A DNA stretch of 64,000 nt, taken from an uncultured Mediterranea sp. (GTDB lineage Bacteria > Bacteroidota > Bacteroidia > Bacteroidales > Bacteroidaceae). Shown here piece after piece: positions 1 to 64,000 of the stretch (positions are counted from its first letter, which is position 1; each line of letters opens with the position of its first letter). The position numbers were made by a program, and so were the translations under genes. The stretch is taken from positions 157,363 to 221,362 of the forward strand of contig CALZEQ010000001.1 of the NCBI GenBank assembly GCA_945641355.1, written 5' to 3'. The notes under the pieces were generated by a model, which saw only the letters and a list, made by a program, of their open reading frames with translations, made no database searches and was not told where the DNA came from.

Positions 1-87
1 TTGTTGGCCTGTCAGCTCTCGAACCGCTGTTCACTAATTGTATTGCAAACTCGGTGCCAATCGGAATGTGATGAATTATTTGACAAA

Positions 88-128
88 TTGTCAGCAAATA
101 GTAGACTATTTGTCTTATTTGCTGACAA
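88..128. repeat. 13-bp perfect inverted repeat (TTGTCAGCAAATA / TATTTGCTGACAA), 15-nt spacer
   Basis: Arms 88-100 and 116-128 read directly; lies just 3' of the minus-strand CDS ending at 150. Confidence 0.8.
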
Positions 129-149
129 AATGATTATATAATAAAGTAT

Positions 150-2141
150 TTATAGAGGAATGTATTCCACGAAAGCTTCCATGGCTTCATAGGATGCCAG
201 TCCCAAGCTATCGTACAATGAGGCTGTTGCTCTGTTTCGGTCTTCGCTTCGTTGCCAGAAGAGTCGTTCGTCATTACCCAGGAAGGGAGCACTTTCCATC
301 TGGCTTTGGTGCTTTAGGATAGAGTTCCGTTTGGCCCGAAGTTCTTCCGGACTGATAGGTACTGCCATTTCGATATTCTCTATTTCCCACTCGGCCCAAG
401 CACCGCGGTACATCCAGATGCGACAATCCTTCAGCCATTCTGCCTCCGCTTCCTTCTCCAGATCAATGGCTGCAAATACGGCATCCGTGCAGACGCGGTG
501 TGTACCGTGCGGATCGGCCAAGTCACCTGCCACAAAGATCTGATGAGGCTTCACCTCCTGCAACAGATGACGTACAATCTCGACGTCAACCTCGCTGATG
601 GGGTTCTTCTGGATTTTTCCTGTTTCATAGAAGGGCAGGTCCAGAAAGTGGCAATGATCCAGCGGAATGTTGTTGTAGGTGCAGGCGGTACGGGCCTCGC
701 CACGTCTGATCAGCCCTTTGATGGTCAGGATGTCGCGGGTGTCCATATCGCCATCCTTCTTGTTGCGTAGGTAATTGCGTATTTCGGTGTATTTCTCTTT
801 GATGATTTGGTCGGCATTGTCATTGAACAGTTGGTTGAATCCGTTGATGAAATGCAGGAAACGGATGACCTCTTCATCGCCTACGGCGATATTGCCACTG
901 GTTTCATAGGCTACGTGTACATCGTGCTTCTGCTCTACCAACCGGCGGATGGTACCGCCCATGGAGATGACATCGTCATCCGGATGGGGTGAGAATACCA
1001 CAATACGCTTCGGATAGGGTTTGGCTCGTTCCGGACGATAGGTGTCATCGGCATTCGGCTTGCCGCCCGGCCATCCTGTAATGGTATGCTGGAGGTCGTT
1101 GAATATCTTGATGTTCACGTTGTAGGCCGAGCCGTAAAGTGCCAGCAGTTCACTCAGACCGTTTTCGTTATAATCTTTGTTGGTCAGTTTCAGAATGGGC
1201 TTTTTGGTTAGTTGGCAGAGCCAGACGATGGCGCTTCGTATCAGTTTGTCGTTCCATTCGCAGGATGTAACTAGCCAGGGGCGTTGGATGCGGGTCAGAT
1301 TGGCAGCGGCCGACAGGTCGGTCACAATGCGGGCATTGTTGTGTGTCTGCAGGTACGAGGCCGGTATGGTGTCGGTAGTGGCTCCCTCTACACACTCTTT
1401 CACCATGTGTGCTTTCTCCTCACCCCAAGCTATGAGGTATATTTTCTTGGCATTCAGTATGGTAGAGACGCCCATGGTGATGGAGCTGATAGGGGTACTT
1501 TCGATGCAGCCGAAGGTCTTGGAGGCTTCGTTGCGTGAATCGTTGTCCAGCAAGATGAGGCGGGTCGTAGAATTGAGCCGTGAGCCGGGCTCGTTGAATC
1601 CGATATTTCCTACGCGACCTATGCCGATGATGGCTACGTCCAGACCGCCCAAGTTTGCGATGCGCTGCTCGTACAAGCGGCAGTATTCAAATATATTGTC
1701 TTTGGGGATGGTGCCGTCCGGACTGTAGACGTTCTGTTTGTCAATATCCACATGATTCAGCAGCATCTCGTTCAGTGCGTTCAGGTTGCTGTTGATGGCA
1801 TCCGGATTCAGCGGATAGTATTCATACAGATTGAATACGATGACGTTGCGGAAGCTGAGTCCCTCCTCCTTGTGCATCCGTACGAGGGCAGAATATACTT
1901 GGCGGGGTGAATTGCCGCCTGCCAGTGCCAGAACGCAGAACCGGCCTGCTTTCTGCTTGTCGCGTATCAGCTGGGCCACGTCGAGAGCTATCTGTTCCGC
2001 TCCCTCTTCTACTGATTCATAGATGTCTGTCGGTATCTTCTCCAATCGGGTGAGCACCGAGCGTTCAAAGGCGTTCTCAGGTTTGTAATACCTGGGAGAG
2101 ACTCTGTTAAGAGTGATTTGCGAACTAAGGTTGGTTTTCAT
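150..2141 (-). CDS. Glucosamine-6-phosphate deaminase (NagB)-like domain fused to PIG-L/LmbE-type deacetylase domain
   Basis: 663 aa; N-term NagB-like (LALAGGNSPRQVYSAL, GFNEPGS); C-term PHPDDDVISMGG and DPHGTH LmbE motifs. Confidence 0.88.
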   Translation of the reverse strand: MKTNLSSQITLNRVSPRYYKPENAFERSVLTRLEKIPTDIYESVEEGAEQIALDVAQLIRDKQKAGRFCVLALAGGNSPRQVYSALVRMHKEEGLSFRNVIVFNLYEYYPLNPDAINSNLNALNEMLLNHVDIDKQNVYSPDGTIPKDNIFEYCRLYEQRIANLGGLDVAIIGIGRVGNIGFNEPGSRLNSTTRLILLDNDSRNEASKTFGCIESTPISSITMGVSTILNAKKIYLIAWGEEKAHMVKECVEGATTDTIPASYLQTHNNARIVTDLSAAANLTRIQRPWLVTSCEWNDKLIRSAIVWLCQLTKKPILKLTNKDYNENGLSELLALYGSAYNVNIKIFNDLQHTITGWPGGKPNADDTYRPERAKPYPKRIVVFSPHPDDDVISMGGTIRRLVEQKHDVHVAYETSGNIAVGDEEVIRFLHFINGFNQLFNDNADQIIKEKYTEIRNYLRNKKDGDMDTRDILTIKGLIRRGEARTACTYNNIPLDHCHFLDLPFYETGKIQKNPISEVDVEIVRHLLQEVKPHQIFVAGDLADPHGTHRVCTDAVFAAIDLEKEAEAEWLKDCRIWMYRGAWAEWEIENIEMAVPISPEELRAKRNSILKHQSQMESAPFLGNDERLFWQRSEDRNRATASLYDSLGLASYEAMEAFVEYIPL

Positions 2142-2338
2142 AACGCGAGCGTTGTTTTTTTATTGTTGTGATTAGGCGTTTGGGTCTTGTGAGAGACCTT
2201 ATTTGTTCATCAAGGCAAAAGTAGTGCTTTTTCAGCAAGATTATTCCCATGTGTATTCTTATTTTATTAAATACTCTAAAAATGAACATTTGTATAGTGT
2301 AATATGTTACCTTTGTTGTGTGACTGAAAGATGATTGA

Positions 2339-3064
2339 TTGAATCTTTTAAATAGGTATGTTATGAAAAATCTGAGATGGGAAGCCCTGATTCTGGCCAT
2401 TGGTATGGTGGTAGTGGGCAATTGTCTGAAAAACGCATTGGAGAATTTTACCGACAAGGAGCGGGTGGTCAGTGTGAAGGGTCTGGCAGAGATGGAGGTC
2501 CCTGCCGACAAGGTGGTATGGCCCTTGGTATATAAGGATATTGGTGATGACCCTGCCTTGCTCTATGAGAACATGGCAAAGAAGAATACGGCCATTGTCG
2601 CCTTCTTGAAGAACAACGGAATAGAGGAGACGGAAATCAGCATTGCCCCTCCCGAGGTGATAGATATGCAGGCCGAACGTTACGGCAACACCAACATAAA
2701 ATACCGCTACAATGCCACTTCGGTCATCACGGTGACATCGAGAAATGTAGATAAGGTACGCCAGTTGATGACCGAGCAGGCTGAACTGCTGAAGCAGGGC
2801 ATCGCCATCACCGGAGGAGACTATCGCTACAATGTTTCTTACGAATTTACCGGTCTGAACAGCATCAAGCCTCAGATGATAGAGGAGGCTACGAAGAATG
2901 CACGGGCAGCGGCCGAGAAGTTTGCCAAGGACTCGGACAGCAAGCTGGGCAAGATACGTAACGCTTCGCAAGGCCAGTTCTCCATTTCCGACAGAGATGC
3001 GAATACGCCCTATATCAAGAGCGTGCGTGTGGTGACCACCATCAACTACTACCTGCGTCGGTAA
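2339..3064 (+). CDS. SIMPL domain-containing protein (DUF541)
   Basis: 241 aa with N-terminal hydrophobic segment, VSVKGLAEMEVPADKVVW, YNATSVITVTSRNVDKVRQL; start could be 2363. Confidence 0.8.
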   Translation: MNLLNRYVMKNLRWEALILAIGMVVVGNCLKNALENFTDKERVVSVKGLAEMEVPADKVVWPLVYKDIGDDPALLYENMAKKNTAIVAFLKNNGIEETEISIAPPEVIDMQAERYGNTNIKYRYNATSVITVTSRNVDKVRQLMTEQAELLKQGIAITGGDYRYNVSYEFTGLNSIKPQMIEEATKNARAAAEKFAKDSDSKLGKIRNASQGQFSISDRDANTPYIKSVRVVTTINYYLRR

Positions 3065-3090
3065 GCAGGGAGGTGTAGGCCGGATAAAGT

Positions 3091-3121
3091 ATAGAGGGCA
3101 GCCCAACCGGCTGCCCTCTAT
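3091..3121. terminator. Hairpin terminator between convergent genes
   Basis: 13-bp perfect stem ATAGAGGGCAGCC-CAACC-GGCTGCCCTCTAT. Confidence 0.8.
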
Positions 3122-3154
3122 TATCTGAACGATGCCGACATCCTGTGCGGCGCG

Positions 3155-3700
3155 TCAGATGGCAAAGTTTTCGGGAATCCGTCCTCGGAACCCTTTGAAA
3201 TAGTCTTTTATGATGCGCATGTCCTCTTCCAGATTGCCCGTCGGCATCAGGGCCTTGGTTGCAGCGATGGTTTTCGACGGATAGTCGATGCCTATCAGCA
3301 TGATGGGCACCTTCGCTTTCAGTGCAATGTAATAGAACCCCTTTTTCCAGTTCGGATTGGCCTTGCGCGTCCCTTCGGGTGTGATGGCCAGATGGAACTG
3401 CCGGCTGTGGGCAAAGCGTTCGGCCATCTGCTCGACCAGTGATGTCTTCTTCCCGCGGTCCACGGGGATGCCTCCCATAGAACGGAATATAGGCCCCAAT
3501 GGCCAGAAGAACCACTCCTTTTTCATCATGAAACTGGTCTTTCTTCCTAACGAGCCATAGAACAGCTTGCCGATGAAGAGGTCGCAGTTGGAGGTATGAG
3601 GGGCGGCACAGATGACGCATTTGTCAAATTCGGGCACCGTTATCAGATAGTTCCAACCCAATATGCGGTGGTAGATAAAGCGGCAGAGGGCTTGCTTCAT
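3155..3700 (-). CDS. 1-acyl-sn-glycerol-3-phosphate acyltransferase family (PlsC-like)
   Basis: 181 aa; APHTSNCDLFIGK (HxxxxD-like), GGIPVDRGKK, ITPEGTRK. Confidence 0.85.
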   Translation of the reverse strand: MKQALCRFIYHRILGWNYLITVPEFDKCVICAAPHTSNCDLFIGKLFYGSLGRKTSFMMKKEWFFWPLGPIFRSMGGIPVDRGKKTSLVEQMAERFAHSRQFHLAITPEGTRKANPNWKKGFYYIALKAKVPIMLIGIDYPSKTIAATKALMPTGNLEEDMRIIKDYFKGFRGRIPENFAI

Positions 3701-3972
3701 TCGGCAGTCAGTTGGTTCATGTGCTCAACAATCTGGCTGGCGGCAGCCTGCAGGTCGGTGCGCAGCTTGCTGTAGAATCCCTTTACATTACCCGGCTCTG
3801 TATGGCTGATGCGGCTCAGAAATTCGTTCTGCATATCCAAAATCTCGGCCAATACCTTGTCGGCTTCTGCCTGGTTCACCTTGGGGTTGATGATGCTGGC
3901 TGAGAGGCATTCGGTAAACAGTTCGCTTGCTATGTAGTTCACGCTTTTCTTCAATGTTCTTCTTTTTGCCAT
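3697..3972 (-). CDS. Conserved hypothetical protein, overlaps the acyltransferase start
   Basis: 91 aa ORF with 4-nt overlap to the downstream gene; MAKRRTLKKSVNYIASELFTECL. Confidence 0.75.
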   Translation of the reverse strand: MAKRRTLKKSVNYIASELFTECLSASIINPKVNQAEADKVLAEILDMQNEFLSRISHTEPGNVKGFYSKLRTDLQAAASQIVEHMNQLTAE

Positions 3973-4085
3973 AATCGTTTGTCTTTAAAGAGTTGATAAT
4001 CGGTTGTCTCTCTCCTTTTTGGGGGGAGTCGGTTGTTTCAAAGTACAAATATACGCATTATATTTGATTTTCGTCGATATTTTGT

Positions 4086-5753
4086 TCAACTTTTGCAAGA
4101 AAGAGGTCTCACTCCCTTGGTCGCGGCCTTGAATACGGGGCGTGGCTGCTGCACTTCCGATTCGTAGCCATACCAGTACCCTTGACCTTCCTCCTTGCCG
4201 ACCGGAAGGAAGCAGATGCGCAGTGTCGGCTTGTACTCGCCATAGATTGTTTCCCATTCGGCCGGCAACTGTTGGCGTTTGGTGCGGACTCGTTCTGCAG
4301 GAGCTTTCTTCAGCGACAGGCCGGCCTCTATCCACGCCATGCTCACGTCGTTCAGACGCTCCGGATAGTGTCGTTTGCAGAAGTCGTAGAGCAGGCACCC
4401 GCGTCGCTCCAGGCTTAGTGGCTGGTCGATGAGGTTTCCCTCCACCATCTCTTTGAGCAACCGATGCAGAAAATCTGCATCCTGTAGGATGAGGCTGCGC
4501 GTCACCTCCTGCCAGGCCTCGGTGTTGTAGAAGGCATCCAGCAGGCGGGACAGTTGCCGGGCTGTCTGCAGTTCGCCGTTCCCTATCTGTTCGGTTTGCA
4601 ACACTTCGTATGGGGGTAGGGGAGCATAGACGATGCCCAGCTCTGCCGCCCGTCGGCGCATCTCCGTGCCCGGCAGCAGCTTGAGCGACTCCAGCTGAAT
4701 TTCGCCGGCTTTGTATGCGGCCAGCGTACGCACATCTTCAAACAGTTGTTCCAGCCGATAGAGGGGTAACCCGGCTATCAGGTCGGCATGAGTCACCACA
4801 TTGGGCAGGGTGCAGAGGAACCTCAGTCCCTCCAGCGCATCGGTCAGCCGGCCTTGTCGGCGGCATTGCTGCAGCACCTCTTCGTGCAGGCTCTGTATGC
4901 CCGCCTCCAGATGTAGAAGGCCGTCCGGCATGTGCCGCAGTTCCTCCTTCAGTTCTTCCGACAGCAAGGCCGGATGGATTTCCAGATGGAAGCGGATGTC
5001 GGGATGATATTCACGGAATAGGTTCAGCAACTCCTTGGCCCTTCGGTTGTTGTAGTTGAAGGTGCGGTCAAGCACGCGCACGTTGCGTATGCCGTGTGCC
5101 CGGATGGTGTCTAACCGTTGCCGGATGGCCGGTAGGGAGAGTGTGCGTACCGGTTTCTCGCCTCCGCTTACGCAGAAGGCGCATGTGTTGAAGCAGCCGC
5201 GCGTGGTCTCTAACTGCACGAACGGTTTCCCCCAAGGGAAGAAACGGCTTGCTTCGGGAGGCATCAGCCGGTCAAAGGCGTGGACGCGGGCCGTCCCGTT
5301 GTCGCAATACCTGCCTTCGTCGTCCAGATAGCAGAGCCCCGTTATCGCGCTCCATCGGTCTCGCTCCCGATGGCAGGCCAGCCAGCGGGGAAACTCCTCT
5401 TCTCCCTCTCCGCGGAACACGGCATCTACATACGGATGGCATCGGAGGAAAGCCTCGTTATCGCCCAGAAACTCCGGTCCACCCAGTATGACGTTCGTCT
5501 GCGGCAGCAAGGCACGTAGGCGGGCAACGATGTGCATCAGCTGTTCGTGGTTGAAGAGCCAGGCCGTAGCCGCCACTATATCGGGCCGATGCCGTACAAT
5601 CTCCTCTACCACGCTTCCTGCTTGTTCGTTGATGGTGGCCGACACCACTTCCCATTCCACCCCTGCCATGTCGCCCGTCTGGGCGTGCAGGGCCGGCAGT
5701 GCCAGCGAAGAGTGGGCATACGAACTGTTCAGGTCTATCCAAAGTAATTTCAT
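4086..5753 (-). CDS. B12-binding domain-containing radical SAM protein (DUF4080-type)
   Basis: 555 aa; CFNTCAFC radical SAM cluster motif, N-terminal cobalamin-binding-like region. Confidence 0.88.
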   Translation of the reverse strand: MKLLWIDLNSSYAHSSLALPALHAQTGDMAGVEWEVVSATINEQAGSVVEEIVRHRPDIVAATAWLFNHEQLMHIVARLRALLPQTNVILGGPEFLGDNEAFLRCHPYVDAVFRGEGEEEFPRWLACHRERDRWSAITGLCYLDDEGRYCDNGTARVHAFDRLMPPEASRFFPWGKPFVQLETTRGCFNTCAFCVSGGEKPVRTLSLPAIRQRLDTIRAHGIRNVRVLDRTFNYNNRRAKELLNLFREYHPDIRFHLEIHPALLSEELKEELRHMPDGLLHLEAGIQSLHEEVLQQCRRQGRLTDALEGLRFLCTLPNVVTHADLIAGLPLYRLEQLFEDVRTLAAYKAGEIQLESLKLLPGTEMRRRAAELGIVYAPLPPYEVLQTEQIGNGELQTARQLSRLLDAFYNTEAWQEVTRSLILQDADFLHRLLKEMVEGNLIDQPLSLERRGCLLYDFCKRHYPERLNDVSMAWIEAGLSLKKAPAERVRTKRQQLPAEWETIYGEYKPTLRICFLPVGKEEGQGYWYGYESEVQQPRPVFKAATKGVRPLSCKS

Positions 5754-5865
5754 GTCATCATCTGTAATCGTGGCGCAAACTTACATAAAAAACGCAGATT
5801 ATTGTGTAAGTTTGCACGCAAAACGGGCCTTCAGGCTATAAGTTACCGACAAACCATAAAAGAGA

Positions 5866-6378
5866 ATGGGTATGAAAGAGCAGATAGAAATTGCAGATGC
5901 GGCGTTGCGTCAGGCCGCCCAAGAGGGAATGGACGCATTCATACAAGTGTTTACCGATGCCTATCTGCAGCGGATAGGCGGACAGCTGACGGCAGAGACC
6001 ATGCCGCTGCTGACGGGCGAGCAGCACACCTTGCTGGCCTATCGCCTGTTGCGTGACGAACTGATGGAGGGTGGTTTCTGCCAGTTGATACAGAATGGCT
6101 ACGGGGGCTATATCTTCGACAATCCCTTTGCGCGAGTGATGCGTATGTGGGAGGTAGGCGACCTCCACAAGCTGATTTATGCCGCCCGCAAGATTTATGA
6201 TGCCCATCGGGCCGACCTGGAGCGCGAGCGTACCGACGATGAGTTCATGGCCATGTACGAGCAATACGAGGCGTTCGACGAACTGGAGGATGAGTTCCTG
6301 GAGAAGGAGGAGGAGTATACCGCCCGTGTGGCTGCGTATGTGGACGAGCATCTGGAGCTTTTTGCCGCCATCGTCTGA
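5866..6378 (+). CDS. Hypothetical protein
   Basis: 170 aa acidic ORF; no confident family. Confidence 0.65.
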   Translation: MGMKEQIEIADAALRQAAQEGMDAFIQVFTDAYLQRIGGQLTAETMPLLTGEQHTLLAYRLLRDELMEGGFCQLIQNGYGGYIFDNPFARVMRMWEVGDLHKLIYAARKIYDAHRADLERERTDDEFMAMYEQYEAFDELEDEFLEKEEEYTARVAAYVDEHLELFAAIV

Positions 6379-6385
6379 TGTGTTG

Positions 6386-6473
6386 CTCATTTCTTTTAAA
6401 GAAGATGCTCATATCTTTTAAAGATAAGGCCGATTTCTTTTAAAGATAAAGCACACTTCTTTTAAAGATAAAT
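6386..6473. repeat. Four tandem 22-bp units, each with a TCTTTTAAAGA-type palindrome
   Basis: Units 6386-6407, 6408-6429, 6430-6451, 6452-6473 read directly. Confidence 0.95.
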
Positions 6474-6516
6474 GCTTGTGGGTGTATACCAACTCCGCCT
6501 CCCTACAAAATGCCGG

Positions 6517-8085
6517 TCATTCCTCTATCTTCCAATCGCTGATGGTGTGTCGCTCGGAGTCGAAGTTGATGCCCACCTTGATGACGGGCAGCCCTGCAAG
6601 GGCAAAGCGCGAGGCATACTCCTTCAGGTCCATCTGCCGCATGGCGGCTTCGGCACTCTGGTTGAGTCTCAGCTCGAATAGATAGAGGGCTTTGGCCGTG
6701 CGCATTACCATCTCCACACGGCCTGTCGGCGTGTGCACCTCCACATCCACATACCGCCCCAGCAGGGAGAAGATGATGTAGAGCATCTGTTGGTAATGCC
6801 CCTCGCTGTCGGCTTGATTGCAGTAGGGCACGGTGAGCAGATAGGCTTGCAGGAGGCGGAGCATCCCGTCAAGGTCGTCATGATAGAGTGCGCTATACAT
6901 CTTTCCTACCGTTGTGAGCCCGCGACCTCCCAACCGTCCCACATAGTTGGGGAGGAGGCTGTCCATCAGTCCGACACGTATCTCGGCATTGGGTATGTCA
7001 AGCAGATAGACTTTGCTGGTGCGGTCGTACGCCTTGATAGTCAGATAGCCGCTTTGGTAGAGCAACGGGATGATGGAGACCATGCCTTCCGTGGGGGCAT
7101 CAAACTCGGAAGCCAAGGCCTCTATGGTAGCCAAATCAGAGGGCATAACATCGAATTTCCGCATCATCTCCAGCAGATAGGTGGGAGTGCCCGAGGCAAA
7201 CCAGTAACTGTTGAGCTCCCGGTCCTGCATGGCATTGAACAGGCTGAAAGGGTTGAACACATCGGGCGAAGGCCAAGTGAAGTGATAGCCGTCGTATTGT
7301 CGGCGCAATGCCTCGATGGCTTCGTCACGGCTCATCTTCTGATAGGCGGCCAGGTTGTCTATATAGTCGGACATCTGGCTGAGCATCTCCTCCTTGCTGA
7401 TGCCGCAGAGGGTGGCATATTCGGGCAGCATGGAGATGTTCTTCAGGTTGTTCAGCTCGCTGAAGATGCTGAGCTGCGAGAACTTGGTGATGCCGGTCAG
7501 GAAGACAAACTTCAGGTAGGGGTCGCATGCCTTGAGCGGAGAGTAGAAGTTGCGCATCACGTTGCGCAGGATAGGCAGTTGCGTCTCTTCGTGCACCACG
7601 TCGAGTAGCGGGGCATCGTATTCGTCGATTAAGATGACTACCGGCCGTCCGGTCTGCTCGTAAGCCGCAGAGATGAGATCGGTTAATCTGACGTTGTTAT
7701 CAGCAGCCGGTTGATTGATGCCATATTTCGGCTCGTACACGGCCAGTCGCGAACCGAGGTAGCGTTCCAGCTGCTCCTTCTCCATGTGCTTGCCTAACGA
7801 CATGTCAAATCGCAGTACGGGATAGGCTGTCCACTCCTGCTCCAGCCGTTCGATGGCCAGTCCCTTGAACAATTCCTTACGCCCTTCAAAGTAAGCCTGC
7901 AGGGTGGAGATAAGCAGGGACTTGCCGAATCGGCGCGGACGGCTCAGAAAAATATAGTTGCTGGCATGAATCATCTGCCAGATATATGCTGTCTTGTCCA
8001 CATAGAGGTAGCCATCCTCTATGACTTTCTCAAATGTCTGTATGCCCACGGGCAGTCGTTTCAGTCGTTTTGCTTCCATCGTCAC
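6517..8085 (-). CDS. AAA-ATPase-like / PD-(D/E)XK nuclease superfamily protein (DUF1703-type)
   Basis: 522 aa; GIQTFEKVIEDGYLYVDKTAYIWQM, SRPRRFGKSLLISTL P-loop, C-term nuclease-like GRVEMVM...LFELRLN. Confidence 0.9.
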   Translation of the reverse strand: MTMEAKRLKRLPVGIQTFEKVIEDGYLYVDKTAYIWQMIHASNYIFLSRPRRFGKSLLISTLQAYFEGRKELFKGLAIERLEQEWTAYPVLRFDMSLGKHMEKEQLERYLGSRLAVYEPKYGINQPAADNNVRLTDLISAAYEQTGRPVVILIDEYDAPLLDVVHEETQLPILRNVMRNFYSPLKACDPYLKFVFLTGITKFSQLSIFSELNNLKNISMLPEYATLCGISKEEMLSQMSDYIDNLAAYQKMSRDEAIEALRRQYDGYHFTWPSPDVFNPFSLFNAMQDRELNSYWFASGTPTYLLEMMRKFDVMPSDLATIEALASEFDAPTEGMVSIIPLLYQSGYLTIKAYDRTSKVYLLDIPNAEIRVGLMDSLLPNYVGRLGGRGLTTVGKMYSALYHDDLDGMLRLLQAYLLTVPYCNQADSEGHYQQMLYIIFSLLGRYVDVEVHTPTGRVEMVMRTAKALYLFELRLNQSAEAAMRQMDLKEYASRFALAGLPVIKVGINFDSERHTISDWKIEE

Positions 8086-8343
8086 CTGTCGTTGTTGATT
8101 CTACGAGCAAAAGTACTACAATCGGTTGGAACTTGCAATGGTAGCCTGTTTTTAATGTAGCTGGCACTGTGGCGGTCGCATGAATCCCGCATTATTCTTT
8201 CGTAATAAATGTTAAATATCGGAAGGGCGATGCAGTATTTGTACCCATCCTGCATTTATTCTTAAAAACAATAAAAAAACGGGGAATGGCTATCGTACCT
8301 CGTATCTTTTGTATATTTTTGCAACTCAAATAATAATAAGACA

Positions 8344-9168
8344 ATGAAACAACTTAAACTATTAATGCTTTCTGCCCTCATGCTGTTGATGGGCGTATCT
8401 TTTACATCTTGTTTGGATTCGGACAATGACTATGTACAGACCATCTCTGCGTATGGCAAACTTTATTCAAGCTACGGCAGTTACTACTTCAGACTGAACA
8501 ATGGCTACACCATTACGCCTTCATATGCATCGGTGGCTGCTATCGAAGCCAATGGTACCAAACTTTCTACGTTTGATGGGCAGCTGGTCTATTTCCTTTA
8601 TACGGCTGAAGGACTGGTACCGAACGAAACGACCAAAACGCTGGACGGCGTTACGCTGCAGGGCCTGATTACGTTGGACAACACCGTTCAGGTGGTCGGC
8701 GGTAAGGAAGAGGATGCCCTTCCGCAGGACTCCATCGCCACGTCGCCCATCATTACGATGGAGTACAATCAGTCGAAGCCCGAGTTCTGGGATGCAACCA
8801 CGCTGTTGCTGCCGGTGCAGTTCTCTGTAAAGAAGGCCGAGAACTACGTGACGCTGGTTTACTATACCGATGAGGACGCTGACAACGGTGACATCCTGCG
8901 CCTGCATTTGCGTCTGAATGCCAAAGGCAAATCGATGTCTACCAACTATACTTCTTATGAGTATGCTTCCGAAGGTGGCTATCTGGGCGTATTCTTGAGA
9001 GCTTATAATCTGGATGACGTGTTCAGAATATATATGTCAAAGAAGGGTATAGGGGCTTATCCTACGAAAGTTCAGATTGTGACACAAGAGAACTCGTACA
9101 GTACGGAGATGACCGAAGCACAGGAAAAGGTCTATACCGTGGAGTATAAGCCTGAAACATCCAATTAA
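8344..9168 (+). CDS. NigD-like lipoprotein
   Basis: 274 aa, lipoprotein signal ending TSCLDSDND, NigD-like composition. Confidence 0.78.
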   Translation: MKQLKLLMLSALMLLMGVSFTSCLDSDNDYVQTISAYGKLYSSYGSYYFRLNNGYTITPSYASVAAIEANGTKLSTFDGQLVYFLYTAEGLVPNETTKTLDGVTLQGLITLDNTVQVVGGKEEDALPQDSIATSPIITMEYNQSKPEFWDATTLLLPVQFSVKKAENYVTLVYYTDEDADNGDILRLHLRLNAKGKSMSTNYTSYEYASEGGYLGVFLRAYNLDDVFRIYMSKKGIGAYPTKVQIVTQENSYSTEMTEAQEKVYTVEYKPETSN

Positions 9169-9182
9169 ATTGTAATTGATAC

Positions 9183-9755
9183 TTGAACTATAAAGAATTA
9201 TTTCATCTCGCGATGTCATTGATTTCCTCCCCGGCCCGTGCTTGGGAGGAAATTCGTTTAGAGGATAGGCGGAAGGTGTACACCTCCTTCGTCTATCCTA
9301 TGATTGGTTTATGCGCCTTGTCGGTCTTCATCGGCTCGTTGTTCACGATGGGGTGGGACGGCCCGCAGAGCTTCCAGTATGCCATGCGCCAGTGTTGTGC
9401 CGTGGCGGTATCGCTGTTCGGAGGCTATTTTCTGGCTGCCTATCTCATCAATGCCCTGTGCGTCCATCTGCTGGGGCTTGATGACAATCCCGCCTTGGCC
9501 CGTCAGTTTGCCGGCTACGCACTGGTGGTGCTCTTCCTGCTGCGCATCATCTTGGGCATCCTGCCCGACTTTGCCATCATTGCCCTGCTGCTGCAGTTCT
9601 ACATCGTCTATGTGGTGTGGGAGGGCAGTGCCGCACTGATGCAGATAGCCGAAGAAAACCGCCTGCGCTTCACTGTCATCTCGTCGGTGCTGCTCATCGC
9701 CTGTCCCGTGCTGATAGAGTGGGCCTTCACGCGGCTGACCATCCTGCTCAACTGA
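9183..9755 (+). CDS. YIP1 family membrane protein
   Basis: 190 aa, multiple TM segments, SPARAWEEI N-terminal motif. Confidence 0.75.
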   Translation: MNYKELFHLAMSLISSPARAWEEIRLEDRRKVYTSFVYPMIGLCALSVFIGSLFTMGWDGPQSFQYAMRQCCAVAVSLFGGYFLAAYLINALCVHLLGLDDNPALARQFAGYALVVLFLLRIILGILPDFAIIALLLQFYIVYVVWEGSAALMQIAEENRLRFTVISSVLLIACPVLIEWAFTRLTILLN

Positions 9756-9785
9756 CCCCGTTACCGACACCCTCCTACCTAACGA

Positions 9786-10247
9786 TTGCGCCTTATGAAA
9801 CAACCCGCTATCAACATCAAGAACAAACGCGCCACTTTCGACTACGAGTTGGTGGATACGTACACCGCCGGCATCGTGCTGACGGGAACCGAAATCAAGT
9901 CAATCCGACTGGGGAAGGCTGGCCTGGTAGATACCTTCTGCTACTTTGCCAACGGCGAACTGTGGGTGAAGAACATGCACATTGCCGAGTACTTCTACGG
10001 TTCGTACAACAATCACTCCTCGCGCCGCGAGCGCAAGCTGCTCCTGACGAAGAAGGAGCTGGACAAGCTGGCCAGAGGTACCAAGGATCCGGGCTTCACC
10101 ATCGTGCCCGTGCGGCTGTTCATCAACGAGAAGGGGCTGGCCAAGCTGGTGATAGCCCTGGCGAAAGGAAAGAAACAGTACGACAAGCGCGAATCCCTGC
10201 GCGAGAAAGACGACAAGAGGGATATGGCCAGAATGTTCAAGCGATAA
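9786..10247 (+). CDS. smpB: SsrA-binding protein
   Basis: 153 aa; [44 protein letters not shown]; start probably 9795. Confidence 0.96.
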
Positions 10248-10290
10248 ATCTGCTCCCTTCTACCTATTTAATATATATACATACACAATC

Positions 10291-13056
10291 ATGAATACAA
10301 TCAACGAACTGGTGCGTCAGCGCATCCTGATTCTGGACGGTGCCATGGGCACCATGATACAGCAGTGCGGACTGACCGAGGACGACTTCCGGGGCGAACG
10401 CTTCGCCCACCTGCCCGGACAGATGAAGGGCAACAACGACCTGCTCTGTCTGACACGTCCCGACATCATTGCCGACATACATCGCAAATACCTGACGGCA
10501 GGTGCCGACATCATAGAGACCAACTCCTTCAACGCCACGCGCATCAGCATGGCCGACTATCACGTGCAGGAGTACGTACGCGAAATCAACTTGGAGGCAG
10601 CCCGCATCGCCCGTCGGGTGGCCGATGAGTTTACGGCCCTCACCCCTCACAAGCCCCGCTTCGTGGCCGGCTCGGTAGGACCTACCAACAAGACTTGCTC
10701 CATGAGTCCCGATGTGAACAACCCCGCCTTCCGCTCGCTCACCTTCGACCAGCTGGCCGATGCCTATTGCGAGCAGATGGAGGCGTTGCTGGATGGGGGC
10801 GTGGATGCCCTGCTCATCGAGACCATCTTTGATACGCTGAATGCCAAGGCAGCCATCTATGCCGCCGAAGAGACCATGCGGCGGACGGGGCGGCAGGTAC
10901 CGCTGATGCTGTCGGTCACTGTATCCAACACGGACGGGCGTACCCTCTCCGGGCAGACGTTGGAGGCCTTCTTGGCCTCGGTGCAGCACGCCCCCCTCTT
11001 CTCGGTGGGGCTGAACTGTTCGTTCGGTGCCCGTCAGCTGAAGGCCTGCCTGCAGCAGCTGGCCGCCTGCGCCCCTTACTACATCAGTGCCTATCCCAAT
11101 GCCGGCCTGCCCAACAGCCTGGGGCAGTACGACCAGACCCCCGACGACATGGCCCGCGAGGTGGCCGAGTACATCAGCGAAGGACTGGTGAACATCATCG
11201 GCGGATGCTGCGGTACGACGGATGCCTACATCGCACGCTACGGTGCGCTGGTGGAGGGGGCCAAGCCGCACCAGCCTGCCCCCCGGCCCGAAAGCCTCTG
11301 GCTCTCCGGACTGGAACTGCTGGAGGTGAAGCCCGAAAACAACTTTGTGAACGTGGGCGAGCGGTGCAACGTGGCCGGCTCGCGCATGTTCCTGCGGCTG
11401 ATTAATGAGAAGAAATACGATGAGGCGCTGAGCATCGCCCGCCGCCAGGTGGAGGATGGAGCGCAGGTCATCGACATCAATATGGACGACGGCCTGCTGG
11501 ATGCAGAGGCCGAGATGGTCAACTTCCTGAACCTGATAGCCTCTGAACCCGACATTGCCCGCGTCCCCGTCATGATAGACTCCTCCAAGTGGGAGGTGAT
11601 AGTGGCCGGTCTGAAGTGTGTGCAAGGCAAGTGCATCGTCAACTCCATCTCGCTGAAAGAGGGTGAGGAGAAGTTTTTGGAACGTGCCAGAGCCGTGAAA
11701 CGCTACGGTGCGGCAGCGGTGGTGATGGCCTTCGACGAGCGCGGTCAGGCCGACAGCTACGAACGTCGCATCGAGGTGTGTGCCCGTGCCTACCGCCTGC
11801 TGGTGGACGAGGTGGGCTTCAATCCGCACGACATCATCTTCGACCCCAACGTGCTGGCCATTGCCACCGGCATGGAGGAACACAACAACTATGCGGTGGA
11901 CTTCATACGGGCAGCCGGATGGATACGCAGCAACCTGCCCGGGGCGCATGTCAGCGGCGGGGTGAGCAACCTCTCCTTCTCCTTCCGGGGCCATAACTAC
12001 ATCCGAGAGGCCATGCACGCCGTCTTCCTCTATCACGCTATCCGGCAGGGCATGGATATGGGCATTGTCAATCCGGCCTCTTCCGTGCTCTACACCGACC
12101 TGCCGGCCGATTTGCTGGAGCGCATCGAAGATGTGGTGCTGAACCGCCGTCCCGATGCGGCCGAACGGCTGATAGAGACAGCTGAACGGATGAAGGCGGA
12201 AGCCGAAGCGGCCAAGGCAGCCGGCCAGACGGCCTCGCCTGCCGATGCCTCCGCCCATCAGCAATGGCGTCAGGCAACGTTGGACGAGCGGCTGGTCTAT
12301 GCCCTTGTCAAGGGGGTGGGCGACTACCTGGAGGCCGACTTGGCGGAAGCGTTGCAAGTCTACCCCAAAGCGGTGGACATCATCGAAGGCCCGCTGATGG
12401 CGGGCATGAACCGTGTGGGCGACCTCTTCGGGGCCGGCAAGATGTTCCTGCCTCAGGTGGTGAAGACTGCCCGTACCATGAAGCAGGCTGTGGCCATACT
12501 GCAACCCGCGCTCGAAGCGGGCAAGCAGGAGGGGGCAGCCCCCGCCGGACGGGTGTTGCTGGCTACGGTGAAGGGTGATGTGCACGACATCGGCAAGAAC
12601 ATTGTCTCGGTGGTGATGGCGTGCAACGGGTACGAAATCATCGACCTGGGTGTGATGGTGCCTGCCGAAACCATCGTGCAACGGGCCATCGAAGAACGGG
12701 TAGACATGATAGGGCTCAGCGGGCTCATCACCCCGTCGCTCGACGAGATGGTGCATGTGGCGCTTGAACTGGAACGGGCCGGACTGGACATCCCCCTGCT
12801 GATAGGAGGCGCCACAACCTCACAGCTCCATACGGCCTTGAAGATAGCGCCGGTCTATCATGCACCGGTGGTTCACCTGAAAGATGCGTCGCAGAATGCG
12901 GTAGTAGCCTCCCGACTGATGAATCCGCAGACCCGCTGCGAGCTGGCGCACGAGCTGGAACAGACTTACGAGACGTTGCGCGAGGGTCATGCCGACCGTC
13001 GCGTACCGACCGTCTCGCTGGAGGAGGCGCAGCGCAACAAGCTGAACTTGTTCTGA
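10291..13056 (+). CDS. metH: Methionine synthase (cobalamin-dependent), lacking C-terminal reactivation domain
   Basis: 921 aa; homocysteine MT (DGAMGTMIQ, GGCCGT), pterin-binding, B12 motif GDVHDIGKN; ends shortly after B12 domain. Confidence 0.95.
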   Translation: MNTINELVRQRILILDGAMGTMIQQCGLTEDDFRGERFAHLPGQMKGNNDLLCLTRPDIIADIHRKYLTAGADIIETNSFNATRISMADYHVQEYVREINLEAARIARRVADEFTALTPHKPRFVAGSVGPTNKTCSMSPDVNNPAFRSLTFDQLADAYCEQMEALLDGGVDALLIETIFDTLNAKAAIYAAEETMRRTGRQVPLMLSVTVSNTDGRTLSGQTLEAFLASVQHAPLFSVGLNCSFGARQLKACLQQLAACAPYYISAYPNAGLPNSLGQYDQTPDDMAREVAEYISEGLVNIIGGCCGTTDAYIARYGALVEGAKPHQPAPRPESLWLSGLELLEVKPENNFVNVGERCNVAGSRMFLRLINEKKYDEALSIARRQVEDGAQVIDINMDDGLLDAEAEMVNFLNLIASEPDIARVPVMIDSSKWEVIVAGLKCVQGKCIVNSISLKEGEEKFLERARAVKRYGAAAVVMAFDERGQADSYERRIEVCARAYRLLVDEVGFNPHDIIFDPNVLAIATGMEEHNNYAVDFIRAAGWIRSNLPGAHVSGGVSNLSFSFRGHNYIREAMHAVFLYHAIRQGMDMGIVNPASSVLYTDLPADLLERIEDVVLNRRPDAAERLIETAERMKAEAEAAKAAGQTASPADASAHQQWRQATLDERLVYALVKGVGDYLEADLAEALQVYPKAVDIIEGPLMAGMNRVGDLFGAGKMFLPQVVKTARTMKQAVAILQPALEAGKQEGAAPAGRVLLATVKGDVHDIGKNIVSVVMACNGYEIIDLGVMVPAETIVQRAIEERVDMIGLSGLITPSLDEMVHVALELERAGLDIPLLIGGATTSQLHTALKIAPVYHAPVVHLKDASQNAVVASRLMNPQTRCELAHELEQTYETLREGHADRRVPTVSLEEAQRNKLNLF

Positions 13057-13086
13057 TGCACACAGGGCTGCGCCGTCCCCTGCCGT

Positions 13087-13962
13087 TCATTCCATCACCG
13101 GATAGAGCAGCAGCTGTTGCAGGATGGCCCGCCCCATGCGCTGCTGACCCTGCGTGTTGGGGTGCAGCCGGTCGTTCTCCTTGTCCCAGAAGTAGTCCAG
13201 TTGTTCCTGCACCATCGGCTGTAGTCCGCTGACGGCATTCAGGTCTATCACTGGCATGGCCCACAGGTTGCCGGCCTCTTTGACAGCCTCTACGTAGGCA
13301 TCGATGTAGGCTCCGCACGTGTTCTGATAGTTCTCGTCGGGTTGTACGTTGCTGTCGTTGAAGTAGGCCCGTCCCCTATGCAGCGGAGTCATCAGTATGA
13401 TTTGTTTGGTCGGGTAGGTCTGTTTCAGCTGTTTCAGTGCCAGGTTGATGCGACCGCGGTAGGTCGTGTCGGTCAGCGAGAGGGTGCGGTGCCGGCGAGG
13501 TCCCGTCCGTTTGGGACGTCCGTCGTTGGCATATTCCACCTCCTCCATCTGTTCGTCAAACCATTCTCCCAAAGGCAGTCCCTTGTTGTAGTCGTTCGTT
13601 CCCATCAGGATGAGTATGCTGTCCACGTCGTCGCCATGCTCCTTTTTCAGTTGGGCGGTCTGTCGGGGGATGTCGTTCCACTGCCGCCCGCTGATGGCAT
13701 AGACGTAGGGCGTGATGCCTATCCAATCCTGCAGGAAACTCCAGTAGTTCTTGATTTGTCCTCCCTTCAGGTTGGGGTCAGTGATGGAGTCGCCGAAGAA
13801 GGCTACCTTCTTCCCCTGCCAGGGATGTGTGTACGTGATAGCCGTCTGGACAGACGAGTGAGGTGCGGCAGGTTGTGCCTCTGCTGCTGCGTTCCCTCCC
13901 AGCAGCAGGGCTCCGCTCAGGCAGAGCGTCAGTAAGGGTTGATAGCGTGTCATACGATACAT
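13087..13962 (-). CDS. SGNH/GDSL hydrolase family protein
   Basis: 291 aa, signal peptide, VAFFGDSITD, LILMGTNDYN, DRLHPN. Confidence 0.88.
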   Translation of the reverse strand: MYRMTRYQPLLTLCLSGALLLGGNAAAEAQPAAPHSSVQTAITYTHPWQGKKVAFFGDSITDPNLKGGQIKNYWSFLQDWIGITPYVYAISGRQWNDIPRQTAQLKKEHGDDVDSILILMGTNDYNKGLPLGEWFDEQMEEVEYANDGRPKRTGPRRHRTLSLTDTTYRGRINLALKQLKQTYPTKQIILMTPLHRGRAYFNDSNVQPDENYQNTCGAYIDAYVEAVKEAGNLWAMPVIDLNAVSGLQPMVQEQLDYFWDKENDRLHPNTQGQQRMGRAILQQLLLYPVME

Positions 13963-14142
13963 GTTGTTTTAGGATTGTCTGTAAATTCCTTCAAAAGTAG
14001 GAGGTTTTTTTGAAAAACAGCGTCACAGACCTCCCTTTTTTTATTGATTTATAGATAGGATGGCGGGAAGTTCATTTTATTTTCGTACTTTTGCACCCCT
14101 AAAAAGTGTGTTAGTTTGTAAACGGATAATTAAGCATATACT

Positions 14143-15468
14143 ATGTTCGATAATTTAAGTGAACGGCTTGAGAGGTCGTTCAAGATTCTGAAAGGTGAGG
14201 GAAAAATCACCGAAATCAATGTGGCAGAGACGTTGAAGGACGTGCGTAAGGCATTGCTTGATGCCGATGTCAACTACAAGGTTGCCAAGAATTTTACAGA
14301 TACTGTCAAGGAGAAAGCCTTGGGGCAGAACGTGCTGACAGCTGTGAAGCCCAGCCAGCTGATGGTGAAGATTGTACACGACGAGCTGGCCAAGCTGATG
14401 GGTGGCGAGACGGCCGATATCAACCTCAGTGGCAAGCCGGCGGTCATCCTGATGTCCGGTCTGCAAGGTTCGGGTAAGACCACCTTCTCTGGTAAGCTGG
14501 CCCGTATGCTCAAATCTAAGCGCAACCGTCGTCCCCTGTTGGTGGCTTGTGACGTCTATCGCCCTGCCGCTATCGAGCAGCTGCGTGTGTTGGCCGAGCA
14601 GATCAACGTGCCCATGTATAGCGAGCCGGACAGCAAGGATCCTGTAGCCATTGCCCAGCACGCCATTCAGGAGGCCAAGGCCAAGGGCTACGACCTGGTC
14701 ATCGTCGATACCGCCGGCCGCCTGGCCGTGGATGAGGAGATGATGAACGAGATTGCCGCCATCAAGGCTGCCATCCAACCCGACGAAATCCTCTTCGTGG
14801 TCGATGCCATGACCGGTCAGGATGCCGTCAACACCGCCCGCGAATTCAACGAACGACTCGACTTCAACGGTGTGGTGCTGACCAAGCTCGATGGTGATAC
14901 CCGTGGCGGTGCCGCCCTCTCTATCCGCACCGTGGTGAACAAGCCCATCAAGTTTGTGGGTACCGGTGAGAAGCTGGAGGCTATCGACCAGTTCCATCCC
15001 GCCCGTATGGCCGACCGTATCCTCGGTATGGGTGACATCGTTTCACTCGTAGAGCGTGCCCAGGAGCAGTACGACGAGGAGGAGGCCAAGCGACTGCAGA
15101 AGAAAATCCAGAAGAACCAGTTCGACTTCAACGATTTCATGAGTCAGATTCAGCAAATCAAGAAGATGGGTAACCTGAAGGAACTGGCCTCCATGATACC
15201 GGGCGTAGGCAAGGCCATCAAGGATATCGACATTGATGACAATGCTTTCAAGAGCATCGAGGCCATCATCAACTCCATGACGCCCAAGGAGCGCACCAAT
15301 CCTGAGATACTCAACGGCAGTCGCCGCCAGCGCATTGCCAAGGGTAGCGGTACCAACATCCAGGAGGTAAACCGCCTGCTGAAGCAGTTCGACCAGACAC
15401 GCAAGATGATGAAGATGGTGACGGGCAGCAAGATGGGCAAGATGATGATGCCGAAAATGAAGCGATAA
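14143..15468 (+). CDS. ffh: Signal recognition particle protein
   Basis: 441 aa; GLQGSGKTTFSGKLA, DTAGRLAVD, M-domain C-terminus. Confidence 0.97.
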   Translation: MFDNLSERLERSFKILKGEGKITEINVAETLKDVRKALLDADVNYKVAKNFTDTVKEKALGQNVLTAVKPSQLMVKIVHDELAKLMGGETADINLSGKPAVILMSGLQGSGKTTFSGKLARMLKSKRNRRPLLVACDVYRPAAIEQLRVLAEQINVPMYSEPDSKDPVAIAQHAIQEAKAKGYDLVIVDTAGRLAVDEEMMNEIAAIKAAIQPDEILFVVDAMTGQDAVNTAREFNERLDFNGVVLTKLDGDTRGGAALSIRTVVNKPIKFVGTGEKLEAIDQFHPARMADRILGMGDIVSLVERAQEQYDEEEAKRLQKKIQKNQFDFNDFMSQIQQIKKMGNLKELASMIPGVGKAIKDIDIDDNAFKSIEAIINSMTPKERTNPEILNGSRRQRIAKGSGTNIQEVNRLLKQFDQTRKMMKMVTGSKMGKMMMPKMKR

Positions 15469-15494
15469 ACCAAACGAAGATATAGAGAAACAAC

Positions 15495-16376
15495 ATGCAA
15501 CTGATTGACGGAAAAGCTATCTCCGAGCAGGTGAAGCAGGAGATTGCAGCAGAAGTAGCCGAAATCGTGAAGAACGGAGGCAAACGCCCCCATCTGGCCG
15601 CCATTCTGGTGGGACACGACGGAGGCAGTGAGACGTACGTGGCCGCCAAGGTGAAAGCGTGCGAAGTGTGCGGATTCAAGTCGACCCTCATCCGATACGA
15701 GGCTGATGTAACGGAAGAGGAACTGCTGGCTAAGGTGCGCGAGCTGAACGAAGATGCCGATGTGGACGGTTTCATTGTACAGCTGCCTCTGCCCAAGCAC
15801 ATCTCTGAGCAGAAGGTCATCGAGACCATTGATTACCGAAAGGATGTGGACGGCTTTCACCCCATCAACGTGGGCCGCATGTCCATCGGACTGCCTTGCT
15901 ACGTAAGTGCCACCCCCAACGGTATCCTCGAACTGCTCAAACGCTATCAGATTGAGACGCAGGGTAAGAAATGTGTGGTGCTGGGACGCAGCAACATCGT
16001 GGGGAAGCCTATGGCCACGCTGATGATGCAGAAGGCTTATCCCGGTGATGCTACCGTCACCGTATGTCACAGCCGCAGTAAGGACTTGGAGAAGGAGTGC
16101 CGCGAGGCCGATATCATCATCGCCGCTTTGGGACAGCCTAACTTTGTGAAGGCCGATATGGTGAAGGAAGGGGCCGTCGTCATCGACGTAGGTACCACTC
16201 GTGTGCCCGATGCTACCCGTAAGTCGGGCTTCAAGCTGACCGGTGACGTGAAGTTCGACGAGGTCTCTCCCAAGTGCTCCTATATCACACCTGTGCCGGG
16301 CGGGGTGGGACCCATGACCATCGTGTCACTGATGAAAAACACCTTGCTGGCCGGCAAAAAGGCCATTTACCAATAA
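15495..16376 (+). CDS. folD: Bifunctional methylenetetrahydrofolate dehydrogenase/cyclohydrolase
   Basis: 293 aa; [36 protein letters not shown]. Confidence 0.97.
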
Positions 16377-16387
16377 AATAGTTGTAG

Positions 16388-16409
16388 GGGCAGACCTGTG
16401 TGTCTGCCC
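16388..16409. repeat. Short hairpin GGGCAGAC-CTGTGT-GTCTGCCC
   Basis: 8-bp perfect arms in the folD-capA-like gap. Confidence 0.75.
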
Positions 16410-16435
16410 TGAATGCATCCACGGCCACCGCATCC

Positions 16436-17596
16436 ATGAAACGAGTTCTCCTGACAATCGTTCAATTACTCTATGGCAGCCTCCTCCTCTTCCCTCAGGA
16501 AAGGCTGACGCTGCTGTTTGCAGGAGACCTTATGCAGCATCAGGCACAGATAGAGTCGGCCCGGCGACCTGACGGCAGTTTCGACTATCGCCCCTGCTTT
16601 GCACCCGTACGCTCCCTCATTGAGGAGGCCGACATTGCTATAGGCAATTTGGAAGTGACCTTGGCCGGACGACCCTATAGCGGCTATCCCTGTTTCAGTG
16701 CTCCCGACGAGTTCGCCGCAGCGTTGCGGGAGGCGGGGTTTGATGTGTTGCTCACGGCCAACAACCATTGTCTCGACCGAAGTCGGAGGGGGTTGGAACG
16801 CACCATCCGCGTGCTTGATTCGTTGCACATCGCTCACCTGGGTACCTATCAGAATCGCTCTTCGCGTTCGGCAAGCTATCCGTTGCTGATAGAGAAGAAA
16901 GGTTTTCGCATCGTACTGCTCAATGCCACCTACGGGACCAATGGTTTCGAGGTCATCCCTCCCAATGTAGTCAACTATCTTCATCGTGAGGAGCTGCAGG
17001 CTGACATTCGGAAGGCACGTGCCTGGCATCCCGATGCCATCATTGCTTGCGTGCATTGGGGGGAGGAGTACAGACGGCATCCCTCCAAGGAACAGCGTGC
17101 GTGGGCCGAATGGCTGTTGCAGCAGGGGGTCACCCACATCATCGGCTCTCACCCCCATGTGGTGCAGCCGATGGAACTGCGTACGCAGGGCAGCCGGCAA
17201 CATGTGGTGGTCTATTCGTTGGGCAATTTCATCTCCAATATGAGCCGGGAGGATGCCGACGGGGGTGCCCTCTTTATGCTGGAACTTCAGAAACCGTTTG
17301 CCAGCCAGCTGTTGCCGCCCTTGTTCCCATGGGACGAGTCGTTGCTGCGTGCCGAAGTCCCCTTTCCTTCCCCCTGTCGCGTCTCCCGCTGCGGATATCG
17401 TCTGGTATGGACGGCTCGCCCGGCACTGAGCGGTGCATCTCATTATTCACTTTACCCTGTCAACTCGCCGGCGGTCGGCCAGCTGCCTGCCGAAGCCCGC
17501 AATCGCCTGGATATCTTTGCCAAACGTTCGCTTGAGCTTTTCCGTCAGTACAACCTCCACGTACCGGCGTGGCAGGAAACTGACAATTCTTACTAA
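16436..17596 (+). CDS. CapA family protein (metallophosphatase-like)
   Basis: LLFAGDLMQHQAQI, GNLEVTLAG, TANNHCLDR, GSHPHVVQP; upstream ATG at 16400 sits in a hairpin so 16436 preferred. Confidence 0.88.
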   Translation: MKRVLLTIVQLLYGSLLLFPQERLTLLFAGDLMQHQAQIESARRPDGSFDYRPCFAPVRSLIEEADIAIGNLEVTLAGRPYSGYPCFSAPDEFAAALREAGFDVLLTANNHCLDRSRRGLERTIRVLDSLHIAHLGTYQNRSSRSASYPLLIEKKGFRIVLLNATYGTNGFEVIPPNVVNYLHREELQADIRKARAWHPDAIIACVHWGEEYRRHPSKEQRAWAEWLLQQGVTHIIGSHPHVVQPMELRTQGSRQHVVVYSLGNFISNMSREDADGGALFMLELQKPFASQLLPPLFPWDESLLRAEVPFPSPCRVSRCGYRLVWTARPALSGASHYSLYPVNSPAVGQLPAEARNRLDIFAKRSLELFRQYNLHVPAWQETDNSY

Positions 17597-17613
17597 AAAT
17601 ATCTTCCTGAAAT

Positions 17614-17644
17614 TTTGCTGGAATGAAAATAATCTCTATCTTTG
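17614..17644 (+). promoter_or_regulatory. Bacteroides-type promoter for tRNA-His (TTTG-N19-TATCTTTG)
   Basis: TTTG 17614-17617 and TATCTTTG 17637-17644. Confidence 0.75.
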
Positions 17645-17671
17645 CACCGCATTTAGGAAATGCAACAACAT

Positions 17672-17746
17672 GGTGGCTGTAGTTCAGTTGGTTAGAGCGT
17701 CAGATTGTGGTTCTGAATGTCGAGGGTTCGAGTCCCTTCTGCCACC
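17672..17746 (+). tRNA. tRNA-His (anticodon GTG)
   Basis: Cloverleaf read by eye: G-1/C73 pair, D arm GTTC/GAGC, anticodon stem TCAGA/TCTGA with GTG at 17707-17709, T arm GAGGG-TTCGAGT-CCCTT. Confidence 0.95.
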
Positions 17747-17750
17747 CAGC

Positions 17751-17788
17751 AAAAAGAGAAGATCCCATTCGGGGCCTTCTCTTTTTTT
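17751..17788 (+). terminator. Rho-independent terminator after tRNA-His
   Basis: AAAAAGAGAAG...CTTCTCTTTTTTT hairpin with T tract. Confidence 0.8.
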
Positions 17789-17850
17789 GTGCCTGTAATC
17801 TGGCTCCTGTATCATTTTTGGAGATTCTCCGATTTTTAATGAGGTTTTTC

Positions 17851-17881
17851 TTGTGGCTTTCATTTAAACTCCTTATCTTTG
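17851..17881 (+). promoter_or_regulatory. Bacteroides-type promoter for candidate ncRNA
   Basis: TTG 17851-17853, 20-nt spacer, TATCTTTG 17874-17881. Confidence 0.6.
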
Positions 17882-17887
17882 TCTTAG

Positions 17888-18083
17888 GAAAAGCGAATAA
17901 GCATAGCCGCATTGATTGGATCGGGAAACTCATCAAATATATCTGAAATACCGAGACAAGCTTCGCTTCTCAATGGCGGGCCACGCCCTTCGGGGTAACC
18001 TTTGAGTCGGTGGATTACAAAGAGGACGAGCTCTCAAATCATGTCTTTCGGAGTTTCATCACATCATCGATGCGGCTTTTTTC
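17888..18083 (+). ncRNA. Candidate structured small RNA, family unassigned
   Basis: Closing stem AGCCGCAT (17905-17912)/ATGCGGCT (18070-18077) followed by T6; GAAACT/AGTTTC second stem; UUCG hairpin GCCC-TTCG-GGGT; own promoter; no convincing ORF. Confidence 0.55.
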
Positions 18084-18085
18084 AT

Positions 18086-18128
18086 AAAAGGGGATGAGAA
18101 ATCTGTGGTAGATTTCGCGTCCCCTTTT
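18086..18128. terminator. Long hairpin downstream of candidate ncRNA
   Basis: AAAAGGGGA/TCCCCTTTT plus GAAATCT/AGATTTC stems. Confidence 0.7.
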
Positions 18129-18250
18129 CACCATATATAGGTATATGTTTCGCTCCGGTCCCGTTTGTGCGATGCTTCATGCGGTTGCAGTATCACACCT
18201 TCTATCCGAATCGGTTTTGTGCTTTATGCTAAACTAATAAGCAACAACAG

Positions 18251-18280
18251 TTGGAAGTTAAAAAAGAATTCATATCTTTG
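18251..18280 (+). promoter_or_regulatory. Bacteroides-type promoter of AraC-family regulator gene
   Basis: TTG 18251-18253, 19-nt spacer, TATCTTTG 18273-18280. Confidence 0.7.
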
Positions 18281-18310
18281 CGGAGTTATACTATTTAAAC
18301 CTTTCATGCC

Positions 18311-19198
18311 ATGGAAAGTGAGAATTCTATTATTCGGGAGATTACTCCGTTGTCCGATCGTGATTGCTTCTATATTGCCGATCGCAAGAAGACTGAATTT
18401 ACATACCCTATTCATTGCCATGCTGAGTATGAATTGAATTTCACAGAACATGCCACCGGCGTGAAACGTATCGTGGGTGATTCTGCCGAGATCATCGGCG
18501 ATTATGATTTGGTGCTGATAACGGCAAAGGAACTGGAACATGTATGGGAACAGCATGATTGTACTTCGGAGAATATCCGCGAAATCACGATTCAGTTCTC
18601 CCCCGACCTCTTTTCCGGCAGCCTTATTAACAAGAACCAGTTTGATAGTATCCGTCGAATGCTGCAACGGGCGCAGTGCGGGCTCTCTTTTCCCATGCAG
18701 GCTATCATGAAAGTGTATAACTGGCTGGACAAACTGGCATCTGCCGAGCAGGGATTTTATGCAGTGATGAATTTCATGCGAATTCTGTATGAGCTTTCAT
18801 TGTACGAAGATGCCAAAGTACTCTCCAGCTCTTCGTTTGCCAAAATAGAAAACTATTCGGACAGCCGCCGCGTACAGAAGGTGCAACGTTACATCGCGGC
18901 ACACTATCGGGAAGAAATTCATCTGAATGAACTGGCCGATATGGTGGGCTTGACCCCAGTTGCTTTCAGCCGTTTCTTCAGACTTCGCACAGGCAAGACC
19001 CTCTCTGACTACATCATTGATATTCGTCTGGGCAATGCAACCCGTTTGTTGGTAGACTCCCAGCGTACCATTGCCGAAATAGGATATGAAAGTGGTTTCA
19101 ACAATCTTTCTAACTTCAATCGTCTCTTCAAACGCAAAAAAGGAATGTCGCCCAAAGAGTTCCGAGAGGGCTACAGAAAAAAGAAGCTGGTGATATAG
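18311..19198 (+). CDS. AraC family transcriptional regulator with N-terminal cupin-like domain
   Basis: 295 aa; C-terminal HTH (LADMVGLTPVAFSRFFRLRTGKTLSDYI, IAEIGYESGFNNLSNFNRLFKRKKGMSPKEFR). Confidence 0.92.
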   Translation: MESENSIIREITPLSDRDCFYIADRKKTEFTYPIHCHAEYELNFTEHATGVKRIVGDSAEIIGDYDLVLITAKELEHVWEQHDCTSENIREITIQFSPDLFSGSLINKNQFDSIRRMLQRAQCGLSFPMQAIMKVYNWLDKLASAEQGFYAVMNFMRILYELSLYEDAKVLSSSSFAKIENYSDSRRVQKVQRYIAAHYREEIHLNELADMVGLTPVAFSRFFRLRTGKTLSDYIIDIRLGNATRLLVDSQRTIAEIGYESGFNNLSNFNRLFKRKKGMSPKEFREGYRKKKLVI

Positions 19199-19374
19199 CA
19201 GCTGGGTCGTATTTTGTCCTGCATTATCCCATGGATTTAAGAAATATACGTCAATCGGATAAATTAGTATCATTCGTGTCACAACTTAATTTAGAGAACT
19301 TATGTACTACAACCAGAGAACTTATGTTAAAATGGCTTTTAACATAAGTTCGTGGGGCAAGTTACTTATGTTCA

Positions 19375-19821
19375 TCAGTCATCAATGTCAATAAGCTGGA
19401 AACGGGTGTTGTACTTCAGCTCTTGTCCGTTGGTAAGCGTCACTTCGTACAGCGATTTCTCACGTTCCATCTTGACAATCCTTGCCTCGGGAAAGAGTGA
19501 TGCGACGTGTTGACGAATAGCTTCGGGCACGATGTCTTGAGGTACGGCACCGGACTTGCAACTTACTTCCTTCCATTCCCCCTTCTTGTCAAACTCCAGC
19601 TTGTTCCCATCGGTAAAGATTACCTCGTAGCTCTTTTCCAAAAAATCAGTCTCTACCTTGGCAAGGGCCACTTGGCTGTCGGCAAAATGGAGCCGGATGA
19701 ACTGTTGTGCCTTTTGAGGCATCTGGGTGATGGTAATGGGACGCGCATTGTCCGCTCTCACAATGGTCTGCAAGGCGAACAGGCAGACCATAATCAAACT
19801 TAATTGCTTCATACGTATCAT
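19375..19821 (-). CDS. PepSY-like domain-containing secreted protein
   Basis: 148 aa, signal peptide, repeated YEVIFTDGNKLEFDKKGEWKEV / YEVTLTNGQELKYN. Confidence 0.8.
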   Translation of the reverse strand: MIRMKQLSLIMVCLFALQTIVRADNARPITITQMPQKAQQFIRLHFADSQVALAKVETDFLEKSYEVIFTDGNKLEFDKKGEWKEVSCKSGAVPQDIVPEAIRQHVASLFPEARIVKMEREKSLYEVTLTNGQELKYNTRFQLIDIDD

Positions 19822-20040
19822 AATCTATCCATTTTAGTTTTACAAACAAAGTAACGACAATTCTGTGAAATATAACAGGAAAAACGGGTAAAATGTTGTT
19901 CAAAAAATGCAAAACGTCTCTTTATTCATCGCAAACTCGTTTAAAAAAAGTTATAAAACGAATCAGTAAACTATTTGCAGGAAGATAGTTTTTATCTTTG
20001 CTCACTGTTAGCTCCCTGCGGAAGCGGAACTCGCACAGAA

Positions 20041-20904
20041 ATGAAAAAACAGACTGATATGGAACCTTACTATATATTGAAAGCTATTGACGCAGCTTTA
20101 GATGCTGGTAATCGGATACGTGCTATATACGATTATCCGGATTCGGATTTTCAGATTGAACGAAAAGCCGATGATTCTCCTTTAACCATAGCTGACCGTA
20201 AGGCACACGAAGCCATTGCCGATGCCTTGGCGAACACGCCTTTCCCCTTACTGAGTGAGGAGGGAAAGTTGATGCCTTACGCTGATCGTAAGGGGTGGCA
20301 GGCGTTGTGGGTGGTGGATCCGCTGGATGGAACCAAAGAGTTCATCAAACGCAACGGTGAGTTTACGGTGAATATTGCGTGGATCAGGGATGGAGTTCCT
20401 GTGATGGGGGTCATCTATCTGCCCGTAAAGCGTATCCTTTACTTTGCCGATGAGGAACTGGGGGCCTATAAGGTGGCAGACATGATCAGCAGGGAGGGCC
20501 GAACACTGGACCAGTTACGGGAGCGAGCTGTACGACTGCCTGCCGCAGATGGGCACACTTCGCTGGTAGTAGTGGCCTCGCGCTCGCACTTGACACCGGA
20601 GACCGAAGCCTATATAGAAGAGCTGAGACAGCGGCGTGGTGCCGTGGAACTGGTCTCTTCGGGCAGTTCCTTGAAGATATGTCTGGTGGCAGAAGGGGTG
20701 GCCGATGTCTATCCTCGCTTTGCACCTACTATGGAGTGGGATACGGCTGCCGGACACGCTATAGCTCGTGCCGCTGGTCGGGAAATGTATCAGGTTGGAA
20801 CCGATGTCCCCCTCCGCTATAACAAGGAGAATCTGTTAAACCCTTGGTTTGTGGTGGAACCTTGCAGAAAGAATAAAAGTAGTAATCAAGTAAAAAATGT
20901 GTAG
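20041..20904 (+). CDS. cysQ: 3'(2'),5'-bisphosphate nucleotidase
   Basis: LLSEEGKLMPY, VDPLDGTKEFIKRNGEFTVNIA, MEWDTAAGHAI inositol-phosphatase family motifs. Confidence 0.93.
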   Translation: MKKQTDMEPYYILKAIDAALDAGNRIRAIYDYPDSDFQIERKADDSPLTIADRKAHEAIADALANTPFPLLSEEGKLMPYADRKGWQALWVVDPLDGTKEFIKRNGEFTVNIAWIRDGVPVMGVIYLPVKRILYFADEELGAYKVADMISREGRTLDQLRERAVRLPAADGHTSLVVVASRSHLTPETEAYIEELRQRRGAVELVSSGSSLKICLVAEGVADVYPRFAPTMEWDTAAGHAIARAAGREMYQVGTDVPLRYNKENLLNPWFVVEPCRKNKSSNQVKNV

Positions 20905-22459
20905 GATGACATTCGATATGCTGATTATATTGTTGGGTCTGCTGGCTATGGTGGTGGCACTGGTGATGGACCGTATGCGTCCAGGAATGGTGCTCTTTTC
21001 CGTGGTTGTATTGTTCCTGTGTGCTGGCATCCTGACGCCATCTGAGATGCTGGAGGGATTTAGCAACAAGGGGATGATTACCGTGGCGCTGCTATTCCTG
21101 GTCAGCGAAGGAGTCCGCCAATCGGGTGCCTTGGGGCAACTGATCAAGCGGCTGCTTCCACAGGGAAGGACTACCGTGTTCAAAGCACAGTTGCGTATGT
21201 TGCCTGTCATCTCATTCGTCTCAGCCTTCTTGAATAATACGCCAGTGGTCGTTATTTTTGCTCCCATCATCAAGCGGTGGGCAGAGTCAGTCAGGCTGCC
21301 AGCCACCAAATTCCTGATACCGCTGTCGTATGTCACTATATTGGGGGGAATCTGTACGCTGATAGGTACCTCCACCAATCTGGTGGTACATGGTATGATA
21401 CTGGAAGCCGGATACGAAGGGTTCTCCATGTTCGAGTTGGGCAAGGTGGGTATCTTTATCGCGGTTGCTGGTATCCTGTATCTGCTTCTGTTTTCGTCCA
21501 GACTGTTACCGGATCAGCGTGGCCGTGCGGCGGATGCGGACGAAGACTTGGAAGAGCGTGGGGACCTGCATCGGGTGGAGGCTGTGCTGGGCGCACGTTT
21601 CCCTGGCATCAACAAGAGATTGGGTGAATTCAACTTCAAACGTCACTATGGCGCAGAGGTTAGAGAGATTAAACGGGGAGGACAGTGTCTGACGGGAAAT
21701 CTGAGCGAGGAGTACTTGAGAGAGGGAGATACGTTGGTGTTGCTGGCAGATGACTCGTTCATCCAGGCGTGGGGCGAGTCGTCGGTGTTTGTGATGCTGG
21801 CTAACGGTAGGGATGCAGAGCCGGTGGCCGGACGCAGAAAACGCTGGTTCGCATTGGCGCTGCTGATACTGATGATTGTGGGGGCTACGGTGGGTGAACT
21901 GCCTGCTGTGCGCAAGGCCTTGCCCGGCATCAAGCTGGACATGTTCTTTTTCGTTTCTGTCACTACCATCATCATGGCGTGGACTCACGTTTTTCCCGCT
22001 CGTAAGTATACGAAATATATCTCTTGGGACATTCTCATCACCATCGCTTGTGCTTTTGCAATCAGCAAGGCGATGGTCAATTCCGGAGTGGCGGATGGTG
22101 TGGCAAGGTTCATCATTGACATGAGTGACAGCTACGGGCCTTACGTCCTGCTGGCTGCACTGTTTATTATCACCAATCTCTTTACGGAGTTGATTACCAA
22201 CAATGCGGCAGCAGCACTGGCCTTCCCTCTGGCACTCTCTATCTCGGCGCAACTGGGAGTCAGCCCGATGCCCTTCTTTGTGGTCATCTGCATGGCGGCA
22301 TCTGCCAGCTTCTCTACCCCCATCGGTTATCAGACCAATTTGATTGTGCAAGGTATAGGCAACTATCGCTTTACAGATTTTGTGCGTATAGGATTGCCGC
22401 TGAATATCATCACGTTCTTAATTTCGGTATTTCTGATACCTATTATTTGGCCATTTTAA
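20897..22459 (+). CDS. SLC13 family permease (putative sulfate transporter)
   Basis: 520 aa, many TM segments, internal TrkA-C-like domain, overlaps cysQ end. Confidence 0.88.
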   Translation: MCRMTFDMLIILLGLLAMVVALVMDRMRPGMVLFSVVVLFLCAGILTPSEMLEGFSNKGMITVALLFLVSEGVRQSGALGQLIKRLLPQGRTTVFKAQLRMLPVISFVSAFLNNTPVVVIFAPIIKRWAESVRLPATKFLIPLSYVTILGGICTLIGTSTNLVVHGMILEAGYEGFSMFELGKVGIFIAVAGILYLLLFSSRLLPDQRGRAADADEDLEERGDLHRVEAVLGARFPGINKRLGEFNFKRHYGAEVREIKRGGQCLTGNLSEEYLREGDTLVLLADDSFIQAWGESSVFVMLANGRDAEPVAGRRKRWFALALLILMIVGATVGELPAVRKALPGIKLDMFFFVSVTTIIMAWTHVFPARKYTKYISWDILITIACAFAISKAMVNSGVADGVARFIIDMSDSYGPYVLLAALFIITNLFTELITNNAAAALAFPLALSISAQLGVSPMPFFVVICMAASASFSTPIGYQTNLIVQGIGNYRFTDFVRIGLPLNIITFLISVFLIPIIWPF

Positions 22460-22473
22460 ATGAATGTTGAGTT

Positions 22474-23082
22474 ATGATACAAAAGTTTATCTATCCGGTT
22501 TTTGATCGAATGCTCTCCCGTACGGACAAAGAGGAGCTGATAGGACAGCATGCCGTCATGGTATGGTTTACAGGATTGAGCGGTTCGGGGAAAAGTACGC
22601 TGGCCATCGCTTTGGAAAGGGAACTGCATAGACGAGGACTGTTCTGCCGTATACTGGACGGAGACAACATCCGTAGCGGTATCAATAACAACCTGGGCTT
22701 CTCGGAAGAGGATCGTGTGGAGAACATACGTCGCATAGCCGAGGTAGCGCGTCTGTTTATAGATACAGGCGTTATCACCATTGCCGCTTTCATCAGTCCT
22801 ACGAATCGTCTGCGACAGATGGCAGCCGACATCATCGGGCGGGAGGACTTTTTGGAAATCTTTGTCAGCACACCGCTACAGACGTGTGAGGAGAGGGATG
22901 TAAAGGGTCTCTATGCCAAGGCACGGCGCGGCGAGATAACGAATTTTACGGGCATCTCGGCGCCTTTTGAGGTGCCTGAACACCCGGCTCTTACACTGGA
23001 CACTTCCCACCTTTCCGTGGAAGAGGCTGTAGACCGCTTGTTGGCACTGGTGTTGCCTAAAGTAGAACCCAAAAAGAAGTAA
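22474..23082 (+). CDS. cysC: Adenylylsulfate kinase
   Basis: 202 aa; GLSGSGKSTLAIALE, LDGDNIRSGINNNLGFSEEDR. Confidence 0.96.
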   Translation: MIQKFIYPVFDRMLSRTDKEELIGQHAVMVWFTGLSGSGKSTLAIALERELHRRGLFCRILDGDNIRSGINNNLGFSEEDRVENIRRIAEVARLFIDTGVITIAAFISPTNRLRQMAADIIGREDFLEIFVSTPLQTCEERDVKGLYAKARRGEITNFTGISAPFEVPEHPALTLDTSHLSVEEAVDRLLALVLPKVEPKKK

Positions 23083-23088
23083 AGCTCT

Positions 23089-24000
23089 ATGGAAACAGTA
23101 TATAGACTGAGCCACTTGAAGGAACTCGAAGCCGAGTCCATTCATATCATCCGTGAGGTGGCAGCGGAATTTGAGAATCCGGTGATGCTGTACAGCATCG
23201 GAAAGGACTCGTCGGTGATGGTACGACTGGCTGAGAAAGCATTTTATCCGGGTAAGGTACCTTTCCCCTTGATGCACATTGACTCCAAATGGAAATTCAG
23301 GGAGATGATAGAGTTTCGCGACGAGTATGCCCGAAAGTATGGTTGGAATCTCATTGTAGAGAGTAATATGGAGGCCTATCGGGCTGGTGTGGGACCCTTT
23401 ACGCATGGTAGTAAGGTGCATACCGACTTAATGAAAACCAAGGCGTTGCTTCAGGCATTGGACAAATACAAGTTTGATGCGGCCTTTGGCGGAGCACGCC
23501 GGGATGAGGAGAAGTCGCGTGCGAAGGAACGTATATTCTCGTTTCGCGACAAGTTCCATCAGTGGGATCCGAAGAACCAACGGCCGGAGCTGTGGGACAT
23601 CTACAATGCCCGCGTGCATAAGGGGGAGAGTATCCGTGTGTTCCCGTTAAGCAATTGGACCGAATTGGACATCTGGCAGTACATCCGGTTGGAGAACATA
23701 CCTATCGTTCCACTCTATTTTGCCAAGGAGCGTCCTTGTGTGGAGATAGATGGCAATCTGATTATGGCGGATGATGACCGCCTGCCGGCATCGTACCGTG
23801 ACAAGATACAGATGCGCATGGTACGCTTCCGCACGTTGGGATGCTGGCCGCTTACAGGGGCTGTGGAGAGTACGGCTGACACCATCGAGAAGATTGTAGA
23901 GGAGATGATGACCACTACCAAGAGCGAGCGTACGACGCGAGTGATTGATTTCGACCAGGATGCCAGTATGGAGCAGAAGAAACGGGAAGGGTATTTCTAA
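23089..24000 (+). CDS. cysD: Sulfate adenylyltransferase subunit 2
   Basis: 303 aa; [42 protein letters not shown]. Confidence 0.97.
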
Positions 24001-25482
24001 ATGAAAGAAAGGATTTGTACAATGGATGATTCAAAATTGGATATAAAAGCATTTCTGGATAAGGATGAACAGAAGGACTTGCTGCGGTTTCTGACTGCAG
24101 GTTCGGTGGACGATGGGAAGTCTACACTGATAGGACGCCTGTTGTTCGACAGTAAGAAGATATATGAAGACCAGCTGGATGCATTGGAACGGGACAGCAA
24201 GCGCATGGGGAATGCCGGCGAGCACATTGACTACGCATTGCTGCTGGACGGATTGAAGGCGGAGCGCGAGCAGGGTATCACCATTGATGTGGCTTACCGC
24301 TACTTCTCGACGAACAACCGCAAGTTTATCATCGCAGATACTCCGGGGCATGAACAGTATACACGAAACATGATTACCGGCGGTTCCACCGCAAACCTTG
24401 CCGTCATACTGGTGGATGCCCGTACGGGAGTCATCACGCAGACCCGCCGTCATACATTCCTGGTTTCGCTGCTGGGAATCAAGCATGTGGTACTGGCTGT
24501 GAACAAGATGGATCTGGTGGATTTCTCTGAAGAACGTTTCAGCGACATCGTGTCGGCATACAAGGAGTTTATCACTCCGCTGGACATTCCTGACGTGCAG
24601 TGCATACCATTGTCGGCACTGGATGGCGACAATGTAGTGGAAAAGTCTGTGCGGACACCTTGGTATGCAGGACCCTCGTTGCTCGATTTCCTGGAAAATG
24701 TACCCATCAGCAACGACCATAACCTGTCCGATTTCCGCTTTCCCGTGCAGTATGTGTTGCGACCCAATCTCGACTTCAGAGGCTTCTGTGGAAAGGTGGC
24801 CTCGGGCACTGTCCGCAAAGGAGACGAGGTGCTGGCACTTCCTTCCGGAAAACGGTCTCGCGTCAAGTGCATCGTGACCTATGACGGCGAATTGGAGGAG
24901 GCTTTCCCGCCCCAATCCATCACGCTTACACTGGAGGATGAGATAGATGTGTCGCGCGGAGAGATGCTGGTTCATCCGGATAATATGCCCTTGGTCGGGC
25001 GCGTGCTGGATGCCATGCTGGTGTGGATGGATGAGGAGCCGATGGATATGGACAAATCCTTTTTCATCAAGCAGACTACCAATCTGAGCCGTGTCCGCAT
25101 AGATGACATTAAGTACAAGGTGGATGTGAACACGATGGAGCATCTCTCTGAACAGAACGGACGTCTGACTATAGAAACGCTGCCGATGACACTTAACCAG
25201 ATAGGAAGGGTGGTACTGACGACGGCAAAAGAGCAGTTCTTTGATCCTTATCGGACGAACAAGGCCACTGGATCCTTTATCCTGATTGATCCCATCAGCA
25301 ACAATACCTGTGCCGTGGGGATGATTATCGGCCGACTGGACGAGAAGGAACTGCATCTGGCATCGGATCTGCCGGTGATAGATTTGTCTCGTTTGGACAT
25401 CTCGCCAGAATACTACCCGGCTATTGAAAAGGCTTTCAAGGAACTGGAACGACAAGGTATCGCTGTCCACCTCAAAAAGTGA
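24001..25482 (+). CDS. cysN: Sulfate adenylyltransferase subunit 1 (GTPase, no fused APS kinase)
   Basis: 493 aa; [34 protein letters not shown]; start may be 24025. Confidence 0.96.
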
Positions 25483-25520
25483 GGTGACAGATAGTGTGAC
25501 AATGAATAGTTTATATTAAA

Positions 25521-26627
25521 ATGGGACTTTTGGAATTCAATAAGCTGCCTATCAATACGTTGGTAGGAGCAGACTGGAAGACGTTCAAGGCCGTTACGGC
25601 CGGACGCGAGGTGGATGCTGCGTATCGAGGCAAGTACCGGCTGACAAAGGCCGTGTGTCGGTTACTCTCCCTGCTGGCTCCATTGCAAGACCGGCGTTAC
25701 GACAAATTGCTGGCTGACAAGCCGCTGGAACATGACCCCGTATTTATCTTGGGGCATTGGCGCAGTGGTACTACCTTCATGCACAATGTCTTTTCATGCG
25801 ACCGCCATTTTGGCTACAATACCACGTATCAGACCGTTTTCCCCCATCTGATGATGTGGGGACAACCTTTCTTTAAGAAAAATATGAGCTGGCTGATGCC
25901 GGACAAACGGCCTACGGACAACATGGAGTTGGCTGTAGACTTGCCGCAAGAGGAAGAGTTTGCGCTGACTAATATGATGCCATACACCTACTACAACTTT
26001 TGGTTCCTTCCCCGGCATCAACAGGAGTATGCAGACAAGTACCTGCTATTCAATAATCTGACACCGCAGGAATTGAAAACGTTTGAGGAGACTTTCGTGA
26101 AACTGATAAAAATTTCGCTTTGGAATACGCACGGAACCCAGTTTCTGAGTAAGAATCCGCCTCATACCGGACGGGTGAAAGAGCTGGTGAAGATGTTTCC
26201 TCAGGCTAAGTTTATCTATCTGATACGCAACCCTTATACGGTGTTTGAAAGCACCCGCAGTTTTTTTACGAATACCATCCAGCCGCTGAAGCTGCAGGAT
26301 ATTACTCCCGAAGAGTTGGAAACGAACATTCTCTCTATCTATACCAAGTTGTATCAGAAGTACGAGGCGGACAAGGGGTGTATCCCTCAGGGACATCTGA
26401 TAGAGGTGAAGTTCGAGGATTTTGAGGCCGATGCATTGGGGATGACGGAGCATATCTATCAGGCACTCTCCATACCGGGGTTTGCAGAAGCGCGCCCGGC
26501 TATCGAGAACTATGTGGGTGGAAAGAAGGGATACAAGAAAAACCGTTACCAATATGATGAACGGACTGTGCAATTGGTGCAAAAGCATTGGGGATATGCG
26601 TTGGGGCAGTGGAACTATCAGCTTTGA
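25521..26627 (+). CDS. Sulfotransferase family protein
   Basis: 368 aa; PVFILGHWRSGTTFMHN (PAPS 5'-phosphosulfate loop) and YLIRNPYTVFESTRSFF. Confidence 0.9.
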   Translation: MGLLEFNKLPINTLVGADWKTFKAVTAGREVDAAYRGKYRLTKAVCRLLSLLAPLQDRRYDKLLADKPLEHDPVFILGHWRSGTTFMHNVFSCDRHFGYNTTYQTVFPHLMMWGQPFFKKNMSWLMPDKRPTDNMELAVDLPQEEEFALTNMMPYTYYNFWFLPRHQQEYADKYLLFNNLTPQELKTFEETFVKLIKISLWNTHGTQFLSKNPPHTGRVKELVKMFPQAKFIYLIRNPYTVFESTRSFFTNTIQPLKLQDITPEELETNILSIYTKLYQKYEADKGCIPQGHLIEVKFEDFEADALGMTEHIYQALSIPGFAEARPAIENYVGGKKGYKKNRYQYDERTVQLVQKHWGYALGQWNYQL

Positions 26628-26640
26628 GACAATGGAGGAG

Positions 26641-27609
26641 ATGAAACGTATACGGATGTTGACGGCAATCGTTTGGGCCAGCTTGAGCCTGTGTCTGCCC
26701 CTATGGGCCCAACATCATACCGTGGAGCCAATCCCTTTCGGTGACATGAACCAGTGGGTAGACCGACAGATTAAGGAATCTGGTATTATAGGTGGGGCAA
26801 CCAAGCATGTGTATGCCATTGCCCCTACTGCTACCGTGACAGACAACAGTGCTTATCGCAACAGGGGTGGGTCGCCCTGGGCCTCGTCCAACGTAATGGC
26901 GCGTGTGATGGGAGTCACCAAGACGAACACCTCCGTCTTCCCCGAGAAAAGAGACAGTGGCTTCTGTGCCCGTCTGGATACCCGAATGGAGAGTGTCAAG
27001 GTTGCCGGGCTGCTGGACATCACAGTGTTGGCGGCCGGTTCCATCTTTTTGGGAGAGACACACGAGCCTATCAAGGGGACAAAGAATCCGCAGAAGATGA
27101 TCAATTCGGGTATCGCTTTTACAAAAAAACCGATTGCCGTACAGTTTGACTACAAGGTGAAGATGTCCGATCGGGAGAAAAGAATCCGGGCTACCGGTTT
27201 CGGTAAGATTGCCGATGTGGAGGGAAAGGACTTCCCCGCCGTGATTTTGCTACTGCAAAAACGGTGGGAAGATAGCAAAGGAAATATCTATGCCAAGCGG
27301 GTAGGTACCATGGTGGTACGCTATTATGCCTCGACAACGGATTGGCGGAACAAAGTGACCTATCCCATTCTGTATGGAGACATCACGGGAGACCCTGCTT
27401 ACAAGGCGCACATGATGCGTTTGCAGGTGGAGGAACGATACGCTGTGAACAGCAAGGGCAACAGCGTGCCCATTCACGAAGTGGCATGGGGAACGGCCGA
27501 TGATGAACCGACCCACCTCATCTTACAGTTCACTTCGAGCCACGGAGGAGCCTATGTCGGCTCGCCTGGAAATTCGCTGTGGGTGGATAATGTGAACTTG
27601 ATTTATTAA
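26641..27609 (+). CDS. PCMD (putative carbohydrate metabolism domain)-containing secreted protein
   Basis: Signal peptide after Met at 26641; begins 13 nt after sulfotransferase stop; C-term HGGAYVGSPGNSLWVDNVNL. Confidence 0.75.
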   Translation: MKRIRMLTAIVWASLSLCLPLWAQHHTVEPIPFGDMNQWVDRQIKESGIIGGATKHVYAIAPTATVTDNSAYRNRGGSPWASSNVMARVMGVTKTNTSVFPEKRDSGFCARLDTRMESVKVAGLLDITVLAAGSIFLGETHEPIKGTKNPQKMINSGIAFTKKPIAVQFDYKVKMSDREKRIRATGFGKIADVEGKDFPAVILLLQKRWEDSKGNIYAKRVGTMVVRYYASTTDWRNKVTYPILYGDITGDPAYKAHMMRLQVEERYAVNSKGNSVPIHEVAWGTADDEPTHLILQFTSSHGGAYVGSPGNSLWVDNVNLIY

Positions 27610-27648
27610 TGTCTCCGCTATTATCAAGGCATTTTTTTATATAAAATC

Positions 27649-27679
27649 TTTGGAGTTATTAAAAAAGTGTCTATTTTTG
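27649..27679 (+). promoter_or_regulatory. Bacteroides-type promoter (TTTG-N19-TATTTTTG)
   Basis: TTTG 27649-27652, TATTTTTG 27672-27679; upstream of 27745 start. Confidence 0.75.
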
Positions 27680-27744
27680 CAGCAAGTTTTGTGTCGTATA
27701 GGCACGCGAGAACTGTGGAAAAAAGGAGGTTAAGAAGCTTTAAC

Positions 27745-28974
27745 ATGGGAAAGTCCCTAACTACTAAAACAATAGCACGTTATGTGGCGTTCTTGCTTTA
27801 CTGCCTGTCTCCCGTAGGGGGATTTTGTCAGACGGGAGAACTTGTGACGGATGTATTGGTGGAAATGGGATTTGAAAATGTGCGGTGGACGGAAGATGAA
27901 ACCGAACGGGTTTATGTGTTGCAGAATTCAACTTATCGTCTGCAAGGCTTGGGAATCGGTAAAGCGGTGGATGTAATCCAGCGATGGGGCATGCCTCACG
28001 ATAAATCCTGTCGGGTGATTGTGCTTGACAACGGAGTCCCGCAGATTTCGCTCAGCTATCGGCGCACAGCGGAGGTCGATACGCTGTCACTCGTCCGACG
28101 CCAAGCATGGGATGCCAGTTATGAACTGGGAGGTGCTTGGAAGAAGGTGAAACGGGCGAAGACGAAAAATAGCTCTTTGTTTAAGGTTGATGTGCTGGTC
28201 TATCCTCAGTTGTCATTCAGAAACTTGATATTGACTCAAATCTACCAAGTGCTGTTTGACTTGAGCCCAGCTGTTGAGGTCTCTTTCTGGAGTGGTATGC
28301 GTCTGACGGCACAGTTGAAGGTGCCGGTGTATAACGATGGCTATGGGGACTACGAGGGGAAAATTCATCCGGGGCATCTGACGTTGTCGCAGAGTTTCCG
28401 TTTGCCTTATCAGCTGTTCGGAAAGGTGACAGTAGGCTGTTTTAGCGCAGACCGTTTCGGAGTGGACGTTGCACTTAGACATCCTTTTAAAGATGAACGC
28501 CTCTCTGCTATGGTACGTGTAGGGTATACGGGTACCGGCTTTTGGGATGGATTCCGATATCATTATGATACGGATATGACGCTGACATGGACGTTGGGTG
28601 CAGGTTTCTATTGGCCTCAGTATAACACTCAGTTCATATTGAAAGCCGAACAATACCTTAAAGAGGATAGGGGAGTGAAATTTGAAATGATGCGCCACTT
28701 TCGCTATTGTTCAATCGGATTTTATGCGATGAAGGCTAAAGAGGCAAAGGCAAACGGAGGGTTTCGTTTTCAGGTGGCTCTGCCGCCTTATCGATACAAA
28801 CGATATAAGAATCGTTGGCCACGGATTGATACGGCTCCTTCGATGGGTATTATATATAACGCGGGTAATGAACGTTACTATTATAAGGAATATAAGGCGG
28901 AGGCCTGCGATAATATAATCAAGGAGAATAGTTTTAATCCATATTTTATTAAGTCAGAATTGTTAAATTTTTAA
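27745..28974 (+). CDS. YjbH-like outer-membrane/exopolysaccharide-associated protein (C-terminal-half type)
   Basis: Signal peptide then LVTDVLVEMGFENVRWTEDETERVYVLQNSTYRLQGLGIGKAVDVIQ; upstream ATG at 27667 overlaps promoter. Confidence 0.65.
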   Translation: MGKSLTTKTIARYVAFLLYCLSPVGGFCQTGELVTDVLVEMGFENVRWTEDETERVYVLQNSTYRLQGLGIGKAVDVIQRWGMPHDKSCRVIVLDNGVPQISLSYRRTAEVDTLSLVRRQAWDASYELGGAWKKVKRAKTKNSSLFKVDVLVYPQLSFRNLILTQIYQVLFDLSPAVEVSFWSGMRLTAQLKVPVYNDGYGDYEGKIHPGHLTLSQSFRLPYQLFGKVTVGCFSADRFGVDVALRHPFKDERLSAMVRVGYTGTGFWDGFRYHYDTDMTLTWTLGAGFYWPQYNTQFILKAEQYLKEDRGVKFEMMRHFRYCSIGFYAMKAKEAKANGGFRFQVALPPYRYKRYKNRWPRIDTAPSMGIIYNAGNERYYYKEYKAEACDNIIKENSFNPYFIKSELLNF

Positions 28975-28986
28975 ATTATTATTGAG

Positions 28987-29880
28987 ATGAAAAAGATTAA
29001 ATTCTTGAACGGTTTGAAAGCTATGTTCGCTTTTGCCGTAGTTGCATTGACAGGATCTCTCTTCACCTCTTGCGAGAAAGAAGATGTGAATGCAACATTC
29101 CAGTCAAAACCCGCTGAAGCTGTTATCAATGTGGAGGTGCGTGAGTTCTTTACTCAGAGCGTGGTAACCAATGAGGCTACTATTACTTCAGACAAAGGTG
29201 CGGTTGAAAACGGCAAGCTGACTTTGACAGGTAACAAAGACCTGGCTGCTCAAACTGTCAACTTTACTGCTACCTATAAGGGTAATTCCGGTACGACCAG
29301 TGTTACCATTCCTGCACTGAAGGCTGGTACAGTAGCTGAATTTAAGGTGACAATTACTGTTGCTTACCAAGAGCCATCGGAAGACAAGACGCTGGTAATT
29401 GCAACGAAATTAGGTGATCCCGTAATCAAGACTTACAATTTGGGTGATCCCTCTCACAGTCATGCCGATGCCATGTGGATGGAAAACGCTAACGACTATA
29501 TCCTGAGACGTACGTTCACTTATACGAAACGTGACTATTCTAAGGTCATCAAGAACGAATTGGATAGCAGAGTAGATTTCGATTCTTCTGCATATACGTA
29601 TGACAATTCAGAGGATGTTTCTGTAGAGTTCAAGTTCTCTGCTTGGAGTCTCTATCGTGTCTATTATTTTGAGACATCGACTGATGAAATTATGAGCTTC
29701 TCTTATAAGGAAACAGGTGAAGACTTGGGTAAGGTGACCATTGAGAAAGTATATGGTTCTGGTGCTTATTCTGAGGAAACAGCTCTTCCGGGTCATTCTC
29801 ATGAATACGTTCCGGGTCACGGTCATGGTGAACATGGTTATGACGCAAATGCAGGTGGTGGTATCGTAGATCCCGCATAA
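28987..29880 (+). CDS. DUF3869-like lipoprotein with His-rich C-terminus
   Basis: 297 aa; lipobox LFTSCEKED; C-term GHSHEYVPGHGHGEHGYD. Confidence 0.78.
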   Translation: MKKIKFLNGLKAMFAFAVVALTGSLFTSCEKEDVNATFQSKPAEAVINVEVREFFTQSVVTNEATITSDKGAVENGKLTLTGNKDLAAQTVNFTATYKGNSGTTSVTIPALKAGTVAEFKVTITVAYQEPSEDKTLVIATKLGDPVIKTYNLGDPSHSHADAMWMENANDYILRRTFTYTKRDYSKVIKNELDSRVDFDSSAYTYDNSEDVSVEFKFSAWSLYRVYYFETSTDEIMSFSYKETGEDLGKVTIEKVYGSGAYSEETALPGHSHEYVPGHGHGEHGYDANAGGGIVDPA

Positions 29881-29927
29881 TGTGTGTGTTAACTGATTGA
29901 TTTGATAACTTAAAACTTAGAATAAAG

Positions 29928-31085
29928 ATGAAAGCAAAATTATTGTTCGCTGCTGCTTTGTTGGCTGGCGCTTCTGTGGCTGTAAACGCACAGGAAGCAA
30001 AGAACAAATATTATACAGAGAAGGCTTCTGACAACATCTTCATCGGCGTGGGTGTAGGTGGTATGTCTGTATTGAACGGTGGTATGAATACACCGACAAT
30101 GAATGTCAATCTGCAGATTGGTAAGTTGATTACTCCTACTTGGGGCGTTCGTGGTGTCATCAGTGGCTTGTGGCAGAGTCTGGATGATCAGGACAATGGC
30201 TACTTTGTTGAAGGTCAGTCTGAATATCATAAGTATTGCAAGCAGTTCGGTGAAATCAACTTGGATGCAATGCTGAATTTGACTACTTTGTTCGGTGGAT
30301 ACAATCCGGATCGCGTAGTAGACTTCTATCTGTTTGGAGGTCCTACAATGAACCTCTCCTCTGTTGGAACTCAGTTCACGGGTGAGTCTACTGCCAATTC
30401 TTATGTAGTGGAGGAAAACGATGACTTGAAGGCTCGTTTCGGAGCCACTGTAGGTCTGGGCTTGGGCTTCAATCTGAACAAACGTCTCGCTTTGAACGTA
30501 GAAGGTCGTCTGGGTGTGACTCCTTCTATTTTTGGTGATGTCAGCGATTGTCGCAAAGCTGAGGCCACAGCTCGTGTAAACGTAGGTCTGGCTTATACAT
30601 TCGGTGGCAAGAAGTTCGTTCGTGCTTCTAACATAGATGAAGATGCTATCAATGCTGAAATCAACCGTTACAGAAGCGAGCTGGCTAAAGCACAGGCTGA
30701 TTTGGCAGATTGCCGCAATTCATTGGCTAACAGAAAGCCGGAAGTGAAGGAAGTGACGAAGGAAATTGAAAGTGCAGGTCCGTTGGCTGTATTCTTCCGC
30801 ATCGGTAGTGCCCGTTTGGACGACTATGGCAAGGTTAACATCCAGTTGATTGCCAAGAAGATGAAGGCGAACTCTGACAAGAAGTACAAAGTGGCCGGTT
30901 ATTGCGACAAGGCTACTGGTAGCGCTTCATTCAACCAGAAGCTTTCTGAAAAACGTGCTCAGGTAGTTTACGATGCTTTGATTGCTGAAGGTGTTGACAA
31001 GAGCCAACTTGAATGCGTAGGCTTCGGTGGTACAGAGAACATGTTCGGCAAGAACTTCCTGAACCGCGTGGTTATTGTAGAATAA
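29928..31085 (+). CDS. OmpA family outer-membrane protein
   Basis: 385 aa; N-term β-barrel, C-term OmpA peptidoglycan-binding fold (VAGYCDKATGSASFNQKLSEKRAQVVYDALIAEGVDKSQL). Confidence 0.92.
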   Translation: MKAKLLFAAALLAGASVAVNAQEAKNKYYTEKASDNIFIGVGVGGMSVLNGGMNTPTMNVNLQIGKLITPTWGVRGVISGLWQSLDDQDNGYFVEGQSEYHKYCKQFGEINLDAMLNLTTLFGGYNPDRVVDFYLFGGPTMNLSSVGTQFTGESTANSYVVEENDDLKARFGATVGLGLGFNLNKRLALNVEGRLGVTPSIFGDVSDCRKAEATARVNVGLAYTFGGKKFVRASNIDEDAINAEINRYRSELAKAQADLADCRNSLANRKPEVKEVTKEIESAGPLAVFFRIGSARLDDYGKVNIQLIAKKMKANSDKKYKVAGYCDKATGSASFNQKLSEKRAQVVYDALIAEGVDKSQLECVGFGGTENMFGKNFLNRVVIVE

Positions 31086-31114
31086 TAGAGAACTATTTGA
31101 AATAGTTTGATTGG

Positions 31115-31148
31115 GAAGAGGGTGCGTCATAACACCCTCTTCTTTTTT
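31115..31148 (+). terminator. Rho-independent terminator after OmpA-family gene
   Basis: GAAGAGGGTG-CGTCATAA-CACCCTCTTC-TTTTTT. Confidence 0.92.
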
Positions 31149-31162
31149 CCCGATGAATCTTT

Positions 31163-31909
31163 ATGCGAAATAAGCAACTTCTGATAGCCATCTTTTGTCT
31201 GGTCTCGTCGTATGCAGGGTATGCACAGCTGACTTATGGTACGACCGGCTTGCTTCATGCACCTTCTGCTGAGATGCAGCGTGACAAGACTGTGCTGATA
31301 GGTGGCAATTTTCTGCATAAAGAACTTACTCCTCCTACATGGTATTATAACACTTATAACTATTACCTCAATGTTACCATCCTTCCGTGGATGGAAGTCG
31401 CATATACTTGTACGCTATTCAAGGCGGAGGCTTTGGGCTTGGGTCCCTATGGCTATTCTGGCTTTACCAATCAGGATCGATACTTTTCGCTTCGTCTCCG
31501 TCTTTTAAAGGAAGGCCAGTTCTGGAGGTATATGCCCGCAGTGGTGGTTGGAACGTCAGACCCCTTTACATCCAGCAATACACAGGTGGCACCTACTGAG
31601 GGTAACGGCTATTTCTGTCGTTTCTTTCTGGCAGCAACCAAACATCTCTCTTTGGGTTCGGAAGAGGTTGGCGTTCATCTCTCATATCTCTATAATAACA
31701 GAACTGAATATAAACTGAACGGTGTTGCTGCGGGTATCACCTACCATCCCTCTTTCCATCCCTCATTGCGCCTGATTGCCGAATATGATTCTAAAGATAT
31801 CTCGTTCGGGGCCACTTATTTATTGCTTAATCATTTGCAATTTCAGATAGAGATGCAGCAGATGCGCTATTTCTCAGGTGGCATCGCCTTTAAAATCCAT
31901 CTTCGATAA
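31163..31909 (+). CDS. YjbH-like protein (N-terminal-half type)
   Basis: 248 aa, signal peptide; YGTTGLLHAPSAEMQRDKTVLIGGNFLHKE. Confidence 0.75.
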   Translation: MRNKQLLIAIFCLVSSYAGYAQLTYGTTGLLHAPSAEMQRDKTVLIGGNFLHKELTPPTWYYNTYNYYLNVTILPWMEVAYTCTLFKAEALGLGPYGYSGFTNQDRYFSLRLRLLKEGQFWRYMPAVVVGTSDPFTSSNTQVAPTEGNGYFCRFFLAATKHLSLGSEEVGVHLSYLYNNRTEYKLNGVAAGITYHPSFHPSLRLIAEYDSKDISFGATYLLLNHLQFQIEMQQMRYFSGGIAFKIHLR

Positions 31910-32000
31910 GCTGAATATCTCATCAAAAGATGTGATTTTCGTTATTATATGTTTATTCATGCCGCTGCAATTCAAATAAATCGTAACTTTGTGACTTGTT

Positions 32001-32417
32001 ATGAGTAGAATAATAGCCATAGACTACGGAAGAAAGCGTACAGGAATTGCGGTAAGTGACACTTTGCAGATGATTGCCAATGGATTGACCACAGTGCCTA
32101 CCCATACGTTGCTCGATTTTCTACTGGGTTACGTGGAACGTGAACCGGTAGAACGTATTTTGGTAGGGCTTCCCAAACAGATGAACAATGAGGCTTCAGA
32201 AAGTATGAAGTATATCGAACCCTTTGTCCGTTCATTGAAGAAAAAGTTGCCTCATATTGCAGTAGAGTATGTGGATGAACGTTTTACCTCAGTCTTGGCT
32301 CATCGCACCATGTTAGAGGCAGGTTTGAAAAAGAAGGCGCGCCAAAACAAGGAACTGGTGGATGAAATCAGTGCTACTATTATCCTACAAACCTATTTGG
32401 AAAGTAATCGTTTATAG
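32001..32417 (+). CDS. ruvX: Holliday junction resolvase RuvX
   Basis: 138 aa; [26 protein letters not shown]. Confidence 0.95.
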
Positions 32418-32437
32418 TATTAATACAGAATTTGAAG

Positions 32438-32995
32438 ATGATTTTACCGATTTACGTGTACGGGCAACCCGTACTGAGACAAGTGGCAGAGGATATCACT
32501 CCAGATTATCCCAACCTGAAAGAACTGATTCAAGATATGTTTGAGACCATGGATCGCGCTGAAGGTGTGGGGCTGGCAGCTCCGCAGATAGGTCTGCCTA
32601 TCCGTGTCGTTGTAATTGACTTGGACGTGCTGTCCGAAGACATGCCTGAATATAAAGGTTTTCGCAAAACATATATTAATGCCCACATTCTGGAGGTGAC
32701 CGGTGAGGAAGTCTCTATGGAAGAGGGCTGCTTAAGTCTGCCAGGCATTCATGAGTCAGTGAAGAGAGGAAATAAAATACGAGTGAAGTATTGGGACGAG
32801 GAACTGGTTGAACACGAGGAGGTGGTTGAAGGCTATTTGGCACGTGTGATGCAGCACGAGTTCGACCATCTGGAAGGTAAGATGTTTATCGACCATCTTT
32901 CTGCGTTGCGAAAGCAGATGATCAAGGGCAAGCTGAATGCAATGCTTAAGGGGAAAGCTCATTGCAATTATAAGGTGAAAACCGTAAGGAAATAG
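32438..32995 (+). CDS. def: Peptide deformylase
   Basis: [34 protein letters not shown] at 32432 or 32438. Confidence 0.97.
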
Positions 32996-33022
32996 TTTCT
33001 AATCAGATAACATAAAGGACGG

Positions 33023-35071
33023 ATGCGTAAGTTTTTATGGATAACGCTCTTGCTTCTGCCGGCATGCCTGCACGCACAGATTAATACGGAACGGGTGATG
33101 ACTATTGCCCGAAATGCCTTGTATTTTGAGGATTACGTGTTGTCCATTCAGTATTTTAACCAGGTCATCAGTGCCAAACCCTACTTGTTTGAACCTTATT
33201 TTTATCGTGGATTGGCAAAAATCAATCTGGATGACTTTCAGGGAGCTGAGGCGGATTGCGATGAAGCCATCCAGCGCAATCCGTTTGTAGTGGGCGCATA
33301 TCAGATAAGAGGGCTGGCCCGTATCAGACAGAATAAGTTTGACGATGCCATTTCCGATTATCGTACGGCATTGAAGTACGATCCTGAAAATGTGGTTTTG
33401 TGGCATAATCTCTCGTTGTGCCACATTCAGAAAGAGGACTATGTTGCAGCCAAGGATGATTTGGGCAAGTTGCTGGATATAGCTCCTCGTTATACTCGTG
33501 CCTATTTGATGCGCGGCGAGGTGTCGTTGAAGCAGAAGGATACCTTGCAGGCTATGACAGACTTTGACAAGGCAATCCAAATGGACCGATATGAGCCTGA
33601 TGGCTGGGCGGCCCGTTCTATTGTAAGGATTCAACAAGGTAAATACAAGGAGGCGGAGGCCGATCTCGATCAGGCCATTCATTTGAGTGCTCGCAATGCC
33701 GGCAATTACATCAATCGTGCATTGGCCCGTTTCCACCAGAACAATCTGAGGGGAGCGATGAGCGATTATGACCTGGCATTGAGTATAGATCCGCATAATT
33801 TTCTGGGTCACTACAACCGTGGATTGCTTCGCGCACAAGTCGGAGATGACAATAGGGCCATCGAAGATTTTGATTTCGTATTGTCTATGGAACCGGATAA
33901 CATGATGGCTACTTTCAATCGTGGTTTGTTACGGGCTCAGACCGGAGACTATAAGGGGGCTATCAATGATTATTCCCGTGTCATTGAGGAGTACCCGAAC
34001 TTTCTTGCGGGATATCATTATCGGGCAGAGGCCCGTAAGAAAACCGGCGACCGTAAGGGAGCTGAACAGGATGAGATTAAAATTCTGAAGATGCAGTTGG
34101 ACAAACAGAATGCCCTATTGGGTGGTAATGCCGACAAAAAACGTGATGATGAATCGCAGTCGGATACGGCCGATACCAGTGGCAAGACACGCAAGAAATC
34201 GGACAAGAATATGGAAAATTATCGGAAAATTGTGATTGCCGATGATTCAGATGCCGATAAACGGTACACCAGCGATTATCGGGGGCGTGTGCAGGACCGC
34301 AACGTCTCTGTCAAGTTAGAGCCGATGTTTGCATTGACCTATTATGAAAAGATGAGCGACGTGAAGAGAATCGTTCATTACCATAAGTTCATTGATGAAC
34401 TGAACCAGACTAAGATGTTTCCTAAGCTGCTGAAAATTACTAATATGGAAGCTCCGCTGACCGAGGAACAGGTTCGGTTCCATTTCGCGTTGATTGACAC
34501 GCATACATCAGACATCGTTTCGGATGCTCACGATGGAAAGAAACGTTTCCTACGTGCATTGGATTTTTATTTGGTGCAGGATTTCGACAGTGCTGTTGAC
34601 GATTTGACCCAATCCATACTTTTGGATGATGCCTTTTTCCCGGCTTACTTCATGCGTGCGTTGATACGCTACAAACAGCTGGAATATAAGAAGGCGGAAG
34701 CCGGACTGGATGGAGAGGTTGCCTCGTCACGTGCTGACGGGCGACAGACTGCCGATGTGAAAGCCATAGATTATGAGGTCGTGCGAGCAGATCTCGATCA
34801 GGTCGTGCGCTTGGCTCCTGATTTCGTATATGGGTATTACAACCGGGCCAACTTGCTTTCCATGCTGAAAGACTATCGGGCTGCTTTGTCCGATTACGAT
34901 AAGGCCCTCTCGCTGAATCCAGATTTGGCAGAAGCGTACTACAATCGTGGATTGACCCATATCTTTTTAGGAAACAACAAACAAGGAATCTCAGATTTGA
35001 GTAAGGCCGGTGAACTGGGAATCGTTTCGGCCTATAATGTCATTAAAAGATTTACGGCTGTAGGAGATTAA
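33023..35071 (+). CDS. Tetratricopeptide repeat protein
   Basis: 682 aa, signal peptide, numerous TPR units (e.g. YYNRANLLSMLKDYRAALSDYDKALSLNPDLAEAYYNRG). Confidence 0.93.
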   Translation: MRKFLWITLLLLPACLHAQINTERVMTIARNALYFEDYVLSIQYFNQVISAKPYLFEPYFYRGLAKINLDDFQGAEADCDEAIQRNPFVVGAYQIRGLARIRQNKFDDAISDYRTALKYDPENVVLWHNLSLCHIQKEDYVAAKDDLGKLLDIAPRYTRAYLMRGEVSLKQKDTLQAMTDFDKAIQMDRYEPDGWAARSIVRIQQGKYKEAEADLDQAIHLSARNAGNYINRALARFHQNNLRGAMSDYDLALSIDPHNFLGHYNRGLLRAQVGDDNRAIEDFDFVLSMEPDNMMATFNRGLLRAQTGDYKGAINDYSRVIEEYPNFLAGYHYRAEARKKTGDRKGAEQDEIKILKMQLDKQNALLGGNADKKRDDESQSDTADTSGKTRKKSDKNMENYRKIVIADDSDADKRYTSDYRGRVQDRNVSVKLEPMFALTYYEKMSDVKRIVHYHKFIDELNQTKMFPKLLKITNMEAPLTEEQVRFHFALIDTHTSDIVSDAHDGKKRFLRALDFYLVQDFDSAVDDLTQSILLDDAFFPAYFMRALIRYKQLEYKKAEAGLDGEVASSRADGRQTADVKAIDYEVVRADLDQVVRLAPDFVYGYYNRANLLSMLKDYRAALSDYDKALSLNPDLAEAYYNRGLTHIFLGNNKQGISDLSKAGELGIVSAYNVIKRFTAVGD

Positions 35072-35170
35072 TTATCAAAAAGAAATAGCTAATTTTGCGA
35101 TTTGAAAACAGAATGATGGAGTCAATATCCATCTTCTTGGGTGTAGAATAGAAATAATATACATATCATT

Positions 35171-37111
35171 ATGATTAAAATAACATTTCCAGATGGCTCC
35201 GTTCGTGAGTACAACGAAGGAGTAACAGGTCTGCAGATTGCAGAGAGCATCAGCTCACGTCTGGCACAGGAGGTGCTGGCATGCGGTGTAAACGGAGAAA
35301 CGGTAGAGTTGGGACGTCCTATTATGCAGGATTCCGATTTTGTGCTCTATAAGTGGGAAGACGAACAAGGCAAACACGCCTTTTGGCACACCAGTGCCCA
35401 CTTGCTTGCCGAGGCTTTGCAAGAGCTCTATCCCGGTATCCAATTCGGTATCGGTCCTGCGATTGAAAACGGTTTCTATTATGACGTAGATCCGGGTGAA
35501 ACTCCTATCAAGGAATCTGATTTGCCTGCTATTGAGAAGAAAATGGCCGAACTGGTGGCTAAGAAGGAGGCAGTGGTTCGGGCCGATATTGCCAAGGCTG
35601 ATGCGTTGACGATGTTCGGCAATCGCGGTGAAACCTATAAATGCGAATTGATTTCAGAACTGGAAGACGGACATATCACAACCTATACGCAGGGCGCATT
35701 CACCGATCTTTGTCGTGGTCCGCACTTGATGACGACAGCTCCTATCAAGGCTATCAAATTGACGTCGGTAGCCGGTGCTTATTGGCGTGGACGCGAAGAC
35801 CGCAAGATGATGACCCGTATCTATGGTATTACCTTCCCGAAGAAGAAGATGCTCGATGAGTATCTGGTGCTGCTGGAGGAGGCCAAGAAACGCGATCACC
35901 GCAAGATCGGTAAGGAGATGGATCTTTTCATGTTCTCTGATACCGTAGGCAAAGGTCTGCCTATGTGGTTGCCGAAGGGAGCGGCCTTACGTCTGCGCCT
36001 GCAGGAGTTCCTCCGCCGCATCCAGGCCCGTTACGATTATCAGGAGGTCATCACTCCGCCCATTGGCAACAAACTTCTTTATATTACCTCCGGTCACTAT
36101 GCCAAGTATGGAAAGGATTCTTTCCAACCTATACATACTCCAGAGGAGGGCGAAGAGTACTTCCTGAAACCGATGAACTGTCCGCACCACTGTATGATAT
36201 ACAAAAACTCGCCTCGCTCCTACAAGGATCTTCCTTTGCGCTTGGCCGAGTTCGGAACGGTATGCCGTTACGAACAGAGCGGTGAATTGCACGGACTGAC
36301 TCGTGTACGTAGCTTTACACAAGACGATGCCCACATCTATTGTCGTCCAGACCAGGTAAAAGACGAGTTCCTTCGTGTGATGGATATCATTTCCATTGTG
36401 TTCCAGTCGATGAACTTCACGAATTTTGAGGCACAGATTTCTCTGCGTGACAAGGAAAACCGTGAGAAGTATATTGGAAGTGACGAGAATTGGGAGCGTG
36501 CCGAACAAGCCATTATTGAAGCTTGTGAGGAGAAAGGCCTGAAAGCCAAAGTAGAATATGGCGAAGCTGCTTTCTACGGTCCTAAGCTGGACTTCATGGT
36601 GAAGGATGCTATCGGTCGCCGTTGGCAGTTGGGTACCATTCAGGTAGACTATAATCTGCCCGAACGTTTCCAGTTGGAGTATACCGGTGCCGACAATCAA
36701 AAGCATCGTCCGGTCATGATTCATCGCGCTCCTTTCGGTTCAATGGAACGCTTCGTGGCTGTCCTGATTGAGCATACAGCCGGCAAGTTCCCCTTGTGGC
36801 TGGCCCCCGATCAAATCGCCATCCTGCCTATCAGCGAGAAGTTCAATGACTATGCCCGTGAAGTGCAGCAATATCTGAAACGTTTCGACCTCCGTGCTGT
36901 CATTGACGAACGCAACGAGAAAATCGGACGCAAGATTCGTGACAACGAAATGAAGCGTATCCCCTATATGCTTGTAGTCGGTGAGAAAGAGGCCGAAAAC
37001 AAGGAAGTTGCTGTCCGTAAGCAAGGTGAAGGCGATATGGGAACCATGAAATTTGAAGATTTCGCTAAAAAAATGAGCGAAGAAGTTCAAAATATGATAA
37101 ATAAATGGTAA
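35171..37111 (+). CDS. thrS: Threonine--tRNA ligase
   Basis: 646 aa; TGS domain, [21 protein letters not shown], class II motifs. Confidence 0.98.
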
Positions 37112-37213
37112 CTTTGCGCCCAATTAAAAACGTAACGGCTTTTGCAACGTCAGTTTAGTTGATAAAACAATTTAGTTATAAAGTAAGAAACAAACCGGAA
37201 GTAAAGTTATTTA

Positions 37214-37819
37214 ATGAAGAATGACAGCTTAAAAGGGCAACATCGGATTAATGGACAAATCCGTGCCAAAGAAGTCCGCATTGTGGGCGATGATGTAGAA
37301 TCCAAAGTGTATCCGATAGCTCAGGCTTTAAGACTGGCTGAGGAGCATGAGGCCGATCTCGTGGAAATTTCTCCAAATGCACAACCTCCTGTTTGTCGTA
37401 TTATTGAGTATTCTAAGTTCCTGTATCAATTGAAGAAACGTCAAAAGGAACAAAAGGCCAAGCAAGTAAAGGTCAATGTCAAGGAGATACGTTTCGGTCC
37501 TCAGACAGACGATCATGACTACAACTTCAAGTTGAAGCATGCCAAAGGCTTTTTGGAAGATGGCGACAAGGTGAAGGCTTACGTCTTTTTTAAGGGACGC
37601 TCCATTTTATTCAAGGAACAGGGCGAAGTTCTGTTGCTCCGTTTTGCCAATGATTTGGAAGATTATGCCAAGGTAGATCAGATGCCGATATTGGAGGGTA
37701 AGAGAATGACCATCCAACTCTCTCCGAAGAAGGGGGTAGCTGCCAAGAAAACAGCAGCTCCCAAGGTAGTAGAGGCAAAAGCAGAAGATGCTGCAGGCGA
37801 TTTATCAGAAAACAAATGA
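37214..37819 (+). CDS. infC: Translation initiation factor IF-3
   Basis: 201 aa; [40 protein letters not shown]. Confidence 0.97.
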
Positions 37820-37876
37820 GTAACGCCAAGGTATAGTGCGTTGCCATATAATAATAATTAAAAATTAATTAATAAG

Positions 37877-38074
37877 ATGCCAAAGATCAAGACTAACTCC
37901 GGTTCTAAAAAAAGATTCACTCTTACCGGAACGGGTAAAATCAAAAGAAAGCACGCTTTTCATAGTCACATTCTGACTAAGAAGACGAAGAAGCAGAAGA
38001 GAAACTTGTGTTATTCTACCATTGTGGATAGAACCAACGTAAGTCAGGTGAAAGAACTTCTCGCCATGAAATAA
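37877..38074 (+). CDS. rpmI: 50S ribosomal protein L35
   Basis: 65 aa; [44 protein letters not shown]. Confidence 0.98.
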
Positions 38075-38174
38075 AAGTAGAAGCGTACGAATTTAAGTTA
38101 TTAACCGAATGCATTAGCTGTAATAAGTCCGTTGTGAGAAGCACCGGCGCTAACATTCAAAAACAAGTAAAACT

Positions 38175-38525
38175 ATGCCAAGATCAGTAAATCATGTTGC
38201 TTCAAGAGCAAGAAGAAAGAAAATTTTGAAATTAACCAGAGGTTACTTTGGTGCAAGAAAGAATGTTTGGACCGTAGCCAAGAATACTTGGGAGAAGGGT
38301 CTGACCTATGCTTTCCGCGACCGTAAGAATAAGAAGAGAAACTTCCGTGCATTGTGGATTCAGCGTATCAATGCTGCCGCTCGCCTTGAAGGTCTCTCTT
38401 ACTCAAAGCTGATGGGTGCTTTGCACAAAGCCGGTATTGAAATCAACCGTAAGGTGTTGGCCGACTTGGCAATGAATCACCCCGAAGCATTCAAGGCTAT
38501 TGTTGCGAAGGCAAAGGCTGCATAA
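38175..38525 (+). CDS. rplT: 50S ribosomal protein L20
   Basis: 116 aa; [37 protein letters not shown]. Confidence 0.98.
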
Positions 38526-38542
38526 GATGCTTTATCAGATAT

Positions 38543-38580
38543 GCAAAACGCCGTTCATCTAAGATGGACGGCGTTTTTGC
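38543..38580 (+). terminator. Rho-independent terminator after rplT
   Basis: GCAAAACGCCGTTCATCT/AGATGGACGGCGTTTTTGC. Confidence 0.92.
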
Positions 38581-38708
38581 GTTAGTATAAAGTGCTCTTT
38601 AACCGGATGGAAGAAAGATATCCAGTTATGCTTACGCATGTTCCCAGCCCTTAGAGCTTATGTTTTCTAATCTAAACACATACGTTTGTCGAGCGTATTG
38701 TAGCCTAA

Positions 38709-38753
38709 AATGGTCGTTTCATGGCTTGAAACGATTATATCATGACATGATAT
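38709..38753. repeat. Palindromic intergenic repeat (TTTCATGG family), copy 1
   Basis: CGTTTCA/TGAAACG and ATATCATG-A-CATGATAT dyads; 17-nt exact inverted match to 63915-63931. Confidence 0.85.
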
Positions 38754-38840
38754 CACTGTCTTATGCTGCAATACTATGCTTGCTGGATGAAGTAGATGGA
38801 CACACAGGTCAATAGGGTGTTGGATAAGTTTTCTGTCTTA

Positions 38841-40295
38841 TTATTGCTTTGGGGTGGAGAGACGGTACTCCTCGTCAATACGGATACCTGCAGGTGCCAA
38901 GTGACGAGGATAGTCTATCTCGGTTGTAGTGTCTACGTAGCGGCGCATTTCGGTCAATTCAGTTCCAGCCACTTCATGGCATACCTTCCAAAACTCTTCT
39001 TCTGTAAAACCACGGCCTTTCTCCTTATAGTAGCTGTAGTATAGCAGGCGCATGACATCATCCAGACTCTTCCGGTTATCAGTCAGCCGACGTATTTCGA
39101 TGTCCATCAGCAGGGCTACGATGGGGCCTTTGAAGTAATAGTTGATGCAAACGTCATCTTCATTCTCGTTGTCGGTAAGAAAGTTGAGCCAGATGTCGTA
39201 GCTGCTTTGGCGAAGACTCATGTGCTTGTGCCCCTCTTGGGTCTCCACTCGTCGGATGAATCCGCTCATTTTGTCTAATACCTCCTCATCGGAAGCCAGT
39301 CCTGCCCGTCGGACTAATTCGGTTTCGAAATGCATGTTGATGCCTTCGGATACCCATAACATGGCTGTGAATACCTCGCGATCGTAGTCGAATGGACCCA
39401 GTTCGATAGGGCGGATGCGCTTTACATTATACAGGTGGAAATACTCGTGGGCAATGAAGTAGAGGAAACGCAGGTAATGGCTTCTCGACTGGAACCGAAA
39501 GGAACCATCGGTGAAACTGGCCTGTGAGTTGGCGTGTTCCAGTCCGCCTTGCCCTTGTCCTAACAGCAGGAAGCAGTAGCGTGAGTAGGGAACCTCGCCC
39601 ATCAGTTTGGTGGCTTCAGCAACAATTTTCCGGATATCGTCAAAGAAGGTGGTCTCTTCGATTCCGTCAGGTGTCTCGATGGCAAACTCATATTCATGTC
39701 CTTCCCATAGCTTCTTTACTACCAGATGGTTGCCGATGAGGAAGGGGCAATCGTATAGTTCGTCCGCATCCTTTGCCCGATAAGTGAATGGACTTCCGGT
39801 GACTGCTTCCATGCCTGTGGATATATGCGCCCATCCTTCAGCTGGTTGTATGTGGACGGTGATGGGATTCTCTTTCTCTCCATCTATATACATGAAGACT
39901 CCATTGCCAGGCATGAAGGCCCTTTCTGGGTCAACCTTGGCTTCACAAACATCCTGTTTATGAGCATAGACTCGATACGTTACAATGACCTTCCGCTGCT
40001 TCCCATTTCGAACCAACCATCCAGATTTGCCTTGTTTCTCCCATTGTATAGGTTGGCCATCTGTATCTGTGACGGCAAAATCGGCCAGATTCCGTGGATA
40101 ATCCTTTATTTGGTAATAGCCGGGTGCCCATACAGGCATTTTCAGAAGTGTTTGCTCGCATTTCAGGTCGTTGAGGGTCAGGTTGACATGGATGTAATGG
40201 CTCTCGGGGGCGAAAGAAATGTGATAAGCCAGTTCGGATGCATAACTGCTGATACTTAACCAACAGATGATGAGGAAAGCAAATAGTTTGTTCAT
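38841..40295 (-). CDS. M61 family metallopeptidase
   Basis: 484 aa; HEYFHLYNVKRIRP zinc motif. Confidence 0.9.
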   Translation of the reverse strand: MNKLFAFLIICWLSISSYASELAYHISFAPESHYIHVNLTLNDLKCEQTLLKMPVWAPGYYQIKDYPRNLADFAVTDTDGQPIQWEKQGKSGWLVRNGKQRKVIVTYRVYAHKQDVCEAKVDPERAFMPGNGVFMYIDGEKENPITVHIQPAEGWAHISTGMEAVTGSPFTYRAKDADELYDCPFLIGNHLVVKKLWEGHEYEFAIETPDGIEETTFFDDIRKIVAEATKLMGEVPYSRYCFLLLGQGQGGLEHANSQASFTDGSFRFQSRSHYLRFLYFIAHEYFHLYNVKRIRPIELGPFDYDREVFTAMLWVSEGINMHFETELVRRAGLASDEEVLDKMSGFIRRVETQEGHKHMSLRQSSYDIWLNFLTDNENEDDVCINYYFKGPIVALLMDIEIRRLTDNRKSLDDVMRLLYYSYYKEKGRGFTEEEFWKVCHEVAGTELTEMRRYVDTTTEIDYPRHLAPAGIRIDEEYRLSTPKQ

Positions 40296-40339
40296 ATCAG
40301 ATGTATTTGGGAAAGTAGGGAGTGTGTGGCATAAATAAA

Positions 40340-40406
40340 GAGAGACACGATATTACGGTCGTAAAGGAGATTCATCCTTGTCAGCAGCTGCGATATCGTG
40401 TCTCTC
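40340..40406. repeat. Long-loop hairpin, 14-bp stem (GAGAGACACGATAT/ATATCGTGTCTCTC)
   Basis: Arms 40340-40353 and 40393-40406, 39-nt loop with inner AAGGA/TCCTT. Confidence 0.85.
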
Positions 40407-40431
40407 ATCAAATCTCTTCATGAGAGAACTC

Positions 40432-42276
40432 TCATTGTAGGTTGGTGTCTATTACCTTGATTTTTTCTTCTATCAGTTTAATGTCGCCTTTCAGCTTATC
40501 TACTTTTCGGTTGATTTCATTCAACAGGCTATTGCCTTTCTTTGATGAGGCCGTCAGAAAACCGAGGTTGTTTTCGTAGGTCTGTAACTCACTCTTCATG
40601 GCTTCGTAGGCGCGTGCCAATTTCTCACGTTCGCGATATAGGGCCTGCGAGCCTCCCTCTTGTATAGAATTGATGGAGGTTTTGAAATTATCCAACTTCT
40701 TGGTTGAAGCCGACAGGTTGAAGCGGTCGAATAATCCGTCAACCAGCGTGCGGTACTGTTTGTAGAGCTTGTCCTTCTCTTTAAAAGGTACATGGCCAAC
40801 ACTGTTCCACTCCTTTGTCAGTTCGCGTACCAGACGGGTGGCTTCGTCTATAGCGGTTTCTTCATCAATTTCCTGCAGGCGGGCTATGATGGAACGTTTC
40901 TTGTCCAGATTCTCCTGTTCAATGCTTCGCTGGCTGGAGGTAGCTTTGGCCTTTTGATCGAAGAAATAGTCGCATGCCGAGATGAAGCGTTTCCATACGG
41001 CATCCGAATGTTTTTTGGCCACAGGACCTATTGTTTTCCACTCTTTCTGCAGACGGGTCAGTTCATCGGCTGTCGCTTTCCAGTCGGTACTCTCTTTCAG
41101 CGCTTCGGCACGTTCACAGAGGGCACGTTTCTTTTCCAGATTCTCGTTCATCCCCTCCTTCAGTGCTTTAAAGAATTCACCTTTGCGACGGAAGAAGTCG
41201 TCGCATGCCGAACGGAAACGCTCGAAAATCTTGACGTTCATCTTTTGTGGTGCGAAGCCTATGGTCTTCCATTTGGCTTGTAGGGCAATGATTTCCTGTG
41301 TCTTGTTCTCCCATGATGCGAAACTGGTCAGTTCGCCATATTCGATGGATTCAATAATCTCGCAGATGACAGTCTTCTGGTCCAAATTATGCTGTTCGGT
41401 CTCTTTCAACGCCTCGAAATGTTGCTGATGACGACGGTTGACAGTGGTGGAAGCCTCTTTAAAACGTGCCCATAGACTTTCGCGCAACTCCTTGGCTACA
41501 GGACCTGTGTCACGGAATTCCTGATGCAGTTTTTGCAGTTGGTGGAAGGCGGAAACGACATCCGGCTCACCAGCTAACTTTTCAGCTGCTTCACAGAGCC
41601 GTGTCTTGATTTCCAGATTCTTCTTGAAGTCGTATTCGCGGAACTCGTTGTTCAGTTTCAGCAGGTCATAGAACTTCTCGACGTAGAGCTGGTAACTCTT
41701 CCAAAGTTCATTGGCTTTCCCTTGCGGAATGAGTGTTACCTCGTTCCATTGTTGTTGCAGCTTCTTGAACTCATTGTAATTCTTGTTGGCATCGTCGGGT
41801 GATTCTATCAACTCTTTCAGCTCTTCGATGATGGAGAGCTTTATCTGCAGATTCAGTTCTTTCTGTTTCTCTTGTTCGGCGGTCAACTGGCCTCTTTTCT
41901 CTTTAATGACGGACATCAGACTTTTGAACTCCTCCTCCCGTGAATCGGGTTGGGGAGTGAATGCGTCGGCTTCACCACCTTGATCAATGAATGCCTTGCG
42001 TGCTGTTTCCAACTCTGCGTTGTGTAGCTTATAGAACAGTTGTTTCAAACTGTCTATTTCGCTTTTTGCGCTGTTCTCCACATCTTCTGTAATCGCTTTC
42101 AGGCGGGCCAGAATTTCCTCCTTGGTCAACCGTTGGGTGGTTACAGCAGGTTTCTCTGCAGTCTCGTTTTCTGCTGGAGCTTCGGGCTCTGTCGGCTCAA
42201 GGCTCTCCGCTGTCTTTTTTTCTTCTTCTAATTCCACCGTTTTTTCGGGGAGATTAGTGTCATGAGTGTCCGTCAT
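40432..42276 (-). CDS. DUF349 domain-containing protein
   Basis: 614 aa coiled-coil with repeated W..(R/K)F..A.D.FF.(R/K)K units. Confidence 0.92.
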   Translation of the reverse strand: MTDTHDTNLPEKTVELEEEKKTAESLEPTEPEAPAENETAEKPAVTTQRLTKEEILARLKAITEDVENSAKSEIDSLKQLFYKLHNAELETARKAFIDQGGEADAFTPQPDSREEEFKSLMSVIKEKRGQLTAEQEKQKELNLQIKLSIIEELKELIESPDDANKNYNEFKKLQQQWNEVTLIPQGKANELWKSYQLYVEKFYDLLKLNNEFREYDFKKNLEIKTRLCEAAEKLAGEPDVVSAFHQLQKLHQEFRDTGPVAKELRESLWARFKEASTTVNRRHQQHFEALKETEQHNLDQKTVICEIIESIEYGELTSFASWENKTQEIIALQAKWKTIGFAPQKMNVKIFERFRSACDDFFRRKGEFFKALKEGMNENLEKKRALCERAEALKESTDWKATADELTRLQKEWKTIGPVAKKHSDAVWKRFISACDYFFDQKAKATSSQRSIEQENLDKKRSIIARLQEIDEETAIDEATRLVRELTKEWNSVGHVPFKEKDKLYKQYRTLVDGLFDRFNLSASTKKLDNFKTSINSIQEGGSQALYREREKLARAYEAMKSELQTYENNLGFLTASSKKGNSLLNEINRKVDKLKGDIKLIEEKIKVIDTNLQ

Positions 42277-42424
42277 TGTATTTATTCTTTTAGGGACGGG
42301 GCGTGCCCCGTAGGATTATAAGCCACAAATTAACAAAATAAATTGGTTACTTCATACTTTTTTCTGGTTTTTTTCTTGTTATCAGTCTGTTTTTCTTTGA
42401 AAAAGTAAACTGTTGTGCAGTATA

Positions 42425-43771
42425 TCAAGATAAAAGTACGGTAATTCCCATATAGAGCATCATGCCGATAATGTCGTTGGTGATGGAAATAAAGGGACCG
42501 GTGGCAATGGCCGGATCAACCTTCAACTTCTCCAGCGTCATGGGTACCAGCGTACCGAAGATGGAGGCGAACATAACAACGGCAAAGAGGCTGATGGATA
42601 CGGAATAGGTTACGGTAGCCGTAGCTCCGAACCGTATGAAATTGTAGATGTATACCAGCAAGGAGATGATGGTGGCATTGATGAGGGCTACTACAGCCTC
42701 CTTGACAATCTGCCGGAAGGTGTCTTTGGCATCAAGCGAACTGTTGGCCAGACCTTGCACCACGATAGCCGATGACTGTGTACCCACATTTCCACCGGTG
42801 CCGCCAATCAGGGGGATATAGAGTGCCATCTCGGGATGGGCGGCAAAGGTGCTGTCGAAGTTTCCCAATATCATGGAGTTGCCGATACCGCCCAGCATAC
42901 CTATCAGCAGCCAAGGCAGGCGTGCCGTAGTCTGGCGTACCACGTTATCATCTGTCTCTACGTCTTGTGAGAGACCGGATGCCAACTGGTAGTCGCGTTC
43001 AGACTGCTCACGAACCTCGTCCATGACATCGTCTACGGTAATCTGGCCCACCAATCGTCCGATGCTGTCAACTACCGGAACGGCCACCAAGTCATATTTT
43101 TCAATCATTTGTACCACTTCGTCAATGGGTGTATCTACGTGAACGGAGAGCGGATCTTTCTTCATGACATGCTTCACCTTTGATACGGAAGGTGATGTAA
43201 TCATCTTCTTCAGCGGAAAGACACCCTGCAGGCGGTCGTCGTCATCGATGACATAGACATAATAGATCTCATCCAACTGTTCAGCCTGTTGGCGCATCTC
43301 TTTCAGACATTCAGGCATACTCCAGTTTTCGTTGACGGTTACCATTTCTGTACCCATCAAACCACCAGCCGTGTCTTCGTCGTATTTCAGCAAGTCGACG
43401 ATGTCGCCGGCTTGTTCGATATCCTCGATGTGCGACAGTACCTCTTCCTGTTTGTCTTCGTCCAGTTCTCGCATCAGGTCCACGGCATCGTCCGTGTCCA
43501 TATAGTCAACGAACCGTTTGGCAATGGTTTCTGACGGCAGTATCTCAAGGAATTCCTTACGTACGTCTTCGTCCATCTCCACCAAGACGTCTGCGGCAGT
43601 TTCGTTATCCAACAGCCGGTAGACGAAGCGTGCGTCTTCCGGATCCAGGTCGTTACATAGTTCTGCTATATCGGCCGGATGAAGGTCGGTGAGCATTGCC
43701 TTTACGTTTTCGGCATCTTTCTGCTCGATGTACCCTTTGACTTTGTCTATGTATTCTTCGTCAATTTCCAT
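42425..43771 (-). CDS. mgtE: Magnesium transporter MgtE
   Basis: 448 aa; MgtE N-domain, tandem CBS domains, C-term TM domain GGTGGNVGTQSSAIVVQGLA. Confidence 0.97.
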   Translation of the reverse strand: MEIDEEYIDKVKGYIEQKDAENVKAMLTDLHPADIAELCNDLDPEDARFVYRLLDNETAADVLVEMDEDVRKEFLEILPSETIAKRFVDYMDTDDAVDLMRELDEDKQEEVLSHIEDIEQAGDIVDLLKYDEDTAGGLMGTEMVTVNENWSMPECLKEMRQQAEQLDEIYYVYVIDDDDRLQGVFPLKKMITSPSVSKVKHVMKKDPLSVHVDTPIDEVVQMIEKYDLVAVPVVDSIGRLVGQITVDDVMDEVREQSERDYQLASGLSQDVETDDNVVRQTTARLPWLLIGMLGGIGNSMILGNFDSTFAAHPEMALYIPLIGGTGGNVGTQSSAIVVQGLANSSLDAKDTFRQIVKEAVVALINATIISLLVYIYNFIRFGATATVTYSVSISLFAVVMFASIFGTLVPMTLEKLKVDPAIATGPFISITNDIIGMMLYMGITVLLS

Positions 43772-43795
43772 AACTTTATCTTCTGTTCTGACGAG

Positions 43796-44587
43796 TTATT
43801 GCTTTATGTTCAGTACTTTCTCTACGCGATTGGTCAAATCTACAAACTCTTGTACGGAGAGCTGTTCCGGTCGGCGGTTGAACAGTGCATCTTCCGTCAG
43901 CGGACAATCCTTGCCAAGTAACGGCTTGATGGAGTTGCGCAACGTTTTGCGTCGTTGGTTAAAGGTGGTCTTCACTACTTGTCTGAACAACTGTTCATTG
44001 CAACCCAATTCTCGGGTATCGTTGCGCATCATGCGGATGACTGCGCTTTTCACCTTAGGAGGAGGATTGAACACATGCTCACTGACGGTAAAGAGATACT
44101 CCACGTCGTACCATGCTTGAATCAAGACACTCAATATACCATACGTCTTACTGCCTGGAGCGGCGGCAATGCGTTCGGCCACCTCCTTCTGAATCATACC
44201 TGTGCAGCAGGGTATCAGTTCTTTGTTGTCCAGCATCTTGAAGAATATCTGGCTGGATATGTTATAGGGATAGTTACCCGTCAGCACAAAAGGGCGTCCG
44301 GCAAACAGGCGGTCCAGGTGCATCTTCAGAAAATCATCTTCTATGATACCTTCTTCCAGCACCGGATAGGCTTCACGCAGGTAGGCTACCGATTCAAAAT
44401 CAACCTCCACCACCTTCAGTTCACGTGCTTTGGGAAGCAGGAACTGAGTAAGTACCCCCATACCAGGCCCTACTTCCAGAATGGGTAGGGTAGGGTAGGC
44501 ATCCACCGTGTCGGCTATGGCTTGTGCCACTTTCAGATCTTTCAGAAAGTGCTGGCCGAGAAACTTTTTTGGTTTTACTAATCTCAT
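43796..44587 (-). CDS. rsmA: 16S rRNA (adenine(1518)-N(6)/adenine(1519)-N(6))-dimethyltransferase
   Basis: 263 aa; KKFLGQHFLKD, LEVGPGMGVLT, LTGNYPYNIS. Confidence 0.97.
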   Translation of the reverse strand: MRLVKPKKFLGQHFLKDLKVAQAIADTVDAYPTLPILEVGPGMGVLTQFLLPKARELKVVEVDFESVAYLREAYPVLEEGIIEDDFLKMHLDRLFAGRPFVLTGNYPYNISSQIFFKMLDNKELIPCCTGMIQKEVAERIAAAPGSKTYGILSVLIQAWYDVEYLFTVSEHVFNPPPKVKSAVIRMMRNDTRELGCNEQLFRQVVKTTFNQRRKTLRNSIKPLLGKDCPLTEDALFNRRPEQLSVQEFVDLTNRVEKVLNIKQ

Positions 44588-44715
44588 GTATCAACAAAAT
44601 GGTTACATTTGCTCCGCCTTAAGAGAATCGTTCTTCGTAAGGCGCATCAAAGGTAATTCTTTTTGCCGAAGAATAAAGAATGATACCGAAAAAAATGAGT
44701 GAAAACGTCGACTGA

Positions 44716-45684
44716 ATGAAAAAGACATTGAAAATCGTTTTGCCCATCCTGCTGGGTGCTTTTATACTCTATTGGGTTTACCGGGATTTTGATTTTTCCC
44801 GTGTACGCGACGTGTTGTTGCATGACACGGATTGGGGATGGATGTTGCTGTCGCTTGTGCCGGGGGTGTTGAGCCATGTATTCCGTGGGTGGCGGTGGAA
44901 ACAGACTCTGGAGCCATTAGGTGCATCCCCCAGACGTGGCAGCTGCGTGGATGCTATCTTCCTCTCTTATGCCGCCAATCTGGTACTTCCCCGGGTAGGG
45001 GAGGTGTCACGTTGTGGAGTGTTGGCTCGTCATGATCAGGTCTCGTTTGCACAATCGCTTGGTACAGTGGTGACGGAACGTCTTATAGATACACTTTGTA
45101 TATTGTTGATTACCGGTGTTACATTCCTGTTGCAGATGCCGGTTTTCTTTCGTTTCTTTGAGGAGACAGGCACTAAGATTCCTTCGTTGGTTCACCTGCT
45201 TATGTCGCCCTGGTTTTATGTGTCCCTGTTCTGCGTCATCGGGGTAGTGGCTCTTTTTTATTATCTGTTGCGGGCACTCTCGTTCTTTGAGCGGGTGCGT
45301 GGTGTGGTGCTGCACGTATGGCAGGGCATCCTCTCACTGAGCAGGGTACGCCACGTGTCTTTGTACGTGCTCTATACGTTGCTGATATGGGCCTGCTACT
45401 ACTATCATTTCTATCTCACCTTGTTCTGCTTCCCATTCACCGCCGGGCTGGATTCACTGGCCGGTTTGGTGATGTTTGTGGCAGGTACCTTCGCTGTAAT
45501 CGTACCTACACCCAATGGAGCCGGTCCGTGGCACTTTGCCGTCATCACCATGATGATGCTTTACGGGGTCAGTGCTACGGATGCTGCCGTGTTTGCTCTC
45601 ATTGTCCACGGTGTGCAGACATTACTCGTCATTCTGTTGGGAGGATGGGGCTGGGCTCATCTGGCATGGACGAATCGTAGGTAA
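44716..45684 (+). CDS. Lysylphosphatidylglycerol synthase TM-region/flippase-like family membrane protein
   Basis: 322 aa multi-TM; SLVPGVLSHVFRGWRWKQTLEPLG, PTPNGAGPWHFA. Confidence 0.87.
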   Translation: MKKTLKIVLPILLGAFILYWVYRDFDFSRVRDVLLHDTDWGWMLLSLVPGVLSHVFRGWRWKQTLEPLGASPRRGSCVDAIFLSYAANLVLPRVGEVSRCGVLARHDQVSFAQSLGTVVTERLIDTLCILLITGVTFLLQMPVFFRFFEETGTKIPSLVHLLMSPWFYVSLFCVIGVVALFYYLLRALSFFERVRGVVLHVWQGILSLSRVRHVSLYVLYTLLIWACYYYHFYLTLFCFPFTAGLDSLAGLVMFVAGTFAVIVPTPNGAGPWHFAVITMMMLYGVSATDAAVFALIVHGVQTLLVILLGGWGWAHLAWTNRR

Positions 45685-46206
45685 TCAGTTCCTATCGAAC
45701 CGTCCGCCTCCTACCCAATGCTGCCGGTAGTACTCTTCCAGTAGGCTGCTGACCATTACTCCCTGGCTGCTGGCGTGGATAAACTTCCACTCCTTCAGGT
45801 AGATGCCTACATGGGCAATCTTCCGGCCGGAGGAGGTGGTAGTGAAGAATAGCAGGTCGCCCGGACGTAGTTCATCGCGTGTAAGCAGGTGCGGACAGAG
45901 GTTGTGCTGGGCGGAGGCGTTGCGTGGAAGGCGTATATGGTAGACGGTCCGGTAGAGCTGATGGGTCAACCCGGAGCAGTCTATACCCTCACGGCTGTCG
46001 CCTCCGCTGCGATGGGGGGTACCTATCCATTCTGCAGCATTCAGATAGAGCTTGTGGTTGTCGTTGCGGTCAATGTCCAAACCCAGACGAAGGCCGGCAT
46101 GGGCCAATGTGCGATAGTAGCCGTCCGGGTGCGAAGTGTTGCATGAAGCCAAGCTGAGTATCAGACCAACCGTCAGAAGGAAGTGGTATGTCGCAGTCTG
46201 TTTCAT
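45685..46206 (-). CDS. NlpC/P60 (C40) family peptidase
   Basis: GIDCSGLTHQLYRTVY, PGDLLFF, HVGIYL; start ATG at 46206 overlaps upstream stop. Confidence 0.92.
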   Translation of the reverse strand: MKQTATYHFLLTVGLILSLASCNTSHPDGYYRTLAHAGLRLGLDIDRNDNHKLYLNAAEWIGTPHRSGGDSREGIDCSGLTHQLYRTVYHIRLPRNASAQHNLCPHLLTRDELRPGDLLFFTTTSSGRKIAHVGIYLKEWKFIHASSQGVMVSSLLEEYYRQHWVGGGRFDRN

Positions 46207-46976
46207 GCTTCTTCGGATTGGGGGGTGGCGGAAGCTTCGTCGTTTTGGCATTGCTCTTCGGCAATCTCCTGTTCAACGCGGACATTGAAATAGGCCTCCA
46301 GTTCTTGCTCAGCTGAATTGTTTACGTTGTGGAGGTCACGCAGAATCACTCCGTATTCCAGCAGTGCAATGCGTGAACAGACGTCGACCGTATGGTTCAG
46401 GTTGTGGCTGGAAATGATGACAGTGGCCTGCTGCTCTTCGTTGTAGCGTTTCAACAGATGTTTGATGATGGACTGCGAACTGGGGTCGAGGAAGTTGAAA
46501 GGTTCGTCCAGAATGAGCAGCGAGGGGTGATGAAGCATGGCAGAGATGATGCCTATCTTCTGCTTGTTGCCCATGGAGAAGTTACGGATGAACTTCTTCT
46601 GTCCCAATACTTCACCATTCATGAAGCGTTCAAAAGGTTTCAGACGCTGATCCACCTCCTCTTTCTTCAGTCCATACATCTTCCCGATGAAGTAGAAATA
46701 CTCTTCGGGGGTAAGGTAGTCTATCAGGAAGCCGTCATCGATAAAGGCTCCGGTTGTGTTCTTCCACTCTTCGGACTTCGATACGTCCGTACCGTCAATA
46801 CTTACGTGACCCTGGTCGGCCTTGAGCAAATCGAGTATCAGGCGGAAGAGGGTGGTTTTCCCAGCTCCGTTGTTGCCCACCAGACCGAGCATGTCGCCTG
46901 ACTGGATGGTATAGTTATCTATGTTGACGGCTATCTTGCTGCCGAATTTTTTCTGAAGGTTTGATAGAGTAATCAT
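46203..46976 (-). CDS. ABC transporter ATP-binding protein
   Basis: 257 aa; GNNGAGKTTLFRLI Walker A, FSMGNKQKIGIISAM signature-like, LLILDEPFNFLDP Walker B. Confidence 0.95.
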   Translation of the reverse strand: MITLSNLQKKFGSKIAVNIDNYTIQSGDMLGLVGNNGAGKTTLFRLILDLLKADQGHVSIDGTDVSKSEEWKNTTGAFIDDGFLIDYLTPEEYFYFIGKMYGLKKEEVDQRLKPFERFMNGEVLGQKKFIRNFSMGNKQKIGIISAMLHHPSLLILDEPFNFLDPSSQSIIKHLLKRYNEEQQATVIISSHNLNHTVDVCSRIALLEYGVILRDLHNVNNSAEQELEAYFNVRVEQEIAEEQCQNDEASATPQSEEA

Positions 46977-47039
46977 AACAAAGGATATCTTATAATTAAA
47001 TGATATGGATGGGTAATCTCATTTTTCTGGTTGCAAAGT

Positions 47040-48530
47040 CTATTTCTGTCGGCTGTCACGGAAACCTTCCATGTTTTGGTAACGGCGTTTCATGAAACGT
47101 TTGTAGACCATGCGCAACCAGAAGCGCGAAGTGAGTATGAAGACGAGGCCCGTGCCGATGAAGATGCAGGATACCACCGTGTCATCAAACAGTGCCTGCA
47201 GGCCGAACAGCATAATCAGGGGTACGCCCATGGCAGCCATGGAAAGGAGATTCTGCATACCTGTACCCATATTCCGTTGGGTCATCTTGTTGTTCAGATC
47301 AATGGTTTTGTTGTTGTATATAGCCATTTGGAAAAGGCAGAAGTACACAAATCCGGGGACGAAAGTAACCCATGACAGACAGGTGAGTACAGAGACCTTT
47401 CCCATAATCATGGCGGGTGACATCAGCAGCAGGGGAATCAGCTGTCCCAGTGTGTATAAGGCATACTTGGCCTGGAGCAGGGAGTAGATGCTCTCCTTAC
47501 GGCTCATCAGTCCATCAATGTAGTTGCCTTCGTATCCCATGATGGTGCTGAGGAAGAGAATGCCGAAGAGGGAGAAGTTGTACATCACCAGAAAGTCCTT
47601 CATGCCGCCTTGATAGACATCGCTGAAAGCAATCAGGATGCTGAACATCAGTACCACGCCGCCAGCCATATAGAGGCCACGCTTGCATATCTTGTTGCGG
47701 AGCATCAGCTTCAGTTCCAGCTTCATATATTCGCCTACCTGTCCGTAACGTTCCAGAAAGCGGTATTCGGACACTTTCTTTACCTGTATGGTGCTGTCCT
47801 CCACCTTATTGATCTCATTATAGACCATTCTGCTTATCAGACGGCGGTCAATCAGATAAAATACGGCAATAGTAGCCAAGGTGCCGAGGAAGGTGAGGGG
47901 ATCGCCCAGAATAAAGCCTTCGCCCACGTTGAGTGAAAAGTCGAACAGGGGACTTCGGTCAGGTATCAGTAGAACGGCTGCCAGAACTCCGTAGACACAG
48001 AGGGGAAGTAGCAGCCACCAGAAGCGTTCGCTCATCAGCGTACGGCAGAGCAGGAACCAGTAGTTGTTGAGCAGCATCAGCAGCCAGATGCCGATGATGT
48101 AGGTCGCTACCCCTGTCACTCCGTAGAAGCGGGAGATGCTGAGAATGGCAAAGGGAACAAAGAAAAAGAACCAGAAAAGGTTGTAGCTGTCCAGGCCGGA
48201 ACGGAGCAATAGGATGTCTATCAGACGGCTCCGCTTGATGGGCAGCAGCATGTAGGGTTTCATCTCCTGGGTAGCCGTCTTCTGAAAAGGCAGACGGATG
48301 ATGAAGTCGATGAACAGGACAAACAGCAGACCGCTGTTCAGTACGTGGTAGGATTCGCGCGCACCTCCGCTGAACGCAAAAGCGAATACGCTGCCGAAGA
48401 AGATGAAGTAGCCGGCCCAGAAGACAACCATCAGGTATATCCAGAACTTGGCAAAACGGCTTTTCTCGTACATGGGGTTACGCTTTTCGGCCAGTTTGCC
48501 GTGGCGGCGGAGCTCTAAAAACAGGTTCAT
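47040..48530 (-). CDS. DUF5687 family membrane protein (ABC permease-like)
   Basis: Multi-TM; N-term MNLFLELRRHGKLAEKRNPMYEKSRFAK; next to ABC ATPase. Confidence 0.85.
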   Translation of the reverse strand: MNLFLELRRHGKLAEKRNPMYEKSRFAKFWIYLMVVFWAGYFIFFGSVFAFAFSGGARESYHVLNSGLLFVLFIDFIIRLPFQKTATQEMKPYMLLPIKRSRLIDILLLRSGLDSYNLFWFFFFVPFAILSISRFYGVTGVATYIIGIWLLMLLNNYWFLLCRTLMSERFWWLLLPLCVYGVLAAVLLIPDRSPLFDFSLNVGEGFILGDPLTFLGTLATIAVFYLIDRRLISRMVYNEINKVEDSTIQVKKVSEYRFLERYGQVGEYMKLELKLMLRNKICKRGLYMAGGVVLMFSILIAFSDVYQGGMKDFLVMYNFSLFGILFLSTIMGYEGNYIDGLMSRKESIYSLLQAKYALYTLGQLIPLLLMSPAMIMGKVSVLTCLSWVTFVPGFVYFCLFQMAIYNNKTIDLNNKMTQRNMGTGMQNLLSMAAMGVPLIMLFGLQALFDDTVVSCIFIGTGLVFILTSRFWLRMVYKRFMKRRYQNMEGFRDSRQK

Positions 48531-48579
48531 GAGTAATGTGTGGGTTGAGTCAGAAGATAGATAGCATGTATAATCAGTA

Positions 48580-48634
48580 GAAAGACGGAGGTTCGTCAAA
48601 ACATAGCCGTGTCTTGAGGACCCCTCCGTCTTTC
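48580..48634. repeat. Long-loop hairpin, 12-bp stem (GAAAGACGGAGG/CCTCCGTCTTTC)
   Basis: Arms 48580-48591 and 48623-48634, 31-nt loop with inner TCAA/TTGA. Confidence 0.85.
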
Positions 48635-48651
48635 CGTTAGGAGGGGGAGAA

Positions 48652-51498
48652 TCACTTCTCCTCCTCAGCTGTCAGAATGATGGTAGCCTTGTTGCCCTGC
48701 TTCAGAAAATCGGCGGCAAACTGACGGATGTCCTGAGTCGTCAGTCCATTGACAGCTTCTACATATCCGACCGTCTTGTCGATATTCAGGAAATAGTAGT
48801 CCAACAGGTTCTGCAACCAGTAGTTGTTCTCCTTCTGATTGTCGTTATACTGTTTTACCATATATTCCTTGACTTTCTTCAGGTGTTCCTCGGAGGGACC
48901 TTGAACTGCCAGTTCGTCAAACAGGTCGCAGATGCGTTTGTTCAGATACTCTTTCTTGGCAGGGTCGGTCTGGTAGACAATCTGCAGCAGAAGCTGGTTT
49001 CTGGGGTTCTTTTCCAGATTTGCATAGCAGCTTACACCGTACGTACCACCCTCTTTCTCGCGAATTTCTTCGGTATAGATGATGTTCAGTATCTGCGTCA
49101 AGGCACTTTGCTTAATCCAGTTGGCCAGATTGTACTCACATGCGCCGCTGTACACCATCAGGTTGGTAGCCATCGGTGTCTGCAGTTTTTTGGCATACTC
49201 CTTGTTGACGTTGCCTTTCACAATCTCCATCTTGCGGTCTACAAAAGTCTCGCTGCTCTTCAGTGAAGGTAGTGCACCGATGTATTGTGCAATGAGCGGC
49301 TTCGCCTTTTCCATATCAATATTGCCTACAAAGAAGAAGCGGAAGTCATCGGCATCGGCAAAACGCTCGTGGTACATCTCCAGGATGCGATTATAGTCCA
49401 GTTGGTCAATCATTTCCGGCTGCACAACGAGGGCACGCGGATGGTTGCCGAAGAGAACAACGGAGGCGGTATCGTTCAGCGAACTCAACGGATTGGCCTT
49501 GGCACTCTCCAGCTGTGCTTTCACGCGGTTTTTGAAGGAGGTGAATGCCTCTTCGTCTCTGTGCGGAGCCGTGAAGGTCAGGTAGGTGAGCTGCATCAGT
49601 GTTTCAAAGTCCTTGGGTGAACTGAAACCGGAGACAAACTCGTTCAGAGATCCCACTGAGGTACTTACAGAAACTTTCTTGCCGGCCAACAACTTGTCCA
49701 GCTCCACCTTATTGTGGCTACCCAGACCGCCGCTGCCGGTTACTCCCGTTATATACGAAGCGTTCAGCAGTTCCTTGTCCTCATACAGGGAGGTTCCGCC
49801 GAAACTATAGGCACTCATACGGATTTCATCGGCTTTGAAGTCGGTCTTCTTGAGAATCACCTTCACGCCGTTGGAAAGGGTCAGCTCGGTAGTGCCATAG
49901 ATGCCGTCACTCTTTTCAGATACGATGCTACCGCCCTGAGGAACTTCTGACATCAGCGGTTCGTTGCTGACCTTATCTTCGTAAGGTTTCAGTTCCATGC
50001 TGCGTACTTGTTTCAGCAGTTCGAGTACACGTTCCCGGGTGGGGCAGTTGGCCTTCTCGTCATCCACGGCTGCTATGAATACGGCTGCATTCTCCTCTTG
50101 AGCCAGCATCTGTTGGAACGTCTGGTTGATAGCGGCTACCGGCAGATTGGGAGCCACTTGATTCATGGTGCTGTACTCAAATTCAATGCCGGGGATGGGC
50201 TCGGCATCAAGGAAGTGGCGTACATATTCCCGGACATAGCTGCTGTGTTTGCTCTTTTCGCGTTCGTTGAAGGCCGATTCTAGGTGTTGCAGGTAGTTGG
50301 CACGGGCACGTTCATATTCCGACTCGGTAAAGCCGAAACGGCGGGCACGTTCCAGCTCCGTCAATACGGTCTGAAGGGCTGTCTCGATGCCGTCAGCCTT
50401 GCAGGAAGCATCCATGCCCAGTGCTTCTTTGGTCTTGCCCAAGAAGTAGTTACCATAAGAGCAGCTGGCACTGATGAAGGGCGGCGTGGCCGTCTGGCGT
50501 AGTTCGTCCAGACGTGCGGTCAGCATATCGGTGGCCATGTCAAGCATATATTCGCCCAGCATGTACATCATGTTACCCTTGATGGAGTCGGGTGTAGCGT
50601 CTTGCTTGAAGAAGAGCATCAGCATAGGCTCGTCAATCTCCTTGTCCTTGCCGATGTATACCAGCGGCTCTTTGTTGTCGGGGATGGGATAATACGCGCG
50701 TTTGGCCGGATTGACCGGTGCGGGTACGTCGGCCCAGGTAGCCTTGATTTTGCTCTCAACCTGGTCCACATCCACATCGCCTACGATGACGATTCCTTGC
50801 AGATCGGGACGATACCATTTGTGATAGTAGTCGCGGATGCGTTCGTAGGGGAAGTTGTCAATCACTTCCAGCGTACCGATAGGCATACAGTCGGCATACT
50901 TGGAGTCGGGGAACAGCGTAGGCAGCGATTCTGAGTAGAGGCGCATGATGCCCACGTTGCGACTGCGCCACTCTTCGTGGATGACGCCTCGTTCCTTGTC
51001 AATCTCGTTTCCGCTCAGCAGCAGAGCGTTGCTCCAGTCGTGCAGAATGAGCAGGCAGGAGTCGAGCACTGCTTCGTTTTCGATAGGGGCGTTGCTGATG
51101 TTGTACACCGTTTCGTCTACCGATGTGTAGGCATTGAGGTCGCGTCCGAACTTGATGCCTTTGCTTTCGCACCACTGTACGATGCCCAGCCCCTTCTCAT
51201 TGCCGGGGAAGTTCTTGGTGCCGTTGAAGGCCATGTGCTCCAGGAAGTGGGCCAATCCGCGCTGGTTGGGTTCTTCTTGAATGGCGCCTACCTTCTGGGC
51301 AATGTAGAATTCAGCCCGCTTTTCGGGTAGGGCATTGTGGCGGATGTAATAAGTCAGACCGTTATCCAACTTGCCGATGCGCACGTTGGGGTCGGTCGGG
51401 ATGGGAGGCAGCTGCATCTGAGCAGATGCACATTGTATGTTGCAGCAGAGTAACAGTGCGGCAACAAACGCATTACGAAAAATTAGAAGATGCTTCAT
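48652..51498 (-). CDS. M16 family metallopeptidase (insulinase/pitrilysin)
   Basis: 948 aa; HFLEHMAFNGT, two M16 halves, signal peptide. Confidence 0.95.
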   Translation of the reverse strand: MKHLLIFRNAFVAALLLCCNIQCASAQMQLPPIPTDPNVRIGKLDNGLTYYIRHNALPEKRAEFYIAQKVGAIQEEPNQRGLAHFLEHMAFNGTKNFPGNEKGLGIVQWCESKGIKFGRDLNAYTSVDETVYNISNAPIENEAVLDSCLLILHDWSNALLLSGNEIDKERGVIHEEWRSRNVGIMRLYSESLPTLFPDSKYADCMPIGTLEVIDNFPYERIRDYYHKWYRPDLQGIVIVGDVDVDQVESKIKATWADVPAPVNPAKRAYYPIPDNKEPLVYIGKDKEIDEPMLMLFFKQDATPDSIKGNMMYMLGEYMLDMATDMLTARLDELRQTATPPFISASCSYGNYFLGKTKEALGMDASCKADGIETALQTVLTELERARRFGFTESEYERARANYLQHLESAFNEREKSKHSSYVREYVRHFLDAEPIPGIEFEYSTMNQVAPNLPVAAINQTFQQMLAQEENAAVFIAAVDDEKANCPTRERVLELLKQVRSMELKPYEDKVSNEPLMSEVPQGGSIVSEKSDGIYGTTELTLSNGVKVILKKTDFKADEIRMSAYSFGGTSLYEDKELLNASYITGVTGSGGLGSHNKVELDKLLAGKKVSVSTSVGSLNEFVSGFSSPKDFETLMQLTYLTFTAPHRDEEAFTSFKNRVKAQLESAKANPLSSLNDTASVVLFGNHPRALVVQPEMIDQLDYNRILEMYHERFADADDFRFFFVGNIDMEKAKPLIAQYIGALPSLKSSETFVDRKMEIVKGNVNKEYAKKLQTPMATNLMVYSGACEYNLANWIKQSALTQILNIIYTEEIREKEGGTYGVSCYANLEKNPRNQLLLQIVYQTDPAKKEYLNKRICDLFDELAVQGPSEEHLKKVKEYMVKQYNDNQKENNYWLQNLLDYYFLNIDKTVGYVEAVNGLTTQDIRQFAADFLKQGNKATIILTAEEEK

Positions 51499-51580
51499 AA
51501 CTGAATAATTAGTAGTTTTCTTTTGTTTGTTCTATCAGTCGTGGGAAGGTGTTTCAAATCACACATCTTCTCCGTTTTTT

Positions 51581-52279
51581 TCAATAATCTGTATGAGACG
51601 AGGCCCGGAGTGAAGGCCAGGCTTCATACAAGGCTGGCATGGAGGGGAGGACAAGATGCGCTCCGGCCTCGCGAAGCACCTGCTCGTCCAGCGGCCCGGT
51701 ATTGACGGCAACGGTAAAGATACCGGCGGCCACACCAGCCTGCACGCCGATAGGTGCATTCTCTATTACAATGGCTTCATCGGCCTTTACGCCGGCTTTG
51801 GCCAGTCCCATCAGGTAGGGCTCCGGGTGGGGCTTCCCATACTTTACATCGAAGGCGGTGACCATGTGCTGCGGTGTGAAGATGCCTGGGTAGTGATGGC
51901 TCAGGCGGTCAATCAAGGTGCGCTGTCCGCTCCCGGTCACCAAAACCGGAATCAGTCCGTCGGCTTTCACTCGTTTCAGTAAGTCGGAGGCACCGGGCAT
52001 AGGCTCGGCTTCCGGATGTCGGTTGAATTCGGCACTCTTCTCGGCATAGATTTGTTCTATCAGTTCCGGCGTAGCCTCTTTGCCATATTGGCGCAGATAG
52101 ACGATGTTGATGGTAGAGGCTCCTGTGCGTCCTTCGTGCAGATAGGCCTCTTCGCGGCTCAGATGCAGTCCGTGACGCTCCATCACTGTGTGCCAGGCCT
52201 CTGAGTGGTAGGGCATGGAGTTGAAGAGTACACCGTCCATATCAAACAGTACGGCTTTCAGGTTGTTTGGGAAGTTCAT
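51581..52279 (-). CDS. HAD family hydrolase, β-phosphoglucomutase-like
   Basis: 232 aa; LFDMDGVLFNSMPYH, VTGSGQRTLIDRL, GKPHPEPYL. Confidence 0.92.
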   Translation of the reverse strand: MNFPNNLKAVLFDMDGVLFNSMPYHSEAWHTVMERHGLHLSREEAYLHEGRTGASTINIVYLRQYGKEATPELIEQIYAEKSAEFNRHPEAEPMPGASDLLKRVKADGLIPVLVTGSGQRTLIDRLSHHYPGIFTPQHMVTAFDVKYGKPHPEPYLMGLAKAGVKADEAIVIENAPIGVQAGVAAGIFTVAVNTGPLDEQVLREAGAHLVLPSMPALYEAWPSLRASSHTDY

Positions 52280-52308
52280 GATGGGTGAATGATAGCTTTT
52301 AGAAGTGA

Positions 52309-52356
52309 AGAAGGACCGTTACCATGTGCTGTGACGACGATGGTTCAGGTCCTTCT
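52309..52356. repeat. Long-loop hairpin, 9-bp stem (AGAAGGACC/GGTCCTTCT)
   Basis: Arms 52309-52317 and 52348-52356, 30-nt loop with inner ACCAT/ATGGT. Confidence 0.8.
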
Positions 52357-52408
52357 GCATGATTCGGAATGTCAGTAGCCGGATATGTGCCGGCCTTGGA
52401 ACGATGCG

Positions 52409-53746
52409 TTACAGGCGAGCCTGAATCGCTTTCGATTCAGCTTCGTAGCCGGGCTTGTTGAGCAGGGCGAACATGTTTTTCTTATATGCCTCTACACCCG
52501 GTTGGTTGAAGGGGTTGACACCCAGCAGATAACCGCTGATGCCGCAAGCCTTTTCGAAGAAGTAGAGCAGACCTCCGATGCTTTCTTCGTTCAGGGTCGG
52601 GATGACGATGCGCATGTTGGGCACTCCGCCGTCTACATGAGCCAGCTGTGTACCCAGTTCGGCCATCTTGTTCACTTCGTCTACATGTTTGCCGGCCAGG
52701 AAGTTCAGGCCGTCCAGATTTTCTGCATCCGTAGGCACTTCCAGACGATGGTTTGGATGTTCTACCGAGATAACCGTCTCATAGATGGTGCGTTCGCCCT
52801 CCTGAATCCACTGTCCCATGGAGTGCAGGTCGGTAGAGAAGTCTACGGCAGCGGGGAAGATGCCCTTGTTGTCCTTGCCTTCCGACTCGCCGTACAGCTG
52901 CTTCCACCATTCGCTGACGTAGTGCAGTTTGGGGTTGAAGTTCACCAGGATTTCAATCTTCTTTCCCTGACGATACAGTTCGTTGCGTGTGGCGGCATAG
53001 ATGGCAGCGGGATTCTCTGCGAACGGAACATCGGCTCCGCAGCACTTCTCCATGGCAGCAGCACCAGCTACTAGTTTCTCGATGTCATATCCGGCCACGG
53101 CGATGGGCAGAAGGCCTACCGGAGTGAGTACGGAGAAGCGGCCTCCTACGTTGTCGGGGATGATGAAGGACTTGTAACCTTCGTTGTCGGCTGTGACGCG
53201 GGCGGCACCCTTCCGGGCATCCGTGACGGCTACGATGACTTTGCGTGCCATCTCCTTGCCGCGCTGATCCTCGCACTGCTTCTTCAGCAGGCGGAATGCC
53301 AGAGCTGTCTCGGTGGTTGTACCGGATTTGGAGATGTTGATGACACCGAATTTCTTGCCCTTCAGGTATTGGGTGAGTTCGTACAGATAGTCTTCGCCGA
53401 TGTTGTGACCGGCATAGAGGATGACGGGACCATCCTTCTGCTCCTGCAGCCAGGCGAAGCTGTTGGAGAGTGCTTCGATGACGGCACGGGCACCCAGGTA
53501 GCTGCCTCCGATGCCGGCTACCACTACCACTTCGCAGTTCTCGCGCAATGTCTGTGCAGTAGCTTTCAGGTCGTTCAGATGCTCCTTGGTGATAGAGGAG
53601 GGCAAGTGCAGCCAGCCCAGAAAGTCGTTGCCCGGACGAGTGCCCTTTTCCAGTGCCTCTTGTGCAGCCATGACGTCGGCTTCATAGGCGTTGACAGATT
53701 CTTTCGTGATGAATCCAAAAGTCTTTTCAATGTTTAACTGTACCAT
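52409..53746 (-). CDS. pgi: Glucose-6-phosphate isomerase
   Basis: 445 aa; [46 protein letters not shown]. Confidence 0.97.
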
Positions 53747-53808
53747 AGTAGATATGCTTTTTAAAAGTTTTTATGTTATCAGTAGTCTTTGCTTTTTGCC
53801 ACCGGTCG

Positions 53809-54804
53809 TCATCGGAAAGAGTCAGTCAGCAACTTGATTTCGATGGTAGGCGAGATGCGTTCATACAATATATTATATACGGCATCCACGATGGGCATAT
53901 TCACATGATAGTGCTTGTTGATTTCCTTGATACACTTGGTGCCGTAGTAGCCTTCCGCTATCATCTCCATCTCTATCTGTGCGCTCTTCACGGAGTAACC
54001 CTTGCCAATCATGCTACCGAATGTGCGGTTGCGGCTGAAGTTGGAGTAGCCCGTCACCAGCAGGTCGCCCAGATAGACCGAGTCATAGACGTTGCGGTCC
54101 AGTGGGTGTACGGTCTGCAGGAATCGGTTCATCTCCTGTATGGCGTTGGCCATCAGCACGGCCTGGAAGTTGTCTCCATACTTCAGTCCGCTGCAGATGC
54201 CGGCCGCAATGGCATATACGTTTTTCAGCACCGAGCTGTACTCGATGCCTGCCACGTCGTTGCTCACCGAGGTCTTGATGAACGAGTTGGCCAGCCGTCG
54301 GGCCACCACTTCGGCCTTGTCCCTGTCCGGACAGGCGATGGTCAGATAAGAGAGCCGCTCCAGTGCCACCTCTTCGGCATGGCAGGGACCGGCCAGCACA
54401 GCGATGTTTTCGGCCGGTACACCATACTCCTTGGTGAAATACTCCGATACGATGACGTTGTCGTCGGGTACGATGCCTTTGATGGCGGTGATGATGAACT
54501 TGTCTTTGATGCGAGTCCTCAGCTTCTTCAGATGTGACTTCAGATAGGGTGAGGGGGTGACGAATATCAGCGTGTCCGACTCCTTCACCACTTCGTTGAT
54601 GTTGGAGTTGAAGTTGATGCGCTTGACGTCGAACTTCACGCTCGTCAGATAGGCCGGGTTGTGGCCCAGACGCTTGAAGTCGGCAATGCGGTCGTCACGC
54701 CGCATATACCAGTTGATGCTCTCCGTCTGCGCCAGCACCATTTTGGCAATGGCTGTGGCCCAACTTCCTCCGCCCATAATGGCTATCTTACCGGGTAGTT
54801 TCAT
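53809..54804 (-). CDS. gpsA: NAD(P)H-dependent glycerol-3-phosphate dehydrogenase
   Basis: 331 aa; IMGGGSWATAIAKM, KGIVPD, GPCHAEEVA, LKNVYAIAAGI. Confidence 0.96.
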   Translation of the reverse strand: MKLPGKIAIMGGGSWATAIAKMVLAQTESINWYMRRDDRIADFKRLGHNPAYLTSVKFDVKRINFNSNINEVVKESDTLIFVTPSPYLKSHLKKLRTRIKDKFIITAIKGIVPDDNVIVSEYFTKEYGVPAENIAVLAGPCHAEEVALERLSYLTIACPDRDKAEVVARRLANSFIKTSVSNDVAGIEYSSVLKNVYAIAAGICSGLKYGDNFQAVLMANAIQEMNRFLQTVHPLDRNVYDSVYLGDLLVTGYSNFSRNRTFGSMIGKGYSVKSAQIEMEMIAEGYYGTKCIKEINKHYHVNMPIVDAVYNILYERISPTIEIKLLTDSFR

Positions 54805-54805
54805 A

Positions 54806-56536
54806 TCACTGATTGATGGCGTTGATCCACTCCGTCACGTCACCGACGCTCGGATTGGTCAGTCCTAATTTGTATTTCTTGTTGATGCCGCAGATGTCCA
54901 TGTGCAATTTCTGCGGGTTCACCTCTTTCATGTCGCTCACCAGGTTGTAGCCGGCCTTCTGGATGACCGGTACCCACTCTTCGGCAATGCCTAGAGCTGT
55001 ATATTTGGCTGTTGCATCTTTCGGAGCCGTCTTCTCCGGACGCATCTGTGGGAAGAAGAGCACTTCCTGTATGAAGGCCTTGCCCGTCATCAGCATGGTC
55101 AGTCGGTCGATACCGATGCCGATGCCCGATGTAGGCGGCATACCGTATTGCAGTGCCTTCAGGAAGTCCTGGTCGATGAACATGGCCTCGTCGTCGCCCT
55201 TCTCGCTCAGTCGCAGCTGTTCTTTGAAGCGTTCTTCCTGGTCGATGGGGTCGTTCAGCTCCGAATAGGCGTTGGCCAGCTCCTTGCCATTCACCATCAG
55301 CTCGAAACGTTCCGTCAGGCCGGGCTTCGAACGGTGCATCTTGGTCAGAGGCGACATCTCTACGGGATAGTCGGTGATGAAGGTGGGTTGTATGAAGGTG
55401 CCTTCGCAGAACTCGCCGAAGATTTCGTCAATCAGCTTGCCCTTGCCCATGGTGTCATCAATCTCCATCTTCAACTCCTTGCATATCTGGCGGATTTCCT
55501 CCTCGCTTTTGCCCTCCAGGTCGTAGCCTGTCTTCTCCTTGATAGCTTCCAAAATGGGCAGGCGGCGGTAGGGGGCCTTGAAGCTGATGGTCTTGCCGTC
55601 AATCTCCGTCTCCGTACAGCCGTTCACGGCAATGCAGATACGCTCCAGCAGTTTCTCGGTGAAGGACATCATCCAGTTGTAGTCCTTGTATTGTACATAC
55701 AGCTCCATGCAGGTGAACTCCGGATTGTGGTTCTTGTCCATGCCTTCGTTGCGGAAGTTCTTGCCAATCTCGTACACACCTTCGAATCCGCCCACGATGA
55801 GCCGTTTCAAGTAGAGTTCGGTGGCGATGCGCAGGTAGAGGTCGATGTCTAATGAATTATGGTGTGTAATGAAGGGGCGTGCACTGGCTCCGCCGGGGAT
55901 GCTCTGCAGAATGGGTGTCTCCACCTCGGTGTAGCCTGCCTCGTCCAGCACAGCACGCATCGTCTTAATGACGGTAGCCCGCTTCAGGAAGGTCTCTTTC
56001 ACCCCGTCGTTCACCACCAGGTCCACATAGCGCTGGCGGTAGCGCAGTTCGGGGTCTTCAAAAGAGTCGTAGGCCACACCGTCCTTGTACTTCACGATAG
56101 GCAGCGGCTTGATGCTCTTGGCCAGTACGGTCAGCTTCTTGGCATGGATGCTGATTTCGCCCATCTGGGTGCGGAACACAAATCCTTCGATGCCGATGAA
56201 GTCGCCCAGGTCGAGCAGACGCTTGAACACGGTGGTGTACATATCCTTGTTCTCTTCCGGGCAGATGTCATCACGGGTGATGTACACCTGGATGCGACCT
56301 TTGGAGTCTTGCAGTTCGATGAAGGAGGCTTTGCCCATCACGCGGCGGCTCATCATACGTCCGGCCACGGATACCTGCCGTGGTTCGGCATCATCCTTGA
56401 ATTCTGCTTTGATATCGGTAGAGAAGGCATTGGTTACATACTCTGCTGCGGGATAGGGCTCGATGCCCATCGCGCGAAGTTCATTCATACTGTTGCGTCG
56501 AATGATTTCCTGTTCACTTAGTTCTAAAACGTTCAT
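54806..56536 (-). CDS. lysS: Lysine--tRNA ligase
   Basis: Class II motifs (FRNEGMDKNHNPEFTCMELY, GIGIGIDRLTML); start ATG at 56536; extra C-terminal extension. Confidence 0.97.
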   Translation of the reverse strand: MNVLELSEQEIIRRNSMNELRAMGIEPYPAAEYVTNAFSTDIKAEFKDDAEPRQVSVAGRMMSRRVMGKASFIELQDSKGRIQVYITRDDICPEENKDMYTTVFKRLLDLGDFIGIEGFVFRTQMGEISIHAKKLTVLAKSIKPLPIVKYKDGVAYDSFEDPELRYRQRYVDLVVNDGVKETFLKRATVIKTMRAVLDEAGYTEVETPILQSIPGGASARPFITHHNSLDIDLYLRIATELYLKRLIVGGFEGVYEIGKNFRNEGMDKNHNPEFTCMELYVQYKDYNWMMSFTEKLLERICIAVNGCTETEIDGKTISFKAPYRRLPILEAIKEKTGYDLEGKSEEEIRQICKELKMEIDDTMGKGKLIDEIFGEFCEGTFIQPTFITDYPVEMSPLTKMHRSKPGLTERFELMVNGKELANAYSELNDPIDQEERFKEQLRLSEKGDDEAMFIDQDFLKALQYGMPPTSGIGIGIDRLTMLMTGKAFIQEVLFFPQMRPEKTAPKDATAKYTALGIAEEWVPVIQKAGYNLVSDMKEVNPQKLHMDICGINKKYKLGLTNPSVGDVTEWINAINQ

Positions 56537-56707
56537 ATCGTTAAAATTCACTCTATTTGGGGACAAAAGTACGAAACATTTTTCAGATAATGACATTTTT
56601 TGAGGAATATATGTGTGAGGGGCCTGCCATTCCTTGCATTTTCTTGCGTTCAGGATGGCAGCGTATTGGCATTATCGCTGTATGCACGCATAATGTACGA
56701 GTTTTGT

Positions 56708-56751
56708 AAGAGGATGGTAAGGGGATGGTAAGAAGATGATAAGAGAATCGG
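56708..56751. repeat. 11-bp tandem repeat, about four units (AAGRGGATGGT)
   Basis: AAGAGGATGGT/AAGGGGATGGT/AAGAAGATGAT/AAGAGAATCGG. Confidence 0.9.
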
Positions 56752-56752
56752 C

Positions 56753-56760
56753 TATTTTTG
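56753..56760 (+). promoter_or_regulatory. -7-like element TATTTTTG upstream of ECF sigma gene
   Basis: TAnnTTTG match directly after the 11-bp repeat array; no good -33 match. Confidence 0.45.
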
Positions 56761-56899
56761 TCTTGTATGAAAACTCCGTTTTCGGTAATTTTGCATCGGG
56801 TAATTTCGGATTTTACCGAAATAGTTGGATAAAAACGTTATTCCCGCGTAGCGAAATGCGCTGTCATGTGTTATTATTGCAGAAACAGCAACGAGAACA

Positions 56900-57394
56900 A
56901 TGGAGATACACGAGTTCATACAGGGAGCCGAAAGGCTGCGGAACGATCTGCTCGGACAGGCCGGACATTATTTGGCCGATGCCGACGATGCCGAGGATGC
57001 CGTGCAGGAGACGCTCCTACGGCTCTGGATGGCAAGGGAACGGATAGCTACACCCGACAAGATGAGGAATATGGCCTCTGTGGTCTGCCGCAACGTGGCA
57101 CTTAATATGCTTCGTGATGCTACTCTCCGTTGCGCTGTGGATGAGGCACAGGCCACCTCCCTGCAAGCCAGTCCGCACGAGGAGCTGGAGGCACGTGAAA
57201 CCGGGCTGCAGCTGAGGCGCAGCATCCGGGCACTGAGCCCCAAGCAGCGGGCTCTCATGCGGATGCGCAATGTGGAGAACTTGTCGTATGCCGATATTGC
57301 CAAACTGATGGGAACTACCGAGTCGTCCGTGCGGGGTATGATTTGCAAGGCCCGTATGGAACTCTTAAAACAGATGAAAGGAGCAGTAGAATGA
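56900..57394 (+). CDS. RNA polymerase sigma factor (sigma-70/ECF family)
   Basis: 164 aa; DADDAEDAVQETLLRLW region 2, RNVENLSYADIAKLMGTTESSVRGMICKARMEL region 4. Confidence 0.95.
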   Translation: MEIHEFIQGAERLRNDLLGQAGHYLADADDAEDAVQETLLRLWMARERIATPDKMRNMASVVCRNVALNMLRDATLRCAVDEAQATSLQASPHEELEARETGLQLRRSIRALSPKQRALMRMRNVENLSYADIAKLMGTTESSVRGMICKARMELLKQMKGAVE

Positions 57395-57966
57395 AACAGG
57401 AAAAAGTGGACATAGCGGAACTTCTTGATAAGTTCCTCCAAGGAGAGACCAGCGAAGCCGAAGAGCAGCTGCTCACGGACTACTTCGCTCATACTGAACA
57501 TATTCCCGAGGAGCGGAGCCTTTACAAAGAGTTGTTCCGGAGTTTCCGCACGGATGCCTACGACTTCTCTTCCGAGGAGATGGATGCCATGGAGAGTGCC
57601 CCCATGGCTGCCGGGCAGCCTATCGGAAAGACATCCCGCAGGCACTTTGGACTTATGGTCCGATGGATGGCCGTGGCAGCCTGCCTGCTGGCTGTCATCT
57701 GGACAGTAGACTTTCGTCCCTGGACATCGCCCAAGGAGGAGAGTCCGGTTCCGGAGTCACAGGAAATTACCGTAGGCGAACTCCTTGAAACTCTCACCAT
57801 CCTGGCTGAGACCACACCTGAGGATGCCACCATCACGGCCACTCGCGGGGCAGGCGGCATTGAGGTAAGTACTTCTACGCTCCAGGGTGCGTCGGTTACC
57901 TATACACTCAGACGACGTGCCGACAACTCTACGCTGGAATTGATATCGCAACATATTTATAACTAA
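57391..57966 (+). CDS. Putative single-TM anti-sigma factor
   Basis: ATGA overlap with sigma gene; cytosolic N-term, one TM (WMAVAACLLAVIWTV), periplasmic tail. Confidence 0.65.
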   Translation: MKQEKVDIAELLDKFLQGETSEAEEQLLTDYFAHTEHIPEERSLYKELFRSFRTDAYDFSSEEMDAMESAPMAAGQPIGKTSRRHFGLMVRWMAVAACLLAVIWTVDFRPWTSPKEESPVPESQEITVGELLETLTILAETTPEDATITATRGAGGIEVSTSTLQGASVTYTLRRRADNSTLELISQHIYN

Positions 57967-57982
57967 CTATTTATATTTCATT

Positions 57983-58498
57983 ATGAAACGTACAGTCATC
58001 TTCTGGCTCGCAGCACTGTTTGCCATCGCCAGCCTCTCGGCGCAGGAGGTAAAACCGGCCCGTTACATCATCAATGGTAAGGTGGTAAAGGAGTTTGACG
58101 GTTCGCAACTCGTCGGACAGACCATCACTCACTACAGGCTGGATGGGGAACACAATGCCCACATCATCTTCACCTCCGCCTACCAGGGTGATACCGAGAC
58201 AATGAAGAAGGAGGCGCAGGCAACCCTTGAAGGAGTAACTAAGGGGAAAATCAGCGCCCTGACCATCCACGATGGTGAGGCCAAACCCAAGGCCGACCAG
58301 TCCGAGGAGAACATCTACGTCATCAACGGCAAAGTGGTGCCCTATTCGGAGTTTAAAGAGCTGTCGAGCAACAAGGTCGCTTCGATAACGGTCATCAAGA
58401 ACAAGCAGAACCCCGATTTCGTGAAGTATGCCCGCGATGCCGTGAAATACGCCGGATTCGATCCCAAGGCCTTGATTATCATTACCGTCAAACCCTAA
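57983..58498 (+). CDS. Small secreted protein with duplicated INGKVV plug-like motif
   Basis: 171 aa, signal peptide; YIINGKVVKEF and YVINGKVVPYSEF repeats. Confidence 0.7.
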   Translation: MKRTVIFWLAALFAIASLSAQEVKPARYIINGKVVKEFDGSQLVGQTITHYRLDGEHNAHIIFTSAYQGDTETMKKEAQATLEGVTKGKISALTIHDGEAKPKADQSEENIYVINGKVVPYSEFKELSSNKVASITVIKNKQNPDFVKYARDAVKYAGFDPKALIIITVKP

Positions 58499-58646
58499 CT
58501 TGTCCATTGACGAAGAAACTTTCGGTTTAGGCTGAATGTTATTAGAATACAGTTGTTACGGTTTTTTTAAATATATTTTATAAAAACAGAATGAAGGAGG
58601 TAGCTATCTTTACAACATGAATAATCATAGTAATACGAAAAACAAT

Positions 58647-59507
58647 ATGCACCGACTGACTGTCACACTGATGCTGCTTTTTATAACTTTTGCGCTTCAT
58701 TCACAGCGGAAAGAGAAATATCCTCGCGCTGAAATTAAGGTGGAGTATAATTATTACAATCATTTTTTGCGCGGAAGTGACGGCGTCGTGGAAAGAAACA
58801 TCCCATTTGTTTTGCTCGTAAACCGAAATCAGAGTAAATTTTACTATCCAAGTACCGAGTTCAAAGATTCTTTGCATTCAACCCCTGCTGGACGTGCAAA
58901 GGCGAGACAGATGTTTAGTGCCGCCGCAGCTGCTTATATAGAGAACAAGGACCGTAGTGCCATGGATGGTGTGGTTTATCGTACGAGATTGTATGTGACA
59001 AAGGATTTTGCCAAGTCTGCTTCTACTACTTACGATAAAGCCGGGATGGGGAGGTCTGGATTCTATGAAGAACCGTTTTCGGAAATAGACTGGGTAATAT
59101 CAGCAGACAGTACAAAGATGATATTGGACTATTCATGTATCATGGCGAAGGCCGATTATCATGGAAGAGAATGGAGTGTCTGGTTTACTCCCGAAATTCC
59201 CATACAAGACGGCCCTTGGAAACTTTGCGGATTGCCCGGACTTATCATGGAGGCAACGGAAACATCTGGGCAACATGGATTTACTGCCACGGGAATAGAG
59301 ACAAGCACGCAGACCATTTATCCCTTGTTTAGCTCGGAGTATGAAAAGATGAACAGGCTTGACATGTTGCGGGCCGAAAGGCATTATCAAGAGAATAGCC
59401 ATGCCATGTTCAAAGCTGCCACAGGATATGATTTAGGTGGAGGCACAGATAAACCGGCAACCGAGGAAGGACGCAAATTCGATTTTCTGGAAACTGATTA
59501 TCACTGA
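58647..59507 (+). CDS. GLPGLI family protein (paralog 1)
   Basis: GPWKLCGLPGLIMEA; signal peptide; C-terminal FDFLETDYH; upstream ATG at 58617 also possible. Confidence 0.92.
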   Translation: MHRLTVTLMLLFITFALHSQRKEKYPRAEIKVEYNYYNHFLRGSDGVVERNIPFVLLVNRNQSKFYYPSTEFKDSLHSTPAGRAKARQMFSAAAAAYIENKDRSAMDGVVYRTRLYVTKDFAKSASTTYDKAGMGRSGFYEEPFSEIDWVISADSTKMILDYSCIMAKADYHGREWSVWFTPEIPIQDGPWKLCGLPGLIMEATETSGQHGFTATGIETSTQTIYPLFSSEYEKMNRLDMLRAERHYQENSHAMFKAATGYDLGGGTDKPATEEGRKFDFLETDYH

Positions 59508-59509
59508 TT

Positions 59510-62086
59510 ATGAAACACTTCATGCTATGGATACTGCTGCTCGCTGCACAGGTGGCAGCAGCACAGGTCAATGTCTGCGGCACGGTGATGGACCGCGAAG
59601 CCAATGAACCGCTGGTGGGGGCATCGGTCATCGTCAAGGGAGCTGACGGCAAGATAAAGACCTTCTCCTCATCACGAGAGGATGGAGGGTTCAGTATGAC
59701 TCTGCCCTCTGTAGCCGGATGCCGGCTGGATGTTGCCATGATGGGATTTGTCAGACAATCTTTCTCGTTAGACAGCGTCTCCTTTCCCCTGACGGTCTGT
59801 ATGCAAATCGGATCCACCTTGCTGAAGGAGGTCAATGTAAAGGCCGACCGCATCCGTGAGCAAGGCGATACCGTCAGCTATTATGTCAGCAGTTTTGCCC
59901 AGGCGCAAGACCGCACCATCGGCGATGTGCTGCGACGTATGCCTGGCATCGATGTGGCAAGCAACGGCAAGATACAGTATCAGGGCGAGGACATCAACAA
60001 GTTCTATATCGAAGGTTCCGACCTGCTGGGTGGCAAGTATGGCATTGCCACCAACGGCATAAGCTCTGATGATGTGGGCGCAGTAGAGGTGATGGAGAAC
60101 CATCAGCCGATGCAGGTGCTGTCTGGCATCTCCTTCTCCGACAAAGCGGCCATCAATCTGAAACTGAAGAACAAGGCGAAGGCAGTCTGGAGCCTGCATG
60201 GGGATGCCGGAGGCGGCTGGTCGTGGCAGCCTGAAGGCGCTGTGTGGGATGGAGAGTTGTTTGCCATGGCCGTGATGCCGGGATTTCAGAGCATCACCAC
60301 CTTCCGGACCAACAATACGGGCGAAGACCTCTTGGCCTCCAAAACGGACTTCTTTGCTGACCGACGCGGTACAGGATTAAGCCGGTATGTCAGTGTAGGG
60401 CTGCCCGGAGTGCCGTCGCTCGATGGCAGGCGTACCCTGCAGAACCGCTCTTTCCTGGTATCGACGAACAATCTGTGGAAAGTGGGACGGGGTGAACTCA
60501 AGGCCAACATCGACTACTCCTTCAACCGTATGGCCGCCAATGCACAGAATATCACCACTTACTTCCTGGATGAGGGTGACCGCGTCGTCACCGAGAATCG
60601 CAGTGGCACGGAGCATCAACACGCCCTGAACGGCAAGTTCATCTATGAACTGAATCAGAAAACAGCATACGTCAACAATACGCTTCAGACCAACATAGAC
60701 TGGAACGACATCAGCCTCCGCACCACCGGCTCACTGCCCAACAGCCAGTGGGCAGACTTGCCGGATTACTATGTCAGCAACCGCTTCAAGCTGATAAGGC
60801 GCTTCAAGGGCAAGCACCTCGTGACATTCGAGAGCCGCAACGAATGGGAGTCGCTGCCGCAGACGCTCCGCTGCAGTCTGGACGGCAATGCCTATCGCCA
60901 GCACGTAGGCAACCACGCCTTCTATACGCAGGAGAGCGCAGCATATACCTTCACGCTCAGCGGCATCACCGTGAGTCTGGAAGGAGGAATGAAGGGGTAT
61001 TGGCGGTCGATGGACTCCGCGCTACCCGATATCCCGACCGAACTGCCCGGACTGACTGAGAACGTCATCCACACGAACTCCCTCACCCTCTATGCCACGC
61101 CCCGGTTTGAGTATTGGGTCAAGCGTGTGAATCTTTCGCTCAATGTACCGGTCAGTTATGCGCATTACTCATTTGACAAAGCCATTGCCAACCGTGACGA
61201 AGTGTATTGCTCTCCCTCGCTGAGCATGAACTGGAAACCCAACAACCGCTTTTCGGGCACCATACGCGGAGGCATGGGCCGTTCGCCGATGACTCTTACC
61301 CTCATTCATCCGGGGCTTGTCCTGACGGATTACCGTACACTCAAATCGGGCGTTGATGATTTCTACAGCTCCACGTCACAGCAGGTGTCAGCAAGTTTCA
61401 GCTACAAGCATACGCGCCACGGCCTCTTTGCCAACGGCATGGTGATGCACTCGTGGAACCACCTGCCATACACCCTGTCGCAGCAGCTTTATGGCGACTA
61501 TGTGGTCTATAGCTATGCGGATGCCGATAATGACGGAAAGATGCTGATGGCGATGGGAAGCCTCGGCAAAACGCTCGACTTCATGCGTGGAAGTTGCCGT
61601 ATCAACGGCTCCTTCAACCGCAACGAATCCCGACTCTTTTCTCAAAACCAATCCGTACAGTCGGTAGGTACAGGCTGGAGTGTGGGCGGCAAAGTCAACG
61701 GCTCGCCATGGCGTTGGTTTAGTTTCGACTATGCCATCCGTTTCTCCGACAGTCGCTTGGCTATGAACGAGGCAACTGCCCCCTGGCTATCGACCCTGAC
61801 CAACGAACTGAGCCTGAACTTCCAGCCCCATTCCAAATGGCAATGGCAAGTGGGTGGTGAGCATTACCGCAACGAGCTGACACAGGGGACATACAAAAGC
61901 ATCCTGATGCTCGACACCAAGCTCATCTTCACGCCTACAAAACAAATTGAGCTGTCTGCCTCGCTCACAAATATGCTCAACAAGAAACAGTATAATTACA
62001 CAACGTACTCGCAACTCTCCTCCTTCGAGAGCCAACGCTCGCTCCGTGGCCGCCAGTTGCTTGTTTCATTAACACTAAGAAAATGA
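59510..62086 (+). CDS. Carboxypeptidase-regulatory-like/TonB-receptor-like outer-membrane β-barrel protein
   Basis: 858 aa; N-term CarboxypepD_reg-like (VCGTVMDREANEPLVGASV), plug-like IGDVLRRMPGIDV, C-term β-barrel. Confidence 0.88.
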   Translation: MKHFMLWILLLAAQVAAAQVNVCGTVMDREANEPLVGASVIVKGADGKIKTFSSSREDGGFSMTLPSVAGCRLDVAMMGFVRQSFSLDSVSFPLTVCMQIGSTLLKEVNVKADRIREQGDTVSYYVSSFAQAQDRTIGDVLRRMPGIDVASNGKIQYQGEDINKFYIEGSDLLGGKYGIATNGISSDDVGAVEVMENHQPMQVLSGISFSDKAAINLKLKNKAKAVWSLHGDAGGGWSWQPEGAVWDGELFAMAVMPGFQSITTFRTNNTGEDLLASKTDFFADRRGTGLSRYVSVGLPGVPSLDGRRTLQNRSFLVSTNNLWKVGRGELKANIDYSFNRMAANAQNITTYFLDEGDRVVTENRSGTEHQHALNGKFIYELNQKTAYVNNTLQTNIDWNDISLRTTGSLPNSQWADLPDYYVSNRFKLIRRFKGKHLVTFESRNEWESLPQTLRCSLDGNAYRQHVGNHAFYTQESAAYTFTLSGITVSLEGGMKGYWRSMDSALPDIPTELPGLTENVIHTNSLTLYATPRFEYWVKRVNLSLNVPVSYAHYSFDKAIANRDEVYCSPSLSMNWKPNNRFSGTIRGGMGRSPMTLTLIHPGLVLTDYRTLKSGVDDFYSSTSQQVSASFSYKHTRHGLFANGMVMHSWNHLPYTLSQQLYGDYVVYSYADADNDGKMLMAMGSLGKTLDFMRGSCRINGSFNRNESRLFSQNQSVQSVGTGWSVGGKVNGSPWRWFSFDYAIRFSDSRLAMNEATAPWLSTLTNELSLNFQPHSKWQWQVGGEHYRNELTQGTYKSILMLDTKLIFTPTKQIELSASLTNMLNKKQYNYTTYSQLSSFESQRSLRGRQLLVSLTLRK

Positions 62087-62916
62087 AGAAACTTATTTCA
62101 TCAATCATCGAATGCCTTATAGCAGTAGCCGTAATGGCACAGACAGCTGACATCGAGGTCAGCTATGTAGCACATTATCCCAATCTGAGGGATGGAAAAA
62201 CGGATTTGACGAGCCAATACATCCTGTTGTCAAACTCAACGCAGTCGAAATTCTTTTCGCCGGTCACCGAGTACCTCGATTCTCTTAATTCCACTCCAGA
62301 GGGGAAAGCCAAACTGAAGGAAATGCAAAGAAGTGCTTTAGCTTCAGGGGATTTTGATAAGATACCTCGACCTGATGGCACCATGTACGTGGTCAAATCT
62401 TTCGCAAACGGCAAGCAGAAGCATTATGATACCTCGGGGCTCGAAAAATATGTTTACGAAGAGTCTGTTCCTTCTCAGGATTGGCAAACTACTGATTCCT
62501 CCAAGGTCATTTTGGGTTACGAATGCTTCATGGCTACTACCGACTATCATGGCAGAAAATGGATTGCTTGGTTTTCACCCGAAATCCCTGTGCAGAACGG
62601 TCCTTGGAAATTCGATGGTTTGCCAGGACTGATACTTGAAGTATCGGCTGATGGGAACCAGTATGGCTTCATTGCCACAGGAATACAACAATCTGCCAAG
62701 CCAATTGGACCGGTGTATCTCTCCAATGAATACGAATCAACAGACCGCATCAACTATCTGAAAACCAAACGCGCTTTCATGGATAACCCTCTTGGAAAAA
62801 TCAATGCACAGTTCGGAACTGATAATATAAAAGTTACCACGAGCGATGGCGAAGATATCAAACAGTTGTTCGTCCCAGCTTCAGTAGCTGATTTCATTGA
62901 AACCGACTATCATTAA
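62083..62916 (+). CDS. GLPGLI family protein (paralog 2)
   Basis: GPWKFDGLPGLILEV; ATGA overlap with upstream gene. Confidence 0.93.
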   Translation: MKKLISSIIECLIAVAVMAQTADIEVSYVAHYPNLRDGKTDLTSQYILLSNSTQSKFFSPVTEYLDSLNSTPEGKAKLKEMQRSALASGDFDKIPRPDGTMYVVKSFANGKQKHYDTSGLEKYVYEESVPSQDWQTTDSSKVILGYECFMATTDYHGRKWIAWFSPEIPVQNGPWKFDGLPGLILEVSADGNQYGFIATGIQQSAKPIGPVYLSNEYESTDRINYLKTKRAFMDNPLGKINAQFGTDNIKVTTSDGEDIKQLFVPASVADFIETDYH

Positions 62917-62927
62917 AGCCTTATGAA

Positions 62928-63773
62928 ATGAAAAGAACAATCACAGTTTTTGCATCCTTATTTATTGCGATTGTGCTCATTGCACAGAAAGCACAGTTGA
63001 AGGTGGGGTATGACTATCACTATTTCGACCCGCGTGGGATAGAGAAGGATGAGGCCTTCATCCTTCTGGCCGGAAAGGATTGCGCCAAATTCTACAACAG
63101 CCAGTCACAGTGGCTCGACTCTACACGCTGCACCAAGGAAGGCGAGCAATGGTATGTGCAGCAAGGATTGGTGATGATGGGCGAACTGATGAACAAATCG
63201 AAGGAAGAACGAGAGGTGATTCTCAACAGCTCAGCTATCGGTCATGCCGTCAACCTCTATGTGGTCCGCAAGGGAGACAAGTTCCATGTATGGGACATGG
63301 TGTATCATGAATACCGCAAATATGCTGAGCCTATTGAGGAGAGAGACTGGGCAATCCTTGACGATTCGACCAAGACGGTATTAGGATATGAGTGCCTGAT
63401 GGCGACAACCGAATACCATGGCCGCAAATGGACGGCATGGTTTACGCCCGAAGTACCCATGAATGCCGGACCTTGGAAACTACTCGGATTGCCCGGTCTG
63501 ATATTGGAGGCTATCGACAGCACCGGGCAACATCACTTCGCTGCCAATGGACTGCAATCCGTTGACGTGGATATTCCAAAGGTCTATGAACCCTATTCAT
63601 ACGAGAAGACGACAAGAAAGAAGTTCCTTGCGCTTTGCCGATACAGGTATGACAATGTCCAAGGCATGAGCGACCTGCACTATGGCGGCAATGGACCACG
63701 ACTATCTCCGGAGAAAATAGAGTACGAGAGCGGCAAGAAGGGCTTCGACCTGCTTGAAACCGATTACAACTAA
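62928..63773 (+). CDS. GLPGLI family protein (paralog 3)
   Basis: GPWKLLGLPGLILEA; C-terminal FDLLETDYN. Confidence 0.93.
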   Translation: MKRTITVFASLFIAIVLIAQKAQLKVGYDYHYFDPRGIEKDEAFILLAGKDCAKFYNSQSQWLDSTRCTKEGEQWYVQQGLVMMGELMNKSKEEREVILNSSAIGHAVNLYVVRKGDKFHVWDMVYHEYRKYAEPIEERDWAILDDSTKTVLGYECLMATTEYHGRKWTAWFTPEVPMNAGPWKLLGLPGLILEAIDSTGQHHFAANGLQSVDVDIPKVYEPYSYEKTTRKKFLALCRYRYDNVQGMSDLHYGGNGPRLSPEKIEYESGKKGFDLLETDYN

Positions 63774-63892
63774 TCCCCTCCCCCCCCTGCATAACCGTTT
63801 CCGGTGATGGGGCATCGTCTGTCACAATGAAGTGCCGGCAATATAGGCCACGGTGGAAAGACATCGTATCATGGCATAAAATGATGGTACAA

Positions 63893-63939
63893 AGCCATGA
63901 AATGGTCATTTCATGCCATGAAACGACCATTTCATGCTG
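63893..63939. repeat. Palindromic intergenic repeat (TTTCATGG family), copy 2
   Basis: AAATGGTCATTTCATG (63900-63915) C CATGAAACGACCATTT (63917-63932), one mismatch. Confidence 0.9.
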
Positions 63940-64000
63940 CATTATGTTTGCAGAAGCCGCTACCTCATGCTGTGATAACCGGCTTCTTGATGTAAGGAAA

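Follow-up and report, generated by a model that had tools for sequence, protein, structure and literature searches.

A Bacteroidales-1 locus in a Mediterranea genome is very probably a free-standing 6S RNA gene

6S RNA folds into a rod with a central bulge that mimics an open promoter and sequesters the housekeeping RNA polymerase holoenzyme. In E. coli, the 5′ strand of the bulge serves as template for a pRNA, with synthesis proceeding in the direction of the closing stem. The Bacteroidales-1 motif was discovered in 2010 by comparative genomics (PMC2864571), and its occurrence in Porphyromonas gingivalis genomes is also on record (PMC5771137). It is catalogued as Rfam family RF01693, which Rfam labels "6S-Bacteroidales RNA suggested". 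For Bacteroides thetaiotaomicron, passages of a dRNA-seq study report that a Bacteroides 6S RNA was detected along with pRNAs of two classes (PMC7366714). We infer that the RNA in these passages, which carry no Rfam accession, is RF01693.

The window, the 64,000-nucleotide stretch of an uncultured Mediterranea sp. analysed here, contains such an RNA at 17905-18083 on the plus strand, the strand of all RNA-gene features described below. In cmscan, RF01693 matches this segment over model positions 1-179 of 179 with 196.7 bits (E = 6.9e-35). The score exceeds the curated cut-off of 60 bits across the full model, which makes the RNA a member of the family. The first-pass annotation had called it an orphan, a description overturned by this clean, full-length match to a known family, the very outcome that the annotation had named as fatal to its proposal. 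The mature RNA has about 173-179 nt, and the genome holds one copy. The stretch is confirmed as a genuine small-RNA gene, conserved and structured. The Bacteroidales-1 RNA here is already catalogued, not new, and the comparative results are a refinement of a known RNA. Its best explanation, which we consider very probable, is a free-standing 6S RNA gene.

Canonical 6S RNA (RF00013) gives no match in 17600-18400 at E-values up to 1, and the window RNA is therefore not filed under RF00013. This test concerns sequence similarity, not function, and the model matches one of the 247 genomes of the order and is silent in the other 246. Since RF00013 is silent, 6S membership rests on the linkage to 6S-Flavo (RF01685), on shape, and on position.

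The structure was tested in an alignment of 48 relatives (A1), which contains the compensatory changes that the first-pass annotation had suggested looking for. The ends of the RNA form a closing stem, P1, with its 5′ arm at 17905-17913 (reaching 17916 in the window sequence) and its 3′ arm at 18069-18077. Within P1, AGCCGCAT (17905-17912) and ATGCGGCT (18070-18077) make a perfect 8-bp helix that runs into T6 (18078-18083). Double compensatory changes occur at nine of nine P1 pairs, with 93% of cells paired. Stem P2, GAAACU (17925-17930) with AGUUUC (18052-18057), is mostly invariant, with 96% of cells paired, double changes at two pairs, and two pairs without any change. Both helices had been read correctly from the letters in the first pass. 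In the Rfam consensus of RF01693, model positions 1-54 and 128-179 are unpaired, whereas here the ends form the covarying P1 plus P2. The covariation score of the whole structure is 0.281, compared with 0.170 in 500 shuffles, none of which reaches 0.281 but which do not keep the relatedness of the sequences. The slide control does keep it, and the score falls to 0.06-0.09 when the structure is slid by 1 to 3 columns. Folded on its own, the sequence 17896-18085 does only modestly better than its shuffles (z = -2.0). The RF01693 E-value places the RNA beyond chance, and the comparative support is decisive.

Above P2, the 5′ side of the central bulge (17931-17950) is A/U-rich, about 20 nt long, and mostly unpaired in the alignment consensus. 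The upper arm and the 3′ side of the bulge (17951-18047) include GAG/CUC and GGCCAC/GUGG pairings and the UUCG-capped hairpin of the first-pass annotation (CCC-TTCG-GGG, 17986-17995). Within the arm, GCU/AGC, UG/CA, and CCAC/GUGG show compensatory changes among the 48 relatives. The rod expected of a 6S RNA, about 160-200 nt long with a closing stem, a large central bulge, and a terminal arm, is the shape found here. In particular, it shares with RF00013 and E. coli ssrS a length of ~180 nt, the closing stem, the central bulge, and the upper arm. The likeness to 6S that had been offered tentatively from the letters is thus supported by the covarying closing stem, the upper arm, and the ~20-nt 5′ bulge.

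How the bases pair around the central bulge is ambiguous. A CCGA-GACA/TGTC..TCGG stem had been proposed, and its letters are in place, with CCGAGACA (17951-17958) facing TGTC (18042-18045) and TCGG (18048-18051), but CCGA/TCGG is comparatively the weakest of the stems named, with 82% of cells paired and no compensatory change in the 48 relatives. GAG/CUC, which overlaps this stem and excludes it, joins 17953-17955 to 18033-18035; it is formed in 48 of 48 and has one double change. Energy folding of the window sequence favours CCGA/UCGG plus GACA/UGUC, whereas conservation favours GAG/CUC; the choice between CCGA/UCGG and GAG/CUC with a 3′ hairpin may depend on the lineage. In some lineages, a CCUG/CAGG or CCUA/UAGG hairpin is available in A1 columns 176-191 (window ~18040-18051). 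The window lineage has UCAUG..UCGG on the 3′ side of the bulge, where this hairpin is impossible, and it is chiefly sequences without the hairpin option that can form CCGA/UCGG. Two further candidates were rejected. A bulge sequence CAAAnnTA, which would mimic the complement of the -7 box, occurs in only 3 of 68 sequences and is not conserved. A bulge-collapse helix, UGAAAU (17944-17949) with GUUUCA (18053-18058), is preferred in silico once the pRNA site is blocked, but it is not claimed, because its covariation is no better than that of shuffles.

R1, a covariance model that includes the closing stem, has rough E-values and was trained on members from the same samples in which it matches 137 of 247 genomes of the order (70 for RF01693) and 50 of 244 genomes of the class (16 for RF01693), with at most one match per genome in either sample. 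Independent support was therefore sought. RF01685 matches 23 order and 10 class genomes, of which 15 and 7, respectively, are also matched by R1, at the same place and on the same strand in 22 of 22. In one of these genomes (G233) the shared place lies above the curated cut-off of 6S-Flavo, and in another above this cut-off (G145) RF01693 itself matches the 6S-Flavo place. RF01685 does not match the window sequence, which is too divergent, and the likeness runs through distant relatives of the window RNA that both models match. By this co-location, the RNA is homologous to a recognised lineage-specific 6S family. Separately, the sole RF00013 match among the 247 order genomes (52 bits; G351:C10:9900-10087) lies in a genome with neither an R1 nor an RF01693 match; either this 6S lineage is divergent or the contig is a contaminant.

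Gene neighbourhood is a second line of evidence, separate from the model matches; a place next to zapA counts in support of 6S identity and is not required for it. The 6S RNA gene of E. coli K-12 immediately follows zapA, and this order is reported for ssrS in beta- and gamma-proteobacteria generally (PMC7641849). Distant relatives of the window RNA are placed likewise: 16 weak or distant RF01693 matches and 9 of 10 6S-Flavo matches fall in the gap that separates the ZapA gene (PF05164) from rny (RNase Y). The window genome keeps zapA and rny adjacent on another contig, only ~130 nt apart, and the RNA is not there. With so short a gap, the RNA must have relocated or arisen anew at another site. 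Unlike ssrS, the gene of the window lineage stands alone by tRNA-His, with its own promoter and terminator. We consider it probable that Bacteroidales-1, 6S-Flavo, and undetected relatives form one 6S lineage whose ancestral place after zapA is common with Proteobacteria, that in the window lineages the RNA departed from the zapA-rny operon to form a gene apart, equipped with a promoter and a terminator, and that the published Rfam model lacks the closing stem and fails to find about half of the order's members. A second small gene, encoding ~98 aa that are coiled-coil-like and end in ...REIDKCIALLN, precedes zapA at loci L013, L014, L065-L070, L072-L079, and L080 (1130-1423) and in the window genome; it is possibly a ZapB counterpart.

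An RNA of 6S shape need not act as 6S RNA does. A Bacteroidales-specific RNA that binds core polymerase or another protein, without pRNA, would fit the failure of RF00013 to recognise the RNA, and PMC9130861 gives a precedent in actinobacterial Ms1, a 6S-like RNA that binds core polymerase. Such an RNA is very improbable here, however, as the loci are identical to those of 6S-Flavo, the zapA linkage is common with E. coli 6S, and pRNAs are reported for B. thetaiotaomicron in the passages of PMC7366714.

Judged by the established action of 6S RNAs, the window RNA likely sequesters RNA polymerase and releases it upon pRNA synthesis. When nucleotides are scarce, the bulged rod would occupy the housekeeping holoenzyme as an open-promoter mimic. 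On outgrowth, the polymerase would copy the 5′ bulge strand (~17921-17940) into a short pRNA, predicted to start at about 5′-(A)UUUGAUGAGUUUCCCGAU. The pRNA would displace the P2 strand AGUUUC, so that the RNA would refold and the enzyme would be freed. The presumed template (17921-17940), where P2 meets the 5′ bulge, is assigned from the E. coli analogy and from the very high conservation of GAUUGGGAAACUCAUCAA in A1, and this block is the most conserved of the 5′ half. The pRNAs in the B. thetaiotaomicron passages (PMC7366714) support a template role, which we infer for the RNA here. A trans-acting small RNA that regulates mRNAs by base pairing could likewise come from a free-standing gene, and CUCAAAUCCUGU, which is conserved and in part unpaired, offers a possible site for target pairing. 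Nevertheless, the order-wide conservation of the full-length structure, the single copy in each genome, and the links to 6S fit a housekeeping RNA better, leaving base-pairing regulation very unlikely.

The 6S RNA gene is flanked by transcription signals of its own. The Bacteroidota-type promoter TTG-N20-TATCTTTG (17851-17881; TTG at 17851, TATCTTTG at 17874-17881) is present in the letters as the first-pass annotation had it, and transcription is expected to start a few nucleotides past 17881. TTG-N18-22-TAnnTTTG lies upstream of 46 of 58 free-standing copies (0.6% expected from shuffles) and is absent before all 16 zapA-rny copies. Downstream, the hairpin at 18086-18128 has an energy of -24.9 kcal/mol (z = -6.7), a value that none of 200 shuffles equals. 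Of 56 free-standing relatives, 39 have a hairpin of at most -14 kcal/mol in the 70 nt that follow the RNA (8.7% in shuffles), accompanied by TTTT in 24 of those 39; no zapA-rny copy has a strong one. The position of this hairpin is conserved while its sequence differs between loci, and 18086-18128 is therefore best read as an intrinsic-terminator-like hairpin of the RNA gene. The long hairpin noticed in the first pass is thus real and strong, but we take it for the terminator of the gene rather than a further RNA element. Since the hairpin is single-copy in the genome, it was rejected as a repeat or mobile element.

Three TTG-N18-22-TAnnTTTG promoters lie within 700 bp, at 17615-17644 (tRNA-His), 17851-17881 (6S RNA), and 18251-18280 (araC). 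In several distant members (L060, L062, L066, L069, L071, L072, L074-L079), the place of TAnnTTTG is taken by GTTCTTT(GA) or GTTCT, a conserved block that precedes the RNA by 15-40 nt and is a candidate processing or antitermination signal, or leader.

The RNA sits between tRNA-His (17673-17747) and an ORF for an AraC-family regulator (18311-19198; HTH_18, HTH_AraC), but a cis-regulatory leader or read-through product of this region is scarcely credible and already contradicted, as tRNA-His is near the RNA at 0 of 57 other related loci scanned (the window alone among 58), an AraC homologue recurs at one other locus only, and weakly, araC has a separate promoter-like pair, and the promoter and terminator of the RNA are conserved among relatives. 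The tRNA-His and araC genes are accidental neighbours. The first-pass annotation had likewise held, from the separate araC promoter, that the RNA is not simply a leader; its interpretation as a whole is partly supported.

For the window genome, the annotation is settled: the gap holds a 6S RNA gene, which is ordinary for this genome. The R1 model finds the RNA in about twice as many genomes as Rfam's model, and the results suggest that RF01693 and RF01685 should be merged and the closing stem added. Closing-stem covariation, co-location with 6S-Flavo, and the zapA neighbourhood together give a firm comparative basis for Bacteroidales-1 as 6S RNA.
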